Assembly (NCBI RefSeq): GCF_009709675.1
Contig: NZ_WMLB01000023.1
Location: 62,001 to 126,000, forward strand
Length of the DNA stretch: 64,000 nucleotides
Direction of reading: 5' to 3'
Origin: Agromyces bracchium
GTDB taxonomy: Bacteria > Actinomycetota > Actinomycetes > Actinomycetales > Microbacteriaceae
Program-made: the position numbers and the translations under genes
Shown: positions 1 through 64,000 of the stretch, in pieces
Numbering within the stretch: the stretch's first letter is position 1
Layout: each line of letters opens with the position of its first letter
The notes under the pieces: model-generated
The model's input: only the letters and a program-made list of their open reading frames with translations
The model's database searches: none
What the model was told of the DNA's origin: nothing

Positions 1-351
1 GCGAAGGGCAGCGGCATCCGTCGCGACGAACTCGGCGAACCCGCCCCAGCCCGCCTCCGAGAGATCGCCCCAGACCGCGTCGCCCACGGCGAAGTCGGCG
101 GTCCCGTCGCCACCCGGGCCGACCGCGACGACCTCGCCCGAGACATCCGCCCCCAGCACCGGGTGCGCCGGCCGGCGCGGCGCGACGATCCGCGCCAGGA
201 CCCCGCCGCGGAGCAGGTCCCAGTCCCACGAGTTGACTGACGACGCCACGACCCGAACGAGCACCTGGCCGGGCCCGGGCGCCGGAACCGGCGCATCGAC
301 GAGCCGCAACCGGTCGGGGCCGCCGTACCGCTCGTACCGCACCGCACGCAT
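1..351 (-). CDS. Medium-chain dehydrogenase/reductase, quinone oxidoreductase/alcohol dehydrogenase family (5' part only)
   Basis: The first 117 codons of a gene that runs off the left edge. The N-terminus begins MRAVRYERYGGPDRLRL and continues through the GroES-like fold: APGPGQVLVRVVASSVNSWD, then HPVLGADVSGEVVAVG and FAVGDAVWGD. This is the usual start of NADPH-dependent quinone oxidoreductases and zinc-independent alcohol dehydrogenases of the MDR superfamily. No zinc-ligand Cys is visible in the piece present, which favours the quinone oxidoreductase subgroup. The cofactor-binding half lies outside the window, so substrate is unknown. A TATGCT hexamer ends 7 nt before the ATG, so the mRNA may be leaderless. 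Confidence 0.85.
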   Translation of the reverse strand, partial: MRAVRYERYGGPDRLRLVDAPVPAPGPGQVLVRVVASSVNSWDWDLLRGGVLARIVAPRRPAHPVLGADVSGEVVAVGPGGDGTADFAVGDAVWGDLSEAGWGGFAEFVATDAAALR

Positions 352-364
352 GGCGCGAAGCATA
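349..364 (-). promoter_or_regulatory. Predicted leaderless promoter (-10) of the MDR dehydrogenase
   Basis: On the minus strand TATGCT (359-364) is followed by 7 nt and then the ATG at 349-351. TANNNT at this distance puts the transcription start at the start codon. No Shine-Dalgarno sequence is present. Confidence 0.5.
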
Positions 365-416
365 TCCGTTGCCGGCGGCGCCGGATCCTGCGGCGCGTGC
401 GACCATGGAATCGAGA

Positions 417-444
417 GATCCGGATCGATCCGGATCGATCCGGA
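417..444. repeat. 10-bp tandem repeat (CGGATCGATC)
   Basis: About 2.7 direct copies of a 10-bp unit, itself nearly palindromic (GATCCGGATC), lie just before the start of the next gene. The spacing of one helical turn puts every copy on the same DNA face, but no regulator can be assigned. Confidence 0.6.
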
Positions 445-456
445 GTTCGCGATCCG

Positions 457-924
457 ATGGCCGACATCCCACGACGAACCGACGAGCGCACGGGCCTCCC
501 GCCGCGCCGGGTCACCGCGGCCGTGCTGGCGATCGGCGCGGTCGCACTCGCGATCGCGGGGATCGTCGCCCTCGGCGAGACCGTCTCCCGGGCGATCACG
601 TCGACCTCGCCGGTCGCGGCGACCGTCGTGGGCGAGTACACGGAGGACCACCTCGTGGCCGACCGGCGCGGCAGCCGGTACGCGCCGTTCCGGTACGTGA
701 TCGTCGAACTGCCCGACGGGACCACCGCCGACGTGCAGAGCGACGACCTCGCCGTCGGGGCGGACGCCGAGGTCTATCGCAGCGGCACAGGTGACGTGTT
801 CGAGACGCCGCCCCAGGCCCCCGGCGCGATCGAGTGGGCGGTGTGCGCCTCCGCCGTCGCCGGCGCGATCGCGCTGGGAGCGGGCTCGGTGCGGGCGATG
901 GTGCCCTCGCGGCGGCGGGACTGA
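457..924 (+). CDS. Hypothetical protein with two membrane segments
   Basis: 155 residues from the chosen start MADIPRRTDERTG; an in-frame ATG at 397 would add 20 residues encoded by the upstream DNA repeat and is less likely. A hydrophobic segment lies at about residues 21-40 and a second near 120-142, with an extracytoplasmic loop of about 80 residues between them that looks like a small beta domain (VVGEYTEDHLVADRRG...VIVELPDGTTADVQ). The plan resembles DUF3592-like small membrane proteins, but I do not recognise the family with certainty. It is convergent with the CPBP-like gene, whose stop is 7 bp away. Confidence 0.6.
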   Translation: MADIPRRTDERTGLPPRRVTAAVLAIGAVALAIAGIVALGETVSRAITSTSPVAATVVGEYTEDHLVADRRGSRYAPFRYVIVELPDGTTADVQSDDLAVGADAEVYRSGTGDVFETPPQAPGAIEWAVCASAVAGAIALGAGSVRAMVPSRRRD

Positions 925-931
925 ACCCGCG

Positions 932-1777
932 CTACCCCGCCGGCACCAGCGGGAAGATCGCCGGCCACCCGTTGTGCGCGTACACGATCACGCAGAACAC
1001 GACGGCGTCGAACAGCAGGTGCACGACCAGCACGTACGTCAGCGACTTCGTGAGCTTGAACGTGTAGCCCTGGATGAGTGCGAACGGGATGGTCAGCAGC
1101 GGCCCCCACGACTGGTAGCCCAGCTCCCAGAGGAACGAGACGAAGACGATCGCCTGGAGCAGGTTCGCCTGCCAGGTCGGGAAGTGCCGGCGCAGGAGCG
1201 CGAACACCGTGCAGATGAAGAACAGCTCGTCCCACGTGCCGACGGCGTTCACGCCGACGAAGAGTCGCGCGATCTCATTCGGCTCGGTCACGGTCGGCCA
1301 GTTCTGGTAGACGCCCGAGGTGATGAAGTAGAAGGGCAGGATGAGCCAGCCCGCGATGGTCACGACGATGAGGTAGAGCCACTGCGTGCGCGTCCATCGC
1401 CGGCCCGTCCGCCACGGGAAGCGGATCGTGCGTTCGCGGTACAGGAACCGCGAGATGAGGAACGGCACCGCGACCGCGGCCCCGAGGACGACCGCGAAGC
1501 GCACGATCGCCTCGTTCGAGAGCTCGGCCTCGAGCGAGATCGTCGAGATGATCGCCTGGCCGATCGCGATGAGCGCGAGGTCGGGCAGCAACCGCTCGGT
1601 GCGACCCGACCGGTCGACGAGCCACGCGATCACCAGCCCGACGACGAGCATCGCGTACCCGGGCGGGCGCAGCTGGAACCCGAACAGCAGCACCGCGGCC
1701 GAGCACACGAGCACGGCCGGGATGAGCGCGATCGGGTGGGTGCGCACTTCGGAGGGAGCGGCGACGGCGGCGGTCAC
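932..1777 (-). CDS. CPBP-family (Abi-like) intramembrane protease homologue, divergent active site
   Basis: 281 residues with about seven or eight hydrophobic segments. The family carries EExxxR, FxxxH-like and HxxxN/D motifs in its last four helices. Here the first motif is degenerate (WDELFFICTV, Asp-Glu and no Arg five residues on), while the last is retained as HLLFD near the C-terminus. Known members are membrane glutamyl proteases or putative prenyl-protein endopeptidases. With the altered first motif this copy may be inactive or only distantly related. Starts at GTG. The gene stands alone, divergent from the thermolysin-type protease. Confidence 0.6.
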   Translation of the reverse strand: MTAAVAAPSEVRTHPIALIPAVLVCSAAVLLFGFQLRPPGYAMLVVGLVIAWLVDRSGRTERLLPDLALIAIGQAIISTISLEAELSNEAIVRFAVVLGAAVAVPFLISRFLYRERTIRFPWRTGRRWTRTQWLYLIVVTIAGWLILPFYFITSGVYQNWPTVTEPNEIARLFVGVNAVGTWDELFFICTVFALLRRHFPTWQANLLQAIVFVSFLWELGYQSWGPLLTIPFALIQGYTFKLTKSLTYVLVVHLLFDAVVFCVIVYAHNGWPAIFPLVPAG

Positions 1778-1855
1778 CCTTCAAGCTTGTCATGTGCATG
1801 TCCACTGTCCGGCGGGGCGCTCCGACCTGTCGGCGGCGCATGCCAGCATCGACCC

Positions 1856-3055
1856 ATGACCCGGATGCCGCAGCCACCCGCTCCGCGCGACCCCGACGCC
1901 CGCACGTTCGCGCGTGCCCGCGCCCGCGCGGGCATCGTCCCGCCCTACCTCCTGTTGCGGATCGCGGCCGCGGAGGAGCACTACGACGTCGCGGCCGACG
2001 CCGCCCGCCGCTCGCTGCTGCGCGACGAGCCCATGCGCGAGCTTCGCGTCGAGGGCGCGCACCCCGGGCTGCTGCCGCACGAGCACACGCGGTCGACGAC
2101 CCTCGAGGGCGAACGCCCGGGCGGGGCCGTCGCCGAGGGCGAGGGCGCTCCGGGAGCCGCGGATCACGGTGTCGCCGCTCCGGCGCCCGCACCCGACCGC
2201 CGCATCTCCGACGCCGAGGGCGCCGAGTCGCTGCCCGGGCGGCTCGTCCGCACCGAGGGCCGCCCGCCGACGGGCGATGAGGCGGTCGACGATGCCTACG
2301 ACGGCCTCGGCGAGGTCTGGGCGCTCTTCGAGCGGGTCTACGGGCGCGACGCGATCGACGGCGAGGGCGCGCCCCTCGAGGCGACCGTGCACTTCGGCGA
2401 CCGCTACGACAACGCCTTCTGGGACGGCGAGCGGATGGTCTTCGGCGACGGCGACGGCGAGGTGTTCCGCGGATTCACCCAGTCGCTGTCGGTCATCGGC
2501 CACGAGCTCGCGCACGGGGTCACCGAGCTGACCGCGCGCCTTCGCTACCGCGACCAGTCGGGCGCGCTGAACGAGCACGTCTCCGACGTGTTCGGCGCGC
2601 TCACCGAGCAGTACGCGATGGGACAGGATGCCGACGCGGCGACGTGGCTCATCGGCGAGGGCGTCTTCACCGAGCTCGTGCAGGGCCGTGCGCTGCGCTC
2701 GATGCTCGAACCCGGCACCGCCTACGACGACGACGTGCTCGGCCGCGACCCGCAGCCGGCGCACCTGCGCGACTACATCGAGACTGACGCCGACAACGGC
2801 GGCGTGCACCTCAACTCCGGCATCCCGAACCGCGCGTTCGCACTCGCGGCCGTCGAGCTCGGCGGCTTCGCGTGGGAGCACGTCGGCCGCATCTGGTACG
2901 ACACGCTGACCGGCGGCACGCTGAGGCCGAACGACGGGTTCACAGCGTTCGCGGCGGCGACGCTCGCCGCGGCGCGAGACCGCTACGGCGAGGGTTCGCG
3001 CGAGGCCGCGGCCGTCGCGAACGGGTGGAACGCCGTCGGAGTCGAAGCGGAGTAG
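1856..3055 (+). CDS. M4 (thermolysin) family metalloprotease, protealysin type
   Basis: 399 residues. The zinc site HELAH is at 216-220 and the third ligand and following motif (NEHVSDVFG) is at Glu240; YIETDADNGGVHLNSGIPNR supplies the thermolysin-type substrate-binding segment and the catalytic His. There is no signal peptide; instead a short N-terminal propeptide (PPYLLLRIAA at 29-38) resembles the protealysin precursor motif. This places it with protealysin-like proteases, which are not secreted by the Sec route in the usual way and are made with a short propeptide. The start follows CAGCAT-N6-ATG, a degenerate leaderless promoter. The next gene, 10 bp downstream, encodes the probable inhibitor. 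Confidence 0.9.
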   Translation: MTRMPQPPAPRDPDARTFARARARAGIVPPYLLLRIAAAEEHYDVAADAARRSLLRDEPMRELRVEGAHPGLLPHEHTRSTTLEGERPGGAVAEGEGAPGAADHGVAAPAPAPDRRISDAEGAESLPGRLVRTEGRPPTGDEAVDDAYDGLGEVWALFERVYGRDAIDGEGAPLEATVHFGDRYDNAFWDGERMVFGDGDGEVFRGFTQSLSVIGHELAHGVTELTARLRYRDQSGALNEHVSDVFGALTEQYAMGQDADAATWLIGEGVFTELVQGRALRSMLEPGTAYDDDVLGRDPQPAHLRDYIETDADNGGVHLNSGIPNRAFALAAVELGGFAWEHVGRIWYDTLTGGTLRPNDGFTAFAAATLAAARDRYGEGSREAAAVANGWNAVGVEAE

Positions 3056-3068
3056 CATCCGGAACATG
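3053..3068 (+). promoter_or_regulatory. Possible internal leaderless promoter for the inhibitor gene
   Basis: TAGCAT (3053-3058) overlaps the protease stop codon and ends 7 nt before the ATG at 3066. It could make the inhibitor independently of the protease; it could also be chance, since the hexamer contains the stop TAG. Confidence 0.35.
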
Positions 3069-3476
3069 GAGGTCGAGGTCGTCCGAAGCGGAGGGATCGC
3101 CGGACTGCGGCTCACGTGGACCGTCGAGGTCGAGGACCAGCCCGACCCCGAGGAGTGGGTGCTCCTCGTCGAGCGCCTTCCGTGGAGCGAAACGCCGCCC
3201 GGCCCGCCGGAGCCCGACCGGTACACCTACCGGATCCGCTGCGAACCGCATGAGGCGACGCTCGCCGAGCGCCAGGTGACCGGACCGTGGCGCGACCTCG
3301 TCGACCGCGTCCGCGACGTGGCCGAACCCGAGCGAGGGCGACCGGATGCCGCGGGGCGGGCCGCGCCCGAGGCCGAGAACGAGGCCGAGAACGGGGCCGA
3401 GGCCAAGACCGGGTCTGCGCCCGAGAACGCGCCCGCGCCCGCGACTACCGACCCTGAGCGCTCACCCGACGCGTGA
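3066..3476 (+). CDS. Emfourin-family protealysin inhibitor
   Basis: 136 residues. Residues 1-87 form the conserved domain (MEVEVVRSGGIAGLRLTWTV, then a RYTYRI strand and a helix ending in WRDLVDRVRDVA); the remaining tail is a low-complexity run of Ala, Glu and Pro. Emfourin (M4in) is the slow, tight protein inhibitor of protealysin first described in Serratia, and the gene normally sits directly beside a protealysin-like protease, as here (10 bp gap, same strand). The assignment rests on N-terminal pattern plus this neighbourhood. The 3' end overlaps the tail of the opposing lysoplasmalogenase gene by 32 bp. Confidence 0.75.
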   Translation: MEVEVVRSGGIAGLRLTWTVEVEDQPDPEEWVLLVERLPWSETPPGPPEPDRYTYRIRCEPHEATLAERQVTGPWRDLVDRVRDVAEPERGRPDAAGRAAPEAENEAENGAEAKTGSAPENAPAPATTDPERSPDA

Positions 3477-4170
3477 GCACGCCGAACGCGATGAGTCCCT
3501 GTGCGGCCAGGTAGGTCGACATGACGACGAGGTCGTGCGCCGCGAACTCGTAGCCGGGCAGGAACCGCCCGAGCGCGAGCACCGAGTCGGAGACCACGAA
3601 GAGCGCACCGCCGAACGCCACGGCCCCGCCGAGGCCGCCCGCGAGCGCGGCCATCGTGCCGAGCACCGCACCGTAGACCGCGACCGGGACGAGGAGCCCG
3701 CCGAGCCCCGGCGCGAGGAGGGCCAGGAAGGCCGCGAACCACGCGACGTACGCGAGCGCCCACCACGGCAGCCGGCGACCGGCCGCGGGCAGCCGCACGA
3801 ACAGCACGACGTACGCGACGTGCGCGGCGAGGAACGAGAGCAGGCCGGCCACGAACCATCCGTCGCCCGACCCCGTCAGCAGCGCGTCGCCGCCCCACGA
3901 CAGTATGAGCGCCGTGATGAGCAGCCACGTCGTCGCGGACGCGCGCGGCCGCGCGACGAGCACGGCGACGACGAGCGCGGGCATGAGCAGCAGCTTCGTC
4001 GCGGTGACGGCCGCGCCGTCGACCCCGCCGACGAGCACGACGAGGTGCACGAGGCTCAGCAGCACGTACGGCGCGAAGGCCACGAGCAGCCTCCGGCGAT
4101 CGGCCCGAGCGAGCGGGGCGGGCGGGAGCAGGGCCTCGTCGCGCACGGGCGCGGGGGCGGAAGGGGTCAC
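3445..4170 (-). CDS. Lysoplasmalogenase, YhhN/TMEM86 family
   Basis: 241 residues, GTG start preceded by GAGAGG. Eight hydrophobic segments and the family signatures LSWGGDALL (about residue 95) and VVSDSVLALGRF (about 195), whose Asp residues are the proposed catalytic pair. The family hydrolyses the vinyl-ether bond of lysoplasmalogens in the membrane. It is the last gene in the minus-strand group with the sigma/anti-sigma pair, 98 bp after the anti-sigma stop, so co-transcription is possible but not shown. Its 3' end overlaps the emfourin gene on the other strand. Confidence 0.85.
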   Translation of the reverse strand: MTPSAPAPVRDEALLPPAPLARADRRRLLVAFAPYVLLSLVHLVVLVGGVDGAAVTATKLLLMPALVVAVLVARPRASATTWLLITALILSWGGDALLTGSGDGWFVAGLLSFLAAHVAYVVLFVRLPAAGRRLPWWALAYVAWFAAFLALLAPGLGGLLVPVAVYGAVLGTMAALAGGLGGAVAFGGALFVVSDSVLALGRFLPGYEFAAHDLVVMSTYLAAQGLIAFGVLTRRVSAQGR

Positions 4171-4212
4171 GTCGTCGTGCCTCTCGGGAGCGTGGATCGG
4201 GTCATGGGCAAT

Positions 4213-4242
4213 CTACCGGCTCGCAATCCACCGGCTCGCAGA
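4213..4242. repeat. Two imperfect 15-bp direct repeats between genes
   Basis: CTACCGGCTCGCAAT and CCACCGGCTCGCAGA (12 of 15 identical) stand head to tail between the anti-sigma stop and the lysoplasmalogenase start. A third, weaker copy follows. Similar tandem duplications occur at other gene ends in this window. Confidence 0.5.
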
Positions 4243-4268
4243 CCGCTGACTCGCCGCGCGACCGACCC

Positions 4269-5117
4269 TCACGCCGCCCTGAGCTCGCCGCGCACGATCG
4301 AGTCGCCGGAGTGCGCCGGATCGCCGTCGACCGGCTCGGCCGAGACATCCACCAGCGGGTACTCGTCGAGGTCGATGCCGGCGGGCACGACGAGCCGCGC
4401 CGTGTCGCCGTCCATCAGGCCGAGGCTGACGAGGCCCGAGGCGTCAGACCGGATGAGCCACACCTCGCGCACCTCGCCGGCGGGAACCTCCGCGGCGAGA
4501 TCGACGAGGAGCGTGCGCTCGCCCGCGGCATCCTCCTCGACCGTGGCGGTGCCGACGGCGTCCCACCCGGGGAAGGCGTCGAGTTCGGCGTTCGCGAGCA
4601 CGGTCGTGGCCGAACCCCCGCCCGCGCCGCCGATCGCGACGCCGATGCCGATGCCCGCGACGAGGCCGACGACCGCGGCCGCTGCGGCGATCGGCCACCA
4701 GCGCCGACGAGCACGTGCGCTCCCGGTCGCGAGCTCGGGGGTGCGTGCACGGCTCGGGGGAACGTGCTGCTCCGAGCGCACGGCCGTCAGTGCGTCGGCG
4801 GCCCGCTCTGCCGACGCCGCCACGGCCGCCGACGAGGCGGGTTCAGGCGACACGACCGCGCCCGCCGAGGCGAGCGGGTCGCCCGCGAGCTCCGGCGCGA
4901 GTCCGAGCTCGCCGTGGATGCGCTCCCAGACGGCCGGGGGCGGGGGCTCGAGGTCGTCGGCCGGGCCGTCGCGCCCGAGTTCGACGGTTCGCGCGAGCGC
5001 CGCGTACTCGGCCGCGCAGGTCTCGCAGGCCTCGAGGTGGGCGCGGACTGCGGCCTCGGGCGCGGCGCCGTCGAGTGCCAGCACGGCGAGCTCCTCAGGC
5101 TCGATGTGGTCCATCAT
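4269..5117 (-). CDS. Anti-sigma factor, RskA-like, with zinc-binding (ZAS) domain
   Basis: 282 residues. The N-terminal anti-sigma domain has the His-x3-Cys-x2-Cys signature at His27, Cys31 and Cys34 (HLEACETC). A single membrane helix lies at about 145-168 after an Arg-rich stop (ARARRRWW). The outer domain (about 175-280) is the RskA C-terminal fold with REVWLIRSDASGLVSLG, typical of anti-SigK proteins. The gene overlaps the sigma gene by 23 bp, indicating coupled translation and a direct partnership. In this family regulated proteolysis of the membrane protein frees the sigma factor; no signal is evident here. Confidence 0.88.
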   Translation of the reverse strand: MMDHIEPEELAVLALDGAAPEAAVRAHLEACETCAAEYAALARTVELGRDGPADDLEPPPPAVWERIHGELGLAPELAGDPLASAGAVVSPEPASSAAVAASAERAADALTAVRSEQHVPPSRARTPELATGSARARRRWWPIAAAAAVVGLVAGIGIGVAIGGAGGGSATTVLANAELDAFPGWDAVGTATVEEDAAGERTLLVDLAAEVPAGEVREVWLIRSDASGLVSLGLMDGDTARLVVPAGIDLDEYPLVDVSAEPVDGDPAHSGDSIVRGELRAA

Positions 5118-5667
5118 CCACCTCCCATCGTGATCTCAATCGCTGCAGACTTCGTCGGACATGGCTCTTCACGGTCCCGATCGGCAGGCCCGTCGCCTCG
5201 GCGATCTGCGAGTGGCTCAGCTGGTCGTAGAACGCCAGCCGCATGACCCGCCGCGGCACCGGCTCGAGCCGGTCGAGCTCCTCGGCGACCATGGCGCGCT
5301 CCGCGAAGTCGTCGTCGGCCCCGGTCGTGGCGGCGACGGATGCCTCGGCGACGAGACTCTCCTCGAGGCGCCTGGCGCGTGAGCGGGCCTCGTGCGCGTC
5401 GGCGATGCGATGCTTCGTGATGCCGACGATCCACGCGCTGAGCGTCGAGCGCGACGCGTCGAACGTGGCCCGGCCGCGCCACGCGGCGAGGTAGACCTGC
5501 TGCGTCACGTCCTCTGCGTCGGTGCGATCGCCGAGCGAACGCAGGGCGAGCCGGAACACGAGCGGGGACCAGCGTGCGTACGCCTCGCGGAGCGCCCGTT
5601 CATCACCCGCGGAGAACTGCTCCGCGAGGGCTCGGTCGTCGAGGGTGTCGAAGGCGATCGGGCTCAC
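5095..5667 (-). CDS. ECF RNA polymerase sigma factor, SigK-like
   Basis: 190 residues from the GTG beginning VSPIAFDTLDDRALAEQ; the frame stays open up to 5796, so longer forms from ATGs at 5718 or 5796 are possible. Region 2 contains DAEDVTQQVYLAAW and the -10 recognition stretch; region 4 has LSHSQIAEATGLPIGTVKSH, the helix-turn-helix reading the -35 box. It is followed by an overlapping RskA-like anti-sigma gene. Upstream on the same strand are the sortase and DUF4397 genes, which are the natural candidates for its regulon. With the shorter start there are 135 bp after the sortase stop, enough for its own promoter. Confidence 0.88.
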   Translation of the reverse strand: MSPIAFDTLDDRALAEQFSAGDERALREAYARWSPLVFRLALRSLGDRTDAEDVTQQVYLAAWRGRATFDASRSTLSAWIVGITKHRIADAHEARSRARRLEESLVAEASVAATTGADDDFAERAMVAEELDRLEPVPRRVMRLAFYDQLSHSQIAEATGLPIGTVKSHVRRSLQRLRSRWEVDDGPHRA

Positions 5668-5802
5668 CGTGCGGCGTTCACCCCTTCGTCGGCCGGACCG
5701 GGACCGCACGTCGATCATGACGAGCGGCGGCGCCGCGATCGTCGACTGCGGCGTGGGCATCAGCATATCGAGCACTCCCTCCCGTCCGGGTCGCATCCAC
5801 GG

Positions 5803-6501
5803 TCACGTCGGAATCGCGGTCACGACGAGGTTGCTGAGGTACCGGCGCGCCTCGTAGTCGAACGCACCGCCGCAGGTGACCAGCGTGAGCCGTGGTCCGC
5901 CCGATCGGTCGAACGCGGCATCCCAGTCGACGTCGGCCTTCTCGGTGACCTGCGACGACTCGACGGCGTACGCGTGGCGCGTGCCCGCGGCATCCGTCAC
6001 GAACACCGCCGTGCCGGCCGCCGCGTCCTTCAGGCGCGCGAAGGGCAGGACGCGGTACTCGAGCGAATCGACGTGGGCCGCGATCACGGTCGAGCCGGCC
6101 TCCGATCCCGGCGCCGGCCCCCAGCGATACCACGCGGCGATCGCCGGATCGTCGAAGAGTCCCATGCGACCGTCGGCGTCGAGGCCGACCGGCTCGACGC
6201 GCATGTCGATGCCGAGATCGGGCACCTCGATCCGCACCGGCGCCGGCGGTGCCACGAGGCGGTTGGCGTCGAGCGATGCCGACCGCCGCGGCACGTCGGG
6301 TATGGCGGAGACCTGGCCCGCAGCCGCGGGCCGTGCCCCGGGAAGGGCGGAGGGCGACGGCGTCGCCGCCGAGGCGGACGCCTCGACGCCCGCCGGCTCG
6401 GCCTCCCCCGGCGCGACCGCGCAGCCGGCGAGGAGGGCGAGCACGGCGGCGGCCGCGACCGGGGACCCGAACACCCCGGCCGCGACCGCCTTCCCCCGCA
6501 T
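5803..6501 (-). CDS. Class F sortase, probable lipoprotein
   Basis: 232 residues. The N-terminus is hydrophobic and ends in a lipobox LLAG-Cys27, so the protein is probably anchored outside the membrane by lipid rather than by a helix. After an Ala/Pro-rich linker the sortase barrel follows (about 88-232): the catalytic triad is His143 (IAAHVDS), Cys210 (LTLVTC) and Arg219 or Arg220 (YEARRYLSN). Class F sortases are found in actinobacteria and cut LPXTG-like motifs. The neighbour only 5 bp upstream is a DUF4397 surface protein with a C-terminal anchor but no clear LPXTG, so the substrate is an open question. Confidence 0.88.
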   Translation of the reverse strand: MRGKAVAAGVFGSPVAAAAVLALLAGCAVAPGEAEPAGVEASASAATPSPSALPGARPAAAGQVSAIPDVPRRSASLDANRLVAPPAPVRIEVPDLGIDMRVEPVGLDADGRMGLFDDPAIAAWYRWGPAPGSEAGSTVIAAHVDSLEYRVLPFARLKDAAAGTAVFVTDAAGTRHAYAVESSQVTEKADVDWDAAFDRSGGPRLTLVTCGGAFDYEARRYLSNLVVTAIPT

Positions 6502-6506
6502 GGCGA

Positions 6507-7340
6507 TCAGCGCTCGGCCTTCGCCGCCACGACCTTGCGGGCCGCGACGACTGCGAGTGCGATCGCCGAGAGGACCGCGATTCCCCCTGCGGCCCACAGG
6601 CCGAACACGCGCTCCGGCGAGTTCGTCGCGACGAGACCCGCTGCGCCGGCCGGGACGCCGTCGGGGCTCGAGTGCATGCCGGTCACGGTCTGCACGGCGA
6701 GCTCGAGGGTGTCGTCCTCGAGGCTGCCCCAGGCGTAGACGATCGTGAGCGTGCCCTCGGCGACGTCGACGGGAGCCGGGCCGAGCACCGGGTCGGTCGT
6801 GCCCGCGGCGGCGACCGAGGCCTCGACGGTGCCTGCCGGCAGGTCGAGCGACTGCTCGTTCGGGTTCTCGAGGCCCGTGATCACGGCCTCGCCCCCGGCC
6901 AGCACGTCGACCGCGGGTGCCGCTGCGACGTGGCGCACGGTCAACCGGCCCTCGCCGGCCGCGATCTCCGAGACGTCGTTCGTGAAGAGGTTGGCGGTCG
7001 GGTTGCCCTCGGCGTCGAGGTTCGCGACCGCCGTGTAGTTCCCACCGGCCTCGAGCGGCAGGTCGACCGGGCCGATCACGGGCTCCGAGGCGTCGGCGGC
7101 GTCCGCCGCGGTGATGGCGACGGTGTAGGTGCCCGTGGCGAGTTCGAGCGGGCCGGCGAGGTCGCCGGGCTCGAAGTCGTCGAGTGTCAGCTCGTCGTTG
7201 ACGTACACGTCGACGGTGAGGCCGGGGACTCCGTGCAGCACGGAGAGCATGGCCGCGTCCTCGGCGGCGTTCGCGGGCGCGAGCCCGCCGAGCGCGACGA
7301 GCGCTCCGACGCCGATGCCGGCGGCGACGATCTTCTTCAT
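6507..7340 (-). CDS. DUF4397 surface protein with signal peptide and C-terminal membrane anchor
   Basis: 277 residues. Signal peptide at 1-26, cut after ANA. Two DUF4397 beta-sandwich repeats follow (about 29-125 and 132-220): MLSVLHGVPGLTVDVYVNDE and LTVRHVAAAPAVDVLAGGE. The last 35 residues are a hydrophobic helix and a Lys/Arg-rich tail (ARKVVAAKAER), like a cell-wall sorting signal, yet the segment before it reads LVATNSPERVFG and lacks LPXTG. A strong AGGAGG stands 6 nt before the ATG, in contrast to the leaderless genes nearby. First gene of the group with sortase and sigma factor. Confidence 0.82.
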   Translation of the reverse strand: MKKIVAAGIGVGALVALGGLAPANAAEDAAMLSVLHGVPGLTVDVYVNDELTLDDFEPGDLAGPLELATGTYTVAITAADAADASEPVIGPVDLPLEAGGNYTAVANLDAEGNPTANLFTNDVSEIAAGEGRLTVRHVAAAPAVDVLAGGEAVITGLENPNEQSLDLPAGTVEASVAAAGTTDPVLGPAPVDVAEGTLTIVYAWGSLEDDTLELAVQTVTGMHSSPDGVPAGAAGLVATNSPERVFGLWAAGGIAVLSAIALAVVAARKVVAAKAER

Positions 7341-7358
7341 GGTGTCCTCCTGGTCGTT

Positions 7359-7373
7359 CCCGCGGTTCGCGGG
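7359..7373 (-). promoter_or_regulatory. Small hairpin in the leader of the DUF4397 gene
   Basis: CCCGCG-GTT-CGCGGG, a perfect 6-bp stem with a 3-nt loop, sits just upstream of the AGGAGG site (7343-7352). It may influence translation or message stability; nothing else supports a function. Confidence 0.35.
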
Positions 7374-7456
7374 GCGGATCTTGCCTGACACCACTTCCTT
7401 CCGATCGACCCGCCCGATCGGATGCACATGCATGGAGAATTCCTCGCGCGGACACG

Positions 7457-7494
7457 ACGACGGCCGGCGCCCCGTGGGGTGCGCCGGCCGTCGT
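7457..7494 (-). terminator. GC-rich terminator hairpin after the FKBP gene
   Basis: A perfect 14-bp stem (7457-7470 with 7481-7494) with a 10-nt loop that can itself pair further. It starts 23 bp beyond the FKBP stop in the direction of transcription. There is no clear U-tract, as is common in actinobacteria. Confidence 0.7.
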
Positions 7495-7517
7495 GCCGTG
7501 CGGTGCTGGGACTCGGG

Positions 7518-7889
7518 TCAGCTGACGCCGAGCAGGTCGATCACGAAGATCAGGGTCTTGCCCGAGAGCGGGTGACCGCCGCCGGCGGCGCCGTAGGCCT
7601 TCTGCGGCGGGACGGTGAGCTTGCGGCGCCCGCCGACCTTCATGCCGGGGATGCCCTCCTGCCAGCCGGCGATGAGCGCCTGCAGCGGGAAGTTGATCGA
7701 CTGGCCGCGGCTCCACGACGAGTCGAACTCCTCGCCCGAGTCGTACTCGACGCCGAGGTAGTGCACGTCGACCGTCGAGCCGGGTGCCGCCTCGGGGCCG
7801 TCGCCCACGACGATGTCCTCGATGACGAGCTCGACGGGAGCCGGACCCTCGGGAGCCTCGACCTCGGGCTTGCTGTTCGTATCAGTCAT
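7518..7889 (-). CDS. FKBP-type peptidyl-prolyl cis-trans isomerase
   Basis: 123 residues from MTDTNSKPEVEAPEGP. The whole FKBP domain is present: VDVHYLGVEYDSGEEFDSSW, then INFPLQALIAGWQEGIPGMK and the closing LIFVIDLL strand. Key pocket residues of the family (Tyr in VHYLG, Asp in FDSSW, Phe in NFPL, Trp in AGWQ) are conserved, so it is likely active as a prolyl isomerase and protein-folding helper. No signal peptide, so it is cytosolic. It is a single-gene unit ended by a strong hairpin. Confidence 0.93.
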   Translation of the reverse strand: MTDTNSKPEVEAPEGPAPVELVIEDIVVGDGPEAAPGSTVDVHYLGVEYDSGEEFDSSWSRGQSINFPLQALIAGWQEGIPGMKVGGRRKLTVPPQKAYGAAGGGHPLSGKTLIFVIDLLGVS

Positions 7890-7992
7890 GGGTCCATCCA
7901 AACGGATGCCGCGTGCGCGTTCAATCCGGGACACCCGTCCATGCGGGTCTTGTGCTGACGGCGAACACGTTGCAGTCTGTAGCCCTAAAGAG

Positions 7993-8042
7993 CTCGTCGC
8001 CCCGGAGTGCTGTCGGCTGAGGCCACACCGCGGGGCGACGAG
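7993..8042. terminator. Hairpin between the DUF779 and FKBP genes
   Basis: CTCGTCGCCCCG (7993-8004) pairs perfectly with 8031-8042 across a 26-nt loop; a T-rich run follows on either strand (TTTCTTC on plus, CTCTTTA on minus). It lies 90 bp beyond the DUF779 stop and probably ends that transcript. The long loop is unusual for a terminator. The rest of 7890-8132 shows no gene. Confidence 0.45.
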
Positions 8043-8132
8043 TTTCTTCGTGTACGGCGGCCGTGGGCCGCCGCGACGAGGAAGGGGCAGGCGGCGGAAA
8101 CGCCGCCCCGCGGGGTGGAGCTGGGAGGCGGC

Positions 8133-8552
8133 TCACTCCTCCATGAGGCGCGAGCGGATGAGGAAGCGGACGCCCTCCGGCGCCTCGAGCGAGAAGCCGC
8201 TCCCCCGGCCCGGCACGACGTCGACCGTGAGGTGCGTGTGTCGCCAGTACCGGAACTGCTCGGCCGACATCCAGAACGGCACGACCCGGCCCGAGCCGAG
8301 GTCGAGTTCGCCGAGCAGCACGTCGGCGGCGCTCGTGGCGAAGTCGCCCGCCGGGTAGCACATCGGGGCGCTGCCGTCGCAGCATCCGCCCGACTGGTGG
8401 AACATCAGCGGCCCGTGCTTCGCCCACAGCGTCGCGAGCAGGACGCTCGCCGCGGGCGTGAGCTCCACCCGCGGCGAGATGTCCCCCGGCACCGTGACCG
8501 ACGCGACCACGCGTGCGGCGAGCGCCGCGACATCCGTCGTCTCGATCGTCAT
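8133..8552 (-). CDS. DUF779 protein, aldehyde-dehydrogenase-associated
   Basis: 139 residues with the family core HQSGGCCDGSAPMCYP at about 52-67, where three Cys and a His could bind metal, followed by GELDLGSGRVVPFWMS and RYWRHTHLTVDVV. Genes of this family are regularly found directly after NAD-dependent acetaldehyde/alkyl aldehyde dehydrogenases, as here (13 bp after the dehydrogenase stop), suggesting a role as partner or maturation factor. Its biochemical function is not established. Confidence 0.8.
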   Translation of the reverse strand: MTIETTDVAALAARVVASVTVPGDISPRVELTPAASVLLATLWAKHGPLMFHQSGGCCDGSAPMCYPAGDFATSAADVLLGELDLGSGRVVPFWMSAEQFRYWRHTHLTVDVVPGRGSGFSLEAPEGVRFLIRSRLMEE

Positions 8553-8565
8553 GGCCGGTTCCCGA

Positions 8566-10089
8566 TCAGAAGTACCCGAGCGGGTTCTCGCTGTAGCTGA
8601 CCAGCAGGTTCTTGGTCTGCTGGTAGTGCGACAGCGCCTCCTTGTTGTTCTCGCGGCCGATGCCGGAGGACTTGTAGCCGCCGAACGCCGCGCCCGCGGG
8701 GTAGGCGTGGTAGTTGTTCACCCACACCCGGCCTGCCTGGATGTCGCGGCCTGCGCGGTACGCCTCGTTGCCGTTGCGGCTCCAGACGCCGGCGCCGAGG
8801 CCGTAGAGCGTGTCGTTCGCGATGCGGATCGCGTCGTCGTAGTCCTGGAAGCTCGTGACCGCGACGACCGGCCCGAAGATCTCCTCCTGGAAGAGCCGCA
8901 TGCGGTTCTCGCCCTCGAAGATCGTCGGCGCGACGTAGTAGCCCTCGCTGAGGTCGCCGCCGAGGTCGACACGCTCGCCGCCGAGCAGCAGCTTCGCGCC
9001 CTCCTTCTTGCCGATGTCGATGTAGCTCAGGATCTTCTCGAGCTGGTCGTTCGAGGCCTGCGCGCCGACCTGCGTCTCGGTGTCGAGCGGGTTGCCCTGC
9101 CGGGCGAGCTTCGTCCGCTCGATCGCGTCGTCGAGGAACGTGTCGTAGATCGACTTCTGGATGAGCGATCGGCTCGGGCACGTGCAGACCTCGCCCTGGT
9201 TGAAGGCGAACAGGCTGAAGCCCTCGAGCGCCTTCTCGTAGAACGAGTCGCGGCGGTCGGCGACCGACTCGAAGACGATGTTCGGGCTCTTGCCGCCGAG
9301 CTCCACCGTCGAGGGGATGATGTTCGCCGACGCGTACTGCAGGATGAGCCGGCCCGTCGTGGTCTCGCCCGTGAACGCGATCTTGCGGATCCGGTTCGAG
9401 GACGCGAGCGGCTTGCCGGCCTCGACGCCGAAGCCGTTGACGACGTTGAGCACGCCCGCCGGGAGCAGGTCGGCGATGAGCTCGACGAGCACGAGGATCG
9501 AAACGGGCGTCTGCTCGGCGGGCTTCAGCACGACCGCGTTGCCCGCGGCGAGCGCGGGGGCGAGCTTCCACACGGCCATCAGCAGCGGGAAGTTCCACGG
9601 GATGATCTGGCCGACGACGCCGAGCGGCTCGTCGAAGTGGTAGGCGACGTTGTCCTCGTCGAGCTGCGTGAAGCTGCCCTCCTGCGCGCGGATGAGGCTC
9701 GCGAAGTAGCGGAAGTGGTCGCTCGCGAGCGGCAGGTCGGCGTTCAGCGGTTCGCGGATCGACTTGCCGTTGTCCCAGGTCTCGGCGACCGCGAGCAGCT
9801 CGAGGTTCTGGTCGATGCGGTCGGCGATCGCGTTCAGGATGGCGGCGCGGTGCGCGGTGCTCGTTCGGCCCCAGGCCGGCGCGGCCTTGTGCGCCGCGTC
9901 GAGCGCGGCCTCGATGTCGGCCGCGGTGCCGCGGGCGACCTCGGCGAACGGCCTGCCGTTGACCGGCGAGATGTCGTCGAAGTAGGCGCCCTCGACGGGC
10001 TTCACCCACTCGCCGCCGATGAAGTGCTCGTAGCGCGGCTTGAACTGGATCAGTGCGCCGGCGGTGCCGGGCGCGGCGTACACGGTCAT
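8566..10089 (-). CDS. NAD-dependent aldehyde dehydrogenase, acetaldehyde dehydrogenase (ExaC/AldB) type
   Basis: 507 residues from [15 protein letters not shown]. Motifs: NAD-binding [29 protein letters not shown], general base Glu in [10 protein letters not shown], and nucleophile Cys in [12 protein letters not shown], a form typical of the ExaC/AldB subgroup acting on acetaldehyde and other short aldehydes. The C-terminus [15 protein letters not shown] is complete. GAGGAGA precedes the ATG. DUF779 follows in the same unit. Upstream is a 17-bp repeat array and then a GAF-domain regulator, the likely controller of this operon in response to alcohol- or aldehyde-like compounds. Confidence 0.92.
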
Positions 10090-10186
10090 CGTGTCTCCTC
10101 GTGACGTCGTCGTCATGCCCTCGGAGTGGGGCGTGCGCCACGCTACGGAGACGGGCGTTGCGGCCCGGTTGCCCGAGGGTTGCAGG

Positions 10187-10322
10187 AGGGTTGCAGTCAG
10201 CGCAGGGTTGCAGTCAGCGCAGGGTTGCAGTCAGCGCAGGGTTGCAGTCAGCGCAGGGTTGCAGACAGCGCAGGGTTGCAGACAGCGCAGGGTTGCAGTC
10301 AGCGCAGGGTTGCAGTCAGCGC
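10187..10322. repeat. Eight tandem copies of a 17-bp repeat (AGGGTTGCAGTCAGCGC)
   Basis: Eight uninterrupted 17-bp units; units 5 and 6 (10255-10288) share the change GTC to GAC and the others are identical. Two truncated TTGCAGG-like half-units lie just to the left. The array fills most of the 226-bp interval between the GAF regulator and the aldehyde dehydrogenase and includes the regulator's own TGA stop (10316-10318). There are no unique spacers. It may be a repeated operator upstream of the dehydrogenase or the product of replication slippage. Confidence 0.95.
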
Positions 10323-11605
10323 AGGGCCGCGTCGATGCGCTCGAGGTGCGCGACGACCGACGCGCGACGCGGCGACCGCGGAGGCAGCACCTCGAGGAGC
10401 GCCCGCCAGAGCTCGGCGTCGTAGCGGTGCTCGTCGCGCTCGGCGAACTCGGCGAGGAGCTCGGGCGAGGCGTCGGCGAGCATCGACTCGCGCAGGCGGC
10501 CCGCGAGTTCATCGCGGAGCTCGACGATGCCCGGCGCCACCGAGGCGGGCAGGAGCGGCCCCGGGTACTGCTCGAGCGCCTTGCGGAGCGACCCCTGGGC
10601 GGCGAGCCTCGCCACGCGGGCGGCGTCGACGTCGAGCTCGCGCGCGAGACGGTACGGCCGCGATTCGAGCGGGGGCTCGCCCGCAGCCTCGAGCACCCGT
10701 CGGAGCCGCGTGACCTCGGCGCGGAGCGTCACGGGCGAGGCGTCGCCCTCGTACACGAGCGCCGCGAGCCGCTCGGCGCCGATGCCGTGCGGGTGCCACG
10801 CGAGCAGGGTCAGGATCTCCGCGTGCCGCGGGCTCAGCTCGTGGGCACCGAGGCGCGGTCGCTGCACCCCGAGCACCGTGAGCAGCGTGCGCGGAGTGGG
10901 CACCGGGCGCATGCGCGAGCGGCGGATGGTGGCGTGGACGCTCGACTCGAGGTTCGCGATGCGCAGCTCGGCCTCGACGGCGGCGACCGTCGCCGAGACG
11001 AGCGAGAGCGTGTGCGGGGCGACGGCGAGGTCGGTGCCCGTGATGTCGATGACGCCGAGGAGGGCGCCGGTCGCGGGGTCGTGCACCGGCGCGGCCGTGC
11101 AGCTCCAGGGGTGGACGATGCGGTTGTAGTGCTCGGCGCCGCGGATCTGCACCGCCCGATCGAGCTGCAGCGCGGTGCCAGGGGCGCTCGTGCCGATGCT
11201 CGCCTCCGACCAGTCGGCGCCCGCGACGAAGAGCATGTCCTCGGCACGGCGCCGCAGGTGCGGGTCGCCCTCGACGAAGAGCAGCCGCCCCTGGGCGTCG
11301 CCGACGGCGACCACCAGCCCGGCGTCTTCCGTGCCGTCGACGAGCAGGCGACGGATGACGGGCATCACGGGTGCGAGGGCGTGCGAGGCGCGGTACGCGC
11401 GGAACTCGTCCTCGTCGAGCTCGATGCGGGGCAGCGCCCGATCGGGGTCGATGGCCCCTCGAATGGCGCGCTCCCACGATTCACGCACGACGGGGCGGAG
11501 GCTGAGGGGCACGACGCCCGTGGCGAGGGCGTCCTCCTGGGCGCGCAGCAGCCGATCGCGCAGGGCGCCGGGGTCGCCCTGCGGCACCTCGTTCGGCTTG
11601 GGCAC
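10316..11605 (-). CDS. GAF-domain transcriptional regulator with winged-helix and BTAD-like C-terminus
   Basis: 429 residues, GTG start after GGAGA. Residues about 85-225 are a GAF sensor of the AcoR kind (LVVAVGDAQGRLLFVEGD and APVHDPATGALLGVIDITG). The AcoR-type ATPase and Fis domains are absent. Instead residues about 250-345 look like an OmpR/SARP winged helix (LSPRHAEILTLLAWHPHG, VTLRAEVTRLRRVLE) and the rest like a helical BTAD-type region. It lies upstream of, and codirectional with, the aldehyde dehydrogenase operon and is probably its regulator. The stop codon is inside the last unit of the 17-bp array. Confidence 0.8.
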   Translation of the reverse strand: MPKPNEVPQGDPGALRDRLLRAQEDALATGVVPLSLRPVVRESWERAIRGAIDPDRALPRIELDEDEFRAYRASHALAPVMPVIRRLLVDGTEDAGLVVAVGDAQGRLLFVEGDPHLRRRAEDMLFVAGADWSEASIGTSAPGTALQLDRAVQIRGAEHYNRIVHPWSCTAAPVHDPATGALLGVIDITGTDLAVAPHTLSLVSATVAAVEAELRIANLESSVHATIRRSRMRPVPTPRTLLTVLGVQRPRLGAHELSPRHAEILTLLAWHPHGIGAERLAALVYEGDASPVTLRAEVTRLRRVLEAAGEPPLESRPYRLARELDVDAARVARLAAQGSLRKALEQYPGPLLPASVAPGIVELRDELAGRLRESMLADASPELLAEFAERDEHRYDAELWRALLEVLPPRSPRRASVVAHLERIDAALR

Positions 11606-11678
11606 GCCGTCTCCGATCGCCGTCGATCACCTCGCGGTTGCGGCAAGCATAGACCGGTCGGTGGTGCGGCGCGCCTGC

Positions 11679-12872
11679 TCAGGCCGAGATCGCGGCGCGG
11701 TCGCGCGCGACGGCGTCGAGGAGGGCCTGCTCGTCTGCATGTCGGCGCACGTCGGCTCGGCCGGTCGCGATGACGTTCCGGGTGAAGGCCAGCCTCGTGG
11801 CATCCGCGATGAACCGCTGGACCTCGGCGGTGCGCGGCGGCTGCTGCGCACGAGCCCAGGCGAGCGCGGCCCGCCGGCCGGGCCACGTCGAGAGGCCGTC
11901 GACCTCGTCCTGGCTGAACCACCCCGCGGCCGCGTACTCGGCGAGCCGCCGGCGGGTCACGCGCTGCTCCTCGCGCCGGAGGAGCACGGTCACGACGATC
12001 GCGGCGATGAAGATCGGCACCTGCACGGTGAAGTACAGCGCGAAGGCGTCGGCGAAGGCGAGCGAGCCGTTCCAGAACGCGTGCAGCAGGATGGCGGCGA
12101 CGAGGCCGACGAGGAACCACGCGATGACGCCCGCACCGCGTCCGCGTCGGGCGGCGAAGCCGATCGCGACGCCCGTGCACGCCGTGAACAGCACGTGCGC
12201 GAACGGGGAGAAGAGCCCGCGGATGATGAAGGTCGTGCCGAGCTCGCCCGCGCCGCCCTCGATGAGCGCGACGCCGAAGTACAGGATGTTCTCGGTGAAG
12301 GCGAAGCCGGCGGCGACCGTCGCCCCGTAGACGAGCCCGTCGACCGGGCCGTCGAAGTGCGACCGGGCGAGCAGGAAGATGAGGAGCACCCCGGCGCCCT
12401 TCGCGAGCTCCTCGACGATCGGCGCCTGCACGACGGCCTGCAGCGCCTCGTCGGTGCTCGCGCCGTCGGGCGAGGTGAAGGCGGCGAAGAGCTGCACGCC
12501 GAGGTCGACGACGAGCGCGATCGCGACCGACACCGCGGCGCCCCAGAGGAACGCGAGCCAGAGCGCCCAGCGCGGCTCCGGCTCCCAGCGGTCGATCCAG
12601 CGGACCGCGAAGAGGACGATGGCCAGCGGCACCAGCGCGACGAGCGTGCCGACGGCGACGACGGAGGCGCCGAGCGAGACGGCGAGGTAGCCCGCCACGA
12701 GCAGCGCGACGAGGCCCGCGACGGCGATGAGCGCGATGATCGCCGCGCCGGCGCCGAGGCCCGTGCGCGCACGCCCGGGAGGGCGATGCGCGAAGGCGGG
12801 ATCGCCGGAGGGCGGTCCGGCCGGGTTCAGGTGCCCGTAGGGATCGGCGGGCGGCGGAGGCGTCAGGCTCAC
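11679..12872 (-). CDS. PrsW-family intramembrane metalloprotease
   Basis: 397 residues. A Pro-rich cytosolic start is followed by about nine membrane helices. All family motifs are present: EELAKG (about residue 158), FAFTENILYF, SPFAHVLFT and HAFWNG, the Glu/His set of the Abi/CPBP-like proteases to which PrsW belongs. PrsW in Bacillus cuts the anti-sigma factor RsiW; a cleavage target here is not evident, although an RskA-like anti-sigma factor is encoded 7 kb away. A C-terminal cytosolic part of about 100 residues is Arg-rich. The GTG start follows TAGGCT-N6, so the transcript is probably leaderless. Confidence 0.88.
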   Translation of the reverse strand: MSLTPPPPADPYGHLNPAGPPSGDPAFAHRPPGRARTGLGAGAAIIALIAVAGLVALLVAGYLAVSLGASVVAVGTLVALVPLAIVLFAVRWIDRWEPEPRWALWLAFLWGAAVSVAIALVVDLGVQLFAAFTSPDGASTDEALQAVVQAPIVEELAKGAGVLLIFLLARSHFDGPVDGLVYGATVAAGFAFTENILYFGVALIEGGAGELGTTFIIRGLFSPFAHVLFTACTGVAIGFAARRGRGAGVIAWFLVGLVAAILLHAFWNGSLAFADAFALYFTVQVPIFIAAIVVTVLLRREEQRVTRRRLAEYAAAGWFSQDEVDGLSTWPGRRAALAWARAQQPPRTAEVQRFIADATRLAFTRNVIATGRADVRRHADEQALLDAVARDRAAISA

Positions 12873-12884
12873 GGCGGAAGCCTA
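12870..12884 (-). promoter_or_regulatory. Predicted leaderless promoter (-10) of the PrsW gene
   Basis: TAGGCT (79-84 of the 12800s, minus strand) is followed by 6 nt and the GTG at 12870-12872. No ribosome-binding site is present. Confidence 0.55.
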
Positions 12885-14333
12885 GCGATCCGCACCGTCG
12901 CCGGGCGGGAACATCACGCCCGGGTTCAGGATGCCGGCCGGGTCGAACACCGCCTTGATCCGGCGCTGCAGGTCGACCGACGCGTCGCCGAGCTCCTCGG
13001 CGAGCCAGCGGCGCTTCAGCACGCCGACGCCGTGCTCGCCCGTGAGCGTGCCGCCGAGGCGCACCGCGGCGCGGAACAGCTCGTCGGCGGCGGCCCAGAT
13101 GTGCTCGGGCACCTCGTCGCCCTCGAACACGAAGTTCGGGTGCAGGTTCCCGTCGCCCGCGTGCGCGAGCGTCGGGATCTCCACGCCGTAGTGCGCGCCG
13201 ATCCGCGCGATCTCGCGGAACATCTCCGGCAGCTTCGAGCGCGGCACCGCGACGTCCTCGATGAGGACGTTCCCGCGCGAGGCGAGGGCCGGGTGCATGG
13301 CGCGGCGGATGTCGAGGAGGCGCTCGCCCGTCGCGGCATCCGTCGACCGCTCGACCCGCCCGCCCGCCTCGGCGAACACGCGCGCGATCACGTCCGCCTC
13401 CGCCGCGGCGTCCCCCGCGTCGCACTGTGCGAGGAGGAACGTCTCGCCGGGCGCGAAGTCGGCGAGCGGCGTGCCCGCGAGCGCGTCGGTGCCGAGGTGC
13501 TCGGCGACGCGCGCGAGCCCGACGGGGTCGATGAGCTCGAGGATCGCCGGGCGGACCCGGGCCGCGGCGACGCCCCCGACGGCGACGCCCGCCGACTCGA
13601 CGTCGGGGAAGGCCGCGGCGACCGTCTCGATCGCCCCGTGCACGACCGGGCGCAGGCGCAGGGTCGCCTCGACGATCACGCCGAGCGTGCCCTCGGAGCC
13701 CGTCAGGAGCGCGGTCAGGTCGTAGCCGGTCACGCCCTTGACGGTCCGGTGCCCGGTGCGCAGCAGCGAGCCGTCGGCGAGCACGACGGCGAGGCCGAGC
13801 ACGCTCTCGCGGGTCACGCCGTACTTCGCGCACAGCAGCCCGCCGGCGTTCGTGGCGATGTTGCCGCCGATCGACGAGATCGCGCGGCTCGCGGGATCGG
13901 GCGCGTACCAGAGCCCGCGCTCGCGCGCGGCGCGATCGAGGTCGCCGTTCAGCACGCCGGGCTCGACGACCGCGAGCTCGTCGACGTCGTCGATCTCGAG
14001 GATCCGGTCCATGCGCGAGAGGTCGAGCACGATCGAGCCGCGGCTCGAGATCCCGCCGCCGGCGAGCCCGGTCCCCGCGCCGCGCGGGACGACGGGCGTG
14101 CCGGTGGCGCTCGCGATGCGCATGAGCTCCTGCACCTCCTCGACGGATGCCGCAAGCACGAGTGCCGCGGGCGGCGCGTCGCTGCGCCATCCCGAGCGGT
14201 CCTCGCGCACCGCCTCGAGGGCCGGGCCGTCGAACGCGGCGCGGTCGCCGAAGGCCGCTGCGAGGCGCGCACGCACGTCGGCCGTCGAGGAATCGGGGAT
14301 GCGGGCGGCGGGTGGCGGCGCGTCGGTGGGCAT
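12882..14333 (-). CDS. FAD-linked oxidase, GlcD-like (glycolate/D-lactate dehydrogenase family)
   Basis: 483 residues. The PCMH FAD-binding domain (about 50-235) has [18 protein letters not shown] and [14 protein letters not shown]; the FAD-linked C-terminal domain ends with [17 protein letters not shown] and [10 protein letters not shown]. These are hallmarks of GlcD/D-lactate dehydrogenases that oxidise 2-hydroxy acids to 2-oxo acids, passing electrons to the membrane. There is no Fe-S domain and no GlcE/GlcF neighbour, so the exact substrate cannot be given. The ATG follows TACGCT-N7 (leaderless). Its stop lies 10 bp before the PrsW start. Confidence 0.9.
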
Positions 14334-14346
14334 GGGCTCCAGCGTA
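14331..14346 (-). promoter_or_regulatory. Predicted leaderless promoter (-10) of the GlcD-like gene
   Basis: TACGCT at 14341-14346 (minus strand), 7 nt, then ATG at 14331-14333. Confidence 0.5.
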
Positions 14347-14407
14347 CCGACGCAGTGATGTCCGATTTCCGCTATGCAAGGTCGGGGGCGGATGCGACGC
14401 TGGAAGC

Positions 14408-16030
14408 GTGACCCCGACCGCCACCGCCGTCCCGCCCGCAGGCTCAGCCGCAGCCGCAGCCGCGGACCCGCTCGCCGACCCGGTCTTCGCCGAGCGGTAC
14501 CGTGCGATGCTCGCGCGCGACGCCCGCTTCGACGGGCAGTTCATCACCGGCGTGCACTCGACGGGCATCTACTGCCGGCCGAGCTGCCCGGCCGCACCGC
14601 CGAAGCCCCGCAACGTGACCTTCTACCGCACCGCGGCGGCCGCGCACGAGGCCGGCCTCCGCGCCTGCAAGCGGTGCCTGCCCGACGCCGTGCCGGGCTC
14701 CCCCGAGTGGGACCTCGACGACGACCTCGCCGCCCGCGCGATGCGGCTCATCGCCGACGGCGTCGTCGAGCGCGAGGGCGTGCCGGGCCTGGCCGGCCGG
14801 CTCGGCTACACGCCCCGCCACCTCACCCGCGTGCTCACCGCCGAACTCGGCGCCGGTCCGCTCGCGCTCGCCCGCGCGCACCGCGCGCAGACTGCGCGAG
14901 CCCTGCTCACGTCGACCTCGATGCGGGTCTCCGACGTCGCGTTCGCGGCGGGCTTCGGCAGCATCCGCCAGTTCAACGACACCGTGCGCGCGGTGTACGA
15001 GCGCAGTCCGCTCGAGCTCCGCGCGACCGCGCGCGCGCGACGGGGCGGGCGGGTCGCGACCGCGGTCGCGCCGGCGACGCCCGCGCCGACCACCGCAACG
15101 GACGGCTCGGGGTCGCCGGAACCCGGCGACGCGGGCGTCGTCCGCCTCCGGCTTCCGGCCCGGCCGCCCTTCGACGCCGCGGGCGTGTTCGCGTGGCTCG
15201 CGACCCGCGCGCTCGACGGCGTCGAGAGCGCCGGCCCCGACCATTACGCGCGCACGCTCGCCCTGCCGTCGGGCCCGGCACTCGTCCGGCTCGCCGCGGT
15301 CGACGGCGCCCCCGCCCTCGACGTCGAGGCGCACCTGTCGAGCCTCGCCGACCTCGCGCCGCTCGTCGCCCGCGTGCGGCGCCTGTTCGACCTCGACGCC
15401 GACGCCGAGGCGATCGACGCCGCGCTCGCCGGCGACCCGGTCCTCGCGCCCGCGGTCGCCGCGGTTCCGGGCATCCGCATGCCCGGCTGCCTCGACCCGC
15501 ACGAGCTCGTCGTGCGCGCGCTCGTCGGCCAGCAGGTCTCCGTCGCCGCCGCACGCACTGCGCTGACGCGGCTCTCCGCCGACCTCGGCGAACGCGTCGT
15601 CGTCGGAGAGGGCATCGGGCACGACGGCAGCGTGCGCACGCTCTTCCCCACCGCATCGGCGATCGCCGAGCACGGCGCCGACGTGCTGCGCGGCCCGTCC
15701 GCCCGCATCCGCACCATCGCCGACGTGTGCGGTCGGCTCGCGACCGGCGACCTCGTCGTCGCGCCCGAGCGCGAACGCGGCGAGCTGCGCGCCGAGCTCC
15801 TCGCCGTGCCGGGAATCGGCCCCTGGACGGCCGGGTACCTCGCCATGCGCGTGACGCGCGAGCCCGACGAGCTGCTCGTCTCCGACCTCGCCCTCCGCAA
15901 CGGCGCCGCACGGCTCGGCCTGCCGCCCGACGCGAAGGCGCTCGCCGCGCGCGGCGCGGCCTGGGCGCCGTGGCGGAGCTACGCGTCGATGCACCTGTGG
16001 CGGGTCGCGGCATCCGCCTTGTCGACGTGA
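14408..16030 (+). CDS. Ada/AraC-AlkA fusion: alkylation response regulator and 3-methyladenine DNA glycosylase II
   Basis: 540 residues from the GTG at 14408. Residues 38-95 are the Ada methylphosphotriester domain with zinc cysteines Cys56, Cys60, Cys87 and Cys90 ([13 protein letters not shown]); Cys56 is the expected methyl acceptor. An AraC helix-turn-helix follows (about 105-195: [31 protein letters not shown]). Residues about 225-535 are AlkA, with [13 protein letters not shown] and the HhH-GPD motif [15 protein letters not shown] followed by the catalytic Asp in LLVSDLAL. The fusion joins sensing of DNA methylation to excision of alkylated bases. No separate ogt gene is next to it. GACGCT-N6-GTG is a degenerate leaderless promoter. 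Confidence 0.93.
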
Positions 16031-16089
16031 CGGAGCATCGCACCCGGTTCGTTGTACGTTCTGCACAGGGCGGGTGCGAGGGCGGCCGA

Positions 16090-16104
16090 TAGCCTAGACG
16101 GGTG
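16090..16104 (+). promoter_or_regulatory. Predicted leaderless promoter (-10) of the FAH-family gene
   Basis: TAGCCT (16090-16095), 6 nt, then GTG at 16102. No Shine-Dalgarno sequence. Confidence 0.6.
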
Positions 16105-16977
16105 AAGTTCGCGCACCTCCGAGTCGAAGGCCAGACGACCCCCCGACTCGCGGTGGTCCACGACGAGCAGGCGACCTTCCTCGACGAGGTGATGTCCGAC
16201 GCCCCGCGCGACCTGCAGGAGCTCATCGAGCGCGGTCCCGACGCCCTCGCCGACGTGCGCGCGGTCGTGGCCGCGGCCCTCGCGTCCGGCGCTCCGGCGA
16301 CGCCGGTCGCCGACCTCCGCCACGACCCGGCCGTGCTTCGGCCGGCGCAGGTGCTCGCGATCGGGGCGAACTACGCCGCGCACGCGTCCGAGCTGAAGCT
16401 CCGATCCGAGTCGGCGATGACGATCTTCTCGCTCTGGCCGAACTCGCTCGCCGCGCACGGCGGCACGACGACGTGGGCGGGCGACGTCGCGACCCAGGTC
16501 GACTACGAGGCCGAGCTCGGCGTCGTCATCGGCACGCCCGCACGCAACGTCTCGCCGCAGGACGCCCTCGACCACGTGTGGGGCTACACGGTCGTGAACG
16601 ACATCACCGCCCGCGACATCCAGTTCAGCGAGGCGCAGTGGTCGCGCTGCAAGTCGTTCGACGGGTTCACGCCGACCGGGCCCGTCGTGGTCACCGCCGA
16701 TGAGATCGCCGACCCGCAGGACCTCTGGCTCACCACCAACCTCGACGGCCACATCCTCCAGGACGCCTCGACGAACGAGATGGTCCGCAGCGTCGCCGAG
16801 ATCATCTCCTATCTCTCGAAGACCGCGACCCTCCCGGCGGGCACGCTCATCTCCACGGGCAGCCCCGGCGGCGCAGGCTACTCGCGCAACCCACAGGTGT
16901 TCCTGCACGACGGCTCGACCGTGACCGTCACCATCGAGGGCATCGGCTCGCTCACCACGCACTGCCGCGTCATCTGA
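16102..16977 (+). CDS. Fumarylacetoacetate hydrolase (FAH) family protein
   Basis: 291 residues. N-terminal region, then the FAH fold with ILAIGANYAAH-like LAIGANYAAHASELK, the metal-binding DYEAELGVVIG, YTVVNDITARDIQ and RCKSFDGFTPTGPVVV, and SPGGAGYSRNP. The Glu/Glu/Asp metal ligands are conserved. Members act as C-C bond hydrolases, decarboxylases or isomerases in aromatic acid breakdown, or on oxaloacetate and acylpyruvates; sequence alone does not pick one. It is a single gene, convergent with aspartate ammonia-lyase across a strong bidirectional hairpin. Confidence 0.9.
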   Translation: MKFAHLRVEGQTTPRLAVVHDEQATFLDEVMSDAPRDLQELIERGPDALADVRAVVAAALASGAPATPVADLRHDPAVLRPAQVLAIGANYAAHASELKLRSESAMTIFSLWPNSLAAHGGTTTWAGDVATQVDYEAELGVVIGTPARNVSPQDALDHVWGYTVVNDITARDIQFSEAQWSRCKSFDGFTPTGPVVVTADEIADPQDLWLTTNLDGHILQDASTNEMVRSVAEIISYLSKTATLPAGTLISTGSPGGAGYSRNPQVFLHDGSTVTVTIEGIGSLTTHCRVI

Positions 16978-17021
16978 CGAGGCGGGCCGGCCACCGCGCT
17001 CCGCGCACGGCCGGAGGCGAC

Positions 17022-17057
17022 GACGGCGACGGATGCCGTGTGGCATCCGTCGCCGTC
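17022..17057. terminator. Bidirectional terminator hairpin between the FAH and aspartase genes
   Basis: A perfect 16-bp stem (17022-17037 with 17042-17057) and a GTGT loop, between two convergent stops (16977 and 17083). The stem contains CGGATGCC/GGCATCCG, the nonamer that is over-represented throughout the window. Confidence 0.85.
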
Positions 17058-17082
17058 ATGGTCGACGACGGGGGCGCCGGGC

Positions 17083-18594
17083 TCAGTCGCTCGGCTCGCC
17101 CTTCAGCTCGACGACGTTGATCGCCTGCGTGATCGGGTGCACGCCCGACAGTCGCGACGGCATGAGCTGCCGCGTCACGTCCTCGCGGGTCATCAGGCCG
17201 GCCTCGACGACGAGGTCGGCGACCGGCCGCCCGGTCGCGAGCGCGGCCTTCGCGAGCTTCGCCGCCTCGGCGTAGCCGATGAACGGGATGAGCGCCGTGA
17301 TCACGCCGACGCTCGACGCGACCTGCGCCTCGAGGTGCTCGGTGTTCGGCGTGATGCCGTCGACGCAGTTCACGCGGAGGGTCCAGCAGGCCTGACGCAT
17401 CCACGTGATCGACTGCAGGAGCGAGTGCGCGATGACCGGCTCGAACGCGTTGAGCTGCAACTGGCCGTTCTCCGCCGCCATCATGACCGTGACATCCGCC
17501 CCAGCGACCGCGTACGCGACCTGGCTGACCGCTTCGGGAATGACCGGGTTGACCTTGCCCGGCATGATGCTCGAGCCGGCCTGCTTGGGCGGGAGGTGGA
17601 TCTCGCCGAGGCCCGCCTGCGGGCCCGACGAGAGCAGCCGGAGGTCGTTGCAGATCTTCGAGAGCTTGATCGCGCTCCGCTTCAGCGCGCTCGAGAAGGT
17701 CATGAAGACGCCCGTGTCGCTCGTCGCCTCGACGAGGTCGGGAGCGGTCTCGAGACGCTGGCCGGTGATCTCGCTGAGGTGGCGCACGACCGCGGCCGCG
17801 TACCCGGGGTCGGCCGTGATGCCCGTGCCGACGGCCGTGCCGCCGAGGTTCACCTCGGAGAGCAGCTTGATCGTCTCGCGGAGCCGGGCGATGTCCTCGC
17901 CGAGGGTCGTGGCGAACCCGTGGAACTCCTGGCCGAGCGTCATCGGCACCGCGTCCTGCAGCTGCGTGCGGCCGACCTTCAGCACCTCGTGGAACTCGCG
18001 GCCCTTGCGTCCGAACGAGATGCGGAGCAGGTCGAGCTCGGTGAGCATCGTCGTGAGCGACGCGGTCATCGCGAGCTTCAGGGCGGTCGGGTACGTGTCG
18101 TTGGTCGACTGGCTGCGGTTGACGTCGTCGATCGGGTGGATGAGGTCGTAGCGCGCCTTCGGGTAGCCCGCGATCTCGAGCGCGATGTTCGCGATGACCT
18201 CGTTCGCGTTCATGTTCGTCGAGGTGCCCGCGCCGCCCTGGATGACGCCGACCACGAACTGGTCGTGGAACTCGCCGTCGATGATCCGCTGGCACGCCTC
18301 GTCGATCCACGCCTGCTTGCGCGGATCGAGGGCTCCGAGCTCCTTGTTCGCCCGGCACGCCGCCTGCTTCACCTGCGCGAGCGCGACGACGAGCTCGGGG
18401 TAGACGGAGATGGGTCGCTTGGAGATCGGGAAGTTCTGGAGCGCACGCATGGTGTGCACGCCCCAGTAGGCATCTGCGGGGACCTCGACCGAGCCGAGCG
18501 AGTCGGTCTCGGTCCGTGTCTCCGACGTGTTCGTGGGGATCACCTCGTCCTCCGATCGGACGCTCTCGACGGTGTTGGGATGCGGTCGGGTCAT
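17083..18594 (-). CDS. aspA: Aspartate ammonia-lyase
   Basis: 503 residues from MTRPHPNTVESVRSE; an N-terminal extension of about 30 residues precedes the fold. It converts L-aspartate to fumarate and ammonia. Family motifs are GGAGTSTNMNANEV, VNRSQSTNDTYPTALK, GRTQLQDAVP, and the signature loop GSSIMPGKVNPVIPE with the catalytic Ser. These match aspartase rather than class II fumarase (the loop and the length also fit). Just upstream, on the same strand, is the ethanolamine-type permease gene, separated by 256 bp, so the two are probably separate units. Confidence 0.93.
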   Translation of the reverse strand: MTRPHPNTVESVRSEDEVIPTNTSETRTETDSLGSVEVPADAYWGVHTMRALQNFPISKRPISVYPELVVALAQVKQAACRANKELGALDPRKQAWIDEACQRIIDGEFHDQFVVGVIQGGAGTSTNMNANEVIANIALEIAGYPKARYDLIHPIDDVNRSQSTNDTYPTALKLAMTASLTTMLTELDLLRISFGRKGREFHEVLKVGRTQLQDAVPMTLGQEFHGFATTLGEDIARLRETIKLLSEVNLGGTAVGTGITADPGYAAAVVRHLSEITGQRLETAPDLVEATSDTGVFMTFSSALKRSAIKLSKICNDLRLLSSGPQAGLGEIHLPPKQAGSSIMPGKVNPVIPEAVSQVAYAVAGADVTVMMAAENGQLQLNAFEPVIAHSLLQSITWMRQACWTLRVNCVDGITPNTEHLEAQVASSVGVITALIPFIGYAEAAKLAKAALATGRPVADLVVEAGLMTREDVTRQLMPSRLSGVHPITQAINVVELKGEPSD

Positions 18595-18692
18595 CGACAC
18601 TTCGGCTCCATCGCCTCGGGGACACGCGCGGGATCGCCGCGCTCGGTACGTCCCCGAGCCTACTCGCGGGTCCGCGGCGATTCGTGCTGCAG

Positions 18693-18724
18693 CGTGTACG
18701 TTCCATGCGCGTCCGCTGTACACG
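18693..18724. promoter_or_regulatory. Inverted repeat in the aspA-permease interval
   Basis: CGTGTAC and GTACACG arms separated by 18 bp in the 256-bp gap between the aspA start (18594) and the permease stop (18851). It may be an operator for aspA, but no matching site was found elsewhere. I see no gene in this gap. Confidence 0.3.
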
Positions 18725-18850
18725 GCGTCCGATTCGTGCGTCCCGCGCACCGACCCGCGCAGCGCGGGCTCATCCGGGTCGAGGGAGCCGCCCCCGGACA
18801 CGCCGAGGCGGCGGAACCTTCCGGCCCCGCCGCCCCGATCGTGACGAGCG

Positions 18851-20437
18851 CTACTCCTTCGCGTCCTCGACGGCCTCCGCACTCCGCGGGTCGTCGACAC
18901 CGTCCGACGCGAGGATCTCCTCCTCGATCGCGCCGCCGTAGCCCTCGGCCTGCGGGTCGCCGTGGAGGCCGCCGGAGACCGCGTACTCCTCCTCGGGCGA
19001 GAGGACGAGGTGGTTGCGGCCGTACAGGCCGAAGCCGATGAGCATGACGGCGTACACCACGGCGATGGCGATGATCGCCGGCACGAAGGTCGGGTTGAGC
19101 AGGAACCCGAGGAAGATGAGCGCGGAGATCGCCGCCGCGGTGATCGCGCCGGGCACGCCCCAGGGGCTGCGGTACGGCCGCTTGGCGTTCGGGTACTTCC
19201 GGCGCAGGATCACGTACGAGACCATCTGCAGCAGGTACGCGAGCACGGCACCCCACACCGCGATGTTCAGCACGATCGCGCCGGCGACGGCACCGGCGCC
19301 CTCGGCGTCGACGCGGGCGAGCACGTCGAGCACCACGAGGGCGACGAACCCGATCACCGCGCCCGCCACGAGTGCGACCCAGGGCGTCTGCCGCTTGCCG
19401 GTGAGCGAGAGGAACTTCGGGTAGTACCCGGCGCGCGAGAGCGAGTACATGTTGCGCCCGTAGGCGAACATGATGCCCTGGAGCGACGCGAGCAGGCCGA
19501 TCAGCGCGAACAGCGCCAGCACCGCGGCGACCTCGTCGCCCACGATCGCCCGGAAGCCGTCCAGGAGGGGTTCGCCTGCGACGCCGGTCGCCTCGGCCCC
19601 GATGACGCCCGTGTTGAGGAACAGCACGAGCAGCCCCGTGATGATGAGCGTCGCGCGCGCGATGATCCCGGCCCTGGGGATGTCGCGCACGGGATCGCGC
19701 GACTCCTCGGCGGCGAGCGGCAGCTCCTCGATGCCGAGGAAGAACCACATCGCGAACGGCAGGGCGAACAGGATCGGCAGGACGCCGTGCGGGAGGAATG
19801 CCGACTGGCCTGCGTCGGGCGCGATGTCGAACAGCTTGTCCCAGGAGAACTGGCCGGAGAAGAGGGCCATGGCGCTGAAGACGAGCAGGATCGCGATGGA
19901 GATGATGGAGACGACGATCGCGAACTTGAACGAGATGCTCGCGCCGGCGGCGTTGATCCCGATGAAGATGAGGTAGAGCACGACCCACCACACCCAGCCG
20001 GGCAGGGAGAAGCCGAGCAGCTCGCTCGTGATCGCGTCCGCGTAGGAGGCCGAGAAGAAGACGATCACCGCGGTGGTCGCGACGTACTCGATGGTCTCCG
20101 CGAGTCCCGTGACGAAACCGCCCCACGGGCCCATCGCGGCGCGCGAGAACGAGTACGCCCCGCCCGTGTGCGGCATGGCGGACGCCATCTCGCCGATCGA
20201 GAAGATCAGGCCGTAGTACATGACGACGAGGATCGCGAACGCGATGAGCATGCCGCCGAAGCCGGCGAAGTCGATGCCGAAGTTCCATCCGGAGAAGTCG
20301 CCGGAGATGACGGCGGCGACGGCGAGGCCCCAGAGGCCCCACACGCCCGCGGTGCGGGTGAGCTTGCGTTTCTCGAAGTATCCCTGGTCGGCGGTCGTGT
20401 ACGTCACGCCCGAGACCTTCAGGGTGTCTTTCGTCAT
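18851..20437 (-). CDS. APC-family amino acid permease, ethanolamine permease (Eat/EutP) type
   Basis: 528 residues with 12 predicted membrane helices. The start MTKDTLKVSGVTYTTAD follows AGGAG. The region FEKRKLTRTAGVWGLWG, AAVISGDFSGWNFGIDF and RAAMGPWGGFVTG closely follows the pattern of proton-coupled ethanolamine permeases, not the general amino acid carriers. The C-terminal tail of about 60 residues is acidic and cytosolic. The gene diverges from the ligase gene of the gamma-glutamyl cluster, supporting its role as the importer of that cluster's amine substrate. Ethanolamine is the favoured substrate; another small amine remains possible. Confidence 0.85.
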   Translation of the reverse strand: MTKDTLKVSGVTYTTADQGYFEKRKLTRTAGVWGLWGLAVAAVISGDFSGWNFGIDFAGFGGMLIAFAILVVMYYGLIFSIGEMASAMPHTGGAYSFSRAAMGPWGGFVTGLAETIEYVATTAVIVFFSASYADAITSELLGFSLPGWVWWVVLYLIFIGINAAGASISFKFAIVVSIISIAILLVFSAMALFSGQFSWDKLFDIAPDAGQSAFLPHGVLPILFALPFAMWFFLGIEELPLAAEESRDPVRDIPRAGIIARATLIITGLLVLFLNTGVIGAEATGVAGEPLLDGFRAIVGDEVAAVLALFALIGLLASLQGIMFAYGRNMYSLSRAGYYPKFLSLTGKRQTPWVALVAGAVIGFVALVVLDVLARVDAEGAGAVAGAIVLNIAVWGAVLAYLLQMVSYVILRRKYPNAKRPYRSPWGVPGAITAAAISALIFLGFLLNPTFVPAIIAIAVVYAVMLIGFGLYGRNHLVLSPEEEYAVSGGLHGDPQAEGYGGAIEEEILASDGVDDPRSAEAVEDAKE

Positions 20438-20592
20438 GGCGCTCCTGTTCCTCATCGCGCGGGCCTCTGGGGGCGGGCGCGGGCTGCGATGGTGTGCGCC
20501 ACATGATAGGGGCGGCAATGGTTGCTCGTACAGACCTTTTTCGTGCAGATTCGCCGATGGCATCTCTGGCTCATGCGATCAGCCCGTGGTGT

Positions 20593-20615
20593 AATGGTCG
20601 CCGAACCCGACCATT
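20593..20615. promoter_or_regulatory. Inverted repeat, candidate operator of the GntR regulator
   Basis: Perfect 8-bp arms AATGGTCG and CGACCATT, 7 bp apart, centred 34 bp before the ATG of the ligase gene and in the divergent interval shared with the permease. Its GGTC...GACC layout suits FadR-type GntR proteins, and such a regulator is encoded at the end of the cluster. The rest of the 200-bp interval holds no gene. Confidence 0.55.
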
Positions 20616-20637
20616 TCCACGCGAGGAGGCGCTCGAC

Positions 20638-22005
20638 ATGTCGGCACCCACCGGATTCCTGACGCTCGACGACCTGCGCGCGGCGGTCGCGGACGGCCAC
20701 GTCGACACGGTGATCGTCGCCTTCACCGACATGCAGGGACGCCTCGTCGGCAAGCGCGCGTCGGCCCGCCTGTTCCTCGAGGAGATCGCGCACCACGGCG
20801 CCGAGGCGTGCAACTACCTCCTCGCGGTCGACGTCGAGATGAACACCGTCGACGGGTACGAGATGTCCAGCTGGGAACGCGGGTACGGCGACATGGCACT
20901 CGTCCCCGACCTCGCCACGTTGCGCATGGCGCCATGGCTCGAGTCGACCGCGCTCGTCACGGCCGACCTGCAGTGGCTCGACGGGCGACCCGTCGAGGCA
21001 TCGCCCCGTCGCATCCTGCAGCGCCAGCTCGAGCGGCTCGCCGAGCGCGGACTCACCGCGCACGTCGGCACCGAACTCGAGTTCATCGTCTTCGACGACG
21101 GGTACCGGGACGCCTGGCGCAAGGGCTACCGCGACCTCACGCCCGCGAGCGACTACAACATCGACTACGCGCTGCTCGCGTCCACCCGGATGGAACCGCT
21201 GCTCCGCGACATCCGCAACGCCATGGACGGCGCCGGCATGTACTGCGAGGGCGTCAAGGGCGAGTGCAACCTCGGCCAGCAGGAGATCGCGTTCCGGTAC
21301 ACCGACGCGCTCGGCACCTGCGACAACCACTCGATCTACAAGAACGGCGCGAAGGAGATCGCCGATCGCCACGGCAAGTCGCTGACGTTCATGGCGAAGT
21401 TCAACGAGCGCGAGGGCAACAGCTGCCACATCCACATCTCGCTGCGCGGCGAGGGCGGCAGCGCGGTGCTCAGCGACGAGTCGCAGCCGCACGGCATGTC
21501 GACGCTGTTCCGCCACTTCCTCGGCGGCCAGATCGCCGCGATGCGCGAGCTCACGCTCTTCTCCGCGCCGAACGTCAACTCCTACAAGCGCTACGTCGCG
21601 GGCAGCTTCGCTCCCACCGCGATCGCGTGGGGGCTCGACAACCGCACCTGCGCCCTCCGGGTCGTCGGCCACGGCCTCGGCATGCGCGTGGAGAACCGGG
21701 TGCCCGGCGGCGACGTCAACCAGTACCTCGCCGTGGCCGCGCTCATCGCCGCCGGGCTCTACGGCATCGACCACGAGCTCGAGCCGGGCGACGTCTTCGT
21801 CGGCAACGCCTACGAGAGCGACGTCGAGCGCGTGCCGACCTCGCTGCGCGAATCGTCCGAGCTGTTCGCGGCATCGGATGTCGCGCGCGCCGCGTTCGGC
21901 GACGAGGTCGTCGAGCACTACCTCAACAACGCGCGCGTCGAACTCGCCGCGTACGAGGCGGCCGTCACCGACTGGGAGCGGATCCGTGGCTTCGAGCGCT
22001 TCTGA
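20638..22005 (+). CDS. Glutamine synthetase-like gamma-glutamyl ligase (GlnA4/PuuA family)
   Basis: 455 residues; GAGGAGG stands 8 nt before the ATG. The ATP-dependent ligase fold is complete: GTELEFIVFDD, CEGVKGECNLGQQEI, GNSCHIHIS, NSYKRYVAGSFAP and RVENRVPGGDVNQYLA. It is not the housekeeping GlnA: no adenylylation loop is evident and the N-terminus begins with a short beta-grasp. GlnA4 of Streptomyces coelicolor glutamylates ethanolamine and PuuA of E. coli putrescine. The neighbouring ethanolamine-type permease and the presence of an alcohol dehydrogenase instead of an amine oxidase favour ethanolamine. First gene of a five-gene unit. Confidence 0.9.
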   Translation: MSAPTGFLTLDDLRAAVADGHVDTVIVAFTDMQGRLVGKRASARLFLEEIAHHGAEACNYLLAVDVEMNTVDGYEMSSWERGYGDMALVPDLATLRMAPWLESTALVTADLQWLDGRPVEASPRRILQRQLERLAERGLTAHVGTELEFIVFDDGYRDAWRKGYRDLTPASDYNIDYALLASTRMEPLLRDIRNAMDGAGMYCEGVKGECNLGQQEIAFRYTDALGTCDNHSIYKNGAKEIADRHGKSLTFMAKFNEREGNSCHIHISLRGEGGSAVLSDESQPHGMSTLFRHFLGGQIAAMRELTLFSAPNVNSYKRYVAGSFAPTAIAWGLDNRTCALRVVGHGLGMRVENRVPGGDVNQYLAVAALIAAGLYGIDHELEPGDVFVGNAYESDVERVPTSLRESSELFAASDVARAAFGDEVVEHYLNNARVELAAYEAAVTDWERIRGFERF

Positions 22006-22768
22006 CGGCGACGCGGCACCCGCACCCGCGCCGCTCATCGGCGTGACGACCTACCTGGAGCGTTCGCAGACCGGCGTATGGGACCTGCCCGCGTCCTTCC
22101 TGCCCAAGGTCTACCTCGACGCGGTGACGGACGCGGGCGGGGTCGCCGTGCTGCTGCCGCCCCAGCCCGTCACCCCGGCGATCGCCCGACGCGTGGTCGA
22201 CACCCTCGACGGGCTCATCGTCGCGGGCGGCGCCGACGTCGATCCGCGCCGCTACGGGCAGGAGCCCCACGAACGCACGGGGGCTCCGCGCACCGACCGC
22301 GACACGTGGGAGGACGCGCTGCTCACCGCGGCGATCGAACGCGACGTGCCGTTCCTCGGCATCTGCCGGGGCGCGCAGGTGCTGAACGTCGCCCTGGGCG
22401 GAACGCTCGTGCAGCACCTTCCCGATGTCGTCGGCCACGAGGGCTACCAGCCGGCGCCCGCGGTCTTCGGCGAGACCGACGTCGCGGTCGAGCGCGGGAG
22501 CCTGCTCGACGCGGTGCTCGGCGATGCCGACGAACCGCGCGGCACGTTGCCCGTGCACGTCTACCACCACCAGGCCATCGACCGGGTCGCCGACGGCCTC
22601 ACGGTGACCGCACGCACCTCCGAGGGCGTCATCGAGGCCGTCGAACTCGACGACGCGACCTTCGGCCTGGCCGTGCAGTGGCACCCGGAGGAGAACGCCG
22701 CGGACCGTCGCCTGTTCGCCGGCCTCGTCGCGGCGGCCCGCACCCAGCACAGCAGGAGGAATCCGTAA
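21986..22768 (+). CDS. Gamma-glutamyl amide hydrolase, class I amidotransferase family (PuuD-like)
   Basis: 260 residues from a GTG lying inside the end of the ligase gene (20-bp overlap), so translation is coupled. Motifs: LIVAGGADVDPRRYGQ, nucleophile Cys in FLGICRGAQVLN, and the His-Glu pair in VQWHPEEN. PuuD hydrolyses gamma-glutamyl-GABA to glutamate and GABA. In an ethanolamine pathway the matching substrate would be gamma-glutamylglycine, releasing glycine and returning glutamate. The next gene starts 1 nt after its stop. Confidence 0.9.
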   Translation: MASSASDGDAAPAPAPLIGVTTYLERSQTGVWDLPASFLPKVYLDAVTDAGGVAVLLPPQPVTPAIARRVVDTLDGLIVAGGADVDPRRYGQEPHERTGAPRTDRDTWEDALLTAAIERDVPFLGICRGAQVLNVALGGTLVQHLPDVVGHEGYQPAPAVFGETDVAVERGSLLDAVLGDADEPRGTLPVHVYHHQAIDRVADGLTVTARTSEGVIEAVELDDATFGLAVQWHPEENAADRRLFAGLVAAARTQHSRRNP

Positions 22769-24142
22769 GTGAGCACCCACACCATCGTCAACCCGGCCGA
22801 CGAGACCGTCGTCACGACGGTCGCCTCGGCCGGCATCGAGGAGACGGATGCCGCGATCGCACGCGCCGCGACCGCGCAGCGCGATTGGGCTCGCCTGGCG
22901 CCCGCCGACCGCGCGCGCCTGCTGCGCCGATTCGCCGACGCGGTCGACGGCGCGGTGGAGGAGCTCGCGTCGATCGAGGTCGCCAACTCGGGCCATCCGA
23001 TCGGCCAGGCGCGGTGGGAGGCCGGGCACGTCCGCGACGTCCTCGAGTACTCCGCCGCCGCGCCCGAGCGGCTCTCCGGCCGCCAGATCCCCGTCGCGGG
23101 CGGGCTCGACGTGACCTTCCACGAGCCGCTGGGCGTCGTCGGCGTCATCACGCCGTGGAACTTCCCCATGACGATCGCCTCCTGGGGCTTCGCCCCCGCG
23201 CTCGCCGCCGGCAACGCCGTCGTGCTGAAGCCGGCCGAGTGGACCCCGCTCACGAGCCTGCGCCTCGCCGAGCTCGGCCTCGAGGCCGGGCTGCCCGACG
23301 GGCTCTTCCAGGTGATCCCCGGCAAGGGGTCGGTCGTCGGCGAGCGCTTCGTGACGAACGAGACGGTCCGCAAGGTCGTCTTCACCGGCTCGACCGAGGT
23401 CGGCAAGCACATCATGGCCGGCTGCGCCGCACAGGTGAAGCGCGTGACGCTCGAACTCGGCGGGAAGAGCGCGAACATCGTCTTCGCCGACGCCGACCTC
23501 GAGCTGGCTGCGGCGACCGCGCCGTACGGCGTCTTCGAGAACGCCGGGCAGGACTGCTGCGCGCGCAGCCGCATCCTCGTCGAGCGCAGCGCCTACGACC
23601 GGTTCATGGAACTGCTCGAGCCCGCCGTGCAGGGCGTCGCGGTCGGCGATCCCGCCGACGAGGGGACCGAGATGGGACCGCTCGTCGCGCGCACCCACCT
23701 CGAGCGGGTGGCGTCGTTCGTGCCGGATGACGCGGACGTCGCCTTCCGCGGCACGGCACCGACCGGCCCCGGCCACTGGTTCCCGCCGACCGTGCTGACG
23801 CCCTCCCGCGACGCGCGCGTCGCCCGGGAGGAGGTCTTCGGGCCTGTCGTCTCGGTGTTCCCGTTCGACGACGAGGCCGACGCCGTCCGGTTCGCCAACG
23901 CCACCGAGTACGGCCTGTCGGGCTCGATCTGGACAGGGGACCTCAGCCGCGGCATCCGCGTCGCCCGGGCCGTCGAGTCGGGCAACCTCTCGGTCAACTC
24001 GCACTCGTCCGTGCGGTACTCGACCCCGTTCGGCGGGTTCAAGCAGTCGGGTCTCGGGCGCGAGCTCGGACCCGACGCGCCGCTCGCGTTCACCGAGACC
24101 AAGAACGTCTTCTTCGCCGTCGACCAGCCGGTGGTCGAGTAG
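22769..24142 (+). CDS. Aldehyde dehydrogenase (PuuC-like) of the gamma-glutamyl amine cluster
   Basis: 457 residues from a GTG directly after the previous stop (AGGAGG 7-12 nt upstream). ITPWNFPMTIASWGFAPALA binds NAD, Glu of TLELGGKSAN is the base and Cys of NAGQDCCARSRI the nucleophile; FGGFKQSGLGRELG closes the fold. In its cluster it should oxidise the gamma-glutamyl aldehyde to the acid (gamma-glutamylglycine for ethanolamine, gamma-glutamyl-GABA for putrescine). Confidence 0.92.
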   Translation: MSTHTIVNPADETVVTTVASAGIEETDAAIARAATAQRDWARLAPADRARLLRRFADAVDGAVEELASIEVANSGHPIGQARWEAGHVRDVLEYSAAAPERLSGRQIPVAGGLDVTFHEPLGVVGVITPWNFPMTIASWGFAPALAAGNAVVLKPAEWTPLTSLRLAELGLEAGLPDGLFQVIPGKGSVVGERFVTNETVRKVVFTGSTEVGKHIMAGCAAQVKRVTLELGGKSANIVFADADLELAAATAPYGVFENAGQDCCARSRILVERSAYDRFMELLEPAVQGVAVGDPADEGTEMGPLVARTHLERVASFVPDDADVAFRGTAPTGPGHWFPPTVLTPSRDARVAREEVFGPVVSVFPFDDEADAVRFANATEYGLSGSIWTGDLSRGIRVARAVESGNLSVNSHSSVRYSTPFGGFKQSGLGRELGPDAPLAFTETKNVFFAVDQPVVE

Positions 24143-24184
24143 CGGCGACGCCGCGTACGAGGCCCCGCACACCAAAGGAGCACC

Positions 24185-24976
24185 ATGGCAGACCTCACCC
24201 AGATCGACCTCACCCAGCGCCTCGCCGGACGCGTCGCCGTCATCACCGGCGGAGCCTCCGGAATCGGTCTCGCGACCGCGAAGCGCCTCGCCGCCGAGGG
24301 CGCGAAGGTCGTGATCGGCGACCTCGACCGGGCGTCGGGCGAGGCCGCGGCATCCGCCGTCGACGGACTGTTCGTGCCGGTCGACGTCACCGACCAGGAG
24401 CAGGTCGACCACCTCTTCGACGAGGCCGCGCGCGTCTACGGCTCGGTCGACATCGCCTTCAACAACGCCGGGATCTCACCGCCCGACGACGACTCGATCG
24501 AGACGACCGAGCTGCCCGCCTGGCAGAAGGTGCAGGACGTCAACCTGAAGTCCGTCTACCTCTGCTCGCGCGCCGCACTGCGCCACATGGTCGCGCAGGG
24601 CCGCGGGTCGATCATCAACACGGCGTCGTTCGTCGCCGTGCTGGGTTCGGCGACCTCGCAGATCTCGTACACGGCCTCGAAGGGCGGCGTGCTCGCGATG
24701 AGCCGCGAGCTCGGCGTCCAGTTCGCGCGGCAGGGCATCCGGGTCAACGCGCTCTGCCCGGGGCCGGTGAACACGCCGCTGCTGCAGGAGCTGTTCGCCA
24801 AGGACCCGGAGCGCGCCCAGCGCCGCCTCGTGCACGTGCCCGTGGGCCGGTTCGCCGAGCCGCAGGAGCTCGCTGCCGCCGTCGCGTTCCTCGCGAGCGA
24901 CGACGCGTCGTTCATCACGGGCTCGACCTTCCTCGTCGACGGCGGGATCAGCTCCGCCTACGTGACGCCGCTCTAG
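24185..24976 (+). CDS. Short-chain dehydrogenase/reductase, probable alcohol dehydrogenase of the cluster
   Basis: 263 residues with a good AAAGGAG site. Motifs: AVITGGASGIGLATAK (Rossmann), NNAGIS, active-site Ser then YTASKGG (Tyr-x3-Lys), CPGPVNTPLL, and the C-terminal ITGSTFLVDGG. It is a classical NAD(H)-type SDR (Asp follows the second strand in VIGDLDRA, favouring NAD). In the cluster it could oxidise the alcohol of gamma-glutamylethanolamide to the aldehyde used by the aldehyde dehydrogenase. That step is inference; a role as a general oxoacyl reductase cannot be excluded. Confidence 0.88.
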   Translation: MADLTQIDLTQRLAGRVAVITGGASGIGLATAKRLAAEGAKVVIGDLDRASGEAAASAVDGLFVPVDVTDQEQVDHLFDEAARVYGSVDIAFNNAGISPPDDDSIETTELPAWQKVQDVNLKSVYLCSRAALRHMVAQGRGSIINTASFVAVLGSATSQISYTASKGGVLAMSRELGVQFARQGIRVNALCPGPVNTPLLQELFAKDPERAQRRLVHVPVGRFAEPQELAAAVAFLASDDASFITGSTFLVDGGISSAYVTPL

Positions 24977-24988
24977 GCTCGGAGCATG
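24974..24988 (+). promoter_or_regulatory. Predicted leaderless promoter (-10) of the GntR regulator
   Basis: TAGGCT (24974-24979) overlaps the SDR stop; 6 nt later is the ATG at 24986. This would let the regulator be made independently of the operon. Confidence 0.5.
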
Positions 24989-25777
24989 GGCGGGGACGAC
25001 GACGACGACGGCGCGCGGCGGGTGAACGCGGACGGCGCGGCCGAGCCCGCGGAGGTGCTCGACGCCGGACTCCTGCTCACCCCGGCCCGGCCCGCGAACG
25101 CGTTCGAGGAGACCGTGCAGCGGCTGCTGCAGTCGATCCGACTCGGGCTCATCGCCCCGGGCGAGCGCCTGCCCGCCGAGCGCGAGCTCGCCGGCATGCT
25201 CGAGGTGAGCCGCGACACGCTGCGCGAGGCGATCGGCTCGCTCGCCGAGGCCGGCTGGGTGGTCTCGCGGAGAGGCCGCTACGGCGGCACGTTCGTGGCC
25301 GACCCGCCGCCGGAGCGCACGTCGCCGCACTCGCCCGCGCCCCCGGCGGATCCCGCGGCGCTCGCCGCCGACCTCGAGGACACGCTCGCGCTGCGCGCGG
25401 TCGTCGAGGTCGGTTCCGCGCGTCGCGCCGCCGAACGTCCGCTCCCGGCATCCGACCGGGAACGCCTGTGGCAGGCCTACCGGGACTGCCACGACGCCGA
25501 CCCCGCCCAGTACCGCGTGGCGGACTCGCGGTTCCACCTGCTCGTGGCCGAACTCGTCGGCGTGCCGAGCGTCGTGCGCCTCATGGCCGACGCGCGCATG
25601 CGGATCAACGCCTACCTCGACGGCATCCCGCTGCTCGCGCCGAACATCTCGCACTCGGACGACCAGCACCGAGCGATCGCCGAGGCGATCCTCCGGGGTT
25701 CCGCCGACGATGCCGCACGGGCGATGGGCGAGCACCTCGAGGGCACCGAAGCGCTGCTGCGGGGGTTCTACGGCTGA
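24986..25777 (+). CDS. GntR-family regulator, FadR subfamily
   Basis: 263 residues. After an acidic, disordered start, residues about 38-105 form the winged helix (IRLGLIAPGERLPAERELAG, VSRDTLREAIGSLAEAGWVV). The C-terminal FCD domain (about 125-255) has the metal-binding pattern of Asp and His residues: DSRFHLLVAELVG, DDQHRAIAEAILRG. It lies 9 bp after the SDR gene and is the natural regulator of the cluster, with the ligand probably a pathway amine or gamma-glutamyl intermediate. Its candidate operator is the inverted repeat at 20593-20615. Confidence 0.88.
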   Translation: MGGDDDDDGARRVNADGAAEPAEVLDAGLLLTPARPANAFEETVQRLLQSIRLGLIAPGERLPAERELAGMLEVSRDTLREAIGSLAEAGWVVSRRGRYGGTFVADPPPERTSPHSPAPPADPAALAADLEDTLALRAVVEVGSARRAAERPLPASDRERLWQAYRDCHDADPAQYRVADSRFHLLVAELVGVPSVVRLMADARMRINAYLDGIPLLAPNISHSDDQHRAIAEAILRGSADDAARAMGEHLEGTEALLRGFYG

Positions 25778-25806
25778 GGCGGGACCGCGCTCGAACGGAG
25801 TCGGAG

Positions 25807-27183
25807 TCAGACGCCGGTGACCTCGAACAGGCGCCACTCCCCCGGCACGCCCTTCAGGACGTGCGTGCCGCGCTCCTCGAACCCGATGCCCGACCCGACC
25901 ACGAGATCCTTCACGGTGCTCGAGGCGAAGGCCGTCCCCGCCGACGCCTGCGACATGACGCGGGAGGCCAGGTGCACCGCGATCCCGGCGACGTCGTCGC
26001 CCTGGAACTCGACCTCGCCGCTGTGCAGCCCGGCCCTGACCTCGAGGCCGAGCGAACGCACCGCCGAGGCGACCTCCCACGCACACCTGACGGCGCGCGC
26101 CGGCCCGTCGAACAGGGCGAGGAACCCGTCGCCGGTCGAGGAGACGTGGGTGCCGCGATACCGCTCGATCCTCGAGCGCACCAGCTCGTCGTGCGCGAGC
26201 TTGAGGTCGAGCCATCGCTGGTCGCCGAGCCGCGCGGCGAGGTCGGTCGATCCGACGATGTCGGTGAAGAGCACCGTCGCGAGCACGCGGTCGTCGACCG
26301 GTGCCGGTCGGTCGCCGGTGACGAATTCCTCGACCTCGTCGAGGAGCAGGTCCGACTCGACGAAGGGCGGGTACCAGGCCGTGCCCGGCAGCTCGACGAG
26401 CCGCGCGCCCGGGATGTGCTCGGCGAGGTAGCGCCCCATCGGGAGCCGGTAGTGCGGGTTCCGCCTCTTGTGCAGGACGAGCGTCGGGACCTGGATGCTC
26501 GGCAGCACCGATCGCACGTCGAGCTGGAGCACCCATTCGTAGATCCGGGTCGCCGCGGCCGGGGATGCCGACAGGCGCATGTAGCGGCCGACCCATCGTT
26601 GCAGCTGGGGGTCGTCGGCGACGTCGGGTGCGGTGAGCTGCAGGACGGCCCCCGTGCCCCAGTTGCGGCGCCACTCCCCGAGCAGCAGTTCCGCCGTCGG
26701 CTCGGGGATGCCGATCGGGTAGTCGGGCGCGCGGAGCAGGCGCGCGAAGGAGTTGACGAGCACGAGCGCGTCGGTGCGCTGCGGATGGCTCGCCGCGAGC
26801 ACCATCGCCATGGGCCCGCCCTCCGCATCGCCGAGGAGCGTCGCGGACCTCGATCCGGCGGCGTCGAGTACGGCGCGCGCGTCGTCGATCCAGTGCTCGA
26901 GCGTCGGCAGCGCACCCATCGCGACGGGATCCGACAGGCCGGCGCCGCGCTTGTCGAAGCAGATGACGCGTGCGAACCGTGCCAGCCGCTCGAGGTAGCG
27001 CGCCATCGACGGGTGCTCCCACATCACCTCGATGTTGCTCGCCCAGTTGCCGATGAACACGAGGTCGCGTGGTCCGCGGCCGAACACCTGGTAGGCGACG
27101 GAGCCCTCCTCGCTCTCGGCGTAGCGGGGCTCGGGCGCCCCCGATCCCCACGTCGAGATCCCCTGCCCGTGCTCCGCGTCCAT
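25807..27183 (-). CDS. Alpha/beta-hydrolase fused to a class III adenylate cyclase (Rv1900c-like)
   Basis: 458 residues. Residues about 25-285 are an alpha/beta-hydrolase (FIGNWASNIEVMW, CFDKRGAGLSD, LVLHKRRNPHYRLPMG). The nucleophile elbow reads GDAEG, so the usual Ser is Ala120 and esterase activity is doubtful. Residues about 295-455 are the cyclase domain: metal Asp residues in VLFTDIVGSTD and STGDGFLALF, and GIAVHLASRV, where the ribose/transition-state Asn position is His. The arrangement matches Mycobacterium tuberculosis Rv1900c. A likely role is cAMP synthesis controlled by a ligand-binding hydrolase domain. Leadered: GGGGGAG precedes the ATG. Confidence 0.88.
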   Translation of the reverse strand: MDAEHGQGISTWGSGAPEPRYAESEEGSVAYQVFGRGPRDLVFIGNWASNIEVMWEHPSMARYLERLARFARVICFDKRGAGLSDPVAMGALPTLEHWIDDARAVLDAAGSRSATLLGDAEGGPMAMVLAASHPQRTDALVLVNSFARLLRAPDYPIGIPEPTAELLLGEWRRNWGTGAVLQLTAPDVADDPQLQRWVGRYMRLSASPAAATRIYEWVLQLDVRSVLPSIQVPTLVLHKRRNPHYRLPMGRYLAEHIPGARLVELPGTAWYPPFVESDLLLDEVEEFVTGDRPAPVDDRVLATVLFTDIVGSTDLAARLGDQRWLDLKLAHDELVRSRIERYRGTHVSSTGDGFLALFDGPARAVRCAWEVASAVRSLGLEVRAGLHSGEVEFQGDDVAGIAVHLASRVMSQASAGTAFASSTVKDLVVGSGIGFEERGTHVLKGVPGEWRLFEVTGV

Positions 27184-27256
27184 CCGCTCCCCCGCGCTGT
27201 CCTCTCACGCGTCAGGGTAGACCCGGCGACGGAGCGGACGCAGGCCCGAACGCGGG

Positions 27257-27288
27257 CGAGGCCCCCGACCGGCGGGTCGGGGGCCTCG
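27257..27288 (-). terminator. Terminator hairpin after the DUF4190 gene
   Basis: A perfect 14-bp stem (27257-27270 with 27275-27288) and a GGCG loop, 14 bp past the DUF4190 stop. Confidence 0.75.
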
Positions 27289-27302
27289 TGGGGCTCGGGC
27301 GA

Positions 27303-27596
27303 TCAGACGAACGCGAGCGGTGCGAACGGCAGCAGGAGCAGGCCGAAGGCGAGGAACGCGAGGGTCGCGATGACGACGCCGGCGAGCATCACGCCGTTCA
27401 GCACGATGCCCCAGATCGCCATGGTGCGCGCCGAGGGCTCGCGGCGCAGCGCCAGGATGCCGAGCACGAGGCCGGCGACCGGCACCACGAAGGTGAAGCC
27501 GGCGACGAGCGAGACGATGCCGAGCACGAGGCTCGACACGGCGAACCCGCGCGTCTCGACGTCGGTCGCCGTCGGTGCGGGGCTGATGGTGGTCAT
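27303..27596 (-). CDS. DUF4190 small membrane protein
   Basis: 97 residues: a short polar start, then two hydrophobic hairpins with the DUF4190 pattern SSLVLGIVSLVAG, GLVLGILALRRE and IWGIVLNGVMLAG. The function of the family is unknown; it is common in actinobacteria. GGAGAT precedes the ATG by 6 nt. Its own terminator follows. Confidence 0.82.
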   Translation of the reverse strand: MTTISPAPTATDVETRGFAVSSLVLGIVSLVAGFTFVVPVAGLVLGILALRREPSARTMAIWGIVLNGVMLAGVVIATLAFLAFGLLLLPFAPLAFV

Positions 27597-27731
27597 TGGT
27601 GGATCTCCTTGTCCATCGGGGTGTTCCGAGGCTACGGATGCCGCGAGGACGACGACATGGGGCGAACCCCCCGATCGGCGGGGCGGCTGCCGCCCGTACG
27701 GACCGGCCGGACCGGGAGCCGTGCGCCCCGA

Positions 27732-29210
27732 TCAGCCGGCGAGCAGCGCCTCCACCGGCCCGCGCGCGAAGTAGATCACGAACCCGGCGGCGACGACCCA
27801 GAGCAGCGGGCTGATCTCCTTCGCCTTCCCCGAGAGCGAGCGGACGATCACCCAGCTGATGAAGCCCGCGCCGATGCCGTTCGCGATCGAGTACGTGAGC
27901 GGCATGACGGTGACCGTCAGGAACACCGGCAGCAGCACGCTGAAGTCGCCGAAGTCGATCTCCCGGATCTGCGACATCATCAGCGCGCCCACGATGACGA
28001 GGGCCGCGGCGGCGACCTCGGAGGGCACGACGGAGGTCAGCGGCGTGAGGAACATCGCCAGGAGGAACAGCGCGCCCGTCACGAGGTTCGCGAGGCCCGT
28101 GCGCGCACCCTCGCCGATGCCCGAGCCGGACTCGATGAACACCGTGTTCGACGAGCTCGACGTGAACCCGCCCGCGACGGCGCCGACGCCCTCGACGACG
28201 AGCGCCGAGCGCAGGCGCGGGAACTCGCCCTTCGCATCGGCGACGCCGGCCTCCTTCGACAGGCCCGTCATGGTGCCGAGCGCGTCGAAGAAGTTCGTGA
28301 ACACGAGCGTGAAGACGAGCATGAGCGCGGCGAGCACGCCGATGCGCTCGAAGCTGCCGAAGCTCACCTGGCCGACGAGCGACAGGTCGGGCAGGCTCAC
28401 CCACTGCGCGGGCAGCTCGGGCACCGAAAGGCCCCAGCCCTGCGGGTTCACGGATCCGTCCGCGCCGAACTTCGGGCCGAGGTCGAGGATCGCCTCGAGC
28501 ACGATCGCGAGCACGGTGCCCGAGAGCAGTCCGATGAGGATGCCGCCCTTCACCCTGCGAGCCACGAGCACACCGGTCAGGAGCAGCGTGACCACGAACA
28601 CGACGGTCGGGATCGTGCCGACCGACCCGTCGACGCCGAGGCCGACGGGCGGCGAGGACGCGCCGGTCGCCGTCACGAACCCGGCGTCGACGAACCCGAT
28701 GAACGCGATGAAGAGGCCGATGCCGACCGTGATCGCGAGCTTCAACGGCATGGGCACGGCCTCGAAGATGAGCCGGCGCAGGCCCGTGGCCGCGAGGAGC
28801 ACGATGATGAGGCCGTTGACGAGCACGAGACCCATCGCCTCGGCCCAGGTGACCTGGCCGACGACCGAGACGGCGAGGAACGAGTTGATGCCGAGGCCGG
28901 CGGCGAACGCGAACGGCAGGCGCGCCACGACGCCGAACAGGATCGTCATCACGCCGGCCGTGAGGGCGGTCACGGCCGCGACCTGCGCGAAGCCCAGGTT
29001 CTCGCCCGCGACATCCGTGCCGCCCGACAGGATGATCGGGTTCAGGATGACGATGTAGGCCATCGTCACGAACGTCACGACGCCGCCGCGGATCTCGGCG
29101 GGGATCGTCGAGCCGCGTCGCGTGATCTCGAAGAAGCGGTCGAGGGCGCCCGTCGGGCGCGGCTCGGCCAGGTCGGGGCGCGGTTCGGTGTCGGGTCGGG
29201 GGGTGGTCAT
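27732..29210 (-). CDS. Guanine/hypoxanthine permease, AzgA (NCS2) family
   Basis: 492 residues from MTTPRPDTEPRPD with about 13 hydrophobic segments. Family patterns: EIRGGVVTFVTMAYIVILNP, FAAGLGINSFLAVSVV, FTNFFDALGTMTGLSKEAG, and TSSSSNTVFIESGSGIGEGA, the two half-helices that hold the purine. Members import guanine, hypoxanthine or adenine with protons. No xpt or purine enzyme gene is adjacent, and no purine riboswitch is visible in the leader. Confidence 0.92.
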   Translation of the reverse strand: MTTPRPDTEPRPDLAEPRPTGALDRFFEITRRGSTIPAEIRGGVVTFVTMAYIVILNPIILSGGTDVAGENLGFAQVAAVTALTAGVMTILFGVVARLPFAFAAGLGINSFLAVSVVGQVTWAEAMGLVLVNGLIIVLLAATGLRRLIFEAVPMPLKLAITVGIGLFIAFIGFVDAGFVTATGASSPPVGLGVDGSVGTIPTVVFVVTLLLTGVLVARRVKGGILIGLLSGTVLAIVLEAILDLGPKFGADGSVNPQGWGLSVPELPAQWVSLPDLSLVGQVSFGSFERIGVLAALMLVFTLVFTNFFDALGTMTGLSKEAGVADAKGEFPRLRSALVVEGVGAVAGGFTSSSSNTVFIESGSGIGEGARTGLANLVTGALFLLAMFLTPLTSVVPSEVAAAALVIVGALMMSQIREIDFGDFSVLLPVFLTVTVMPLTYSIANGIGAGFISWVIVRSLSGKAKEISPLLWVVAAGFVIYFARGPVEALLAG

Positions 29211-29260
29211 GGGCGTCCTGGTCGTCTCGTCGGGTGCGCGGGCGCGCACGATCGGTCGGG

Positions 29261-29281
29261 CTCCGCTCGTGTCGAGCGGAG
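29261..29281 (-). terminator. Hairpin between the PiT unit and the purine permease
   Basis: CTCCGCTCG pairs perfectly with 29273-29281 across a TGT loop. It lies 37 bp past the stop of the PiT partner gene and 51 bp before the permease start; it probably ends the phosphate-transport transcript. Confidence 0.5.
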
Positions 29282-29317
29282 GACGGGACGACGGTGGCCC
29301 GACGATGCGAGGGCGGC

Positions 29318-29653
29318 TCAGCCGCCGTGGAGTGCGGGAACGATGAGGTAGATGCCGTAGAGCACCGCGAGGCCGCTCAGGGCGAAGCAGGCCCACGCGC
29401 CGACGACCGCCGCACGCTTCTGACCATCGGTGAGCGGGCTCTTGCGGGCGGCCTTCGCCGCGCGCTTCGCGGCGCGCGCGGCCTCCTCGGGCGAGATGAC
29501 GGTGATGGCGTCGGTGAACTCCGCCGGGGCCACCACGGGCGTCCGGCCGCCGATCGTGAGCAGGCGGATGCCGAGGGCGTACGCGCTCACGACGACGCTC
29601 GCCCCGACGAGCGAGGCGACGAGCACGATCACGAACGAGATCCAGTCGATCAC
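29318..29653 (-). CDS. Small membrane protein coupled to the PiT phosphate transporter
   Basis: 111 residues from the GTG that overlaps the transporter stop (GTGA), indicating translational coupling. One membrane helix at about 5-28, a central Ala/Lys/Arg-rich cytosolic helix (PEEAARAAKRAAKAARK), and a second membrane helix at about 85-106. I do not recognise a characterised family. The tight coupling suggests an accessory or regulatory subunit of the transporter. Confidence 0.7.
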   Translation of the reverse strand: MIDWISFVIVLVASLVGASVVVSAYALGIRLLTIGGRTPVVAPAEFTDAITVISPEEAARAAKRAAKAARKSPLTDGQKRAAVVGAWACFALSGLAVLYGIYLIVPALHGG

Positions 29654-30828
29654 GAGGTCACCTTCCGCTTCGGCTCGGGAGTGCGCTTGATCTTCACGGC
29701 ACGACCCGAATCGGCCACCTCGCTGAGGACGTTCCGGTGGGAGACCTCGTCGCGTCGCGACCAGAGGAAGATGCCGCCGATGATCACCGCGGCCGCGACG
29801 GCGTCGATGAGGACCCCGACGACGCCCATCGACGCGACCACCGCCGCGAGCGCACCGACGCCCCCGGCGGCGGGCAGCGTGAGGATCCAGCCGACGCCGA
29901 TCCGCCCCGCCGTGCGCCATCGCACCGTCGAGCCGCGGCGCCCGAGGCCCGAGCCGATCACCGATCCGGAGGCGACCTGCGTGGTCGACAGGGCGAAGCC
30001 GAGGTGGCTCGACGCGAGGATCGTCGCCGCCGTCGCGGTCTCGGAGGCGAACCCCTGCGCGGGCTTGACGTCGGTGAGGCCCGTGCCGAGCGTCTTGATG
30101 ATGCGCCATCCGCCCATGTACGTGCCGAGCGCGATCGCGACGGCGCAGGTGACGACGACCCAGAACTCCGGCCCCGACCCGACCGGCTGCGCGCCGACGG
30201 AGATGAGCGTGAGCGTGATGACGCCCATCGTCTTCTGCGCGTCGTTCGTGCCGTGCGCGAGCGCGACCAGTGAGCTGGAGAAGATCTGCGCGTGCCTGAA
30301 CCCGTCGCGCCCGTCGGGCTTGCCGTCGTAGCGCCTCGTGATCGCGTAGGCGAGCTTGGTCGCCGCGAAGGCCACGAGACCGGCCGTGAGCGGTGCGAGC
30401 AGAGCGGGCAGGATGATCTTCGACATCACGACGCCGCCGTCGATCGCCTGGATGCCGAAGCCGACGAGGGCGGCGCCGATGAGCCCGCCGAAGAGGGCGT
30501 GGCTCGAGGAGGACGGCAGGCCGAGCAGCCACGTCACCATGTTCCAGGTGATGGCGCCGATGAGGCCGGCGAAGATGAGCTCGGGCGTGATGAACACGCC
30601 GTCCTCGCCCTCGCGGATGAGCCCGCCCGAGATGGTCTTCGCGACCTCGGTGGAGAGGAAGGCGCCGACCAGGTTGAGGACGGCTGCGAGTGCCACCGCG
30701 ATCTTGGGCCGGAGGGCACCCGTCGCGATCGGCGTCGCCATCGCGTTGGCCGTGTCGTGGAAGCCGTTCGTGAAGTCGAAGAAGAGCGCCAGCGCGATGA
30801 CCAGCACGACGATGAGGGTGAGATCCAC
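29650..30828 (-). CDS. Low-affinity inorganic phosphate transporter, PiT family
   Basis: 392 residues with about ten membrane helices and the two inverted family signatures, FFDFTNGFHDTANAMATPI near the N-terminus and ALAHGTNDAQKTMGVITL in the second half. It imports phosphate (as metal phosphate) driven by protons. The central cytosolic loop is short (YDGKPDGRDGFRHAQ). The following small membrane protein overlaps it by 4 bp. Confidence 0.93.
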   Translation of the reverse strand: MDLTLIVVLVIALALFFDFTNGFHDTANAMATPIATGALRPKIAVALAAVLNLVGAFLSTEVAKTISGGLIREGEDGVFITPELIFAGLIGAITWNMVTWLLGLPSSSSHALFGGLIGAALVGFGIQAIDGGVVMSKIILPALLAPLTAGLVAFAATKLAYAITRRYDGKPDGRDGFRHAQIFSSSLVALAHGTNDAQKTMGVITLTLISVGAQPVGSGPEFWVVVTCAVAIALGTYMGGWRIIKTLGTGLTDVKPAQGFASETATAATILASSHLGFALSTTQVASGSVIGSGLGRRGSTVRWRTAGRIGVGWILTLPAAGGVGALAAVVASMGVVGVLIDAVAAAVIIGGIFLWSRRDEVSHRNVLSEVADSGRAVKIKRTPEPKRKVTS

Positions 30829-30919
30829 CGGCGTCTTTCTGTCGTCGGCGGACCGGGGTTCGCCGGATGTTCACGGAAGGTGGGTTGCGGAATTCGGCGA
30901 GCGCCGAGCCCCGTCGATC

Positions 30920-31402
30920 CTACGCGACGTGATCGGGCTCATCCACCACGGTCGCGAGGTCCTCGCCGAACACGTAGGTCCGGCCCACCGTTCCGCCCGC
31001 GAGCACGTCGGGCAGCCACCTGCGCGCGTCGTCCCACATCTCGGCGAGCGGCACCTCGTCGAGGGCGAACCACTCGGGGTCGAGCTCGTCGGAGGGTGCC
31101 GGCTCGCCGGTGAACACCCGCGCCACGAACACGTTCGAGACCTGGCTCCACGCCTCGCGGTGCGGGAAGAGGTAGGTCAGGCGCCCGCGGGATTCGAGGT
31201 CGACGGCCGCGACGACCAGCCCCGACTCCTCCTCGACCTCGCGCACCGCGGCGTCGACGGCCGACTCCCCCGGCTCGAGCTTTCCGCCGAGGCCGACGTA
31301 GTTGCCGGCTCCGAGGCCGTGCTTCTTCCGGCCGAGCAGCACCTCGGTGCGTCCTCCGACCTCGCGGAGGACGTAGCAGACGCAGACCTCCGGAAGCGGC
31401 AT
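30920..31402 (-). CDS. Nudix hydrolase, 8-oxo-dGTP diphosphatase (MutT/MTH1-like)
   Basis: 160 residues from MPLPEVCVCYVLREVGG. The Nudix box is intact: GKLEPGESAVDAAVREVEEE. The layout (KKHGLGAGNYVGLGGKLEPG and a late DPEWFALDEVPLAEMWDDA) resembles MTH1-type sanitising enzymes that hydrolyse oxidised purine nucleotides. The frame is open upstream to 31447, which would add 15 residues made of the repeat [S/T]AER[M/T]; that start lies 4 bp after the phosphofructokinase stop and would couple the two genes. I prefer the shorter form because the extension is encoded by a DNA tandem repeat. Confidence 0.85.
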   Translation of the reverse strand: MPLPEVCVCYVLREVGGRTEVLLGRKKHGLGAGNYVGLGGKLEPGESAVDAAVREVEEESGLVVAAVDLESRGRLTYLFPHREAWSQVSNVFVARVFTGEPAPSDELDPEWFALDEVPLAEMWDDARRWLPDVLAGGTVGRTYVFGEDLATVVDEPDHVA

Positions 31403-31460
31403 CCGCTCGGCCGACGTGCGCTCAGCCGTCATCCGCTCAGCCGACATGCGCTCAGCCGAA
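31401..31460. repeat. Four 15-bp tandem repeats across the pfkA-Nudix junction
   Basis: Four adjacent units of the form ATCCGCTCAGCCGAC (each differing at 1-3 positions). They include the last codons and the TGA of the phosphofructokinase gene and, being a multiple of three, stay in frame with the Nudix gene and offer two extra ATG starts to it. Confidence 0.85.
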
Positions 31461-32483
31461 GAGGATCCGCGCCTCGTCGTAGCGCGACTGCGGGACGACG
31501 TTCAGCCCGCCCGTGGCATCCGCGATCGAGACTCGGGCGATGTCGGTGCCACGGAGGGTGACCATGCTGCCCCAGGCGCGATCGACCGCGGCGTCGACCG
31601 CGGCCATGCCGAGTCGCGTCGCGAGCACGCGGTCGTACGCCGACGGGGCGCCGCCGCGCTGGATGTGGCCGAGCACGGTGTGCCGCGACTCGATGCCCGT
31701 GCGCTCCTCGATCATGGGCGCGAGCTTCTCGGCGATGCCGCCGAGACGCGGCCGGTTGAACGCGTCGAGGCCGAGGTGCGAGTGCGCCTCCTCCATGGTG
31801 TCGAGCTTGAAGCCCTCGGCCACCACGATGAGGGGCGCGCGGCCGCGGTCGCGGACCGACTCGACGTAGTGGCAGATCTCGTCGATGCCCATGGGCTGCT
31901 CAGGGATCAGGATCGCGTGCGCGCCGCCGGCCATGCCGGAGTGCAGGGCGATCCAGCCGACGTGGCGGCCCATGACCTCGAGCACGATCGCGCGGTTGTG
32001 CGACTCGGCGGTGGTGCGCAGCCGATCGATCGCCTCGGTCGCGATCTCGACGGCCGTGTCGAACCCGAACGAGTAGTCGGTCGCGGCGAGGTCGTTGTCG
32101 ATGGTCTTCGGGACGCCGATGACGGGGATGCCGCCCTCGTCCCAGAGCCGGCGGGCCGCGGTGAGCGTGCCCTCGCCGCCGATCGCGATGATCGCGTCGA
32201 TGCCCTCCTCGTCGAGCATGCGGCGGATGTTCTCGGGGCCGCCCCGCTCGCCCTCGAAGGGGTTCGTGCGGCTCGAGCCGAGGATGGTGCCGCCCTGCTT
32301 CGAGAGTCCGCGGACGTCGTGGCGCGTGATGGGCATGATGTCGCGCTCGACCACGCCGCGCCAGCCCCAGCGGAACCCGACGAACTCCGCCTCGTGCGAG
32401 ATGACGCCCTTCAGCACCGAGCCGCGGATGACCGCGTTCAGCCCGGGGCAGTCGCCGCCGCTCGTCAGAATGCCGATCTTCAT
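31452..32483 (-). CDS. pfkA: 6-phosphofructokinase, actinobacterial (group III) type
   Basis: 343 residues. It phosphorylates fructose 6-phosphate in glycolysis. GILTSGGDCPGLNAVIRG binds the nucleotide; the key positions are Gly105 (IGGEGTL) and Lys126 (PKTIDND). Gly at the first position is the mark of ATP-dependent rather than pyrophosphate-dependent enzymes, while Lys at the second is normal in actinobacterial members. MGRHVGWIALHSG and HIQRGGAPSAYDR complete the active and effector regions. The ATG follows AGGAGT. The Nudix gene follows it closely. Confidence 0.93.
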   Translation of the reverse strand: MKIGILTSGGDCPGLNAVIRGSVLKGVISHEAEFVGFRWGWRGVVERDIMPITRHDVRGLSKQGGTILGSSRTNPFEGERGGPENIRRMLDEEGIDAIIAIGGEGTLTAARRLWDEGGIPVIGVPKTIDNDLAATDYSFGFDTAVEIATEAIDRLRTTAESHNRAIVLEVMGRHVGWIALHSGMAGGAHAILIPEQPMGIDEICHYVESVRDRGRAPLIVVAEGFKLDTMEEAHSHLGLDAFNRPRLGGIAEKLAPMIEERTGIESRHTVLGHIQRGGAPSAYDRVLATRLGMAAVDAAVDRAWGSMVTLRGTDIARVSIADATGGLNVVPQSRYDEARILFG

Positions 32484-32562
32484 GCCTGAGTGACTCCTCG
32501 TGGGAAGGGACGTTCGCGGGGGTGCCGCATCGTCGAGGCGCGAACGTCACGGAGTCTAGCGG

Positions 32563-32634
32563 GGCTCGCGGCATCCGGTCGCGTCGTGACCGCCCGACGT
32601 GGGCGACCGACGGCGACGACGGATGCCGCGAGCC
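32563..32634 (-). terminator. Long hairpin after the SNF2 helicase gene
   Basis: 15-bp perfect arms GGCTCGCGGCATCCG (32563-32577) and its complement (32620-32634) around a 42-nt loop that can pair internally. It begins 5 bp past the helicase stop. The stem again contains CGGCATCCG/CGGATGCCG. Confidence 0.6.
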
Positions 32635-32638
32635 GGCG

Positions 32639-34762
32639 CTACAGGGCGCCGTCCAGCGCCTGCCGGAGCAGGTGCTGCAGCGCGTCGAGCTGGACCGAAT
32701 CGGCCGAGCCCGGCTCGATGTCGCTGCCGTCGAGCGCGCGGAGCGCGAGCCCCTGCTTCTGGTCGATGAGCTCGGCGATGCGGGCGTCGACGGTGTGCGC
32801 GGCGATGATCCGCCAGGCGGTGACGGGCTCGTCCTGGCCGATGCGGTGCACGCGGTCGATCGCCTGCGTCTGCTCCGCGGCGGTCCAGCTGAGCTCGGCG
32901 AGCACGACGTTCGACGCCGACTGGAGGTTCACGCCGACGCCCGCGGCCGTCAGCGAGCAGACCGCGATCGAGACGTCGGACTCGGTGTTGAACGCGTCGA
33001 TCGCCTGCTGGCGCGCGACCGCCGTCTGGTCGCCGCGGATGGACACCGTGCGCAGCTCCCGGGCCGCGAACGCGGCCTCGGCCTGGTCCATGACGTCGAT
33101 GTGCTTGGCGAAGAAGACGACCTTGCCCGCCGAGCGCGCGAGCTGCGCGGCGTAGTCGGCCGCGAGGCCGGCCTTCGCCTGGCCGATGCGGCGCACCATC
33201 GTGAAGACGTTCTCGCCCGACTTCGACGACTTCGACTCCTCGAGCTCGGAGAGGGCCACCGCGCGGATGTACTGGTCGCGCTCGAGCTCGTCGAGGTCGC
33301 CCACGCGGAGCTTGCGCGATTCGACCAGCGCGCGGAACCGATTCGCGAGCCGGTTGCCGAGCTCGCGCTCGGCGGCGCGGATCGAGCGGCCGAGCTCGTC
33401 GTCGAGCTCGACGTGGAGGTCGGCGATGCGCTTGTCGGGCAGGTCGGCGGCGACGTCGACCTTGCGGCGACGCACGATGCCGAGGTCGATGACGGTGCGC
33501 CGCGCCTCGGCGTAGAAGCCCGGCTCGGCGGGCGTGAGCCCGGTCTCCTCGAGCCGGCCGAGGAGCTCGGGCGACGGCCGGTCGCCGACGATCCAGCCGA
33601 GGAACTGCCAGATCGCGCGGAAGTCGTCGACGTCGTTGATGAGCGGGGTGCCGGTGAGCGCGAGCAGCAGCGGATCGCCGCCCGGCGTGTTCGAGCGGAT
33701 GCGCTCGGCGAGCGCGAGGACGTTGCGCGAGCGCTGCGACTGGAGGTTCTTGATGAAGTGCGCCTCGTCGACGACCATGCCGCGGAAGCCCATGGTCGAC
33801 AGCCACGACATGTGCCGGTCGAGGATGTCGTAGTTGACGACGACCACGTCGGCGAACGCGTCGACCGTGTCGCCGTCGCCGTGGATCACGGTCGCGCGGC
33901 GGTGCGGGGTCCACTGCTCGACCTCGCGCGCCCAGTTCATCTTCACGACGTTCGGCACGACCGCGAGCAGCGGGTAGGCGTCGGCGACGGATGCCGCGAG
34001 CACCGACTGGGCGGTCTTGCCGAGGCCCGGCTCGTCGGCGAGCAGGAACGTGCGGTGCCCCTGGCGCGCCGACTCGATGAACCGCGCCTGGTGGGGCATG
34101 AGCTCGAGGCCGCGCGGCGCGAGCCGGTCGACCCGCGGCGCCTCGGGCAGGTCCATCGACGCGGCCTGGCCGCCCGAGCCGGACTCGAACGACTTGAACA
34201 GCGGGCCGAGCAGCTCCCAGTTCGCGAGCCGCCGGACGGGGACGACGTGGTGGTCGCCGCGGGCGAAGTCGGGCGCCAGGAACGGGTTCGCGAGCTGCCG
34301 GGACTTCACCGACGGCGGGATGACCTGGTTGACTGCGATCTCGGGCGCCGGTGCCGGCTCGCGGACGATGATCAGCTCGTCGTCGCTGAGCTCGGCGCCC
34401 GACTCGAGGAGCCAGTCGCGGCGGAACCGCTGCGCGACCGTCGAGATCGACGCATCGGGCTCGAGCAGCGTGATGAGGCTCGTGTCGCGCGCCGCGGTCT
34501 TCGCGAGGATCTGCGCGATGCCGTCGAGGCGCTTCAGCAGTTCGGCGCGCGCGCCGTCGCCGATCTCGCCGTCGCCCTTCACCCGGGCCCGCTCCTCGCG
34601 CATGAGCAGCGCGATGACCTGGAACTTGGTGCGGTTGGTGGGGCCCAGCCTGTTCTTCTGGGCCTTCTGCTCGACCTCTCGCACCTTGCGCGCGAGGATC
34701 GGGATGATGGGCGCGTCGTCGTCACGCGAGCGCGTGCGCTGCCGCTGCCTCGTCTGGGCCAA
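32639..34762 (-). CDS. SNF2-family DEAD/DEAH helicase (SMARCAL1-like)
   Basis: 707 residues. A 200-residue N-terminal part of unknown fold precedes the ATPase. Motifs: LMPHQARFIES (Q-like), Walker A LLADEPGLGKTAQS, DEAH in GMVVDEAHFIKN, LALTGTPLIND (motif III), GKVVFFAKHIDVMDQ (motif IV), LTAAGVGVNLQSA (motif V) and QAIDRVHRIGQ (motif VI). Such proteins use ATP to move along or anneal DNA; in bacteria their role is mostly uncharacterised. It stands alone with a GGGGAGG site before the ATG. Confidence 0.9.
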   Translation of the reverse strand: MAQTRQRQRTRSRDDDAPIIPILARKVREVEQKAQKNRLGPTNRTKFQVIALLMREERARVKGDGEIGDGARAELLKRLDGIAQILAKTAARDTSLITLLEPDASISTVAQRFRRDWLLESGAELSDDELIIVREPAPAPEIAVNQVIPPSVKSRQLANPFLAPDFARGDHHVVPVRRLANWELLGPLFKSFESGSGGQAASMDLPEAPRVDRLAPRGLELMPHQARFIESARQGHRTFLLADEPGLGKTAQSVLAASVADAYPLLAVVPNVVKMNWAREVEQWTPHRRATVIHGDGDTVDAFADVVVVNYDILDRHMSWLSTMGFRGMVVDEAHFIKNLQSQRSRNVLALAERIRSNTPGGDPLLLALTGTPLINDVDDFRAIWQFLGWIVGDRPSPELLGRLEETGLTPAEPGFYAEARRTVIDLGIVRRRKVDVAADLPDKRIADLHVELDDELGRSIRAAERELGNRLANRFRALVESRKLRVGDLDELERDQYIRAVALSELEESKSSKSGENVFTMVRRIGQAKAGLAADYAAQLARSAGKVVFFAKHIDVMDQAEAAFAARELRTVSIRGDQTAVARQQAIDAFNTESDVSIAVCSLTAAGVGVNLQSASNVVLAELSWTAAEQTQAIDRVHRIGQDEPVTAWRIIAAHTVDARIAELIDQKQGLALRALDGSDIEPGSADSVQLDALQHLLRQALDGAL

Positions 34763-35038
34763 TGGTCCTCCCCTGTCTGGGCCCGATGGGATCCGGCGAT
34801 CGGGACCACGGGCGGGTGGTCGGCACCGCCTGACGGGATCGGACGTCGAGGCCGTCGCGGTGCGCCGGATCCGGAGAGGCCGAGCATGGCGGAGCGAGTT
34901 CCCCCAGCCGTCGGTCGATGGATGGATCCGTCGAGCGCCTCGGCCATTCTACGCGCGGTGGCGCGGTCGGCGCGAATGCGGCGCGATCGGCACGCCCGGA
35001 CCGGGACCTCGGCCCTGTCGGAGCGCGGCAGGCGGGGC
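34763..35038. other. Intergenic stretch without a recognised gene
   Basis: A 288-bp divergent interval between the SNF2 helicase and the small acidic protein. Apart from the -10 hexamer of the latter at its right edge I see no gene, RNA or strong repeat. Confidence 0.5.
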
Positions 35039-35053
35039 TACGCTCGTGCCATG
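35039..35053 (+). promoter_or_regulatory. Predicted leaderless promoter (-10) of the acidic protein gene
   Basis: TACGCT (35039-35044), 6 nt, ATG at 35051. Confidence 0.55.
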
Positions 35054-35263
35054 GACGAGTCGACGGGGGTCGGCGGAGGCATCGCCGACGATCACGAGTT
35101 CCAGGTCGCACAGGACGGCGAGCTCCCGCCCGCGCCCGAGCCCGACGAGGACGAGGACGAGCGGCCCGTCGGCGAGGATTCCGACGACGACGTCGTCGGC
35201 ATCGACGCCGAGCGCCGCGTGGTGCTCCCCGACGAGCGCGCGCCCGCCGCCGACGAGGAGTGA
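35051..35263 (+). CDS. Small acidic hypothetical protein
   Basis: 70 residues, about 40% Asp and Glu, no membrane segment or Cys. It begins MDESTGVGGGIADDHEF and ends in DERAPAADEE. It is supported by a well-placed leaderless promoter and by codon use like that of real genes (Asp GAC, Glu GAG). I do not recognise a family; it is probably disordered. Its stop is the first base group of a 19-bp tandem repeat. Confidence 0.6.
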   Translation: MDESTGVGGGIADDHEFQVAQDGELPPAPEPDEDEDERPVGEDSDDDVVGIDAERRVVLPDERAPAADEE

Positions 35264-35333
35264 CCCGGCCGACCAGGAGTGACCGGGCCGACGCCGAGTG
35301 ATCGGGCCGACGACGAGTGACCGGGCGGGTCAG
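35258..35333. repeat. Four 19-bp tandem repeats between two stop codons
   Basis: Four adjacent 19-bp units beginning GAGTGACCGGGCCGAC. The first contains the stop of the acidic protein gene and the last overlaps the stop of the opposing DUF2207 gene, so the array is the entire 66-bp convergent interval. No hairpin terminator is present there. Confidence 0.9.
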
Positions 35334-37300
35334 ACGCCGCCGCCGCCTCCTCCGCCGCCTCCGCCGCCCGAGGATCCGCCGCCGCTCGACCCGCCCGACG
35401 ACGAGCTCGACGACGAACCCGACCAGCTGGTGCTCGACACGCTGCTGAAGGAGCTCACGCTCGCGGCGAAGTACCCCGCGTGGAAGCCGCTCCGACCCGA
35501 GTACCAGTCGGGCTCGCGCCCCTGCTCCGCGTAGAGCGCCGCGAGCACCTGGCTCCACTCGCGCTCCATCCCGAAGAGCACCGAGTACGGCAGGAGCCGC
35601 TCGTTGAGGCGCAGCACCGCCTCGGGGTCGGGCGTCCCGTCCGCGCGGATCGGCCGGCTCCCGACCGGCGCGGGGAGCCCGGTCGGGATCGCACCCGGTG
35701 CCGGCGGCGGGATGTCGAGCGCCGGCATCGGGGCGCGCTCCGCGCCGGTCGGCGACTGGAGGACGCGGAGGCGGTCGGCCTCGGCGAGCCGGATGTACTC
35801 CTCGAGGCCCTCGAGGTGGTCGCGAAGGGCGCGTCCGCGTTCCGTGAGCGGGCGGACGACGCCGACGAGGCCGAAGGTGACGAACACCATCGCGCCGGCG
35901 ACGAGGATCGTGAGCCACGGCCATCCGCCGCCCATGCGCTCGTCGAGGGCGACGAAGCCGAACACGGCGGCGAGGACCGCCGCGCCGATCGCGAGCAGCG
36001 AGAGCAGCGCGCGCATGCCGCGATCGGGCCGGCGCCGGAGTCCCTCCCGTTCCACGCGGGAGTGCACGGAGGTCCGCAGCCGCGCGAGCTTCGTTCCGAG
36101 CGTGGCGTCGCGCGACTTCAGGTCGCGGCGCGAGCCGATCGCCGCCATCGGCCCGAAGACGGCCCGGAGGACGGCCGTCGCGTCGCGGTCGGCGCCCTCG
36201 ATGGGCGCCGCGAGCTGCACCGTGTACTTCCGGGAGCCGGTCTCGATGACCCGCACGCGTCGGTCGACGGCCTCGGCGAGAAGGGTCGCCGTGATGCCCT
36301 TCGACGCGGCCTTGACGAGGTCGGCCGCCTCCATGAGCGTCAGCCGCTCGGGCGGCTCGTACTCCGCGATGATCAGCCCGCGACCCGGGTGGTCGCGCCA
36401 CCGGGTGGCGCGCATGACCCCCGCGGTGACCGCGACGGCGATGGCCGCGAGCGCGCCGACGAGGGAGGTCATGGCCGCGGGCGAGGAAGTGAACCGCTCG
36501 TCGCGCGGCTCGAAGGTGCCGGCGGCGAACCCGAGCGCCACGGTCAGGTTCTGGTACGGACCCAGCAGGTCGGCCCGCGCGACGACGATCGGCGCGCCGT
36601 CGGGCTGCACCTCGAGGCTCGCGCACGGCGTGCTGGAGCCCTCGTAGCCGCTGTAGCAGGCGACGTCGCCGGTGAACGCCTCGACGAGATCGGGCTCGAG
36701 GCGCACCTCGGCCCGGACGACGCCGAACGGCTGGCGCCAGCCGGTGCCGTTGACGTCCCAGTAGAACTCCTGCAGGTCGAGGTCGTCGGGATCGAACGTG
36801 ACGTTGCGCTGGTCGTAGGTGATCACGTAGGTCTGCTCGCCGTGCACGAAGTCGTCGGCGGCGATCGTGACGAGCTCGAACTCGCCGTCCTCGCTGCGCT
36901 CGGTCTCGAACGACCGCGGCACGCCGTCCTGGTCGAAGACGGAGCGGATGCGGATGTCGGTCGGATGCCCGTCGTAGTTGCGCGGGATGGCGCGACGGAT
37001 GCCGCGGTTCTGGTCGTACTCGGGGAACACGGCGACGAGCGTCTCGGTCGTGCGGAGCGTGGAGCGGCCGTCGCCGTCGCGGCCGAGCTCGTACACCGCG
37101 TCGAAGCTCGCGAACGTGAAGTCGTCGACGTCGGCGGGGACCGCGGCAACGGGTCCGTCGACGGACCGCGCGGACGACGCGGCGAGCACGGGCGGCGACG
37201 CGGCGGCCGCCGCCGCGGGGCCGATCCCGAGCGCGAGCGCGGCGAGCGCGCTCGCCGCGACGAGGAACTGGCGCCGCCTGGTCGGACGCGGGGTCGTCAT
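35330..37300 (-). CDS. DUF2207 membrane protein with Gly/Ser-rich C-terminus
   Basis: 656 residues. Signal peptide at about 1-32 (QFLVAASALAALALG), DUF2207 beta domain outside (about 45-255) with YELGRDGDGRSTLRTTETL, a membrane helix near 275-292, a cytosolic stretch and two further helices near 420-465, and a long cytosolic region. The last 40 residues are almost only Ser and Gly, ending in a run of Gly, as in other DUF2207 proteins. The family is widespread in actinobacteria and its function is unknown. The ATG follows TAGCGT-N6 (leaderless). Confidence 0.88.
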   Translation of the reverse strand: MTTPRPTRRRQFLVAASALAALALGIGPAAAAAASPPVLAASSARSVDGPVAAVPADVDDFTFASFDAVYELGRDGDGRSTLRTTETLVAVFPEYDQNRGIRRAIPRNYDGHPTDIRIRSVFDQDGVPRSFETERSEDGEFELVTIAADDFVHGEQTYVITYDQRNVTFDPDDLDLQEFYWDVNGTGWRQPFGVVRAEVRLEPDLVEAFTGDVACYSGYEGSSTPCASLEVQPDGAPIVVARADLLGPYQNLTVALGFAAGTFEPRDERFTSSPAAMTSLVGALAAIAVAVTAGVMRATRWRDHPGRGLIIAEYEPPERLTLMEAADLVKAASKGITATLLAEAVDRRVRVIETGSRKYTVQLAAPIEGADRDATAVLRAVFGPMAAIGSRRDLKSRDATLGTKLARLRTSVHSRVEREGLRRRPDRGMRALLSLLAIGAAVLAAVFGFVALDERMGGGWPWLTILVAGAMVFVTFGLVGVVRPLTERGRALRDHLEGLEEYIRLAEADRLRVLQSPTGAERAPMPALDIPPPAPGAIPTGLPAPVGSRPIRADGTPDPEAVLRLNERLLPYSVLFGMEREWSQVLAALYAEQGREPDWYSGRSGFHAGYFAASVSSFSSVSSTSWSGSSSSSSSGGSSGGGSSGGGGGGGGGGGV

Positions 37301-37312
37301 GCGCTCACGCTA
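37298..37312 (-). promoter_or_regulatory. Predicted leaderless promoter (-10) of the DUF2207 gene
   Basis: TAGCGT at 37307-37312 (minus strand), 6 nt, ATG at 37298-37300. Confidence 0.55.
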
Positions 37313-37369
37313 GCGAACACGGCGCTCCGCGTCATCCGCTCAACCGGCCATCGGACCCGCGTCGGGGCG

Positions 37370-37384
37370 TATCCTGACGGGGTG
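37370..37384 (+). promoter_or_regulatory. Predicted leaderless promoter (-10) of the CsoR-family gene
   Basis: TATCCT (37370-37375), 6 nt, GTG at 37382. Confidence 0.55.
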
Positions 37385-37660
37385 ATCGAGGACATCAAGA
37401 AGCGGGCGCTGCACCGGACGAAGATCATCGAGGGCCAGCTCCGCGGCATCGAGAAGATGATCGAGAACGACGACTACTGCATCGACATCATCACGCTGTC
37501 GCTCGCGGTCCAGAAGTCCCTCGGGTCGCTCAACAAGCTCCTCGTCGAGAACCACCTCCGCACCCACGTCTCGCACATGTACGAGCAGGGCGGAGACCAG
37601 CGCGAGGAGGCCGTCGCCGAGCTCGTGCGCATCTTCGAGCTCTCCAACAACCGGGGCTGA
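37382..37660 (+). CDS. CsoR/RcnR-family metal-sensing repressor
   Basis: 92 residues, all-helical DUF156 fold: [20 protein letters not shown], then [18 protein letters not shown]. The metal-site positions of CsoR (Cys36, His61, Cys65) are Cys33, His58 and His62 here, a Cys-His-His set like the nickel/cobalt sensor RcnR and unlike copper sensors; the RcnR N-terminal His is absent. Such proteins release DNA on binding metal or, in some branches, on sulfur or aldehyde chemistry. No transporter or metallochaperone gene is beside it; the macro-domain gene starts 7 bp downstream. Confidence 0.88.
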
Positions 37661-37667
37661 TCTCCGG

Positions 37668-38225
37668 ATGCCGCGGATCGAGCTCGTCACGGGCGACCTC
37701 ACGCGGGAGCGCGTCGACGCGATCGTGAACGCGGCGAACTCGTCGCTGCTCGGCGGCGGAGGCGTCGACGGCGCGATCCACCGCGCGGGCGGTCCCGAGA
37801 TCCTCGCGGCGTGCCGACGGCTCAGGGAGACGACGCTCCCCGACGGCCTGCCGACGGGCGAAGCCGTGGCGACCACCGGCGGCCGGCTGGCCGCGCGCTG
37901 GGTCGTGCACACCGTCGGGCCGGTGTGGCCGGGCGAGGGTCCGGAGGCGCTGCGCCGGCGGGCGCTCCTCGAGCGGGCGTACCGCAACTCGCTCGCGCTC
38001 GCGGCCGAGCTCGGCGCCGCATCCGTCGCCCTGCCCGCGGTCTCGGCGGGCGTCTACGGCTGGCCGGCCGACGACGTGGCCGAGGTCGCCGTCGGCACGG
38101 CCGCCGCGGCCGCGGTCGACGCCGCGCCCGGCCTCGTCAGGTTCGTGCTGTTCTCCGAGCGCATGCACGCGACGTTCGCGGAGGCCGGGGCACGCCTCGG
38201 CGCCGACGTGATCGTCGTGCGCTGA
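37668..38225 (+). CDS. Macro-domain O-acetyl-ADP-ribose deacetylase
   Basis: 185 residues forming one macro domain: [37 protein letters not shown], then [20 protein letters not shown]. The Asn-Ala-Ala-Asn stretch and the [10 protein letters not shown] loop bind ADP-ribose and are complete, so it should hydrolyse O-acetyl-ADP-ribose or ADP-ribose esters on proteins. It follows the CsoR-family gene by 7 bp and is probably co-transcribed with it. Confidence 0.92.
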
Positions 38226-38249
38226 CCGCGACACCGAGCGTGCGACACC

Positions 38250-39197
38250 TCAGGTCCCGGGCGAGGTCGAGGCGATCCACGCGTCGAGGTCGCTCGGCTG
38301 GTCGGTGATGATGCCGTCGACCCCGAGCGCGCTGACCTCCTGCCAGCGGTCCTGGCTGTTGAGGGTGTAGCAGAGCACGGCGATGCCGGCCGCGTGCGCG
38401 GAGTCGATCGCCTCGGGGGCCGCGGTGACGGATGCCGCGGTCGTGCCGAACCCGATGAGCCCGAGCTGCTCGGCCAGCGGCACCGGGTCGGCCGGCAGCT
38501 CGCGGATCAGCATGATGCGCGGCGTGGTCGGCGAGACCTGCTGGATCGACTGCAGCGTCTCGATGCTGAAGCTCTGCAGGACGACGCGGCCGCGGAGGCC
38601 GTGCCGTTCGACGAGGTCGAGCACGGTCCGCACCTCGGCCGGGGTCCAGTCGGCCTTCAGCTCGACGAGCGCCCGCGCGTCCTCGCGCTCGGCGAGCGCG
38701 ACGAGGAACGCCTCGAGGGTCGGGATGCGCTCGCCCGCCCACTCGGAGGAGTACCAGGCGCCGGCGTCGAGCCGCTCGAGCCGATCGAGATCGAGGTCCT
38801 CGACGCGCGCCTCGCGACCGGCGATCCGCTCGAGGTCGGTGTCGTGGAAGAGCACGGGCACGCCGTCGCGCGTGAGCCGCACGTCGGTCTCGACGTAGGC
38901 GAGCTCGTCCATCGCGAGCTCCAGCGCCGGCATCGTGTTCTCGGGGGCCTGGGAGCGGTCGCCGCGGTGGCCGATGATGGCCGCCGCGTCGCCCGGTTGG
39001 CGGAGCGCGCCGAAGACGTCGATCGCGTACACGTCCGTGGGCGTGGAGACGCCCCAGAGCGCGGCGGCGATCGCGACCATGCCCGCGACGGCGAGTGGGA
39101 TCCGGACGAGCGGCCGCGGCGGGCGTGCGAGGGTGCGGGCGTGGGGTCGAGCGGGGGTCGCGGTCGCTGGGACGACCGCGTCTCGGGTGGGACGCAC
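38250..39197 (-). CDS. Membrane-anchored glycerophosphodiester phosphodiesterase
   Basis: 315 residues. A basic start and one membrane helix (about 32-50) anchor the GDPD barrel outside. Motifs: IIGHRGDRSQAPENT (catalytic His, Arg, metal Glu), YVETDVRLTRDGVPVLFHD (Glu-x-Asp and second His), LVELKAD. It splits glycerophosphodiesters from lipid breakdown into glycerol 3-phosphate and alcohol. It may be co-transcribed with the SDR/DUF2867 gene 67 bp upstream. Confidence 0.9.
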   Translation of the reverse strand: MRPTRDAVVPATATPARPHARTLARPPRPLVRIPLAVAGMVAIAAALWGVSTPTDVYAIDVFGALRQPGDAAAIIGHRGDRSQAPENTMPALELAMDELAYVETDVRLTRDGVPVLFHDTDLERIAGREARVEDLDLDRLERLDAGAWYSSEWAGERIPTLEAFLVALAEREDARALVELKADWTPAEVRTVLDLVERHGLRGRVVLQSFSIETLQSIQQVSPTTPRIMLIRELPADPVPLAEQLGLIGFGTTAASVTAAPEAIDSAHAAGIAVLCYTLNSQDRWQEVSALGVDGIITDQPSDLDAWIASTSPGT

Positions 39198-39264
39198 TGA
39201 GGGGGCCTTTCCACGACCCGCGCCTCCTTGCGCGGGACCGTGCAGGTCACCCTAGCAAAGGCCG

Positions 39265-40779
39265 TTACCGTTTCGTTACTTTTTCTGGGTCCGTCGCGGC
39301 GGTGCCCGCCGGCTGCGCCGTCGACGCGGCGGCCTCCGCCTCCGCGGTGATCCGGTTGGCCATGCCCGCGAACACGATCCCGTGGAACGGGAAGACCGCC
39401 CACCAGTACAGCCGCCCGGCGAGCCCCTTCGGGAAGTACACGGCGCGCTGGCGGTAGCGCGAGCCCGAGCCATCCGGTTCGGCCGACATCTCGAGCCAGG
39501 CCCGCCCGGGCACGCGCATCTCGGCGCGCAGCCGGAGGAACCGCGGCCGCTCGATGCGCTCGACGCGCCAGAAGTCGACCGCGTCGCCCGGGTGCAGGGT
39601 GTCCGGGTCGCGTCGGCCGCGGCGGAGCCCGACGCCGCCGAAGAGCTTGTCGATCCAGCCGCGCACGGCCCAGGCGAGCGGGAAGGAGTACCACCCGTTC
39701 TCCCCGCCGACCCCCTCGATCACCGCGAACAGCGCCTCGACGGGCGCGGTCGAACGACGCTCGCGGTGGTCGGTGTAGACCGTGTGGCCGGACCAGTCGG
39801 GATCGCTCGGCAACGGGTCGCTCGGAGCTCCGGCGACCTCGGCGTTGCGCCAGCTCGTCTCGACCTCGCCCTCGCGCTCGCGCTCGAGGGCCAGCCGCAC
39901 GGCCCTGCGGTACGGCGTCAGCCCCTCGGCGGGCGGCGGGATCACGTCGTCGATGTCGTGCTCGCGCATGACGCAGTCGAACTGCAGCGATTCGATGATC
40001 GGCACCGCGATGCGCCGCGGGATCGGCGTGACGAGGTTGACCCACTGCCCGGCCAGCCAGGGCGTGAGGACCGGCAGCGCGGCGATCGGACGCTGCCGGA
40101 GCCCGGCCTCGACCGCGTAGCCGTTCATGAGCTGGCCGTAGCGGAACACGTCGGGCCCGCCGATGTCGAACGTGCGGTTCACCTCGGGCGGGACCTCGGC
40201 CGCGCGGATCAGGTAGTGCAGCACGTCGCGCACGGCGATCGGCTGGATGAAGTTGCGCACCCAGCGCGGCGCGGGCATGTACGGAAGCACCTCGGTCAGG
40301 TGCCGGATCATCTCGAACGAGGTCGAACCCGACCCGATCACGACGCCGGCCTGCAGCACGATCGTCGGCACCCCGGAATCGAGCAGGATCTCCCCCACCC
40401 GCACCCGCGACCGCAGGTGCCGCGACAGGCGCCCGCCCGCCGGATGCAGCCCGCCGAGGTACACGATGCGCCGCACCCCGTTCTTCCGGGCCTGCTCGGC
40501 TACGTTCCGGGCGATCGCGAGCTCGACGTCCTCGAAGTCGCCGCGCCCGCCCATCGAGTGCACGAGGTAGTAGACGACGTCGATGTCGCGCGTGGCGCGG
40601 TCGACCGCCGCGGCATCCGTCAGGTCGCCCGCGACCAGGTCGACGTCGGCCGCCCACGGCACGTCGCGCAGCCGCTCGGGCCGGCGGACGATGACGCGGA
40701 CCTCGTGCCCCTCCGCGACGAGACGCGGCACGAGGCGACCGCCGATGTAGCCGGTCGCCCCGGTCACCAGGACCCGCAC
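39265..40779 (-). CDS. NAD(P)-dependent epimerase-like protein with DUF2867 domain
   Basis: 504 residues. The first 290 form an atypical SDR/NmrA-type Rossmann domain (VLVTGATGYIGGRLVPRLVA, VYYLVHSMGG, GVRRIVYLGGLHPAG). The rest is a DUF2867 domain in the SRPBCC style (FAVIEGVGGENGWYSF, RGWIDKLFGGVGLRRGRRD, PVHGIVF-like FPFHGIVFAGMANRI). This two-domain protein is common in actinobacteria and is often labelled an NDUFA9-like or ubiquinone-related reductase; its substrate is unknown. Confidence 0.87.
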   Translation of the reverse strand: MRVLVTGATGYIGGRLVPRLVAEGHEVRVIVRRPERLRDVPWAADVDLVAGDLTDAAAVDRATRDIDVVYYLVHSMGGRGDFEDVELAIARNVAEQARKNGVRRIVYLGGLHPAGGRLSRHLRSRVRVGEILLDSGVPTIVLQAGVVIGSGSTSFEMIRHLTEVLPYMPAPRWVRNFIQPIAVRDVLHYLIRAAEVPPEVNRTFDIGGPDVFRYGQLMNGYAVEAGLRQRPIAALPVLTPWLAGQWVNLVTPIPRRIAVPIIESLQFDCVMREHDIDDVIPPPAEGLTPYRRAVRLALEREREGEVETSWRNAEVAGAPSDPLPSDPDWSGHTVYTDHRERRSTAPVEALFAVIEGVGGENGWYSFPLAWAVRGWIDKLFGGVGLRRGRRDPDTLHPGDAVDFWRVERIERPRFLRLRAEMRVPGRAWLEMSAEPDGSGSRYRQRAVYFPKGLAGRLYWWAVFPFHGIVFAGMANRITAEAEAAASTAQPAGTAATDPEKVTKR

Positions 40780-40811
40780 GTGCGGCCTCCCCTCGTCGGC
40801 GTCGCACGGCC

Positions 40812-41051
40812 TCAGCCGTGCTCGTTCCCCCGACGATAGTTCCCGCTCGCGCGGGCGAGGAGGTGCTGCGCCTGTGAATCGTCCGCACGTTGCAGCGCCG
40901 CGACGAGCTTCGCCGCGGAACGCCCGCCCACCGTCATCACGGGGCGGCCGCCCCGCAGGACGATCACCGCGCCGTGCCCGGTCACCCGGTAGTCGAACGG
41001 ATCGACCACCAGTCGGCCGCGCTCGTCGGAAGCCCCGTCGCGTCCGGACAT
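40812..41051 (-). CDS. Small conserved hypothetical protein
   Basis: 79 residues from MSGRDGASDERGRLVVDPFD. The central part VTGHGAVIVLRGGRPVMTVGG looks like a beta-hairpin, and the end is helical and basic (LLARASGNYRRGNEHG). Located 10 bp after the short aldehyde-dehydrogenase-like gene, so it is probably the last gene of the deo operon. No known function. Confidence 0.6.
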   Translation of the reverse strand: MSGRDGASDERGRLVVDPFDYRVTGHGAVIVLRGGRPVMTVGGRSAAKLVAALQRADDSQAQHLLARASGNYRRGNEHG

Positions 41052-41061
41052 GCGCGCTCGC

Positions 41062-41922
41062 CTACCGCAGGCTCTTCGTGTGCCAGACGGTCTTCGTCTC
41101 GGTGAACGCGGCGATCCGGTCGAGCGCCGGTGCCGCGGCATCCGGGCCCTGCTCGGGCCGCAGCACGCGCTTCAGCGTGTCGGCCGCCGCGATCTCGAGG
41201 TCGACCCAGTCGAGGTCGCCGGCGCCGACGAGGTCGAGCGCGCTGACGTCGGCGTGGCTCGCGAGCCACGGCGCGATCTCGGCGGGCGCACCCGTCAGGA
41301 CGTTCACGACGCCCTTCGGCACGTCGCTCGTCGCGAGCACCTCGGCGAGGCTGATCGCCGAGAGCGGGAACCGCTCGCTCGCGACCACGACGACCGCGTT
41401 GCCCGCAACGAGCGCGGGCGCGATCGCGGAGACGAACCCGACGAGCGACGAGTCCTGCGGCGCGACGATCGCGACGACGCCCGTCGGCTCGGGCACCGAG
41501 ATGTTGAAGTACGGCCCCGCGACGGGGTTGGCGTTGCCAGCGACCTGCGCGAACTTGTCGGCCCATCCCGCGTACCAGACCCAGCGGTCGATCGCCTCGT
41601 CGACCTGGGCGCCGGCCTGCGCACGCGTGAGGCCCTCGGCCTCCTCGATCTCGGCGACGAACTGCGCGCGACGGCCCTCGAGGAGCTCGGCGATGCGGTA
41701 GAGCACCTGCCCGCGGTTGTACGCGGTGGCGCCCGCCCACCCGGCGACCGCGCCGCGCGCGGCGACCACGGCATCGCGGGCGTCCTTGCGGGAGGCCTTC
41801 GCGGCGTTGGCGAGGAACGCGCCGTCGGCCGAGCGCACCTCGTAGGTGCGACCGGACTCGCTGCGCGGGAACGCGCCGCCGATGAACAGCTTGTAGGTCT
41901 TGGGCACGGCGAGGCGGCTCAC
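41062..41922 (-). CDS. Aldehyde dehydrogenase-like protein lacking the catalytic domain
   Basis: 286 residues from a GTG overlapping the previous stop (GTGA). It matches aldehyde dehydrogenases from KTYKLFIGGAF through the NAD-binding half (VAIVAPQDSSLVGFVSAIAP, VLTGAPAEIAPW) and then jumps directly to the C-terminal tail LDRIAAFTETKTVWH. The 200-residue catalytic domain with Glu and Cys is missing and no frameshift is visible; codon use is normal. Paired with a full-length enzyme it may form a hetero-oligomer or serve as a structural or regulatory subunit. Confidence 0.8.
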   Translation of the reverse strand: MSRLAVPKTYKLFIGGAFPRSESGRTYEVRSADGAFLANAAKASRKDARDAVVAARGAVAGWAGATAYNRGQVLYRIAELLEGRRAQFVAEIEEAEGLTRAQAGAQVDEAIDRWVWYAGWADKFAQVAGNANPVAGPYFNISVPEPTGVVAIVAPQDSSLVGFVSAIAPALVAGNAVVVVASERFPLSAISLAEVLATSDVPKGVVNVLTGAPAEIAPWLASHADVSALDLVGAGDLDWVDLEIAAADTLKRVLRPEQGPDAAAPALDRIAAFTETKTVWHTKSLR

Positions 41923-43490
41923 TTCGCGGCTCCCTTCTTCGCGGGCTTGGTCGTTCGGCGGGTGCGGCGGGCCGGCTTCTCGTCGGCGGCTGCGGCGGAT
42001 GCCGCGGACGCGGCCTCGACGGCGCGGGGCGCGGGGCGGCCGGCCCGGGTGACCGAGGCGGGCGCGAGGTACGCGCCGAGCCCGTGCCGGCCGCCCTCGC
42101 GGCCGTAGCCGGACTCCTTGTAGCCGCCGAACGGGCTGGACGGGTCGAATCGGTTGAACGTGTTCGCCCACACCACGCCGGCGCGCAGCTGGTCGGCGAC
42201 GGCGAGGATGCGGCTGCCCTTGTCCGTCCAGATGCCCGCCGAGAGCCCGTAGGGCGTGTTGTTCGCCTTCGCGATCGCCTCCTGCGGCGTGCGGAACGTG
42301 AGCACCGAGAGCACCGGCCCGAAGATCTCCTCGCGCGCGATGCGGTTCGAGGTCTGCACGTTCGTGAAGATCGTCGGCGCGTACCAGAACCCGTTCTCGG
42401 GGATCTCGCACGGCGCGCTCCAGCGGTCGGCGCCCTCGGCGACGCCCGCATCGGAGAGCTCGCGGATGCGATCGAGCTGCTCGCGCGAGTTGATCGCGCC
42501 GATGTCGGTGTTCTTGTCGAGCGGGTCGCCGAGGCGGAGCGTCGACAGGCGGGTCTTCAGGCGCTCGACGACCTCGTCGTGGATCGACTCCTGCACGAGC
42601 AGGCGGCTGCCGGCGCAGCACACGTGGCCCTGGTTGAAGAAGATGCCGTTGACGATGCCCTCGATCGCCTGGTCGATGGGCGCGTCGTCGAACACGATGT
42701 TCGCGGCCTTGCCGCCGAGCTCGAGCGTGACCTTCTTGTGCGTGCCCGCGACCTGCTTGGCGATCGCGCGGCCGACCGCGGTCGAGCCCGTGAAGGCGAC
42801 CTTGTCGACGTCGCCGTGGCCGACGAGGGCCGCACCGGTGTCGCCCGCTCCGGTGATGATGTTCACGACGCCGGGCGGAAGGTCGGCCTGCTGGACGATC
42901 TCGGCGAAGATGAGCGCCGTGAGCGGCGTCGTCTCGGCGGGCTTCAGCACGACCGTGTTGCCCGCAGCGAGCGCCGGGGCGATCTTCCACGCGAGCATGA
43001 GCAGCGGGAAGTTCCACGGGATCACCTGCGCCGCGACGCCGAGGGCCTTCGGGCTCGCGCCGAGGCCGGCGTAGTCGAGCTTGTCGGCCCAGCCGGCGTA
43101 GTAGAAGAACCAGGCCGCGACGAGCGGCACGTCGACGTCGCGCGACTCCTTGATCGGCTTGCCGTTGTCGAGCGACTCGGCGACGGCGAGCTCGCGGGCG
43201 CGTTCCTGGATCAGGCGCGCGATGCGGAAGAGGTACTTGCCGCGGTCGCGGCCGGACATGCGCGACCAGACGCGGTCGTGGGCGCGCCGGGCGGCGGCCA
43301 CGGCGTCGTCGACATCGGCGGCGTTCGCGTTCGCGATCGTCGCGATCTTCTCCTCGCTCGCGGGCGAGATCGACTGGAACGGGGTGCCGCGGCCGTCGAC
43401 GAACTCGCCGTCGATGAAGAGGCCGTAGCTGTCGCGGAGCGAGAGGATCGCCCGCGACTCGGGGGCGGGTGCGTATTCGAGGAAGCTCAT
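41919..43490 (-). CDS. Aldehyde dehydrogenase of the deoxyribose operon
   Basis: 523 residues. [43 protein letters not shown], Glu in TLELGGKAAN and Cys in NQGHVCCAGSRL make a complete active site. After the last strand (FGGYKESGYGREGG) there is an unusual Ala/Lys/Arg-rich tail of about 50 residues ending KPARRTRRTTKPAKKG. Located after deoC, it should oxidise the acetaldehyde released by DeoC to acetate. The partner half-protein overlaps its end by 4 bp. Confidence 0.9.
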   Translation of the reverse strand: MSFLEYAPAPESRAILSLRDSYGLFIDGEFVDGRGTPFQSISPASEEKIATIANANAADVDDAVAAARRAHDRVWSRMSGRDRGKYLFRIARLIQERARELAVAESLDNGKPIKESRDVDVPLVAAWFFYYAGWADKLDYAGLGASPKALGVAAQVIPWNFPLLMLAWKIAPALAAGNTVVLKPAETTPLTALIFAEIVQQADLPPGVVNIITGAGDTGAALVGHGDVDKVAFTGSTAVGRAIAKQVAGTHKKVTLELGGKAANIVFDDAPIDQAIEGIVNGIFFNQGHVCCAGSRLLVQESIHDEVVERLKTRLSTLRLGDPLDKNTDIGAINSREQLDRIRELSDAGVAEGADRWSAPCEIPENGFWYAPTIFTNVQTSNRIAREEIFGPVLSVLTFRTPQEAIAKANNTPYGLSAGIWTDKGSRILAVADQLRAGVVWANTFNRFDPSSPFGGYKESGYGREGGRHGLGAYLAPASVTRAGRPAPRAVEAASAASAAAADEKPARRTRRTTKPAKKGAAK

Positions 43491-43539
43491 GATCTATGGA
43501 ACCTTCCGGTTCGGTGTTCGATGCGGGTGCGAGTGGTTC

Positions 43540-43574
43540 GGTGATCGAGTAGGCCGGAGGCCGTATCGAGATCA
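43540..43574. repeat. REP-like imperfect palindrome between deoC and the aldehyde dehydrogenase
   Basis: GATCGAGTAGGCC-GGA-GGCCGTATCGAGATC: arms that pair with a few mismatches, ending on the deoC stop codon. The form (a GATCGAGTA...TATCGAGATC pair around a variable GC core) resembles dispersed elements I associate with Microbacteriaceae genomes; only one copy is in this window. Confidence 0.5.
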
Positions 43575-44579
43575 GTCGATCGTCACGTAGTCGGCGCCGG
43601 AGTAGTGGCCGGACGCCATCTTCTGGCGCTGCAGCAGCACGTCGTTCAGCAGGCTGGAGGCGCCGAACCGGAACAGGTGGGGCTGGAGCCACTCCTCGCC
43701 GACGGTCTCGGCGACCGTGACGAGGTACTTGATCGCGTCCTTCGAGGCGCGGATGCCGCCCGCGGGCTTCACGCCGATGCGCTGGCCGGTCATCAGGTGC
43801 CAGTCGCGCACGACCTCGAGCATGAGGAGCGTGACGGGCAGCGTTGCGGCGGGCTGCACCTTGCCGGTCGAGGTCTTGATGAAGTCGCCGCCCGCGAGGA
43901 TCGAGAGCCACGAGGCGCGGCGGACGTTGTCGTAGGTCACCAGTTCGCCGGTCTCGAGGATCACCTTGAGGCTCGCGCTCGTGCCGTCGGGGCGGCGGCA
44001 CGCCTCCTTCACCGCGGCGATCTGGTCGAAGACCAGGCCGTAGCGGCCGGCGAGGAAGGCGCCGCGGTCGATGACCATGTCGATCTCGTCGGCGCCGTTC
44101 GCGACGGCCTCGGCCGTGTCCGCGAGCTTGATCTCGAGCGAGGAGCGACCGGACGGGAACGCGGTCGCGACCGCGGCGACCGAGATGAGCCCGTCGTCGG
44201 GGTCGCCGTGCACGGACCCGAGCGCGTCGACGGCGTACGGCACCATGTCGCCGTACACGCAGACGGCCGCGACGCGCGGCGTCGTGGCATCCGCCGGGTC
44301 GGGGTTCATCGCCTTGGCGACGAGCGAGCGCACCTTGCCGGGCGTGTCGGCGCCCTCGAGGGTCGTGAGGTCGACGAGCGAGATGATGCGGTCGAGCGCC
44401 CACTTCTTGGAGGACGTCTTGATGGAACGCGTGCCGAGGCCCGCTGCGCGCTGCTCGAGGCCGACGGCGTCGACGCCCGCGATGCCGTGGAGGTACCTGC
44501 GGAGCGTGGCGTCGTCGGGCTCACCGCCGAGCACGGCGAGCGCGCGCTCGCGCGCGGTGACGAGGGAGGTGCCGGACAT
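43572..44579 (-). CDS. deoC: Deoxyribose-phosphate aldolase
   Basis: 335 residues. It splits 2-deoxyribose 5-phosphate into glyceraldehyde 3-phosphate and acetaldehyde. The Schiff-base Lys is in GDFIKTSTGKVQPAAT and the second Lys in GVKPAGGIRASKDAIKY; DEIDMVIDRGAF carries the catalytic Asp. At 335 residues it belongs to the longer class common in actinobacteria. It follows deoR by 33 bp and precedes two aldehyde dehydrogenase genes that would dispose of acetaldehyde. Confidence 0.93.
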   Translation of the reverse strand: MSGTSLVTARERALAVLGGEPDDATLRRYLHGIAGVDAVGLEQRAAGLGTRSIKTSSKKWALDRIISLVDLTTLEGADTPGKVRSLVAKAMNPDPADATTPRVAAVCVYGDMVPYAVDALGSVHGDPDDGLISVAAVATAFPSGRSSLEIKLADTAEAVANGADEIDMVIDRGAFLAGRYGLVFDQIAAVKEACRRPDGTSASLKVILETGELVTYDNVRRASWLSILAGGDFIKTSTGKVQPAATLPVTLLMLEVVRDWHLMTGQRIGVKPAGGIRASKDAIKYLVTVAETVGEEWLQPHLFRFGASSLLNDVLLQRQKMASGHYSGADYVTID

Positions 44580-44612
44580 GGTGGGTGACCTGTCTTTCGT
44601 GGTTCGGCCGGA

Positions 44613-45557
44613 TCAGCCGTCGAGGAGGTGGAGTGCGGTGGCCTCGTCGGTGACGAGGACCGAGCAGAGGCCGGAGCGGACGACCGCGTCGGCGACGGCG
44701 TGCTTGCTGCGCCCCGCGATCACGGCGATGCGGAGGTGTCCGTCGCGGAGCTGGTCGAGGGTCAGGCCGACGGTGCGCGCGTCGAGCGCGGGGTCGACGA
44801 TGTTGCCCTCGGAGTCGATGTAGCGGCCGACGACGTCGCCCACGGCGCCCTTCTGGACGAGGAGGTCGACGTCGGCCTCGGTGAGATAGCCGCTCTCGAT
44901 GTGGACCGAGGTGTGGTCGGCGGGGCCCGCGCTGAAGAGGTACGCGTCGGCGGACCTGGCGAGGTCGATCACGCCCGCGACGACGCGATCGGACTCGATC
45001 GCCTCCTTCGTCGCGAGGTGCTCGAGGATGGCGGGGCTCGGCAGCAGCGTGGCGCTGCCGCCGCCTTTCTGCGCGATCGCGACCGCGGTGGCGGCCGCCG
45101 TGCCGGCGCGACGGTTGAGGCTCACGCCGCCGTTGATCTGCACGACGTTGACGCCGGTCGCCCAGCCGTTGCGGAGGTGCTGGGAGATCTCGAACAGCGT
45201 GCGGCCCCAGCTGACGCCGAGCGTGCGCGGCACGGGTCGGAGCGCCGTGAGGTAGTCGGCCGCGGCCTGCGCGGTGCGCGCCTGCAGCTCGTCGGGCGAG
45301 GCGACGCCGGCCGAGGAGACGACGATCGCGTCCTCCAGCCCGCGCTCCTCGCGCAGTCGCCGCTCGATCGGCAGGCGCCTGGCGCGCGGGTGCAGGATCT
45401 CGATGCGGATGAAGCCGCGCTGCTTGGCCTGCGCGAGCAGGCGCCCCACCTTCCAGCGCGTGAGTCGCAGCGCCTGGCCGATCTCGTCCTGCGTCTTGTT
45501 CTCTTCGTAGTAGAGCTCCGCCGCGCGGATCGAGAGGAGTTCGTCGGTCTCGTCCAT
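44613..45557 (-). CDS. deoR: SorC/DeoR-type sugar-binding transcriptional regulator of the deo operon
   Basis: 314 residues. The N-terminal helix-turn-helix (YYEENKTQDEIGQALRLTRW, KVGRLLAQAKQRGFI) is of the SorC family to which Bacillus DeoR belongs. The effector domain (about 60-310) has the phosphosugar-binding pattern LGVSWGRTLFEISQHL and VVQINGGV, then VIDLARSADAYLFSAGP. It should respond to deoxyribose 5-phosphate. GGAAGGAG precedes the ATG. A perfect palindrome lies 65-81 bp upstream of the start and is the likely operator. Confidence 0.88.
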   Translation of the reverse strand: MDETDELLSIRAAELYYEENKTQDEIGQALRLTRWKVGRLLAQAKQRGFIRIEILHPRARRLPIERRLREERGLEDAIVVSSAGVASPDELQARTAQAAADYLTALRPVPRTLGVSWGRTLFEISQHLRNGWATGVNVVQINGGVSLNRRAGTAAATAVAIAQKGGGSATLLPSPAILEHLATKEAIESDRVVAGVIDLARSADAYLFSAGPADHTSVHIESGYLTEADVDLLVQKGAVGDVVGRYIDSEGNIVDPALDARTVGLTLDQLRDGHLRIAVIAGRSKHAVADAVVRSGLCSVLVTDEATALHLLDG

Positions 45558-45622
45558 TCGTCTCCTTCCGCCTCATCCAGCGTAGGCAGGCATTCGCGCA
45601 TCGGCAACACTCGCGTGCAAGT

Positions 45623-45638
45623 CTGCTCATATGAGCAG
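45623..45638. promoter_or_regulatory. Perfect 16-bp palindrome, probable DeoR operator
   Basis: CTGCTCATATGAGCAG reads the same on both strands. It lies upstream of deoR in the 147-bp divergent-free gap to the CynX-type gene. TGCTCAtATGAGCA-type palindromes suit SorC-family regulators. The interval shows no gene. Confidence 0.8.
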
Positions 45639-45704
45639 GCGGCGAGCGGATGGCGCGCCGGATGCGGCATCGGGCGACGAGGCCGACCGGGTCGACCGAC
45701 GGCC

Positions 45705-46919
45705 TCAGCCCCGCCGTTCGTCCTCGAGGAATCCGGCGCGCGCGACGACCACGCCGGCGACGAGCGCAGGGACGGACGTTCCGAGCAGCAGGAGCATCGG
45801 CGCGGTCCAGTCCCCGGTCGCCTCGTGGAGGAGGCCGACGGCGACGGGACCCAGTGCGACGACGACGTAGCCGACCGACTGCACGAAGCCGCTGAGGGCG
45901 ACCGAACCGGCGTGCGTGCGCGTGCGGAGGTTGACGAGCACGAGCGAGAGCGGGAACAGCAGCGGCCCGATGCCCGCGAGCGCGACCCAGAGCCAGGTGA
46001 GACTCCCTGGGGCGACGAGCAGCCCCGCCCACCCCGCCGCGATCGTGCCGGCCGCGATCGCGACCATCGCCCGAACCCGCGCCGGACGGGTGGCCAGTGC
46101 GGGCACGACGAGCGAGACCGGCAGGCCCATCGCGGCGTAGAGCGCGAGCAGGACCCCGGCTGCGGCCGGAGTCGTCCCCGCGGTGTCGGCGAGCATCGAG
46201 GGCAGCCAGGCGAAGACGGCGTAGGCGTTGAAGCCGGCGATCGAGAAGACCGTGGCGAGCGCCCACGCGAGCGGCGACCGGAACGCGCCGCGGAGGAGGC
46301 CCGGCTCGGCCTCCTCGGGCAGTTCCTCCGGTGCGGTTCGGCGTGGATGGACGAGCAGCGCGACCCACGGGACGAGCGCGGCGAGGGCGACCACGGCCCA
46401 GATCTCGAACGAGGCGCGCCACCCCGCGGACTCGGCGACCGGGACTGCGACGAGCGGCGGCACGAACGTGCTCACCGACAGTGCGGTCACGTAGAGCGCG
46501 GTCACGAGCCCGATGCGATCCGGGAAGTACCGCTTGACGAGCGGCGGCAGCAGGACGTTCCCGACGCCGACGGCCGCGAAGGTCAGCGCGCTCGCGGCGA
46601 AGAGCCACCACGCCGACCCCGCGAGCCCGCGTGCGGCGCTGCCTGCGACGAGCGCGACGAGGGCGATGACGAGCACCGGCTCGAGGCCGGCCCGCCGCGT
46701 GAAGACGGGCGTCGCGATGCCGAACACGGCGTAGCAGAGCGGGGGCAGCATGCCGAGGATGCCGACCAGTGCCGTCGAGATCGGGATGTCGCGCTCGACC
46801 AGGTCGAGGATCGGCGAGAGCGAGGCGACCGCCGTGCGCAGGTTGAACGCGACGAGCAGGATCCCGAGGAGCGCGAGGGTGCGCCCGTGCCAGAGCGGCC
46901 TGGTCGTCGCGGGACTCAC
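45705..46919 (-). CDS. MFS transporter, CynX/NimT family
   Basis: 404 residues with 12 membrane helices. LGILLVAFNLRTAVASLSPI at the start and the later GFNAYAVFAWLPSMLAD match the CynX/NimT subgroup (cyanate, 2-nitroimidazole and other small-anion carriers or exporters). Substrate cannot be read from sequence. The GTG start follows TAGACT-N6, so it is probably leaderless. Confidence 0.87.
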   Translation of the reverse strand: MSPATTRPLWHGRTLALLGILLVAFNLRTAVASLSPILDLVERDIPISTALVGILGMLPPLCYAVFGIATPVFTRRAGLEPVLVIALVALVAGSAARGLAGSAWWLFAASALTFAAVGVGNVLLPPLVKRYFPDRIGLVTALYVTALSVSTFVPPLVAVPVAESAGWRASFEIWAVVALAALVPWVALLVHPRRTAPEELPEEAEPGLLRGAFRSPLAWALATVFSIAGFNAYAVFAWLPSMLADTAGTTPAAAGVLLALYAAMGLPVSLVVPALATRPARVRAMVAIAAGTIAAGWAGLLVAPGSLTWLWVALAGIGPLLFPLSLVLVNLRTRTHAGSVALSGFVQSVGYVVVALGPVAVGLLHEATGDWTAPMLLLLGTSVPALVAGVVVARAGFLEDERRG

Positions 46920-46931
46920 CCGCCGAGTCTA
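46917..46931 (-). promoter_or_regulatory. Predicted leaderless promoter (-10) of the CynX-type gene
   Basis: TAGACT at 46926-46931 (minus strand), 6 nt, GTG at 46917-46919. Confidence 0.55.
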
Positions 46932-46980
46932 GGCGCGACCGCGGATGCCCGAGCGGACCGCTCGGACCCCGGGCGTCCGG

Positions 46981-47577
46981 TCACGCCGAAGCGCGCTCGA
47001 GGACCTCGGCGACGTGCGCGCCGAACGTGCAGTCCATGAGGTCGGCCGCATCGCGGTCGCGCTTGGCCGCGAGGCCGATGCCCGAGGCGAGCAGGGTGTT
47101 GATGAGCATCCCGTCGGCGAGGAACCGGTGGATCTGCTCGGGCGTGAAGCCCGCCTCGTCGCGGAGCATGCGGAACACCTGGAGGAACCCGTCGCGCGCG
47201 GCGGGGCCGATGACCGGATCAGAGCCCATCATGAACCCGTGCAGCAGCGTGAGCAGCGTGCCCCGGTCCTCGACGAGCTCGAGGTACGCGGCCCCGAGGC
47301 GCGCTTCGCGATCCGTCGCATCGCCCGGCGCATCCTCGGCGAGCGCCGCACGGAACGACGCGAGCAGGCGGGCGAGCGTGCGGTCCAGCGTCTCGAGGAA
47401 GAGCTGCTCCTTGGTGCCGAAGAGCCGGACGACGTACGGCTGGCTGATGCCCGCCGCACGCGCGACGCGGTCGGTGGTGGCCCCCGCGTACCCGAGCTCG
47501 CCGAACACGGTCGTGGCGGCGGCGAGGATCTGCTCGCGCCGTTCCTCGGCGGGGATGCGCTCGGCTCGTGGGGTCAT
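46981..47577 (-). CDS. TetR-family repressor of the divergent efflux gene
   Basis: 198 residues from MTPRAERIPAEERREQI; an ATG three codons earlier (47586) is in frame, but TAACAT lies 7 nt before the chosen start and gives a leaderless mRNA. Helix-turn-helix at about 8-55: ILAAATTVFGELGYAGATTD and RAAGISQPYVVRLFGTKEQL. The C-terminal ligand domain is of TetR type. The gene diverges from a DHA2 drug exporter, and the interval carries two matching operators, one on top of its own -10 box, so autoregulation is likely. Confidence 0.9.
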   Translation of the reverse strand: MTPRAERIPAEERREQILAAATTVFGELGYAGATTDRVARAAGISQPYVVRLFGTKEQLFLETLDRTLARLLASFRAALAEDAPGDATDREARLGAAYLELVEDRGTLLTLLHGFMMGSDPVIGPAARDGFLQVFRMLRDEAGFTPEQIHRFLADGMLINTLLASGIGLAAKRDRDAADLMDCTFGAHVAEVLERASA

Positions 47578-47586
47578 GCTTGACAT

Positions 47587-47602
47587 GTTATCAGTCGATT
47601 AC
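47587..47602. promoter_or_regulatory. TetR operator 1
   Basis: GTTATC-AGTC-GATTAC, 6-bp arms with one mismatch. It overlaps the -10 hexamer (47585-47590) of the repressor gene. Confidence 0.75.
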
Positions 47603-47615
47603 TACATTCCCTCTT

Positions 47616-47631
47616 GTAATCATTCGATTAC
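47616..47631. promoter_or_regulatory. TetR operator 2
   Basis: GTAATC-ATTC-GATTAC, perfect 6-bp arms with a 4-bp spacer; centre 29 bp from operator 1 and 36 bp from the exporter ATG. A further perfect 12-bp palindrome, TTTCGATCGAAA, follows at 47636-47647. The region is strikingly AT-rich against the rest of the window. Confidence 0.78.
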
Positions 47632-47658
47632 TCCATTTCGATCGAAACGAGCTCGGAC

Positions 47659-49113
47659 ATGCCATCACTCCGCCGGACCCCCGTCTGGCTCATCCTCGTC
47701 GCGACGTCGCTGCCGATGTTCATGGCGTCGCTCGACAACCTCGTCATCACCAACGCGCTCCCCGTCATGGCCGTCGACCTCGGCGCCGGGATCGAGGAGC
47801 TCCAGTGGTTCCTCAACGCCTTCACGCTCGCGTTCGCGACGTTCATCCTCCCCGCGGCCGCGCTCGGCGACCGCATCGGCCGGCGCACCGTCTTCCTCGC
47901 CGGGATCGCGGTCTTCACGGCGGCGAGCGTCCTGACCGCACTCAGCACCGAGCCGTGGATGGTCATCGGCGCACGCGCCGTCCAGGGCCTCGGCGCGGCG
48001 GCGATCATGCCGCTGTCGCTCACGCTCGTGGCCGGAGCCGTCCCGACCCGGCTGCGCCCCCTCGCGATCGGCATCTGGGGCGGCGTGTCCGGCCTCGGCG
48101 TCGCGCTCGGCCCGCTCGTCGGCGGCGCCGTGATCGAGGGCTGGAACTGGCAGTCGATCTTCTGGATCAACGTGCCCATCGGCGTCGTCGCGTTCGTGCT
48201 CGCTCGCCTGGTGCTCGACGACGCGCGCGGCGAGCGCCGCCCGATCGACCTCCTCGGCGTCGCCCTGGCCGGCCTCGGCGTCCTCGGCGTGGTCTTCGGC
48301 ATCGTCCGCGGCAACGAGGCGGGCTGGACGAGCGGCGAGGTGCTCGTCCCGCTGGTCGCCGGGGCGGTGCTGCTCGTCGGGTTCCTCGTCTGGGAGGCGC
48401 GCGCGAGTTCGCCCGTGCTGCCGCTGTCGCTCTTCCGCGACCGCAGCTTCAGCGTCGCCAATGCGGTGGGCTTCACCTTCAGCTTCGGCGTGTTCGGCGC
48501 GATCTTCCTGCTCGTGCAGTTCCTCCAGGTCGTCCAGGGGCGCAGCGCCCTCGAGGCCGGGCTCATGACGATGCCGTGGACGCTGGCGCCGATGTTCGTC
48601 GCGCCGGTCGCGGGTCTGCTCGCACCGCGCGTCGGCACCCGCGCCCTCATGGTCGCCGGCCTCGCCGCACAGGCGACGGCGATGTTCTGGATCGCCGCGA
48701 CCCTCAGCGCGGACGTCGCCTACCCGACCCTGGTCCCGGCGTTCGCCCTCGCGGGCATCGGCATGGGCCTCGTGTTCGCCCCCATGGCGACGGCCGTGCT
48801 CGCGCACATGCCCGAGCGCGACCACGCGAAGGCGTCGGGCACGAACTCGACCCTCCGCGAGATCGGCGGCGCCCTCGGCGTCGCCGTGCTCACGGCGGTC
48901 TTCACCGGTGCGGGCGGTGCGCTCACCCCCACGGCGTACGTCGATGCGGCGATCCCCGCGGTTGCGACCGGCGCCGCGGTGCTCGCCGTCGCCGGTGCGC
49001 TCGCGCTCCTGCTCCCCGCGGGCCGCGCGACGCAGCCGAGCGAGGCGGTTCCGGCCGCCGAGGAGGAAGCGAGCACCGCGCCGGCCGCCGCGGCCGTTCC
49101 CGTCGCCGGTTGA
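47659..49113 (+). CDS. MFS drug exporter, DHA2 (EmrB/QacA) family
   Basis: 484 residues with 14 predicted helices. Motif A region GDRIGRRTVFLAG, ASLDNLVITNALPVMA and motif C-like SGLGVALGPLVGGAVIEGWNW mark a DHA2 proton/drug antiporter. The C-terminus is Ala/Glu-rich. Divergent from and probably repressed by the TetR protein; the drug is unknown. Confidence 0.92.
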   Translation: MPSLRRTPVWLILVATSLPMFMASLDNLVITNALPVMAVDLGAGIEELQWFLNAFTLAFATFILPAAALGDRIGRRTVFLAGIAVFTAASVLTALSTEPWMVIGARAVQGLGAAAIMPLSLTLVAGAVPTRLRPLAIGIWGGVSGLGVALGPLVGGAVIEGWNWQSIFWINVPIGVVAFVLARLVLDDARGERRPIDLLGVALAGLGVLGVVFGIVRGNEAGWTSGEVLVPLVAGAVLLVGFLVWEARASSPVLPLSLFRDRSFSVANAVGFTFSFGVFGAIFLLVQFLQVVQGRSALEAGLMTMPWTLAPMFVAPVAGLLAPRVGTRALMVAGLAAQATAMFWIAATLSADVAYPTLVPAFALAGIGMGLVFAPMATAVLAHMPERDHAKASGTNSTLREIGGALGVAVLTAVFTGAGGALTPTAYVDAAIPAVATGAAVLAVAGALALLLPAGRATQPSEAVPAAEEEASTAPAAAAVPVAG

Positions 49114-49134
49114 CGCGCTCGACGCAGGCGAACC

Positions 49135-49192
49135 CCGCGGGTCCCGCGACCGCGCCCACCGGATCGTCGGTGGGCCGGTCCGGGACCCGCGG
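49135..49192 (+). terminator. Nested terminator hairpin after the DHA2 exporter
   Basis: 12-bp outer arms (49135-49146 with 49181-49192, perfect) enclose a second perfect 8-bp hairpin (GCCCACCG at 49154-49161 with 49168-49175). It begins 22 bp past the exporter stop. Confidence 0.75.
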
Positions 49193-49214
49193 TCGCGACG
49201 CGACGTGCCGCGTC

Positions 49215-49229
49215 TAGGCTGGTCGCGTG
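49215..49229 (+). promoter_or_regulatory. Predicted leaderless promoter (-10) of the next gene
   Basis: TAGGCT (49215-49220), 6 nt, GTG at 49227. Confidence 0.55.
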
Positions 49230-49916
49230 GCCGACCTCTCGCGCTATCTGCCGCTCAGCCGGCGCCCCGACGTGGACGAGTCCGGCGTGACCGCCGACCG
49301 ACGCGCCGAGACCTCCGAGGTGCTGCGATCGCTCGCCGCGCTGCTGCGCGCCGCCGGCCACGACGATCTCTGGACGACCTCGACCGAGCGCGCCGGGTGG
49401 CGTGTCGCCGACGTCGCGGCCGACCTCGTCCGGGGCTTCGACCGGACCCGCACCAGGCGGGCGCTCGACGCGGCCGAACGGCTCGTGCGCGGCGGCGAGG
49501 CACGCCGGCTCGACGAGCTGCGCCCCCTCGACGGTCCCGCGGCCGCGGCCGACGCGCTCGACGCCCGCGCCGCCGACCTCCTCGCGCGTGATCGGCCGAC
49601 GGGCGTCGTCGAACTCGACGACGCCGTGGTCGCGGCGCTCCTCATCGGCGCTGCGGCGGGCACGGTCGTGCCCGTCTCCCCTCGGGCGTCGGGCGCGGTC
49701 GCGCTCCGCCGCGCCGCGGCGGCCCCGACCGAGATCCGGGCCGTGATCGCCGGCCACACCCTGCGGGCGACGGATGCCGGGTGGGAGTTCGGGCACGGCA
49801 GCCCCCTCGTCGACACGGCGAACGGGCTCCTGCGCTTCCTCACCGGGATCGGCACGGTCGCACCGCACCCGCCGGCCGGCGACGAGCCCCGATCGGCGCA
49901 GCCCGGGCGCGACTGA
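49227..49916 (+). CDS. Hypothetical protein, possibly related to mycothiol-dependent maleylpyruvate isomerase-like (DinB) proteins
   Basis: 229 residues, Ala- and Arg-rich. The stretch WTTSTERAGWRVADVAADLV has the feel of the N-terminal helix of DinB/MDMPI-like proteins, but the metal His residues of that family are not evident, so the relation is weak. The middle is helical and the C-terminus (IRAVIAGHTLRATDAGWEFG) resembles a small beta domain. No membrane segment. It is convergent with ribF, 32 bp apart. Confidence 0.55.
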   Translation: MADLSRYLPLSRRPDVDESGVTADRRAETSEVLRSLAALLRAAGHDDLWTTSTERAGWRVADVAADLVRGFDRTRTRRALDAAERLVRGGEARRLDELRPLDGPAAAADALDARAADLLARDRPTGVVELDDAVVAALLIGAAAGTVVPVSPRASGAVALRRAAAAPTEIRAVIAGHTLRATDAGWEFGHGSPLVDTANGLLRFLTGIGTVAPHPPAGDEPRSAQPGRD

Positions 49917-49948
49917 CCGCGCGCGACCCGTCGCCCGGCGTGCCGCGA

Positions 49949-50878
49949 TCAGCCGACGAGCGTGCGCGCCCGATCGACGTCGCGGCCCATCTGCACGATG
50001 AGCGCGTCGATGCCGTCGAACTTCTCCATGCCGCGGATGCGGTGGGCGAACTCGACGCCGACCACGTGGTCGTAGAGGTCGAGGTCGCGGTCGAGCACGT
50101 ACGCCTCGACCTGCTTCTTCGGCACGCCCTCGAAGGTCGGGTTGTCGCCGACCGAGATCGCCGCCGGATAGCGCACGCCGCCGTCGATGAGCCAGCCCGC
50201 GTAGACGCCGTCGCCCGGGACGAACCCCTCGGAGTCGAGCGCGAGGTTCGCCGTCGGGTACCCCAGCTCGCGACCGCGCTTGAAGCCGTGCACGACGATG
50301 CCGCTGACCGTCGGCACGTGGCCGAGCAGCTCGGCGGCGTGCTCGACCTCGCCGGCCTCGAGGAGCTCCCGGATCCAGGTGGACGAGACGCGGCGCCCGC
50401 CCTCGGGAACCACGTCCTCGACGACGACGACCTCGAAGCCGAACTCCTCGCCCTGCCGGCGGAGCATCGTCACGTCGCCCTCGTTGCCGGCGCCGTACCG
50501 GAAGTCGTGCCCGACGAGCAGCACCTTCGCGTCGAGCGCGTCGACCAGGAACCGGCGCACGAACGCGTCGGCCGTGTTCGACGCGAGCGCGCCGTCGTAG
50601 TGGAGCAGCACGGTCGCGTCGAGGCCGGTCGTGGCGAGCAGCTCGAGCTTCTGGCGGGTGCTCACGAGCTGCGGCGGGCACCGGTCGGGTGCGTGGAAGG
50701 CGGCCGGATGGCGGTCGAACGTGATCGCGACGGCCTCGAGGTGCCGCGACCCGGCGATCTCGCGCAACTTCGCGATGACGGCGCGATGCCCCTGATGCAC
50801 GCCGTCGAACTTGCCGATCGTCACGGCGGACGGACCGTAGTGGGCGGGGACCGCCTCGATCCCCGCGAAGGTCCTCAC
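49949..50878 (-). CDS. ribF: Bifunctional riboflavin kinase/FAD synthetase
   Basis: 309 residues from a GTG. The N-terminal adenylyltransferase has IGKFDGVHQGHRAV, GHDFRYGAGNEGD and VSSTWIRELL; the C-terminal kinase has GRELGYPTANL and the acidic helix after VPGDGVYAG. It makes FMN and then FAD from riboflavin. Its start overlaps the stop of an upstream small membrane protein gene (GTGA). In many actinobacteria ribF follows truB; here two small genes stand between them, all in one coupled string. Confidence 0.95.
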   Translation of the reverse strand: MRTFAGIEAVPAHYGPSAVTIGKFDGVHQGHRAVIAKLREIAGSRHLEAVAITFDRHPAAFHAPDRCPPQLVSTRQKLELLATTGLDATVLLHYDGALASNTADAFVRRFLVDALDAKVLLVGHDFRYGAGNEGDVTMLRRQGEEFGFEVVVVEDVVPEGGRRVSSTWIRELLEAGEVEHAAELLGHVPTVSGIVVHGFKRGRELGYPTANLALDSEGFVPGDGVYAGWLIDGGVRYPAAISVGDNPTFEGVPKKQVEAYVLDRDLDLYDHVVGVEFAHRIRGMEKFDGIDALIVQMGRDVDRARTLVG

Positions 50879-51363
50879 GCGCGCCCCTCGGCGTCGACCG
50901 CGGTGCGCGCGCCCTCGCCGCGGACGTCGGCCGCGGCATCCTGCACCGGGTGGCGCGCGAGCCACCACATGCCGAGCGGCGGCAGCACGAGCGGGATGAA
51001 CAGGTACCCGCGGCCGAACCACGACCACACGGTGTCGTGCGGGAAGAGGTCGGGGCGCACGATGCTGAGCAGGCCCACCACGACCACGCCGGTGAACTCG
51101 AAGAGGATCGTCGCCCACGCGATGCGGTACCACGTGCGGCCGGGCATCACGAGCGCGACCGTCGCGAGGATGTAGACGACGGCGGCGAGCGCCGAGAGCG
51201 CGTACGCCACGGGTGCCTCGTCGAACTTCTCGACGATCTGCACGAGCGAGCGCCCCGTCGCCGCGAGCGCGAGCACGCCGTAGACGGCGACGAGCACCCG
51301 GCCGATGCCGCTGAGGCGCCCGCGACGGCGCGCTCCGACAGGTGCGGTGGATGTCTCGTTCAT
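50875..51363 (-). CDS. Hypothetical membrane protein in the truB-ribF string
   Basis: 162 residues with four hydrophobic segments (about 20-40, 50-73, 83-105, 120-140) and charged tails. No family recognised; the first helix region RVLVAVYGVLALAATGRSLV and the WSWFGRGYLFIPLVLPPLG segment resemble small actinobacterial integral membrane proteins found near ribF. Its stop overlaps the ribF start by 4 bp, so its translation feeds that of ribF. Confidence 0.7.
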   Translation of the reverse strand: MNETSTAPVGARRRGRLSGIGRVLVAVYGVLALAATGRSLVQIVEKFDEAPVAYALSALAAVVYILATVALVMPGRTWYRIAWATILFEFTGVVVVGLLSIVRPDLFPHDTVWSWFGRGYLFIPLVLPPLGMWWLARHPVQDAAADVRGEGARTAVDAEGRA

Positions 51364-51389
51364 GTCGTTCGATTCTCCCAGACCGAGCC

Positions 51390-51758
51390 TCACGCCTGCT
51401 GCACGGTCCAGATCTGGAGCATGCGGTAGACCATGACCGCGACGGCGAGCGCTCCGACGCCGCAGACGACGGTCGCCCAGCGGCCGCGGTCGATGAGCGC
51501 CCAGAGCGCTGCAGCGGGCGGCAGCAGCACCGCACTGACGAGGTAGACCCAGAACTCGAGGAGGCTGCCCGTGGGCGGATTGCCGACCGCGGGTGCGACG
51601 AGCGCGACGACGACCTGGCCGATGAGCAGCACCTCGACGAGCGCGAGCGAGCCGAGCACGAGGTCGTTCGGCACGCGCCCGGCGAGGCCGAGCACGATGC
51701 AGAGGAGCCCCGCCACGACGGCGATCCCCACCTGCGCGTACGCGAACCACTCGATCAT
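51390..51758 (-). CDS. Hypothetical membrane protein downstream of truB
   Basis: 122 residues with four hydrophobic segments; begins MIEWFAYAQVGIAVVAGLL. Its ATG overlaps the truB stop (ATGA). Together with the next gene it forms a pair of small four-helix membrane proteins between truB and ribF. Function unknown. Confidence 0.7.
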   Translation of the reverse strand: MIEWFAYAQVGIAVVAGLLCIVLGLAGRVPNDLVLGSLALVEVLLIGQVVVALVAPAVGNPPTGSLLEFWVYLVSAVLLPPAAALWALIDRGRWATVVCGVGALAVAVMVYRMLQIWTVQQA

Positions 51759-52660
51759 GCGACCTCCTCCGCGGGGAACCCCGTGATCACCTTGAGCTGC
51801 GGGCCGCGACGTTCGACGATCGCGACGAGCACGTCGCCGGGGCCGATGGCGGCGATCGGGGTGCCGCCGGCGAGCTCGCGCACCGCGGCGGGGGCGTCGA
51901 CGCGCTTGCCGTGGCGGAGGTCGCGCACCGCGTCGGCGTCGACCTCGACCACGTGCAGGGTCCGCCGGGCCGCCTGGGCGGGCGTCAGGCGTGCAGCGGC
52001 GACGTCGAGGCCCTCGAGCGCGCCCGCCTCGGCGACGTCGAAGCGGCCGATGCGCGTGCGCCGGAGCGCGGTGAGGTGCCCGCCGACGCCGAGCGCGGCG
52101 CCGAGGTCGCGCGCGAGCGCACGCACGTAGGTGCCCGACGAGCACGCGACGCGCACGTCGAGGTCGAGCCATCCGTCGCCCTCGCGCACCTCGAGGAGGT
52201 CGAACGCCGACACGGTCACGGTGCGCGCCGCGAGCTCGACCGCCTCGCCGTCGCGCACGCGCTGGTACGCGCGCTTGCCGTCGACCTTGACGGCGCTGAC
52301 GGCGCTCGGCACCTGGTCGATGGTGCCCGTGAGCTCGGCCATCCCGACCTCGACCGCGGTGCGCGCGATGGCCGCGACGGCCTCGGCGGATGCCGCGGGC
52401 AGGGCCTCTCCCTCGGCGTCGTCGGTGGTCGTGGCCCAGCCGAGGCGCACGGTCGCGAGGTACTCCTTGTCGAGGCCGACGAGGTGGTGGAGGAGCCTCG
52501 TCGAGCTCTCGATGCCGAGCAGGAGCAGGCCCGTCGCCATCGGATCGAGCGTGCCGGCGTGGCCGACCTTGCGGGTGCCGGCGAGGCGCCGCACGCGGGC
52601 GACGACGTCGTGGCTGGTCATCCCCTGCGGCTTGTCGACGAGGAGGATGCCGCTGTTCAC
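51755..52660 (-). CDS. truB: tRNA pseudouridine-55 synthase
   Basis: 301 residues. It makes pseudouridine 55 in the T-loop of tRNAs. GILLVDKPQGMTSHDVVARV, the catalytic Asp in GHAGTLDPMATGLLL, and CSSGTYVRALARDLG are all present, and a C-terminal PUA-like domain follows. The GTG start has TAGCCT 7 nt upstream, so the gene has its own leaderless promoter and no longer depends on rbfA, which is 10 kb away. Confidence 0.94.
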   Translation of the reverse strand: MNSGILLVDKPQGMTSHDVVARVRRLAGTRKVGHAGTLDPMATGLLLLGIESSTRLLHHLVGLDKEYLATVRLGWATTTDDAEGEALPAASAEAVAAIARTAVEVGMAELTGTIDQVPSAVSAVKVDGKRAYQRVRDGEAVELAARTVTVSAFDLLEVREGDGWLDLDVRVACSSGTYVRALARDLGAALGVGGHLTALRRTRIGRFDVAEAGALEGLDVAAARLTPAQAARRTLHVVEVDADAVRDLRHGKRVDAPAAVRELAGGTPIAAIGPGDVLVAIVERRGPQLKVITGFPAEEVA

Positions 52661-52673
52661 GCCGTACAGGCTA
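52658..52673 (-). promoter_or_regulatory. Predicted leaderless promoter (-10) of truB
   Basis: TAGCCT at 52668-52673 (minus strand), 7 nt, GTG at 52658-52660. Confidence 0.5.
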
Positions 52674-52706
52674 ACAGCGGGTGCCGACGGTCCCGACCGG
52701 TCGCCC

Positions 52707-52721
52707 TACGCTGGTCCGGTG
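52707..52721 (+). promoter_or_regulatory. Predicted leaderless promoter (-10) of the PanE-like gene
   Basis: TACGCT (52707-52712), 6 nt, GTG at 52719. It lies back to back with the truB promoter. Confidence 0.6.
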
Positions 52722-53726
52722 AGGATCGGGATCATCGGCGCGGGCGCGCTCGGCGGCACGTTCGCCGCACTGCTCGCACGTGCGGGGCACGACGTGGAGG
52801 TGACGGCCCGCGGCGCGGGCCTCGAGGCGATCCGCGAGGGCGGCATCCGGCTCTCGGGCGGGTACGGCGAGGCGCACGTGCATCCGGCCGCGGCCGAGCG
52901 CCTGACCGTGCGGCCCGAGCTCGTGCTCGTGTGCACGAAGGCGCAGGATGCCGCGGGCGCGATCACCGCGAACGGCGCCGCGATCGACGGCGTGCCCGTC
53001 GTGGTCGTGCAGAACGGCCTCGACGGCGTCGCGACCGCGGAGCGGCTGCTCCCCCGCTCCTCGTGCATGGGGATGCTCTCGATCATCGCGGCCAACTACA
53101 CCGAGCCTGGGTCGGTGCGCGTGACGACGACCGCGGCGAGCTACCTCGGGCGGGGCGACGGCGCGCCCGACGACGAGGTGCGGAGCATCGCCGCCATCCT
53201 CTCCGAGGCCGTGCCGATCGTCGCGGTGTCGAACTTCCGCGGTGCGCAGTGGACGAAGCTCGTCGTCAACATGCTGAACGCGGTCCCCGCGATCGTGGGC
53301 CGGAGCGTCCAGGACGTCGTCGACGACCGGGCGCTCCGACGCGTCGTCGCGGCCTCGATGCGCGAGTGCGTGCGCGTGGGCGTCGCCCGCGGCATCCGCT
53401 TCGGATCGCTCCAAGGTCTCGGCGACGCTCGCCTCCGCGCGTTCGCGCGGCTGCCTCTCCGCCTCGCGCAGGTGCTGCCGTGGTCGATGCGCGTGCGCAT
53501 GGGCTCGGTGCCGAACCTCGGGTCGACCCAGCAGAGCCTGCGGCGCGGGCAGCCGACCGAGGTGGACTTCCTGAACGGCGCCGTCGTCCGCGAGGCGCAG
53601 GCGGCCGGGATCGACGCGCCCGTGAACCGGGTGCTCACAGCGCTCGTGCACGAGGTCGAGGCCTCCGGAGCCCCGCTGCCGCCTGAGCGCGTGTTGGCGG
53701 TCCTCGCCGACCTCGGCGCGGAGTGA
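52719..53726 (+). CDS. Ketopantoate reductase family protein (PanE/ApbA)
   Basis: 335 residues. IGIIGAGALGGTFAALLARAG binds NADPH; LVCTKAQDA, VVQNGLDGV and the C-terminal KLVVNMLNAVPAIVG (catalytic Lys) and PTEVDFLNGAVV are the PanE pattern. It reduces 2-dehydropantoate to pantoate or a related 2-oxo acid. No other pantothenate genes are near, so the substrate may differ. A C-terminal part is longer than in E. coli PanE by about 30 residues. Confidence 0.88.
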   Translation: MRIGIIGAGALGGTFAALLARAGHDVEVTARGAGLEAIREGGIRLSGGYGEAHVHPAAAERLTVRPELVLVCTKAQDAAGAITANGAAIDGVPVVVVQNGLDGVATAERLLPRSSCMGMLSIIAANYTEPGSVRVTTTAASYLGRGDGAPDDEVRSIAAILSEAVPIVAVSNFRGAQWTKLVVNMLNAVPAIVGRSVQDVVDDRALRRVVAASMRECVRVGVARGIRFGSLQGLGDARLRAFARLPLRLAQVLPWSMRVRMGSVPNLGSTQQSLRRGQPTEVDFLNGAVVREAQAAGIDAPVNRVLTALVHEVEASGAPLPPERVLAVLADLGAE

Positions 53727-53753
53727 CCGGGTCGCGGCCCTCGCGCGGCTAAG

Positions 53754-54851
53754 GTGCCCGTGCACCCGACCGGAACGACCCGACCGAAGCGAGCCGACGT
53801 GGAACCCGACGACACCGCCATCGAATCCGAACCCGCGACCGCTGCGTCCACCGAGCCCGAGACGACGCGCTCGCGTCCGCTCGGCTGGTGGCTGTGCCTG
53901 CTCATCGGCGCCGCCGCGGCCGCGATCGGCCTGCTCCCTTGGCTCGTCGAGGGCATGCGGCTGCCGCTGCAGAACCTGTGGGCGACGGATGCCACGCCCG
54001 ACGAGTACCCGCTGGTGCTGCTGCCCTTCAGCCAGTACTTCCTCACGCGGATCGCCGCGCTGCTCGTCGTCGGCGCCGCGATCGCGGGCATCGTCGCGCG
54101 TGCGACGCGGTCGCGGCAGCGCCGCTTCGGCATCGCCTGGATGCTCGCCGGACTGCTCGCGGTGCAGGTGACGGCGATCGTGCAGACCACCACGGTCGTC
54201 CGCGAGGGACTCCAGGAGCGGTTCGAGTCCGACCTGTACCTCGCGGCGCTCGTCGCCATCGCGGTGCTCGCGAACCTCATCGGCGTGCTGGTGATGCTGC
54301 TCGTCGGCGCCGCCCCGCGCGCGGGCGCCGTCATCGGGTTCGCCATCGCCGCCGTGCTCGCGCCGTCGTGGCTCGGCGGCCTGCTCCTGCCCGACCCGGT
54401 GACGACCGGGCCCGCCACCGACGCCGTGCTCTTCGTGCTGCGCTGGCTGCCCGCCGTGCTCGTCGGCGCCGCGATCGCGTGGGGCGGCGTCGGCTCGATC
54501 GGCCGCGTCATCGCCGCGATCGGCGCGCTCGTCGTGCTCTGGATCGGCCCGGCACTCATCACCGCGGTCTCGAACGCCGCCGGGAGCCGCGTGCTCGCAC
54601 GCCACCCCGACGAGATGCTCGACCAGGCCGTCGGGGTCTTCCGGGCGGCCTCGACGACGCCCGAGCTCGTCGTGCCGCCGATCGTCGTCGCCGTCGTGGT
54701 CGCCGCACTCGGGCTGGTCGGCGGGCTGGTCGTGCGGCGGAACCGCGCGTCGACGGCCGCTCCGGGCTCGTCGCCGGGGTCCGACGGCGCGTCGGCGCGC
54801 GCGGACGACGACACCGTGGCATCCGGCCCGCCCCCGTCGCGGACGGACTGA
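53754..54851 (+). CDS. Hypothetical polytopic membrane protein
   Basis: 365 residues from the GTG at 53754; GTGs at 53760 and 53799 are also possible, the last giving a protein starting VEPDDTAIES. An acidic N-terminus, then about eight hydrophobic segments (GWWLCLLIGAAAAAIGLLPW through VVAVVVAALGLVGGLVV) and a disordered Ser/Ala tail. No family recognised. Begins 27 bp after the PanE-like stop and may be co-transcribed with it. Confidence 0.75.
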   Translation: MPVHPTGTTRPKRADVEPDDTAIESEPATAASTEPETTRSRPLGWWLCLLIGAAAAAIGLLPWLVEGMRLPLQNLWATDATPDEYPLVLLPFSQYFLTRIAALLVVGAAIAGIVARATRSRQRRFGIAWMLAGLLAVQVTAIVQTTTVVREGLQERFESDLYLAALVAIAVLANLIGVLVMLLVGAAPRAGAVIGFAIAAVLAPSWLGGLLLPDPVTTGPATDAVLFVLRWLPAVLVGAAIAWGGVGSIGRVIAAIGALVVLWIGPALITAVSNAAGSRVLARHPDEMLDQAVGVFRAASTTPELVVPPIVVAVVVAALGLVGGLVVRRNRASTAAPGSSPGSDGASARADDDTVASGPPPSRTD

Positions 54852-54866
54852 CCTGACCGACGACTC

Positions 54867-55535
54867 TCAGTCGGCCTCGGGCCGTGTGCCCGCCGCCTCG
54901 GCCCACGCCTCGTCGGCCGGCCCGTCGTCGTCGCCGGCGCCGCCCGCCGCGCCGCGGGTCGGATGCGCGGGGTCCGCGAGGTCGACGACGATGGACGCGA
55001 CCTCCCGCGGGTCGCTCGACGCGTAGGCGAGCCGGTCCGCGGCGTCCGTGGGCTCGCCGTCGACGGCGATCGCCACGTCCCATTCGTCCCGCAGCCGCGT
55101 GCGCAGGAGGAACCGGCCGTCGAGCACGAGGATCGCGTCGGCGGGGCCGGTCCGCCACTTCGGCTCGATCCACGCGTCGCGCGCGAGGTCGAAGCCGCGC
55201 GTGACGAAGGCGGTCGACCCGGCCATCCGGTACGGCTCCACGAGCGTGCGCTGCAGCAGCGACTCGTCGATGCCGTAGCGCCAGTATCGTTCGGGCGTGT
55301 CGGGTCCGTACTCGGCCTGGGCCTCGCGCGACCGGTGGAAGTCCTCGACGCTCGCGCGGAACACCGCCAGGTCGCGCTCGCGGAGCACGTCGGCGAGGTC
55401 GTCGCCGAGCGCGGTCTTGCCGCTCCGGAGCGGCCCGTCGATCGCGACGATCACCCGACCTCGGCCCGTGCGGGCGAGGAACTCGTCGGCGACCCCGCGG
55501 AGGAACGCCACCCGGGGTGTGGTGACCAGGCGCAT
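54867..55535 (-). CDS. Uridine kinase-like P-loop protein
   Basis: 222 residues. Walker A is AIDGPLRSGKTALGDDLA, followed by FRASVEDFHRSREAQAEYG, the usual uridine-kinase loop with catalytic Asp, and LVLDGRFLLRTRLRDEWD for the lid region. The last 45 residues are disordered (Gly, Asp, Ala). Function as nucleoside or related small-molecule kinase is likely, but the acceptor is not certain. The ATG follows TACGCT-N6 (leaderless), back to back with mutY. Confidence 0.8.
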   Translation of the reverse strand: MRLVTTPRVAFLRGVADEFLARTGRGRVIVAIDGPLRSGKTALGDDLADVLRERDLAVFRASVEDFHRSREAQAEYGPDTPERYWRYGIDESLLQRTLVEPYRMAGSTAFVTRGFDLARDAWIEPKWRTGPADAILVLDGRFLLRTRLRDEWDVAIAVDGEPTDAADRLAYASSDPREVASIVVDLADPAHPTRGAAGGAGDDDGPADEAWAEAAGTRPEAD

Positions 55536-55547
55536 GCTCCGAGCGTA
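55533..55547 (-). promoter_or_regulatory. Predicted leaderless promoter (-10) of the uridine kinase-like gene
   Basis: TACGCT at 55542-55547 (minus strand), 6 nt, ATG at 55533-55535. Confidence 0.6.
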
Positions 55548-55599
55548 CGTCGCCCGACTCGGTCGCGTCGACCGGCGCCCCGCCCCGAGTCGTCGGCCA

Positions 55600-55614
55600 T
55601 ACGCTGGACGGATG
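55600..55614 (+). promoter_or_regulatory. Predicted leaderless promoter (-10) of mutY
   Basis: TACGCT (55600-55605), 6 nt, ATG at 55612; same hexamer as the divergent neighbour. Confidence 0.6.
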
Positions 55615-56520
55615 CCGACCCCCGTGCCGAACGTGGACGCCGCCTCCGCGCGGGCGATCGCCGACGCCGTGAACGAGTGGTTCGCCGGCGCGGCGCGGCC
55701 GCTCCCCTGGCGGGCGGCGGATGTCTCCCCCTGGGCCGTGCTCGTGAGCGAGTTCATGCTGCAGCAGACCCAGGTCGCGCGCGCGCAGCCGCGCTGGGAG
55801 GAGTGGATGCGACGATGGCCGACGCCCGCCGACCTCGCCGCCGCGCCGCCGTCGGAGGCCGTGCGCATGTGGGATCGGCTCGGCTACCCGCGCCGGGCGC
55901 TGTGGCTGCACCGCGCCGCGACCGAGATCGTGGAGCGTCACGGCGGCGAGGTGCCGCGCGACCTCGACGCGCTCCTCGCCCTGCAGGGCATCGGGCCCTA
56001 CACCGCGCGGGCGATCGCGGCGTTCGCGTTCGGGGAGCGGCACCCGGTCGTCGACACGAACACGCGGCGCGTCATCGCGCGAGCGGTCGACGGCGTCGGC
56101 GAGGCCGGCCCGCCGGCGACCCGGCGCGACCTCGACGCGATGTCGGCCCTCCTGCCCGACGACCCCGGCGCGGCGCGCGTGTTCAACGCCGCGGCGATGG
56201 AGCTCGGTGCGACCGTCTGCACCGCGCGCGCACCGCGCTGCGACGACTGCCCGATCGCCGCCCGCTGCGCCTGGCGGTCCGCAGGCTACCCGGCCTACGA
56301 CGGCCCGCGCCGAGCCCGTCAGGCGCGCTTCGAGGGCAGCGACCGCGAGGCCCGAGGACTCGTCATGCGCGAGCTGCGCGCGGCACACCGCCCGGTCCCC
56401 GTCGACGAGCTCGCGCACGCAGTCGCCGATCCGGAGCGGCTCGCCCGCGCCGTCGACGGGCTCGTCGCCGACGGCCTCGCCGTGCCCGTCGAGGGCGGGC
56501 TCGCGCTGCCGGAGGCGTGA
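55612..56520 (+). CDS. mutY: A/G-specific adenine DNA glycosylase
   Basis: 302 residues. It removes adenine paired with 8-oxoguanine. SEFMLQQTQVARAQPRW carries the catalytic Glu; the HhH motif LQGIGPYTARAIAAFAFG and VVDTNTRRVIAR (catalytic Asp) follow; the Fe-S ligands form CTARAPRCDDCPIAARC (Cys-x6-Cys-x2-Cys-x5-Cys). The C-terminal MutT-like domain that recognises 8-oxoguanine is absent and replaced by a small helical region, as is usual in actinobacteria. Confidence 0.94.
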   Translation: MPTPVPNVDAASARAIADAVNEWFAGAARPLPWRAADVSPWAVLVSEFMLQQTQVARAQPRWEEWMRRWPTPADLAAAPPSEAVRMWDRLGYPRRALWLHRAATEIVERHGGEVPRDLDALLALQGIGPYTARAIAAFAFGERHPVVDTNTRRVIARAVDGVGEAGPPATRRDLDAMSALLPDDPGAARVFNAAAMELGATVCTARAPRCDDCPIAARCAWRSAGYPAYDGPRRARQARFEGSDREARGLVMRELRAAHRPVPVDELAHAVADPERLARAVDGLVADGLAVPVEGGLALPEA

Positions 56521-56526
56521 TCCCGG

Positions 56527-57927
56527 CTACTCCTCGTCGAGTCCGATCAACTCGAACGCCTCGACCGGCGCCCGACGACCCTTCACCTGGAGGGCGCCGA
56601 GGGGGCGAAGCACGGCCGACGCGCCGAGCCGGCGTGCGGTGTCCGCTCCGATCGCGACGCCGCCGACCGGCGCCGAGCCCTCGAGCCGGGAGGCGACGTT
56701 GACCGCATCGCCGATCACCGTGTACGTGCGGCCGCCACCGGTGCCGAGGATCCCGACGTTGACCACTCCCGAGTTCACGCCGACGCGGAACCGCGGCCAG
56801 TTCGGATGCGCGGCCTGCACCGCGGCGGCCGCCCGCTGCAGCGCCAACGCCGCGCCGGCCGCCCGGCGCGCGTGCGACGAATCCGAGGCGGCGTCCTCGA
56901 ACACGACCATGACGGCGTCGCCGATCAACCGGTCCACGCGACCGCCGTAGCGTTCGACGAGGGGCGGGATCACGTCGGTGAAGTACGCGTTCAGCGTCGC
57001 GGTGACCTCGGCCGGATCGTGCGCCTCCGAGAAGCTCGTGAAGCCCTCGAGATCGGCGAAGAGCACCGACACCTCGCGCTCGCCGGCGGCGGTGTCCCGC
57101 GTGTAGAGACCCGCCCAGCGCTCCTCCCGCCACGAGCGCTGCGCGGCGACGACGATGACCACGAACGCGGCCAGCATGAGCACGTGCCACTCCCACCACG
57201 ACAGGTGCCAGTTGCGACCGAACACGACCGCGATCTCGGCCTCGGCGAGGAGGGTGAACGCGGCGGCGAACGCGAGCGGCAGCGGCGAGGCGGCGTGCCG
57301 CGGCATCCGGAGGTACCTGACGACGGCGACCGCGTAGCAGGCGAGCCCGACGATGGCGAGCAGCGCGAAGGGGATCGTCATGCGCTCGGGGGGCGTCTCG
57401 GCGAACGGCCCGATCTCGAGCAGCGACACCGCGCCCCAGGCGAGCATCGCCGCGACGAGCCCGGCCACGAGCCAGGGCGCGAGTCGCAGCACGCGCGCGC
57501 CGTGCGCGCCGTCGAGGTCGGCGCTCGACCACCCGGCGAACACCGCGGCGATCGTCAGGCCGACCGGCGTCGCGAGCGCGAACCCGGTGTTGCTGCCGGC
57601 GAGCAGCACGCCCGGCGTCGCGAGCGCGTGCAGCGCGAGGAACCCGGCCGCGGCGAGGAACGAGAGCGAGACCAGGACGAGTCGTGCGTCGTGGCGCAGG
57701 CGCGCCGCCGCGGCGACCGCCCACGCGAGCGCCGCGTTGATGGTCCCGGCCGCGAGCACGAGCCAAAAGTGCGTCGGCTGATGCTCCCACTCGAGGTCGA
57801 GCCCGGGGCGGGCGATGAGGAGCGCGAGCCCGGCGAGCGGGATCGCGAGGAGCACGATCGCCCACGCGACCCGCCCGGCGGTCGGCGGCGGTGCCGTCGG
57901 ACCCGTGCCGGGCGCGAGCCCGCTCAC
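56527..57927 (-). CDS. Membrane-bound class III adenylate/guanylate cyclase
   Basis: 466 residues from a GTG. About seven membrane helices (20-265) form the sensor part. The cyclase domain (about 285-460) has both metal Asp residues (LFADLEGFTSF, RLIGDAVMVVF), and TYTVIGDAVNVASRLEG with the Asn and Arg of the active site, so it should be active. The start overlaps the stop of the flavoprotein gene (GTGA), linking their synthesis. Convergent with mutY, 6 bp apart. Confidence 0.9.
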   Translation of the reverse strand: MSGLAPGTGPTAPPPTAGRVAWAIVLLAIPLAGLALLIARPGLDLEWEHQPTHFWLVLAAGTINAALAWAVAAAARLRHDARLVLVSLSFLAAAGFLALHALATPGVLLAGSNTGFALATPVGLTIAAVFAGWSSADLDGAHGARVLRLAPWLVAGLVAAMLAWGAVSLLEIGPFAETPPERMTIPFALLAIVGLACYAVAVVRYLRMPRHAASPLPLAFAAAFTLLAEAEIAVVFGRNWHLSWWEWHVLMLAAFVVIVVAAQRSWREERWAGLYTRDTAAGEREVSVLFADLEGFTSFSEAHDPAEVTATLNAYFTDVIPPLVERYGGRVDRLIGDAVMVVFEDAASDSSHARRAAGAALALQRAAAAVQAAHPNWPRFRVGVNSGVVNVGILGTGGGRTYTVIGDAVNVASRLEGSAPVGGVAIGADTARRLGASAVLRPLGALQVKGRRAPVEAFELIGLDEE

Positions 57928-59780
57928 GGCCCGGATGCCCCCGAACCCTGCGCCGCGGTCGGCGCGGCATCATCAGCCGGCGGGGTCGGCGCGGCCGGCG
58001 GTGCGACATCCTCGGCCGGCGGGGCAGGCGGAGCCGGTGGCTCCGGCACGGGCGATGCGACGCCGAGCGTCGCCGCGGACGCCGGTTCCACCGTGCCGGT
58101 CTCGACCTCGGCGAGTCGCCGGTGCACCGAGGACACCACGACCGATCCCTCGCCGACCGCCGACGCGACGCGCTTGACCGAGCCGCGCCGTGCGTCGCCC
58201 ACGGCGAACACGCCCGGCACGCTCGTCTCGTGCGGGAACGGCTCGCGTTCGAGCGGCCAGTTCGCGCGTTCGCCCTCGGCGACGACCTCGGGCCCGGTGA
58301 GCACGTACCCCCAGCGGTCGCGCAGGATCTCCGGCGGCAGCCATTCGGTGCGCGGTGCCGCACCGATCAGCACGAAGAGCCCGCCGCACTCCACGTCGCG
58401 CTCCTCGCCCGTGTCGCGGTCGCGCACGCGGATGCGCTCGAGCACCCCGTCACCGCCCCCGCCGACGACCTCGGCGCGCGTGCGCACGGCGACGCCCTGC
58501 GCGACGAGCTGGTCGATGAGGTACTGCGACATGCTGGCGGCGAGCCCCGTGCCGCGCACGAGCACCGTGACGGATGCCGCGTACCGGGCCAGGTGCAGCG
58601 CCGCCTGTCCGGCGGAGTTGCCGCCGCCGATGATCGTGACGTGTCGCCCGGCCATGCCCTGCGCCTCGATCGCCGAAGCCCCGTAGTACACGCCGGCGCC
58701 CTCGAAGGGGGTCAGTTCATCAACGTCGAGTCGGCGGTACGACACCCCCGTCGCGAGGACGATCGACGAGCAGCGGATGCAGTCCTCGGGCGCGACGCGC
58801 ACGCGGAATCCGTCGGCATCGCGTTCGATGCCGACCGCCTCGCGCGCGTGCGCGAAGCGGGCCCCGAACACCCACGCCTGCTGGTAGGCCCGCTGCGCGA
58901 GCTCCGACCCCGAGATGCCCCGCGAGAAGCCGAGGTAGTTGCGGATGAGCGAGCTGGAGCCGGCCTGTCCGCCGATCGACTCGCGTTCGACGACGAGGAC
59001 GTCCAGGCCCTCGGATGCCGCGTACACCGCAGCGGCGAGCCCACCGGGCCCCGCCCCGACGACCACGACGTCGGCCTCGCCGTCGAGGGTCGTCGTGAGC
59101 CCGTACGCGGCGGCGAGCTCGGCGTTGCCCGGGTCGAGGAGCACCCGGCCGTCCAGGAGCAGCACGACCGGGACGTCCGGCAACTCCTCCTCGACGCCGA
59201 CCGCGAACAGTCGCTCGCGCGCGGCGTCCGACCCGGGCTCGAGCCACTCGTGCGGGATGCCGCCCCGGGCGAGCAGGCTCCGGAGCTCGTGCGTGCGCGG
59301 CATCCCCGCCCGTCCGATCACCGCGACCTCCCGTGGTCGCAGGCCGATCGAGCGCTCCCACTCGAGCAGGAACTCGGTGATCGTGCGGTGGAAGTACTCG
59401 TCGGGCGAGTGCCACGGGCGGATGACGTAGTACTCCAGCTCGGCGGCGGCCATGAGCGAGAGGATCTCCTCGCGCACGGCCGAATCGCCCCACTGCCCCC
59501 ACTCGATGAGGCGTCCGCGCCGGACGTCGGGGAACCGGCGGCGGGCGTGCGAGAAGACGGTGCGCCCGTCGAGATCGCCCGCCCGGTCGGCGAGGATCAG
59601 CGCGAGCTGGCCGCCCTCGTCGGCGAGCGCGTCGATGCGTTCGGCCGCCTCCCGGTCGTCGTGGACGGGAACGACGGCGTAGTCGACCGTGTAGCGGCGC
59701 TCGAGTTCGGTGACGACGGAGGTGCGCGCGCCGGGCTCGCGTGCGACCACCATGATGACCGGTCGTGCGACGCTCGACAT
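57924..59780 (-). CDS. Three-domain flavoprotein: receiver-like, glutaredoxin-like and thioredoxin-reductase-like
   Basis: 618 residues. Residues 8-125 look like a response-regulator receiver (VIMVVAREPGARTSVVTELE), 150-228 like a thioredoxin/glutaredoxin fold without CxxC (VIGRAGMPRTHELRSLLARG), and 236-560 like thioredoxin reductase: FAD motif VVVGAGPGGLAAAVYAASEG, NADPH motif IIGGGNSAGQAALHLARYA, FAVGDAR. The redox CxxC normally after the NADPH-domain start is missing (GVYYGASAIEA). A Pro/Ala-rich tail ends it. It binds FAD and probably NADPH but cannot reduce a disulfide in the normal way. Coupled to the cyclase gene. Confidence 0.82.
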   Translation of the reverse strand: MSSVARPVIMVVAREPGARTSVVTELERRYTVDYAVVPVHDDREAAERIDALADEGGQLALILADRAGDLDGRTVFSHARRRFPDVRRGRLIEWGQWGDSAVREEILSLMAAAELEYYVIRPWHSPDEYFHRTITEFLLEWERSIGLRPREVAVIGRAGMPRTHELRSLLARGGIPHEWLEPGSDAARERLFAVGVEEELPDVPVVLLLDGRVLLDPGNAELAAAYGLTTTLDGEADVVVVGAGPGGLAAAVYAASEGLDVLVVERESIGGQAGSSSLIRNYLGFSRGISGSELAQRAYQQAWVFGARFAHAREAVGIERDADGFRVRVAPEDCIRCSSIVLATGVSYRRLDVDELTPFEGAGVYYGASAIEAQGMAGRHVTIIGGGNSAGQAALHLARYAASVTVLVRGTGLAASMSQYLIDQLVAQGVAVRTRAEVVGGGGDGVLERIRVRDRDTGEERDVECGGLFVLIGAAPRTEWLPPEILRDRWGYVLTGPEVVAEGERANWPLEREPFPHETSVPGVFAVGDARRGSVKRVASAVGEGSVVVSSVHRRLAEVETGTVEPASAATLGVASPVPEPPAPPAPPAEDVAPPAAPTPPADDAAPTAAQGSGASGP

Positions 59781-59915
59781 GCGCTCTCCTCCCGCCGGCG
59801 CGCCGCGACCACCCGCATCCGGGTCGCCGACCGGGCACCGCCGACGCCCGCAGTGTACCGCCCGCTCCCTCGCGCACGACAGGGGCGTCGGGCCGGTCGC
59901 GTGCGGCTCGGGCGA

Positions 59916-59951
59916 ACGGATGCCCCGGGGCGTCGGCCCCGGGGCATCCGT
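59916..59951 (-). terminator. Terminator hairpin after the MHS transporter
   Basis: A perfect 15-bp stem (59916-59930 with 59937-59951) and a 6-nt loop, 32 bp past the transporter stop. It contains CGGATGCC/GGCATCCG. Confidence 0.8.
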
Positions 59952-59983
59952 CTCGCTGCTCGGCCGCGCCGCGGCCGCACGGG

Positions 59984-61354
59984 TCAGCCGACCGTCGCGG
60001 TCGCCTCGGTGCGCGCCCGGTCGGCGGCATCGACCTCGCGGAGGTCGAGCCCGCGGGTCTCGCGGGCCGCCGCGACGGCGACGAGCGTGATCGCGCAGGC
60101 GACGGCGACGTAGATCGCGATCGGCACGCTCGAGCCGTACTGCCCGAGCAGGGCCGTGGCGATGATCGGAGCGAGCGATCCGGCGAAGATCGAGGTGACC
60201 TGGTATCCGAGCGAGACGCCCGAGTAGCGCATGCGCGTCGGGAACATCTCGGCCATGATCGCCGGCTGCGCCGCGTACATGAGCGCGTGGAACACGAGGC
60301 CGAGGGCGATGGCCGCCCAGATGACGATCGGGTTGCCCGTGTTCATGAGCGGGAACGCGAAGAACGCCCACGTCGCGCCGAGGATCGCGCCGGCCGCGTA
60401 GACGGGCTTCCGGCCGAAGCGGTCGGAGAGGTTGCCCGCGATCGGGATCGCGACGAAGTGGACGGCGTGCGCGGCGACGAGGATGAGCAGCGTGTTCGCC
60501 GTGCCCTCCTTCACGACCTGGGTGAGGTACACGATCGAGAAGGTGACGACCACGTAGTAGAGGATGTTCTCCGCGACACGGAGGCCCATCGCGGTGACGA
60601 CGCCGCGCGGGTAGCGCTTGATGACCTCGAGGACCCCGTAGCTCGTCGCCTTGGCGGCGTCGCGCTCGGCCTGCATCTCGAGGAAGATCGGCGCGTCGGT
60701 GACCTTGGTGCGGATGTACCAGCCGATGAGCACGATGACCGCGGAGAGCCAGAACGCGACGCGCCAGCCCCAGCCGAGGAACGCCTCGTCGGAGAGCGTC
60801 GAGCTGAGGACGAACAGCACGAGCGTGGCGAGCAGGTTGCCGACCGGGACGGCGGCCTGCGGCCAGCTCGCCCAGAAGCCGCGACGCTCGGACGGGCTGT
60901 GCTCGGCCACGAGGAGGACGGCGCCGCCCCATTCGCCGCCGAGCGCGAAGCCCTGCAGGAACCGGAGCAGGACCAGGAGCGCCGGTGCGGCGAGTCCGAT
61001 CTGCGCGTAGGTCGGCAGGCAGCCGATGAGGAAGGTCGCGACGCCGATCAGGATGATGCTGAACTGCAGCAGCTTCTTGCGGCCGTACTTGTCGCCGAGG
61101 TGGCCGAACACGATGCCGCCGAGGGGCCTGGCGATGAACCCGACCGCGTACGTGAGGAATGCGGCGATGATGCCGGCGTACGGGTCGTCGGACGGCGGGA
61201 AGAAGGTCGTGCCGAAGACGAGGGTGGCGGCCGAGGCGTAGAGGAAGAACTCGTACCACTCGACGACGGTGCCGGCCATCGACGCGGTGACGACGCGGCG
61301 GAGGCCCGACGTCGCGGGGTTCGCGGCGGCGTCCCGTGCGGGTGCCTGGGTCAT
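59984..61354 (-). CDS. MFS transporter, metabolite:H+ symporter (MHS) family
   Basis: 456 residues with 12 helices from MTQAPARDAAANPATSG; AAAGGAG precedes the ATG. MAGTVVEWYEFFLYASAA, GHLGDKYGRKKLL (motif A) and LRFLQGFALGGEWGGAVLL are typical of MHS carriers such as ShiA, ProP, CitH and KgtP, which import organic acids or betaines with protons. The divergent LysR gene and the operator between them suggest induction by the substrate, probably a carboxylate. Confidence 0.9.
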   Translation of the reverse strand: MTQAPARDAAANPATSGLRRVVTASMAGTVVEWYEFFLYASAATLVFGTTFFPPSDDPYAGIIAAFLTYAVGFIARPLGGIVFGHLGDKYGRKKLLQFSIILIGVATFLIGCLPTYAQIGLAAPALLVLLRFLQGFALGGEWGGAVLLVAEHSPSERRGFWASWPQAAVPVGNLLATLVLFVLSSTLSDEAFLGWGWRVAFWLSAVIVLIGWYIRTKVTDAPIFLEMQAERDAAKATSYGVLEVIKRYPRGVVTAMGLRVAENILYYVVVTFSIVYLTQVVKEGTANTLLILVAAHAVHFVAIPIAGNLSDRFGRKPVYAAGAILGATWAFFAFPLMNTGNPIVIWAAIALGLVFHALMYAAQPAIMAEMFPTRMRYSGVSLGYQVTSIFAGSLAPIIATALLGQYGSSVPIAIYVAVACAITLVAVAAARETRGLDLREVDAADRARTEATATVG

Positions 61355-61427
61355 TCGATGCTCCTTTGCATGGAACGTGATGGGGGTCGGACGCTGGCGC
61401 GTCACCGGACGAGTCTCGCGTGCATGC

Positions 61428-61478
61428 CTGTGCAGTCCAATGACGAACCTCGCACCCGCGATGTGCGAAACTGCACAG
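61428..61478. promoter_or_regulatory. LysR-type operator region between the MHS and LysR genes
   Basis: A central dyad TCGCAC-N7-GTGCGA (61450-61468) fits the T-N11-A rule of LysR boxes. It is flanked by an outer inverted pair CTGTGCAG (61428-61435) and CTGCACAG (61471-61478, ending at the LysR ATG). This should control both divergent genes, with the regulator repressing itself. Confidence 0.72.
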
Positions 61479-62399
61479 ATGCCAGCCGCACCGCCACGCC
61501 GGACGCCGAGCGCCGACGACCTCATCGTCCTGCTCGCCGTCGCCCGCGAGGGCCGCTACACCGGCGCCGGCACGAGGCTCGGCCTGAACCACACGACCAT
61601 CGCCCGACGCATCGACGCGCTCGAGCAGGCGCTCGGAGGCCGGGTGCTCGTCCGCGGTGCCGCGGGCTGGGTGCTGACCCCGCTCGGCGAGCACGCGCTC
61701 GCCGCCGCGGAGGACGTCGAGCAGGCCATGCGGCGCCTCTCCCCCGACGAGCCGACGCTCGCGGGCGTCGTCCGCCTCTCGGCGACCGACGGCTTCAGCG
61801 GGTTCATCGCCTCGCCCGCCATGGCGGCGCTGCGCGCGCGGCATCCGGATGTCTCGCTCGAGGTCGTCGCCGCGACCCGCCGTGCCGCGCAGCAGCGCGT
61901 CGGGGTCGACCTCGAGGTCGTGGTCGGTCGCCCGCACGTGCACCGCGCCGAGGCGATCCACCTCGGCGACTACGTCCTGGGGCTCTACGCGAGCCGGAGC
62001 CTGCTCGCCCGATGCGGCACGCCGGCATCGGTCGACGACCTCGCCGGCGAGCCGCTCGTGTACTTCATCGAGTCGATGCTGCAGGTCGACGCGCTCGACG
62101 CGGCGCGGCGATCCACGCGCGGCATGGTCGACGCCGTGTCGAGCACCAATGTGTACGTGCACGTCGACGCCACCCGCGCGGGCGCGGGTTTCGGCCTGCT
62201 GCCGGCGTTCCTCGCGGACCCGCACGACGACCTCGTCCGGCTCTTCCCCGACGAGGTCGAGGAGCGCCTGCCCTACTGGCTGGTCTGCCGCCCCGAGGCG
62301 CTGCGCCAGCCGACCGCGGTCGCGTTCATCGCGGCACTCCGTATGCGGATGGACGAGGCGCGTGACGCACTGCTGGGTCGGCCGGCGGCGGCCTGGTAG
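61479..62399 (+). CDS. LysR-family transcriptional regulator
   Basis: 306 residues. Helix-turn-helix at about 12-70: LIVLLAVAREGRYTGAGTRL, LNHTTIARRIDALEQALG. The substrate-binding domain follows (LAGVVRLSATDGFSGFIASP through the C-terminus). The HTH form, with TTIARRI in place of SxVSRxI, is typical of the branch that regulates transporters of organic acids. Divergent from the MHS transporter. Confidence 0.9.
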   Translation: MPAAPPRRTPSADDLIVLLAVAREGRYTGAGTRLGLNHTTIARRIDALEQALGGRVLVRGAAGWVLTPLGEHALAAAEDVEQAMRRLSPDEPTLAGVVRLSATDGFSGFIASPAMAALRARHPDVSLEVVAATRRAAQQRVGVDLEVVVGRPHVHRAEAIHLGDYVLGLYASRSLLARCGTPASVDDLAGEPLVYFIESMLQVDALDAARRSTRGMVDAVSSTNVYVHVDATRAGAGFGLLPAFLADPHDDLVRLFPDEVEERLPYWLVCRPEALRQPTAVAFIAALRMRMDEARDALLGRPAAAW

Positions 62400-62430
62400 C
62401 GCCGGAGCGCATCCCGACGGCCCCGCGCGA

Positions 62431-62898
62431 TCAGCGGGCCGCCGACTCCTCGTCGAACTCGTCCTCGCCCTCGTCGAGATCGCGCGGCGTCACGTACGGG
62501 TCGGCGTCGCCCGCGTACTGCGCGCCGGCGGCGAGCGCCGTGGTCTCGGCGTCGCGCTCGCGAGCCTCGCGGAGCAGGTCCTCGATGTGCTGGGCGTTCT
62601 CGGGGATCGCGTCGGCGATGAACTCGAGCGTCGGCGTGAGCCGGGCGGTGATGTTGCGCCCGACCTCGCTCCGCAGCATCCCGGTCGCGGCCTTCAGCGC
62701 GAGCGCCGAGTCGCGGCGCTCCTCGTCGGTGCCGTAGACCGTGTAGAAGATGCTGGCGTGCTGGAGGTCGCCGGTGACGCGGACGTCGGTGATCGTGACG
62801 AACCCGAGGCGCGGATCGCGCAGGCCCTTGTCGAGGCGACGCGCGACGATCTCCTTGATGCGGTCGGCCAGCTTCCTGGCCCGCTGCGGATCGGCCAT
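62431..62898 (-). CDS. rbfA: 30S ribosome-binding factor A
   Basis: 155 residues. RbfA binds the 30S subunit and helps mature the 16S rRNA 5' end. KH-like core: RARKLADRIKEIVARRLDKG, DPRLGFVTITDVRVTGDLQH, FIADAIPENAQHIEDLL. The last 45 residues are acidic and disordered. It follows infB on the same strand (129 bp), in the standard bacterial order. Confidence 0.95.
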   Translation of the reverse strand: MADPQRARKLADRIKEIVARRLDKGLRDPRLGFVTITDVRVTGDLQHASIFYTVYGTDEERRDSALALKAATGMLRSEVGRNITARLTPTLEFIADAIPENAQHIEDLLREARERDAETTALAAGAQYAGDADPYVTPRDLDEGEDEFDEESAAR

Positions 62899-62980
62899 GA
62901 TGGCCTGCCTTTCCGTTCCGCCCCGGATGCCGCGGCTGCGGTCTCGCCCGGAGCGGTCCCTTCGGTTCTGGTGGAGGGGT

Positions 62981-63017
62981 CGGGGCCCCGCTCATCGTGT
63001 CGACGAACGGGGCCCCG
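62981..63017 (-). terminator. Hairpin between infB and rbfA
   Basis: CGGGGCCCCG at 62981-62990 and again at 63008-63017 pair over a 17-nt loop, 11 bp after the infB stop. It may attenuate or process the message before rbfA. Confidence 0.65.
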
Positions 63018-63027
63018 CACCGAGGGC

Positions 63028-64000
63028 CTAGGCCCGCGGCTTCTCGCGCATCTCGATGGTCTCGATCTCGTCGCCGACCTGGATGTCGTTGTACTTGCCG
63101 AGGCCGATGCCCGCCTCGAAGTCCGTGCGGACCTCGGTGACGTCGTCCTTGAACCGGCGGAGCGACTCGATCGCGAGGTTGTCGCCGACCACGACGCCGT
63201 CGCGGATGACGCGCGCCTTGGCGTTGCGCGTGATCGTTCCCGACCGCACGATGACACCGGCGATGTTGCCGAACTTGGAGGAGCGGAACACCTCGCGGAT
63301 CTCGGCGACACCCGACTGCACCTCTTCGAACTCGGGCTTCAGCATGCCCTTCAGCGAGTTCTCGATGTCGTCGATCGCGTTGTAGATGACGTTGTAGAAG
63401 CGCACGTCGACGCCCTCGCGGGCCGCGCGCTCGCGCGCCTTCACGTCGGGGCGGACGTTGAACCCGATCACGATCGCGTTGTCGATCGTGGCGAGGTCGA
63501 TGTCGCTCTCGGTGACGGCGCCCACACCGCGGTGGAGGATGCGCAGCTGGACCGAGTCGTCGACCTCGATCTTCATCAGCGACTCCTCGAGCGCCTCGAC
63601 GGCACCCGACACGTCGCCCTTGATGATGAGGTTGAGCGCCTCGACCTTGCCCTCCTCGAGCGCACGCGTGAAGTCCTCGAGCGAGATCCGCTTGCGGGCC
63701 TTGGCCAGCTGGGCGTTGCGCTCGGCGGCCTCGCGCTTCTCGGCGATCTGGCGGGCCGTGCGGTCCTCCTCGGTGACGAGGAAGGTGTCGCCGGCTCGCG
63801 GGACGCTCGAGAGGCCCTGCACCTGCACCGGCCGCGACGGCGTCGCGGCGTCCACGGGCTCGCCGTTCTCGTCGCTCATCGCGCGGACGCGGCCGTAGGC
63901 CGTTCCGGCGACGATCGCGTCGCCGACCTTCAGCGTGCCCGACTGGATGAGCACGGTCGCCACTGCGCCGCGGCCCTTGTCGAGCTTGGCCTCGATGGCC
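63028..64000 (-). CDS. infB: Translation initiation factor IF-2 (3' part)
   Basis: The last 324 codons; the gene continues beyond the right edge. It covers the end of the GTPase-adjacent domain II ([20 protein letters not shown]) and the C-terminal domains, including VGFNVRPD (as [16 protein letters not shown]), [20 protein letters not shown] and the initiator-tRNA-binding barrel ending [20 protein letters not shown]. It brings initiator tRNA to the 30S subunit. The G domain lies outside the window. Confidence 0.95.

Follow-up and report, generated by a model that had tools for sequence, protein, structure and literature searches.

Gene content of the locus

The analysed window (64,000 nucleotides of an Agromyces bracchium contig, NZ_WMLB01000023.1) contains a cluster of six genes, in which the gene of an ethanolamine-type amino acid permease of the APC superfamily (18851..20437, minus strand) is divergent from the remaining ones, located on the plus strand. 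The most likely start of the permease gene is the ATG at position 20437, with AGGAG upstream. The plus-strand genes encode: a GS-like ligase of the glutamine synthetase superfamily, a putative gamma-glutamylethanolamide synthetase of the GlnA4 type (20638..22005; PF00120, 331.8 bits); a C26 (class-I glutamine-amidotransferase-type) hydrolase, putatively acting on gamma-glutamylglycine (21986..22768; PF07722, 216.9 bits); an aldehyde dehydrogenase, putatively using gamma-glutamylacetaldehyde (22769..24142; PF00171, 514.8 bits); a short-chain dehydrogenase (SDR), putatively a gamma-glutamylethanolamide dehydrogenase (24185..24976); and an EpuRI-like GntR/FCD regulator (24986..25777, with an uncertain start; PF00392 and PF07729). 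The hydrolase gene starts with the GTG at 21986 and overlaps the ligase gene by 20 nt, and the same-strand intergenic gaps within the cluster do not exceed 42 bp. All six genes of the original prediction were recovered in place as open reading frames matching Pfam or NCBIfam families, and its remark that an SDR stands in for the PuuB amine oxidase was borne out: no amine oxidase is present among the six genes, and an SDR is. Since the same arrangement recurs in relatives, it is not attributed to chance.

An aspartate ammonia-lyase gene (17083..18600, minus strand; NF008909, 699.7 bits) lies downstream of the permease gene and may be accessory to the cluster, its membership being uncertain. Such a gene was found near the permease gene in loci L048, L056, L066 and L068–L072, and not in loci L067 and L104.

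For the permease, ligase and hydrolase, none of the listed named NCBIfam models reached its cut-off, and the same applies to the best 25 of the 41 models of the aldehyde dehydrogenase. For the permease, the ethanolamine permease model TIGR00908 was still the best of 24 (341.8 bits, cut-off 381.75). The SDR passed NF004713/PRK06057 (502.7 bits, cut-off 404), a model bearing the name 3-oxoacyl-ACP reductase, and matched PDB entry 4wec with 466.8 bits; the PDB sequences nearest to the ligase are 11zs and 5dm3. The PuuA-, PuuC- and PuuD-like names given originally are correct only at the superfamily level and fail for the three models themselves, whose scores were far under the cut-offs (PuuA on the ligase, 202 of 650 bits; PuuC on the aldehyde dehydrogenase, 333 of 850; PuuD on the C26 hydrolase, 113 of 266).

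Candidate operators in the permease–ligase gap

A free palindrome scan of the upstream regions returned many unrelated hairpins, and therefore a single motif, AATGGT-N11-ACCATT, was fixed after inspection of the window, with first-order Markov resamples of the individual regions serving as control. The window contains two such sites, both in the gap between the permease and ligase genes: candidate operator 1 (20517..20539), with one mismatch, and candidate operator 2 (20593..20615), which is perfect and ends 22 bp before the ligase start. None of 100 shuffles reached two sites, and besides operator 2 the 4.16-Mb genome has no exact site. The palindromes are likely to be an operator pair for the GntR protein, which would repress the divergent promoters through both of them until an inducer appears. 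We found no published account of this pair.

Related palindromic sites occur upstream of the ligase gene in relatives. Among 114 upstream regions of 250 bp (window included), all 12 fixed bases were found at a spacer of 11 in 7 regions, 11 bases in 19 and 10 bases in 24, while in the resamples (n = 2280) the respective values were 0, 0 and approximately 0.3%. The seven perfect regions are those of the window, of the congener L056 and of five loci labelled Agromyces. A spacer of 10, for which there was no resample control, gave 7, 18 and 16 regions with 12, 11 and 10 fixed bases, and so the exact spacing varies between sites. The Streptomyces-like loci L026, L057, L058 and L059 have fewer than 10 fixed bases at a spacer of 11. 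A promoter/terminator scan found nothing. The variant AAAGGT-N11-ACCTTT was rejected as a sign of a wider regulon, as all 8 of its exact places lie no farther than about 300 bp from the end of a predicted gene; these look like terminators or intergenic repeats.

Relation to the Streptomyces glnA4 cluster and other systems

The original prediction held that the complete set of later enzymes in one operon would define the route. In this it was anticipated: for the S. coelicolor glnA4 cluster (SCO1611-1615), the available text of a 2019 article in mBio (PMC6529630) proposes the whole route from the same set of enzymes, with the short-chain dehydrogenase as the second one, and the same chemistry was proposed, in the accessible sources, for Chromohalobacter and Phaeobacter. 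The former article also reports the synthesis of gamma-glutamylethanolamide by GlnA4, terms this enzyme ethanolamine-specific in a figure legend, notes a permease in the cluster of several Streptomyces, and describes SCO1615 in two ways: a legend has it as a glutamine amidotransferase, the main text as a member of the formylglutamate amidohydrolase family. In the portions available of such accounts, the first step rests on purified enzyme and the later ones are deduced.

Like the window, the glnA4 cluster (SCO1610-SCO1615), as described in the accessible text, comprises a short-chain dehydrogenase, an aldehyde dehydrogenase, a GS-like ligase, a regulator and a glutamine amidotransferase; SCO1610 (orf1) of that cluster codes for a membrane protein. 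The layout differs: in the Streptomyces-like locus L026 the ligase gene points away from those of the regulator and the hydrolase, whereas in the window the latter two belong to the ligase run and the permease gene is divergent. Protein identity between the window and L026 amounts to 75% for the SDR, 67% for the aldehyde dehydrogenase, 65% for the ligase, 50% for the C26 hydrolase and 46% for the GntR protein; the permease of another Streptomyces-like locus, L057, is just 40% identical to that of the window. At the level of sequence, homologues of the window genes are tied to SCO1611-1615 by the primers printed in PMC6529630. Both glnA4 primers are exact in the ligase copy of L026, and the two SCO1614 RT primers lie inside its GntR gene with 3 and 1 mismatches (1–3 mismatches when those of L057 and L059 are included). 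Outside the Streptomyces-like group, three loci gave 1, 1 and 4 mismatches with the reverse glnA4 primer, 3, 2 and 1 with the downstream sco1612 primer, and 5 each with the forward glnA4 primer; as the first two also fit these loci, only the forward primer is a good discriminator.

In the ligase tree, the window protein is placed far from the four paralogues of its host, which group together (support 1.000). Ten of its residues, selected by motif as those for metal, glutamate and ATP, are identical to those of the Streptomyces-like copies, and F324 occupies the position of Glu327 of glutamine synthetase, a replacement by Phe that the available text of PMC6529630 reports for GlnA4. The Trp loci of the tree and residue comparison are L037–L045. 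We consider it very likely that the locus represents the Agromyces type of the actinobacterial ethanolamine cluster around glnA4 (SCO1611-1615), with a gamma-glutamyl route to glycine and glutamate.

The same four chemical steps are tabulated, in the accessible parts of PMC6529630 and PMC9397018, for the gamma-glutamyl ethanolamine pathway of Chromohalobacter salexigens, which uses an iron-dependent dehydrogenase (PF00465) and a formylglutamate amidohydrolase (PF05013) instead of an SDR and a C26 hydrolase; neither is found among the window cluster genes. The Phaeobacter sp. MED193 ethanolamine locus, according to the available text of PMC10132767, resembles the window in uniting an ethanolamine gamma-glutamylase, two dehydrogenases and a gamma-glutamylglycine amidohydrolase, and differs in its TRAP transporter and RpiR regulator.

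Putative route to glycine and its alternatives

The cluster is a soil bacterium's version of the one already described in Streptomyces, by which ethanolamine is probably broken down via its attachment to glutamate. Ethanolamine would be imported by the permease and joined by the ligase, with ATP, to glutamate, giving gamma-glutamylethanolamide; the SDR would then oxidise the free alcohol to gamma-glutamylacetaldehyde, from which the aldehyde dehydrogenase would form gamma-glutamylglycine. Its cleavage by the C26 hydrolase would release glutamate, which is reused, and glycine, which would feed either glycine cleavage or serine formation. This route, as originally predicted, is supported by the gene content, the glnA4-cluster homology and relatives in which glycine cleavage (gcv) genes join the cluster.

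In locus L125, gcvT-gcvH-gcvP directly follow the GntR gene and sdaA (L-serine dehydratase) stands beside the permease gene; L107 has the same gcv order, and in L032 gcvT-gcvPA-gcvPB lie between the SDR and C26 genes. In family f18, at least 12 of the 17 ligase-bearing genomes encode GcvP no farther than 10 kb from the SDR, and in the phylum at least 13 of the 79 ligase genomes have it close by, a minority arrangement; among the 27 ligase-bearing genomes of the window's own family, 2 have SdaA no more than 15 kb from the ligase. As some relatives join the cluster to glycine-cleavage or serine dehydratase genes, glycine as the end product is supported, on grounds that are independent and testable. 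We found no published account of this linkage.

The same neighbours bear on whether another small amino alcohol or amine (3-aminopropanol, isopropanolamine, serinol or ethylamine) is handled by the same chemistry. The substrate is not readable from sequence, the ligase is 65% identical to the Streptomyces-like copy and the permease falls under its cut-off, but gcv and sdaA point to glycine, which ethanolamine yields, and the legend cited above names ethanolamine for GlnA4; we consider another substrate unlikely. Slightly less likely still is that the SDR has a different role, the alcohol step being performed by an enzyme encoded elsewhere. Its substrates are equally hidden and the model that it passed is named for another reaction, but in the window's family the genomes with the SDR are exactly those with the ligase (27 of 60), and the two genes adjoin across the phylum (within 10 kb for 60 of 83 ligase matches; for the other 23 the SDR is on another contig or absent).

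Degradation of polyamines or GABA by a Puu-type pathway is very improbable. The window cluster would share gamma-glutamylation, and shares the superfamilies of the ligase, aldehyde dehydrogenase and C26 hydrolase, with the E. coli pathway, but its six genes include an SDR and no amine oxidase, and all three tested Puu models were missed. The eut pathway was set aside, EutB (PF06751) being found in none of the 60 genomes of the window's family, that of the window included, with a positive E. coli control. The gamma-glutamyl route would be a means, spread over many Actinomycetota, of using a membrane-lipid head group in the absence of a microcompartment.

Returning to the ethanolamine route, we lean towards regarding the cluster as the first half of a modular pathway from ethanolamine to pyruvate, to which lineages independently added gcv genes, a gene for L-serine dehydratase or, in Agromyces, one for aspartase; the route would end at glycine, with ammonia-releasing enzymes disposing of the products and the GntR repressor acting on the paired AATGGT-N11-ACCATT operator. 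Compact loci for rebuilding the whole path are offered by L125, L107, L032 and family f18. In the genome of the window itself, a GcvP match and SdaA are located on contig C15, away from the cluster.

A probable gamma-glutamylation cluster of a known kind

The predicted gene set and its arrangement were confirmed: within 18851-25777, a permease gene on the minus strand diverges from five genes that all lie on the opposite strand and encode a ligase, a C26 hydrolase, an aldehyde dehydrogenase (ALDH), an SDR and a GntR/FCD regulator. The hydrolase gene most likely starts with the GTG at 21986, within the ligase gene, and since the remaining same-strand intergenic gaps do not exceed 42 bp, the five genes are likely transcribed as a unit. 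The closest named matches of the SDR are from Agromyces (identity of up to 94%). Convergent with this operon is a gene (25807-27183) for an alpha/beta hydrolase with an adenylate/guanylate cyclase domain.

The permease gene is followed by an aspartase gene, a possible accessory member of the cluster, as in 5 of 7 Agromyces loci and in loci L048, L056 and L072. A different amino-acid permease was found in or near the cluster in 18 loci (e.g. L040 and the Mycolicibacterium loci L112, L113 and L120). Its top model, examined in L040, is TIGR00907, with a score under the cut-off, and in the three Mycolicibacterium loci a permease of this type occupies the position of the window's ethanolamine-type permease.

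The statement of the original prediction that the first step is known for GlnA4 (SCO1613) of Streptomyces coelicolor agrees with the retrieved text of PMC6529630, in which this ligase was shown to form gamma-glutamylethanolamide. The complete enzyme set had also been expected to define the route; however, according to the same text, the whole route to glycine and glutamate, via SCO1611, SCO1612 and SCO1615, was already proposed in 2019. The S. coelicolor cluster is described there as comprising a membrane protein, a short-chain dehydrogenase, an aldehyde dehydrogenase, glnA4, a regulator and a glutamine amidotransferase, and in other Streptomyces also a permease.

Ten primers published in that paper were aligned against seven loci. 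Both glnA4 primers lie within the ligase match, with 0 mismatches in L026, 1 and 0 in L057, and 2 and 0 in L059. Within the ALDH match, the downstream sco1612 primer has 0 mismatches in L057 and L059 and 2 in L026, and the upstream one has 3, 3 and 5, respectively. The two SCO1614 RT primers (1-3 mismatches in these three loci) fall within the GntR match, while for the four SCO1614 cloning-primer cores (2-5 mismatches) 8 of 12 best positions are outside it. In the comparison loci L027, L028 and L066, mismatches numbered 5, 5 and 5 for the forward glnA4 primer, 1, 1 and 4 for the reverse one, and 3, 2 and 1 for the downstream sco1612 primer; the latter two primers therefore sit on conserved motifs. 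Partly from these matches, we infer that L026, L057 and L059 are Streptomyces loci. The gene order of L026 (SDR, ALDH, ligase, then divergent GntR and C26) is the published order of the glnA4 cluster, and its proteins share 75% (SDR), 67% (ALDH), 65% (ligase), 46% (GntR) and 50% (C26) identity with those of the window. The predicted mechanism is probably correct. The kind of cluster was already known; added here are the glycine link seen in relatives, the candidate operator pair and the count of ligase-SDR co-occurrence.

Ligase phylogeny and co-occurrence with the SDR

In the Microbacteriaceae set (60 genomes, 60 genera), the ligase (E <= 1e-90; 2 of 27 matches partial) and the SDR (NF004713, all matches above the cut-off) were present in the same 27 genomes, as matched by eye, and EutB in none of the 60. 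A search of 296 genomes of the phylum gave 83 ligase matches in 79 genomes, 60 of these matches with an SDR match (E <= 1e-90) within 10 kb (36/43 for ligases of at least 60% identity and 24/40 for the remainder). Ligases of at least 60% identity occurred in 41 genomes and above-cut-off SDRs in 36, with 35 in common (Fisher p ~4e-38, kinship ignored). Locus L058 carries a second glnA4-like ligase of its genome (G220), ~17 kb from the SDR copy of that contig.

A tree of 47 sequences (44 chosen loci, the window and two PDB stretches) placed the window ligase with Microbacteriaceae and mycobacterial loci, adjoining the Streptomyces-like ones (modest supports of 0.70-0.95), and four paralogues from its own genome in a separate clade (support 1.000). 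The closest PDB sequences were 11zs (431 bits) and 5dm3 (390 bits; presumably from Chromohalobacter), followed by one at 172 bits. The Glu327 position is Phe in the window ligase, the Streptomyces-like loci, the loci of family f18 and both PDB sequences. One paralogue and 13 loci (L037-L045, L062-L065) among the 44 carry Trp there instead. Trp-type ligases possibly act on other amines. In the tree, most Trp loci are closer to the window than the two PDB sequences are, which speaks against a simple Phe/Trp substrate rule. Many Trp-type loci adjoin an SDR or ALDH gene.

A candidate operator pair

The 200-bp divergent gap contains two AATGGT-N11-ACCATT palindromes, one with a single mismatch (20517-20539) and one perfect (20593-20615); none was found in shuffled window sequence. 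No second copy of the perfect form exists in the genome. Tolerating one mismatch adds the second window site and one on contig C12, and tolerating two gives 22 sites vs 4 for a reversed control. Upstream of the relatives' ligase genes, 26 of 114 regions match 11 or 12 of the 12 fixed bases, vs 0 of 2280 resamples. The cluster's GntR would be the natural reader of this candidate site. Its counterpart SCO1614 is termed a negative regulator in the retrieved text of PMC6529630, where a word search turned up neither a gel shift nor a palindrome or consensus. The window's own genome also has eight exact AAAGGT-N11-ACCTTT palindromes close to the ends of predicted genes (two each on C8 and C27, one each on C23, C26, C29 and C40); these are probably hairpin terminators or intergenic repeats.

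Glycine cleavage genes beside the cluster in relatives

A literature search found no paper joining ethanolamine, the glycine cleavage system and glutamylation. Among 80 loci picked by SDR similarity, which vary in length and often end at contig ends, GcvP was matched in 11, SdaA in 5 and AspA in 6 (>150 bits). The clearest is L125, with sdaA and the permease gene leftwards and ligase, C26, ALDH, SDR, GntR, gcvT, gcvH and gcvP genes rightwards; gcvT starts 26 bp past the GntR gene, and the gcv and sdaA products all exceed NCBIfam cut-offs. L107, cut by contig ends on both sides, has the same order from ALDH through gcvP. In 8 of 10 Leucobacter loci gcvP lies behind the permease gene; in L082 it faces the ligase gene, and in L090 none was seen within the locus. 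In L032 (family f53), gcvT, gcvPA and gcvPB, preceded by a MerR-like frame, lie on the same strand between the SDR and C26 genes.

Such neighbours support glycine as the end product of the route, but linkage to gcv or sdaA is the exception, not the rule: of the 79 ligase-bearing genomes in the phylum set, at least 13 (12 from f18 and one from f53) have GcvP near the cluster, and among the 27 Microbacteriaceae genomes with a ligase, two have SdaA no more than 15 kb away from it (0.3 kb in G003, ~11 kb in G047). In the window's own genome, a GcvP match and SdaA are both on contig C15. Within f18, GcvP is at most 10 kb from the SDR in 12 of 17 ligase-bearing genomes; of the other five, one has it ~18 kb from the ligase and four on another contig. 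By chance, one gcvP locus per ~3 Mb would hit a given 20-kb span in an estimated <1% of cases. Because families and gene orders differ, these data suggest that gcv genes were joined to the cluster at least three separate times. In 11 of the 12 gcv-linked f18 loci (L030, L148-L150, L152-L158), a CysK-like gene, scoring under CysK cut-offs in L030 and L150, follows the SDR gene and precedes gcvPA; such a gene also follows the SDR gene in L060, with no gcv gene within view.
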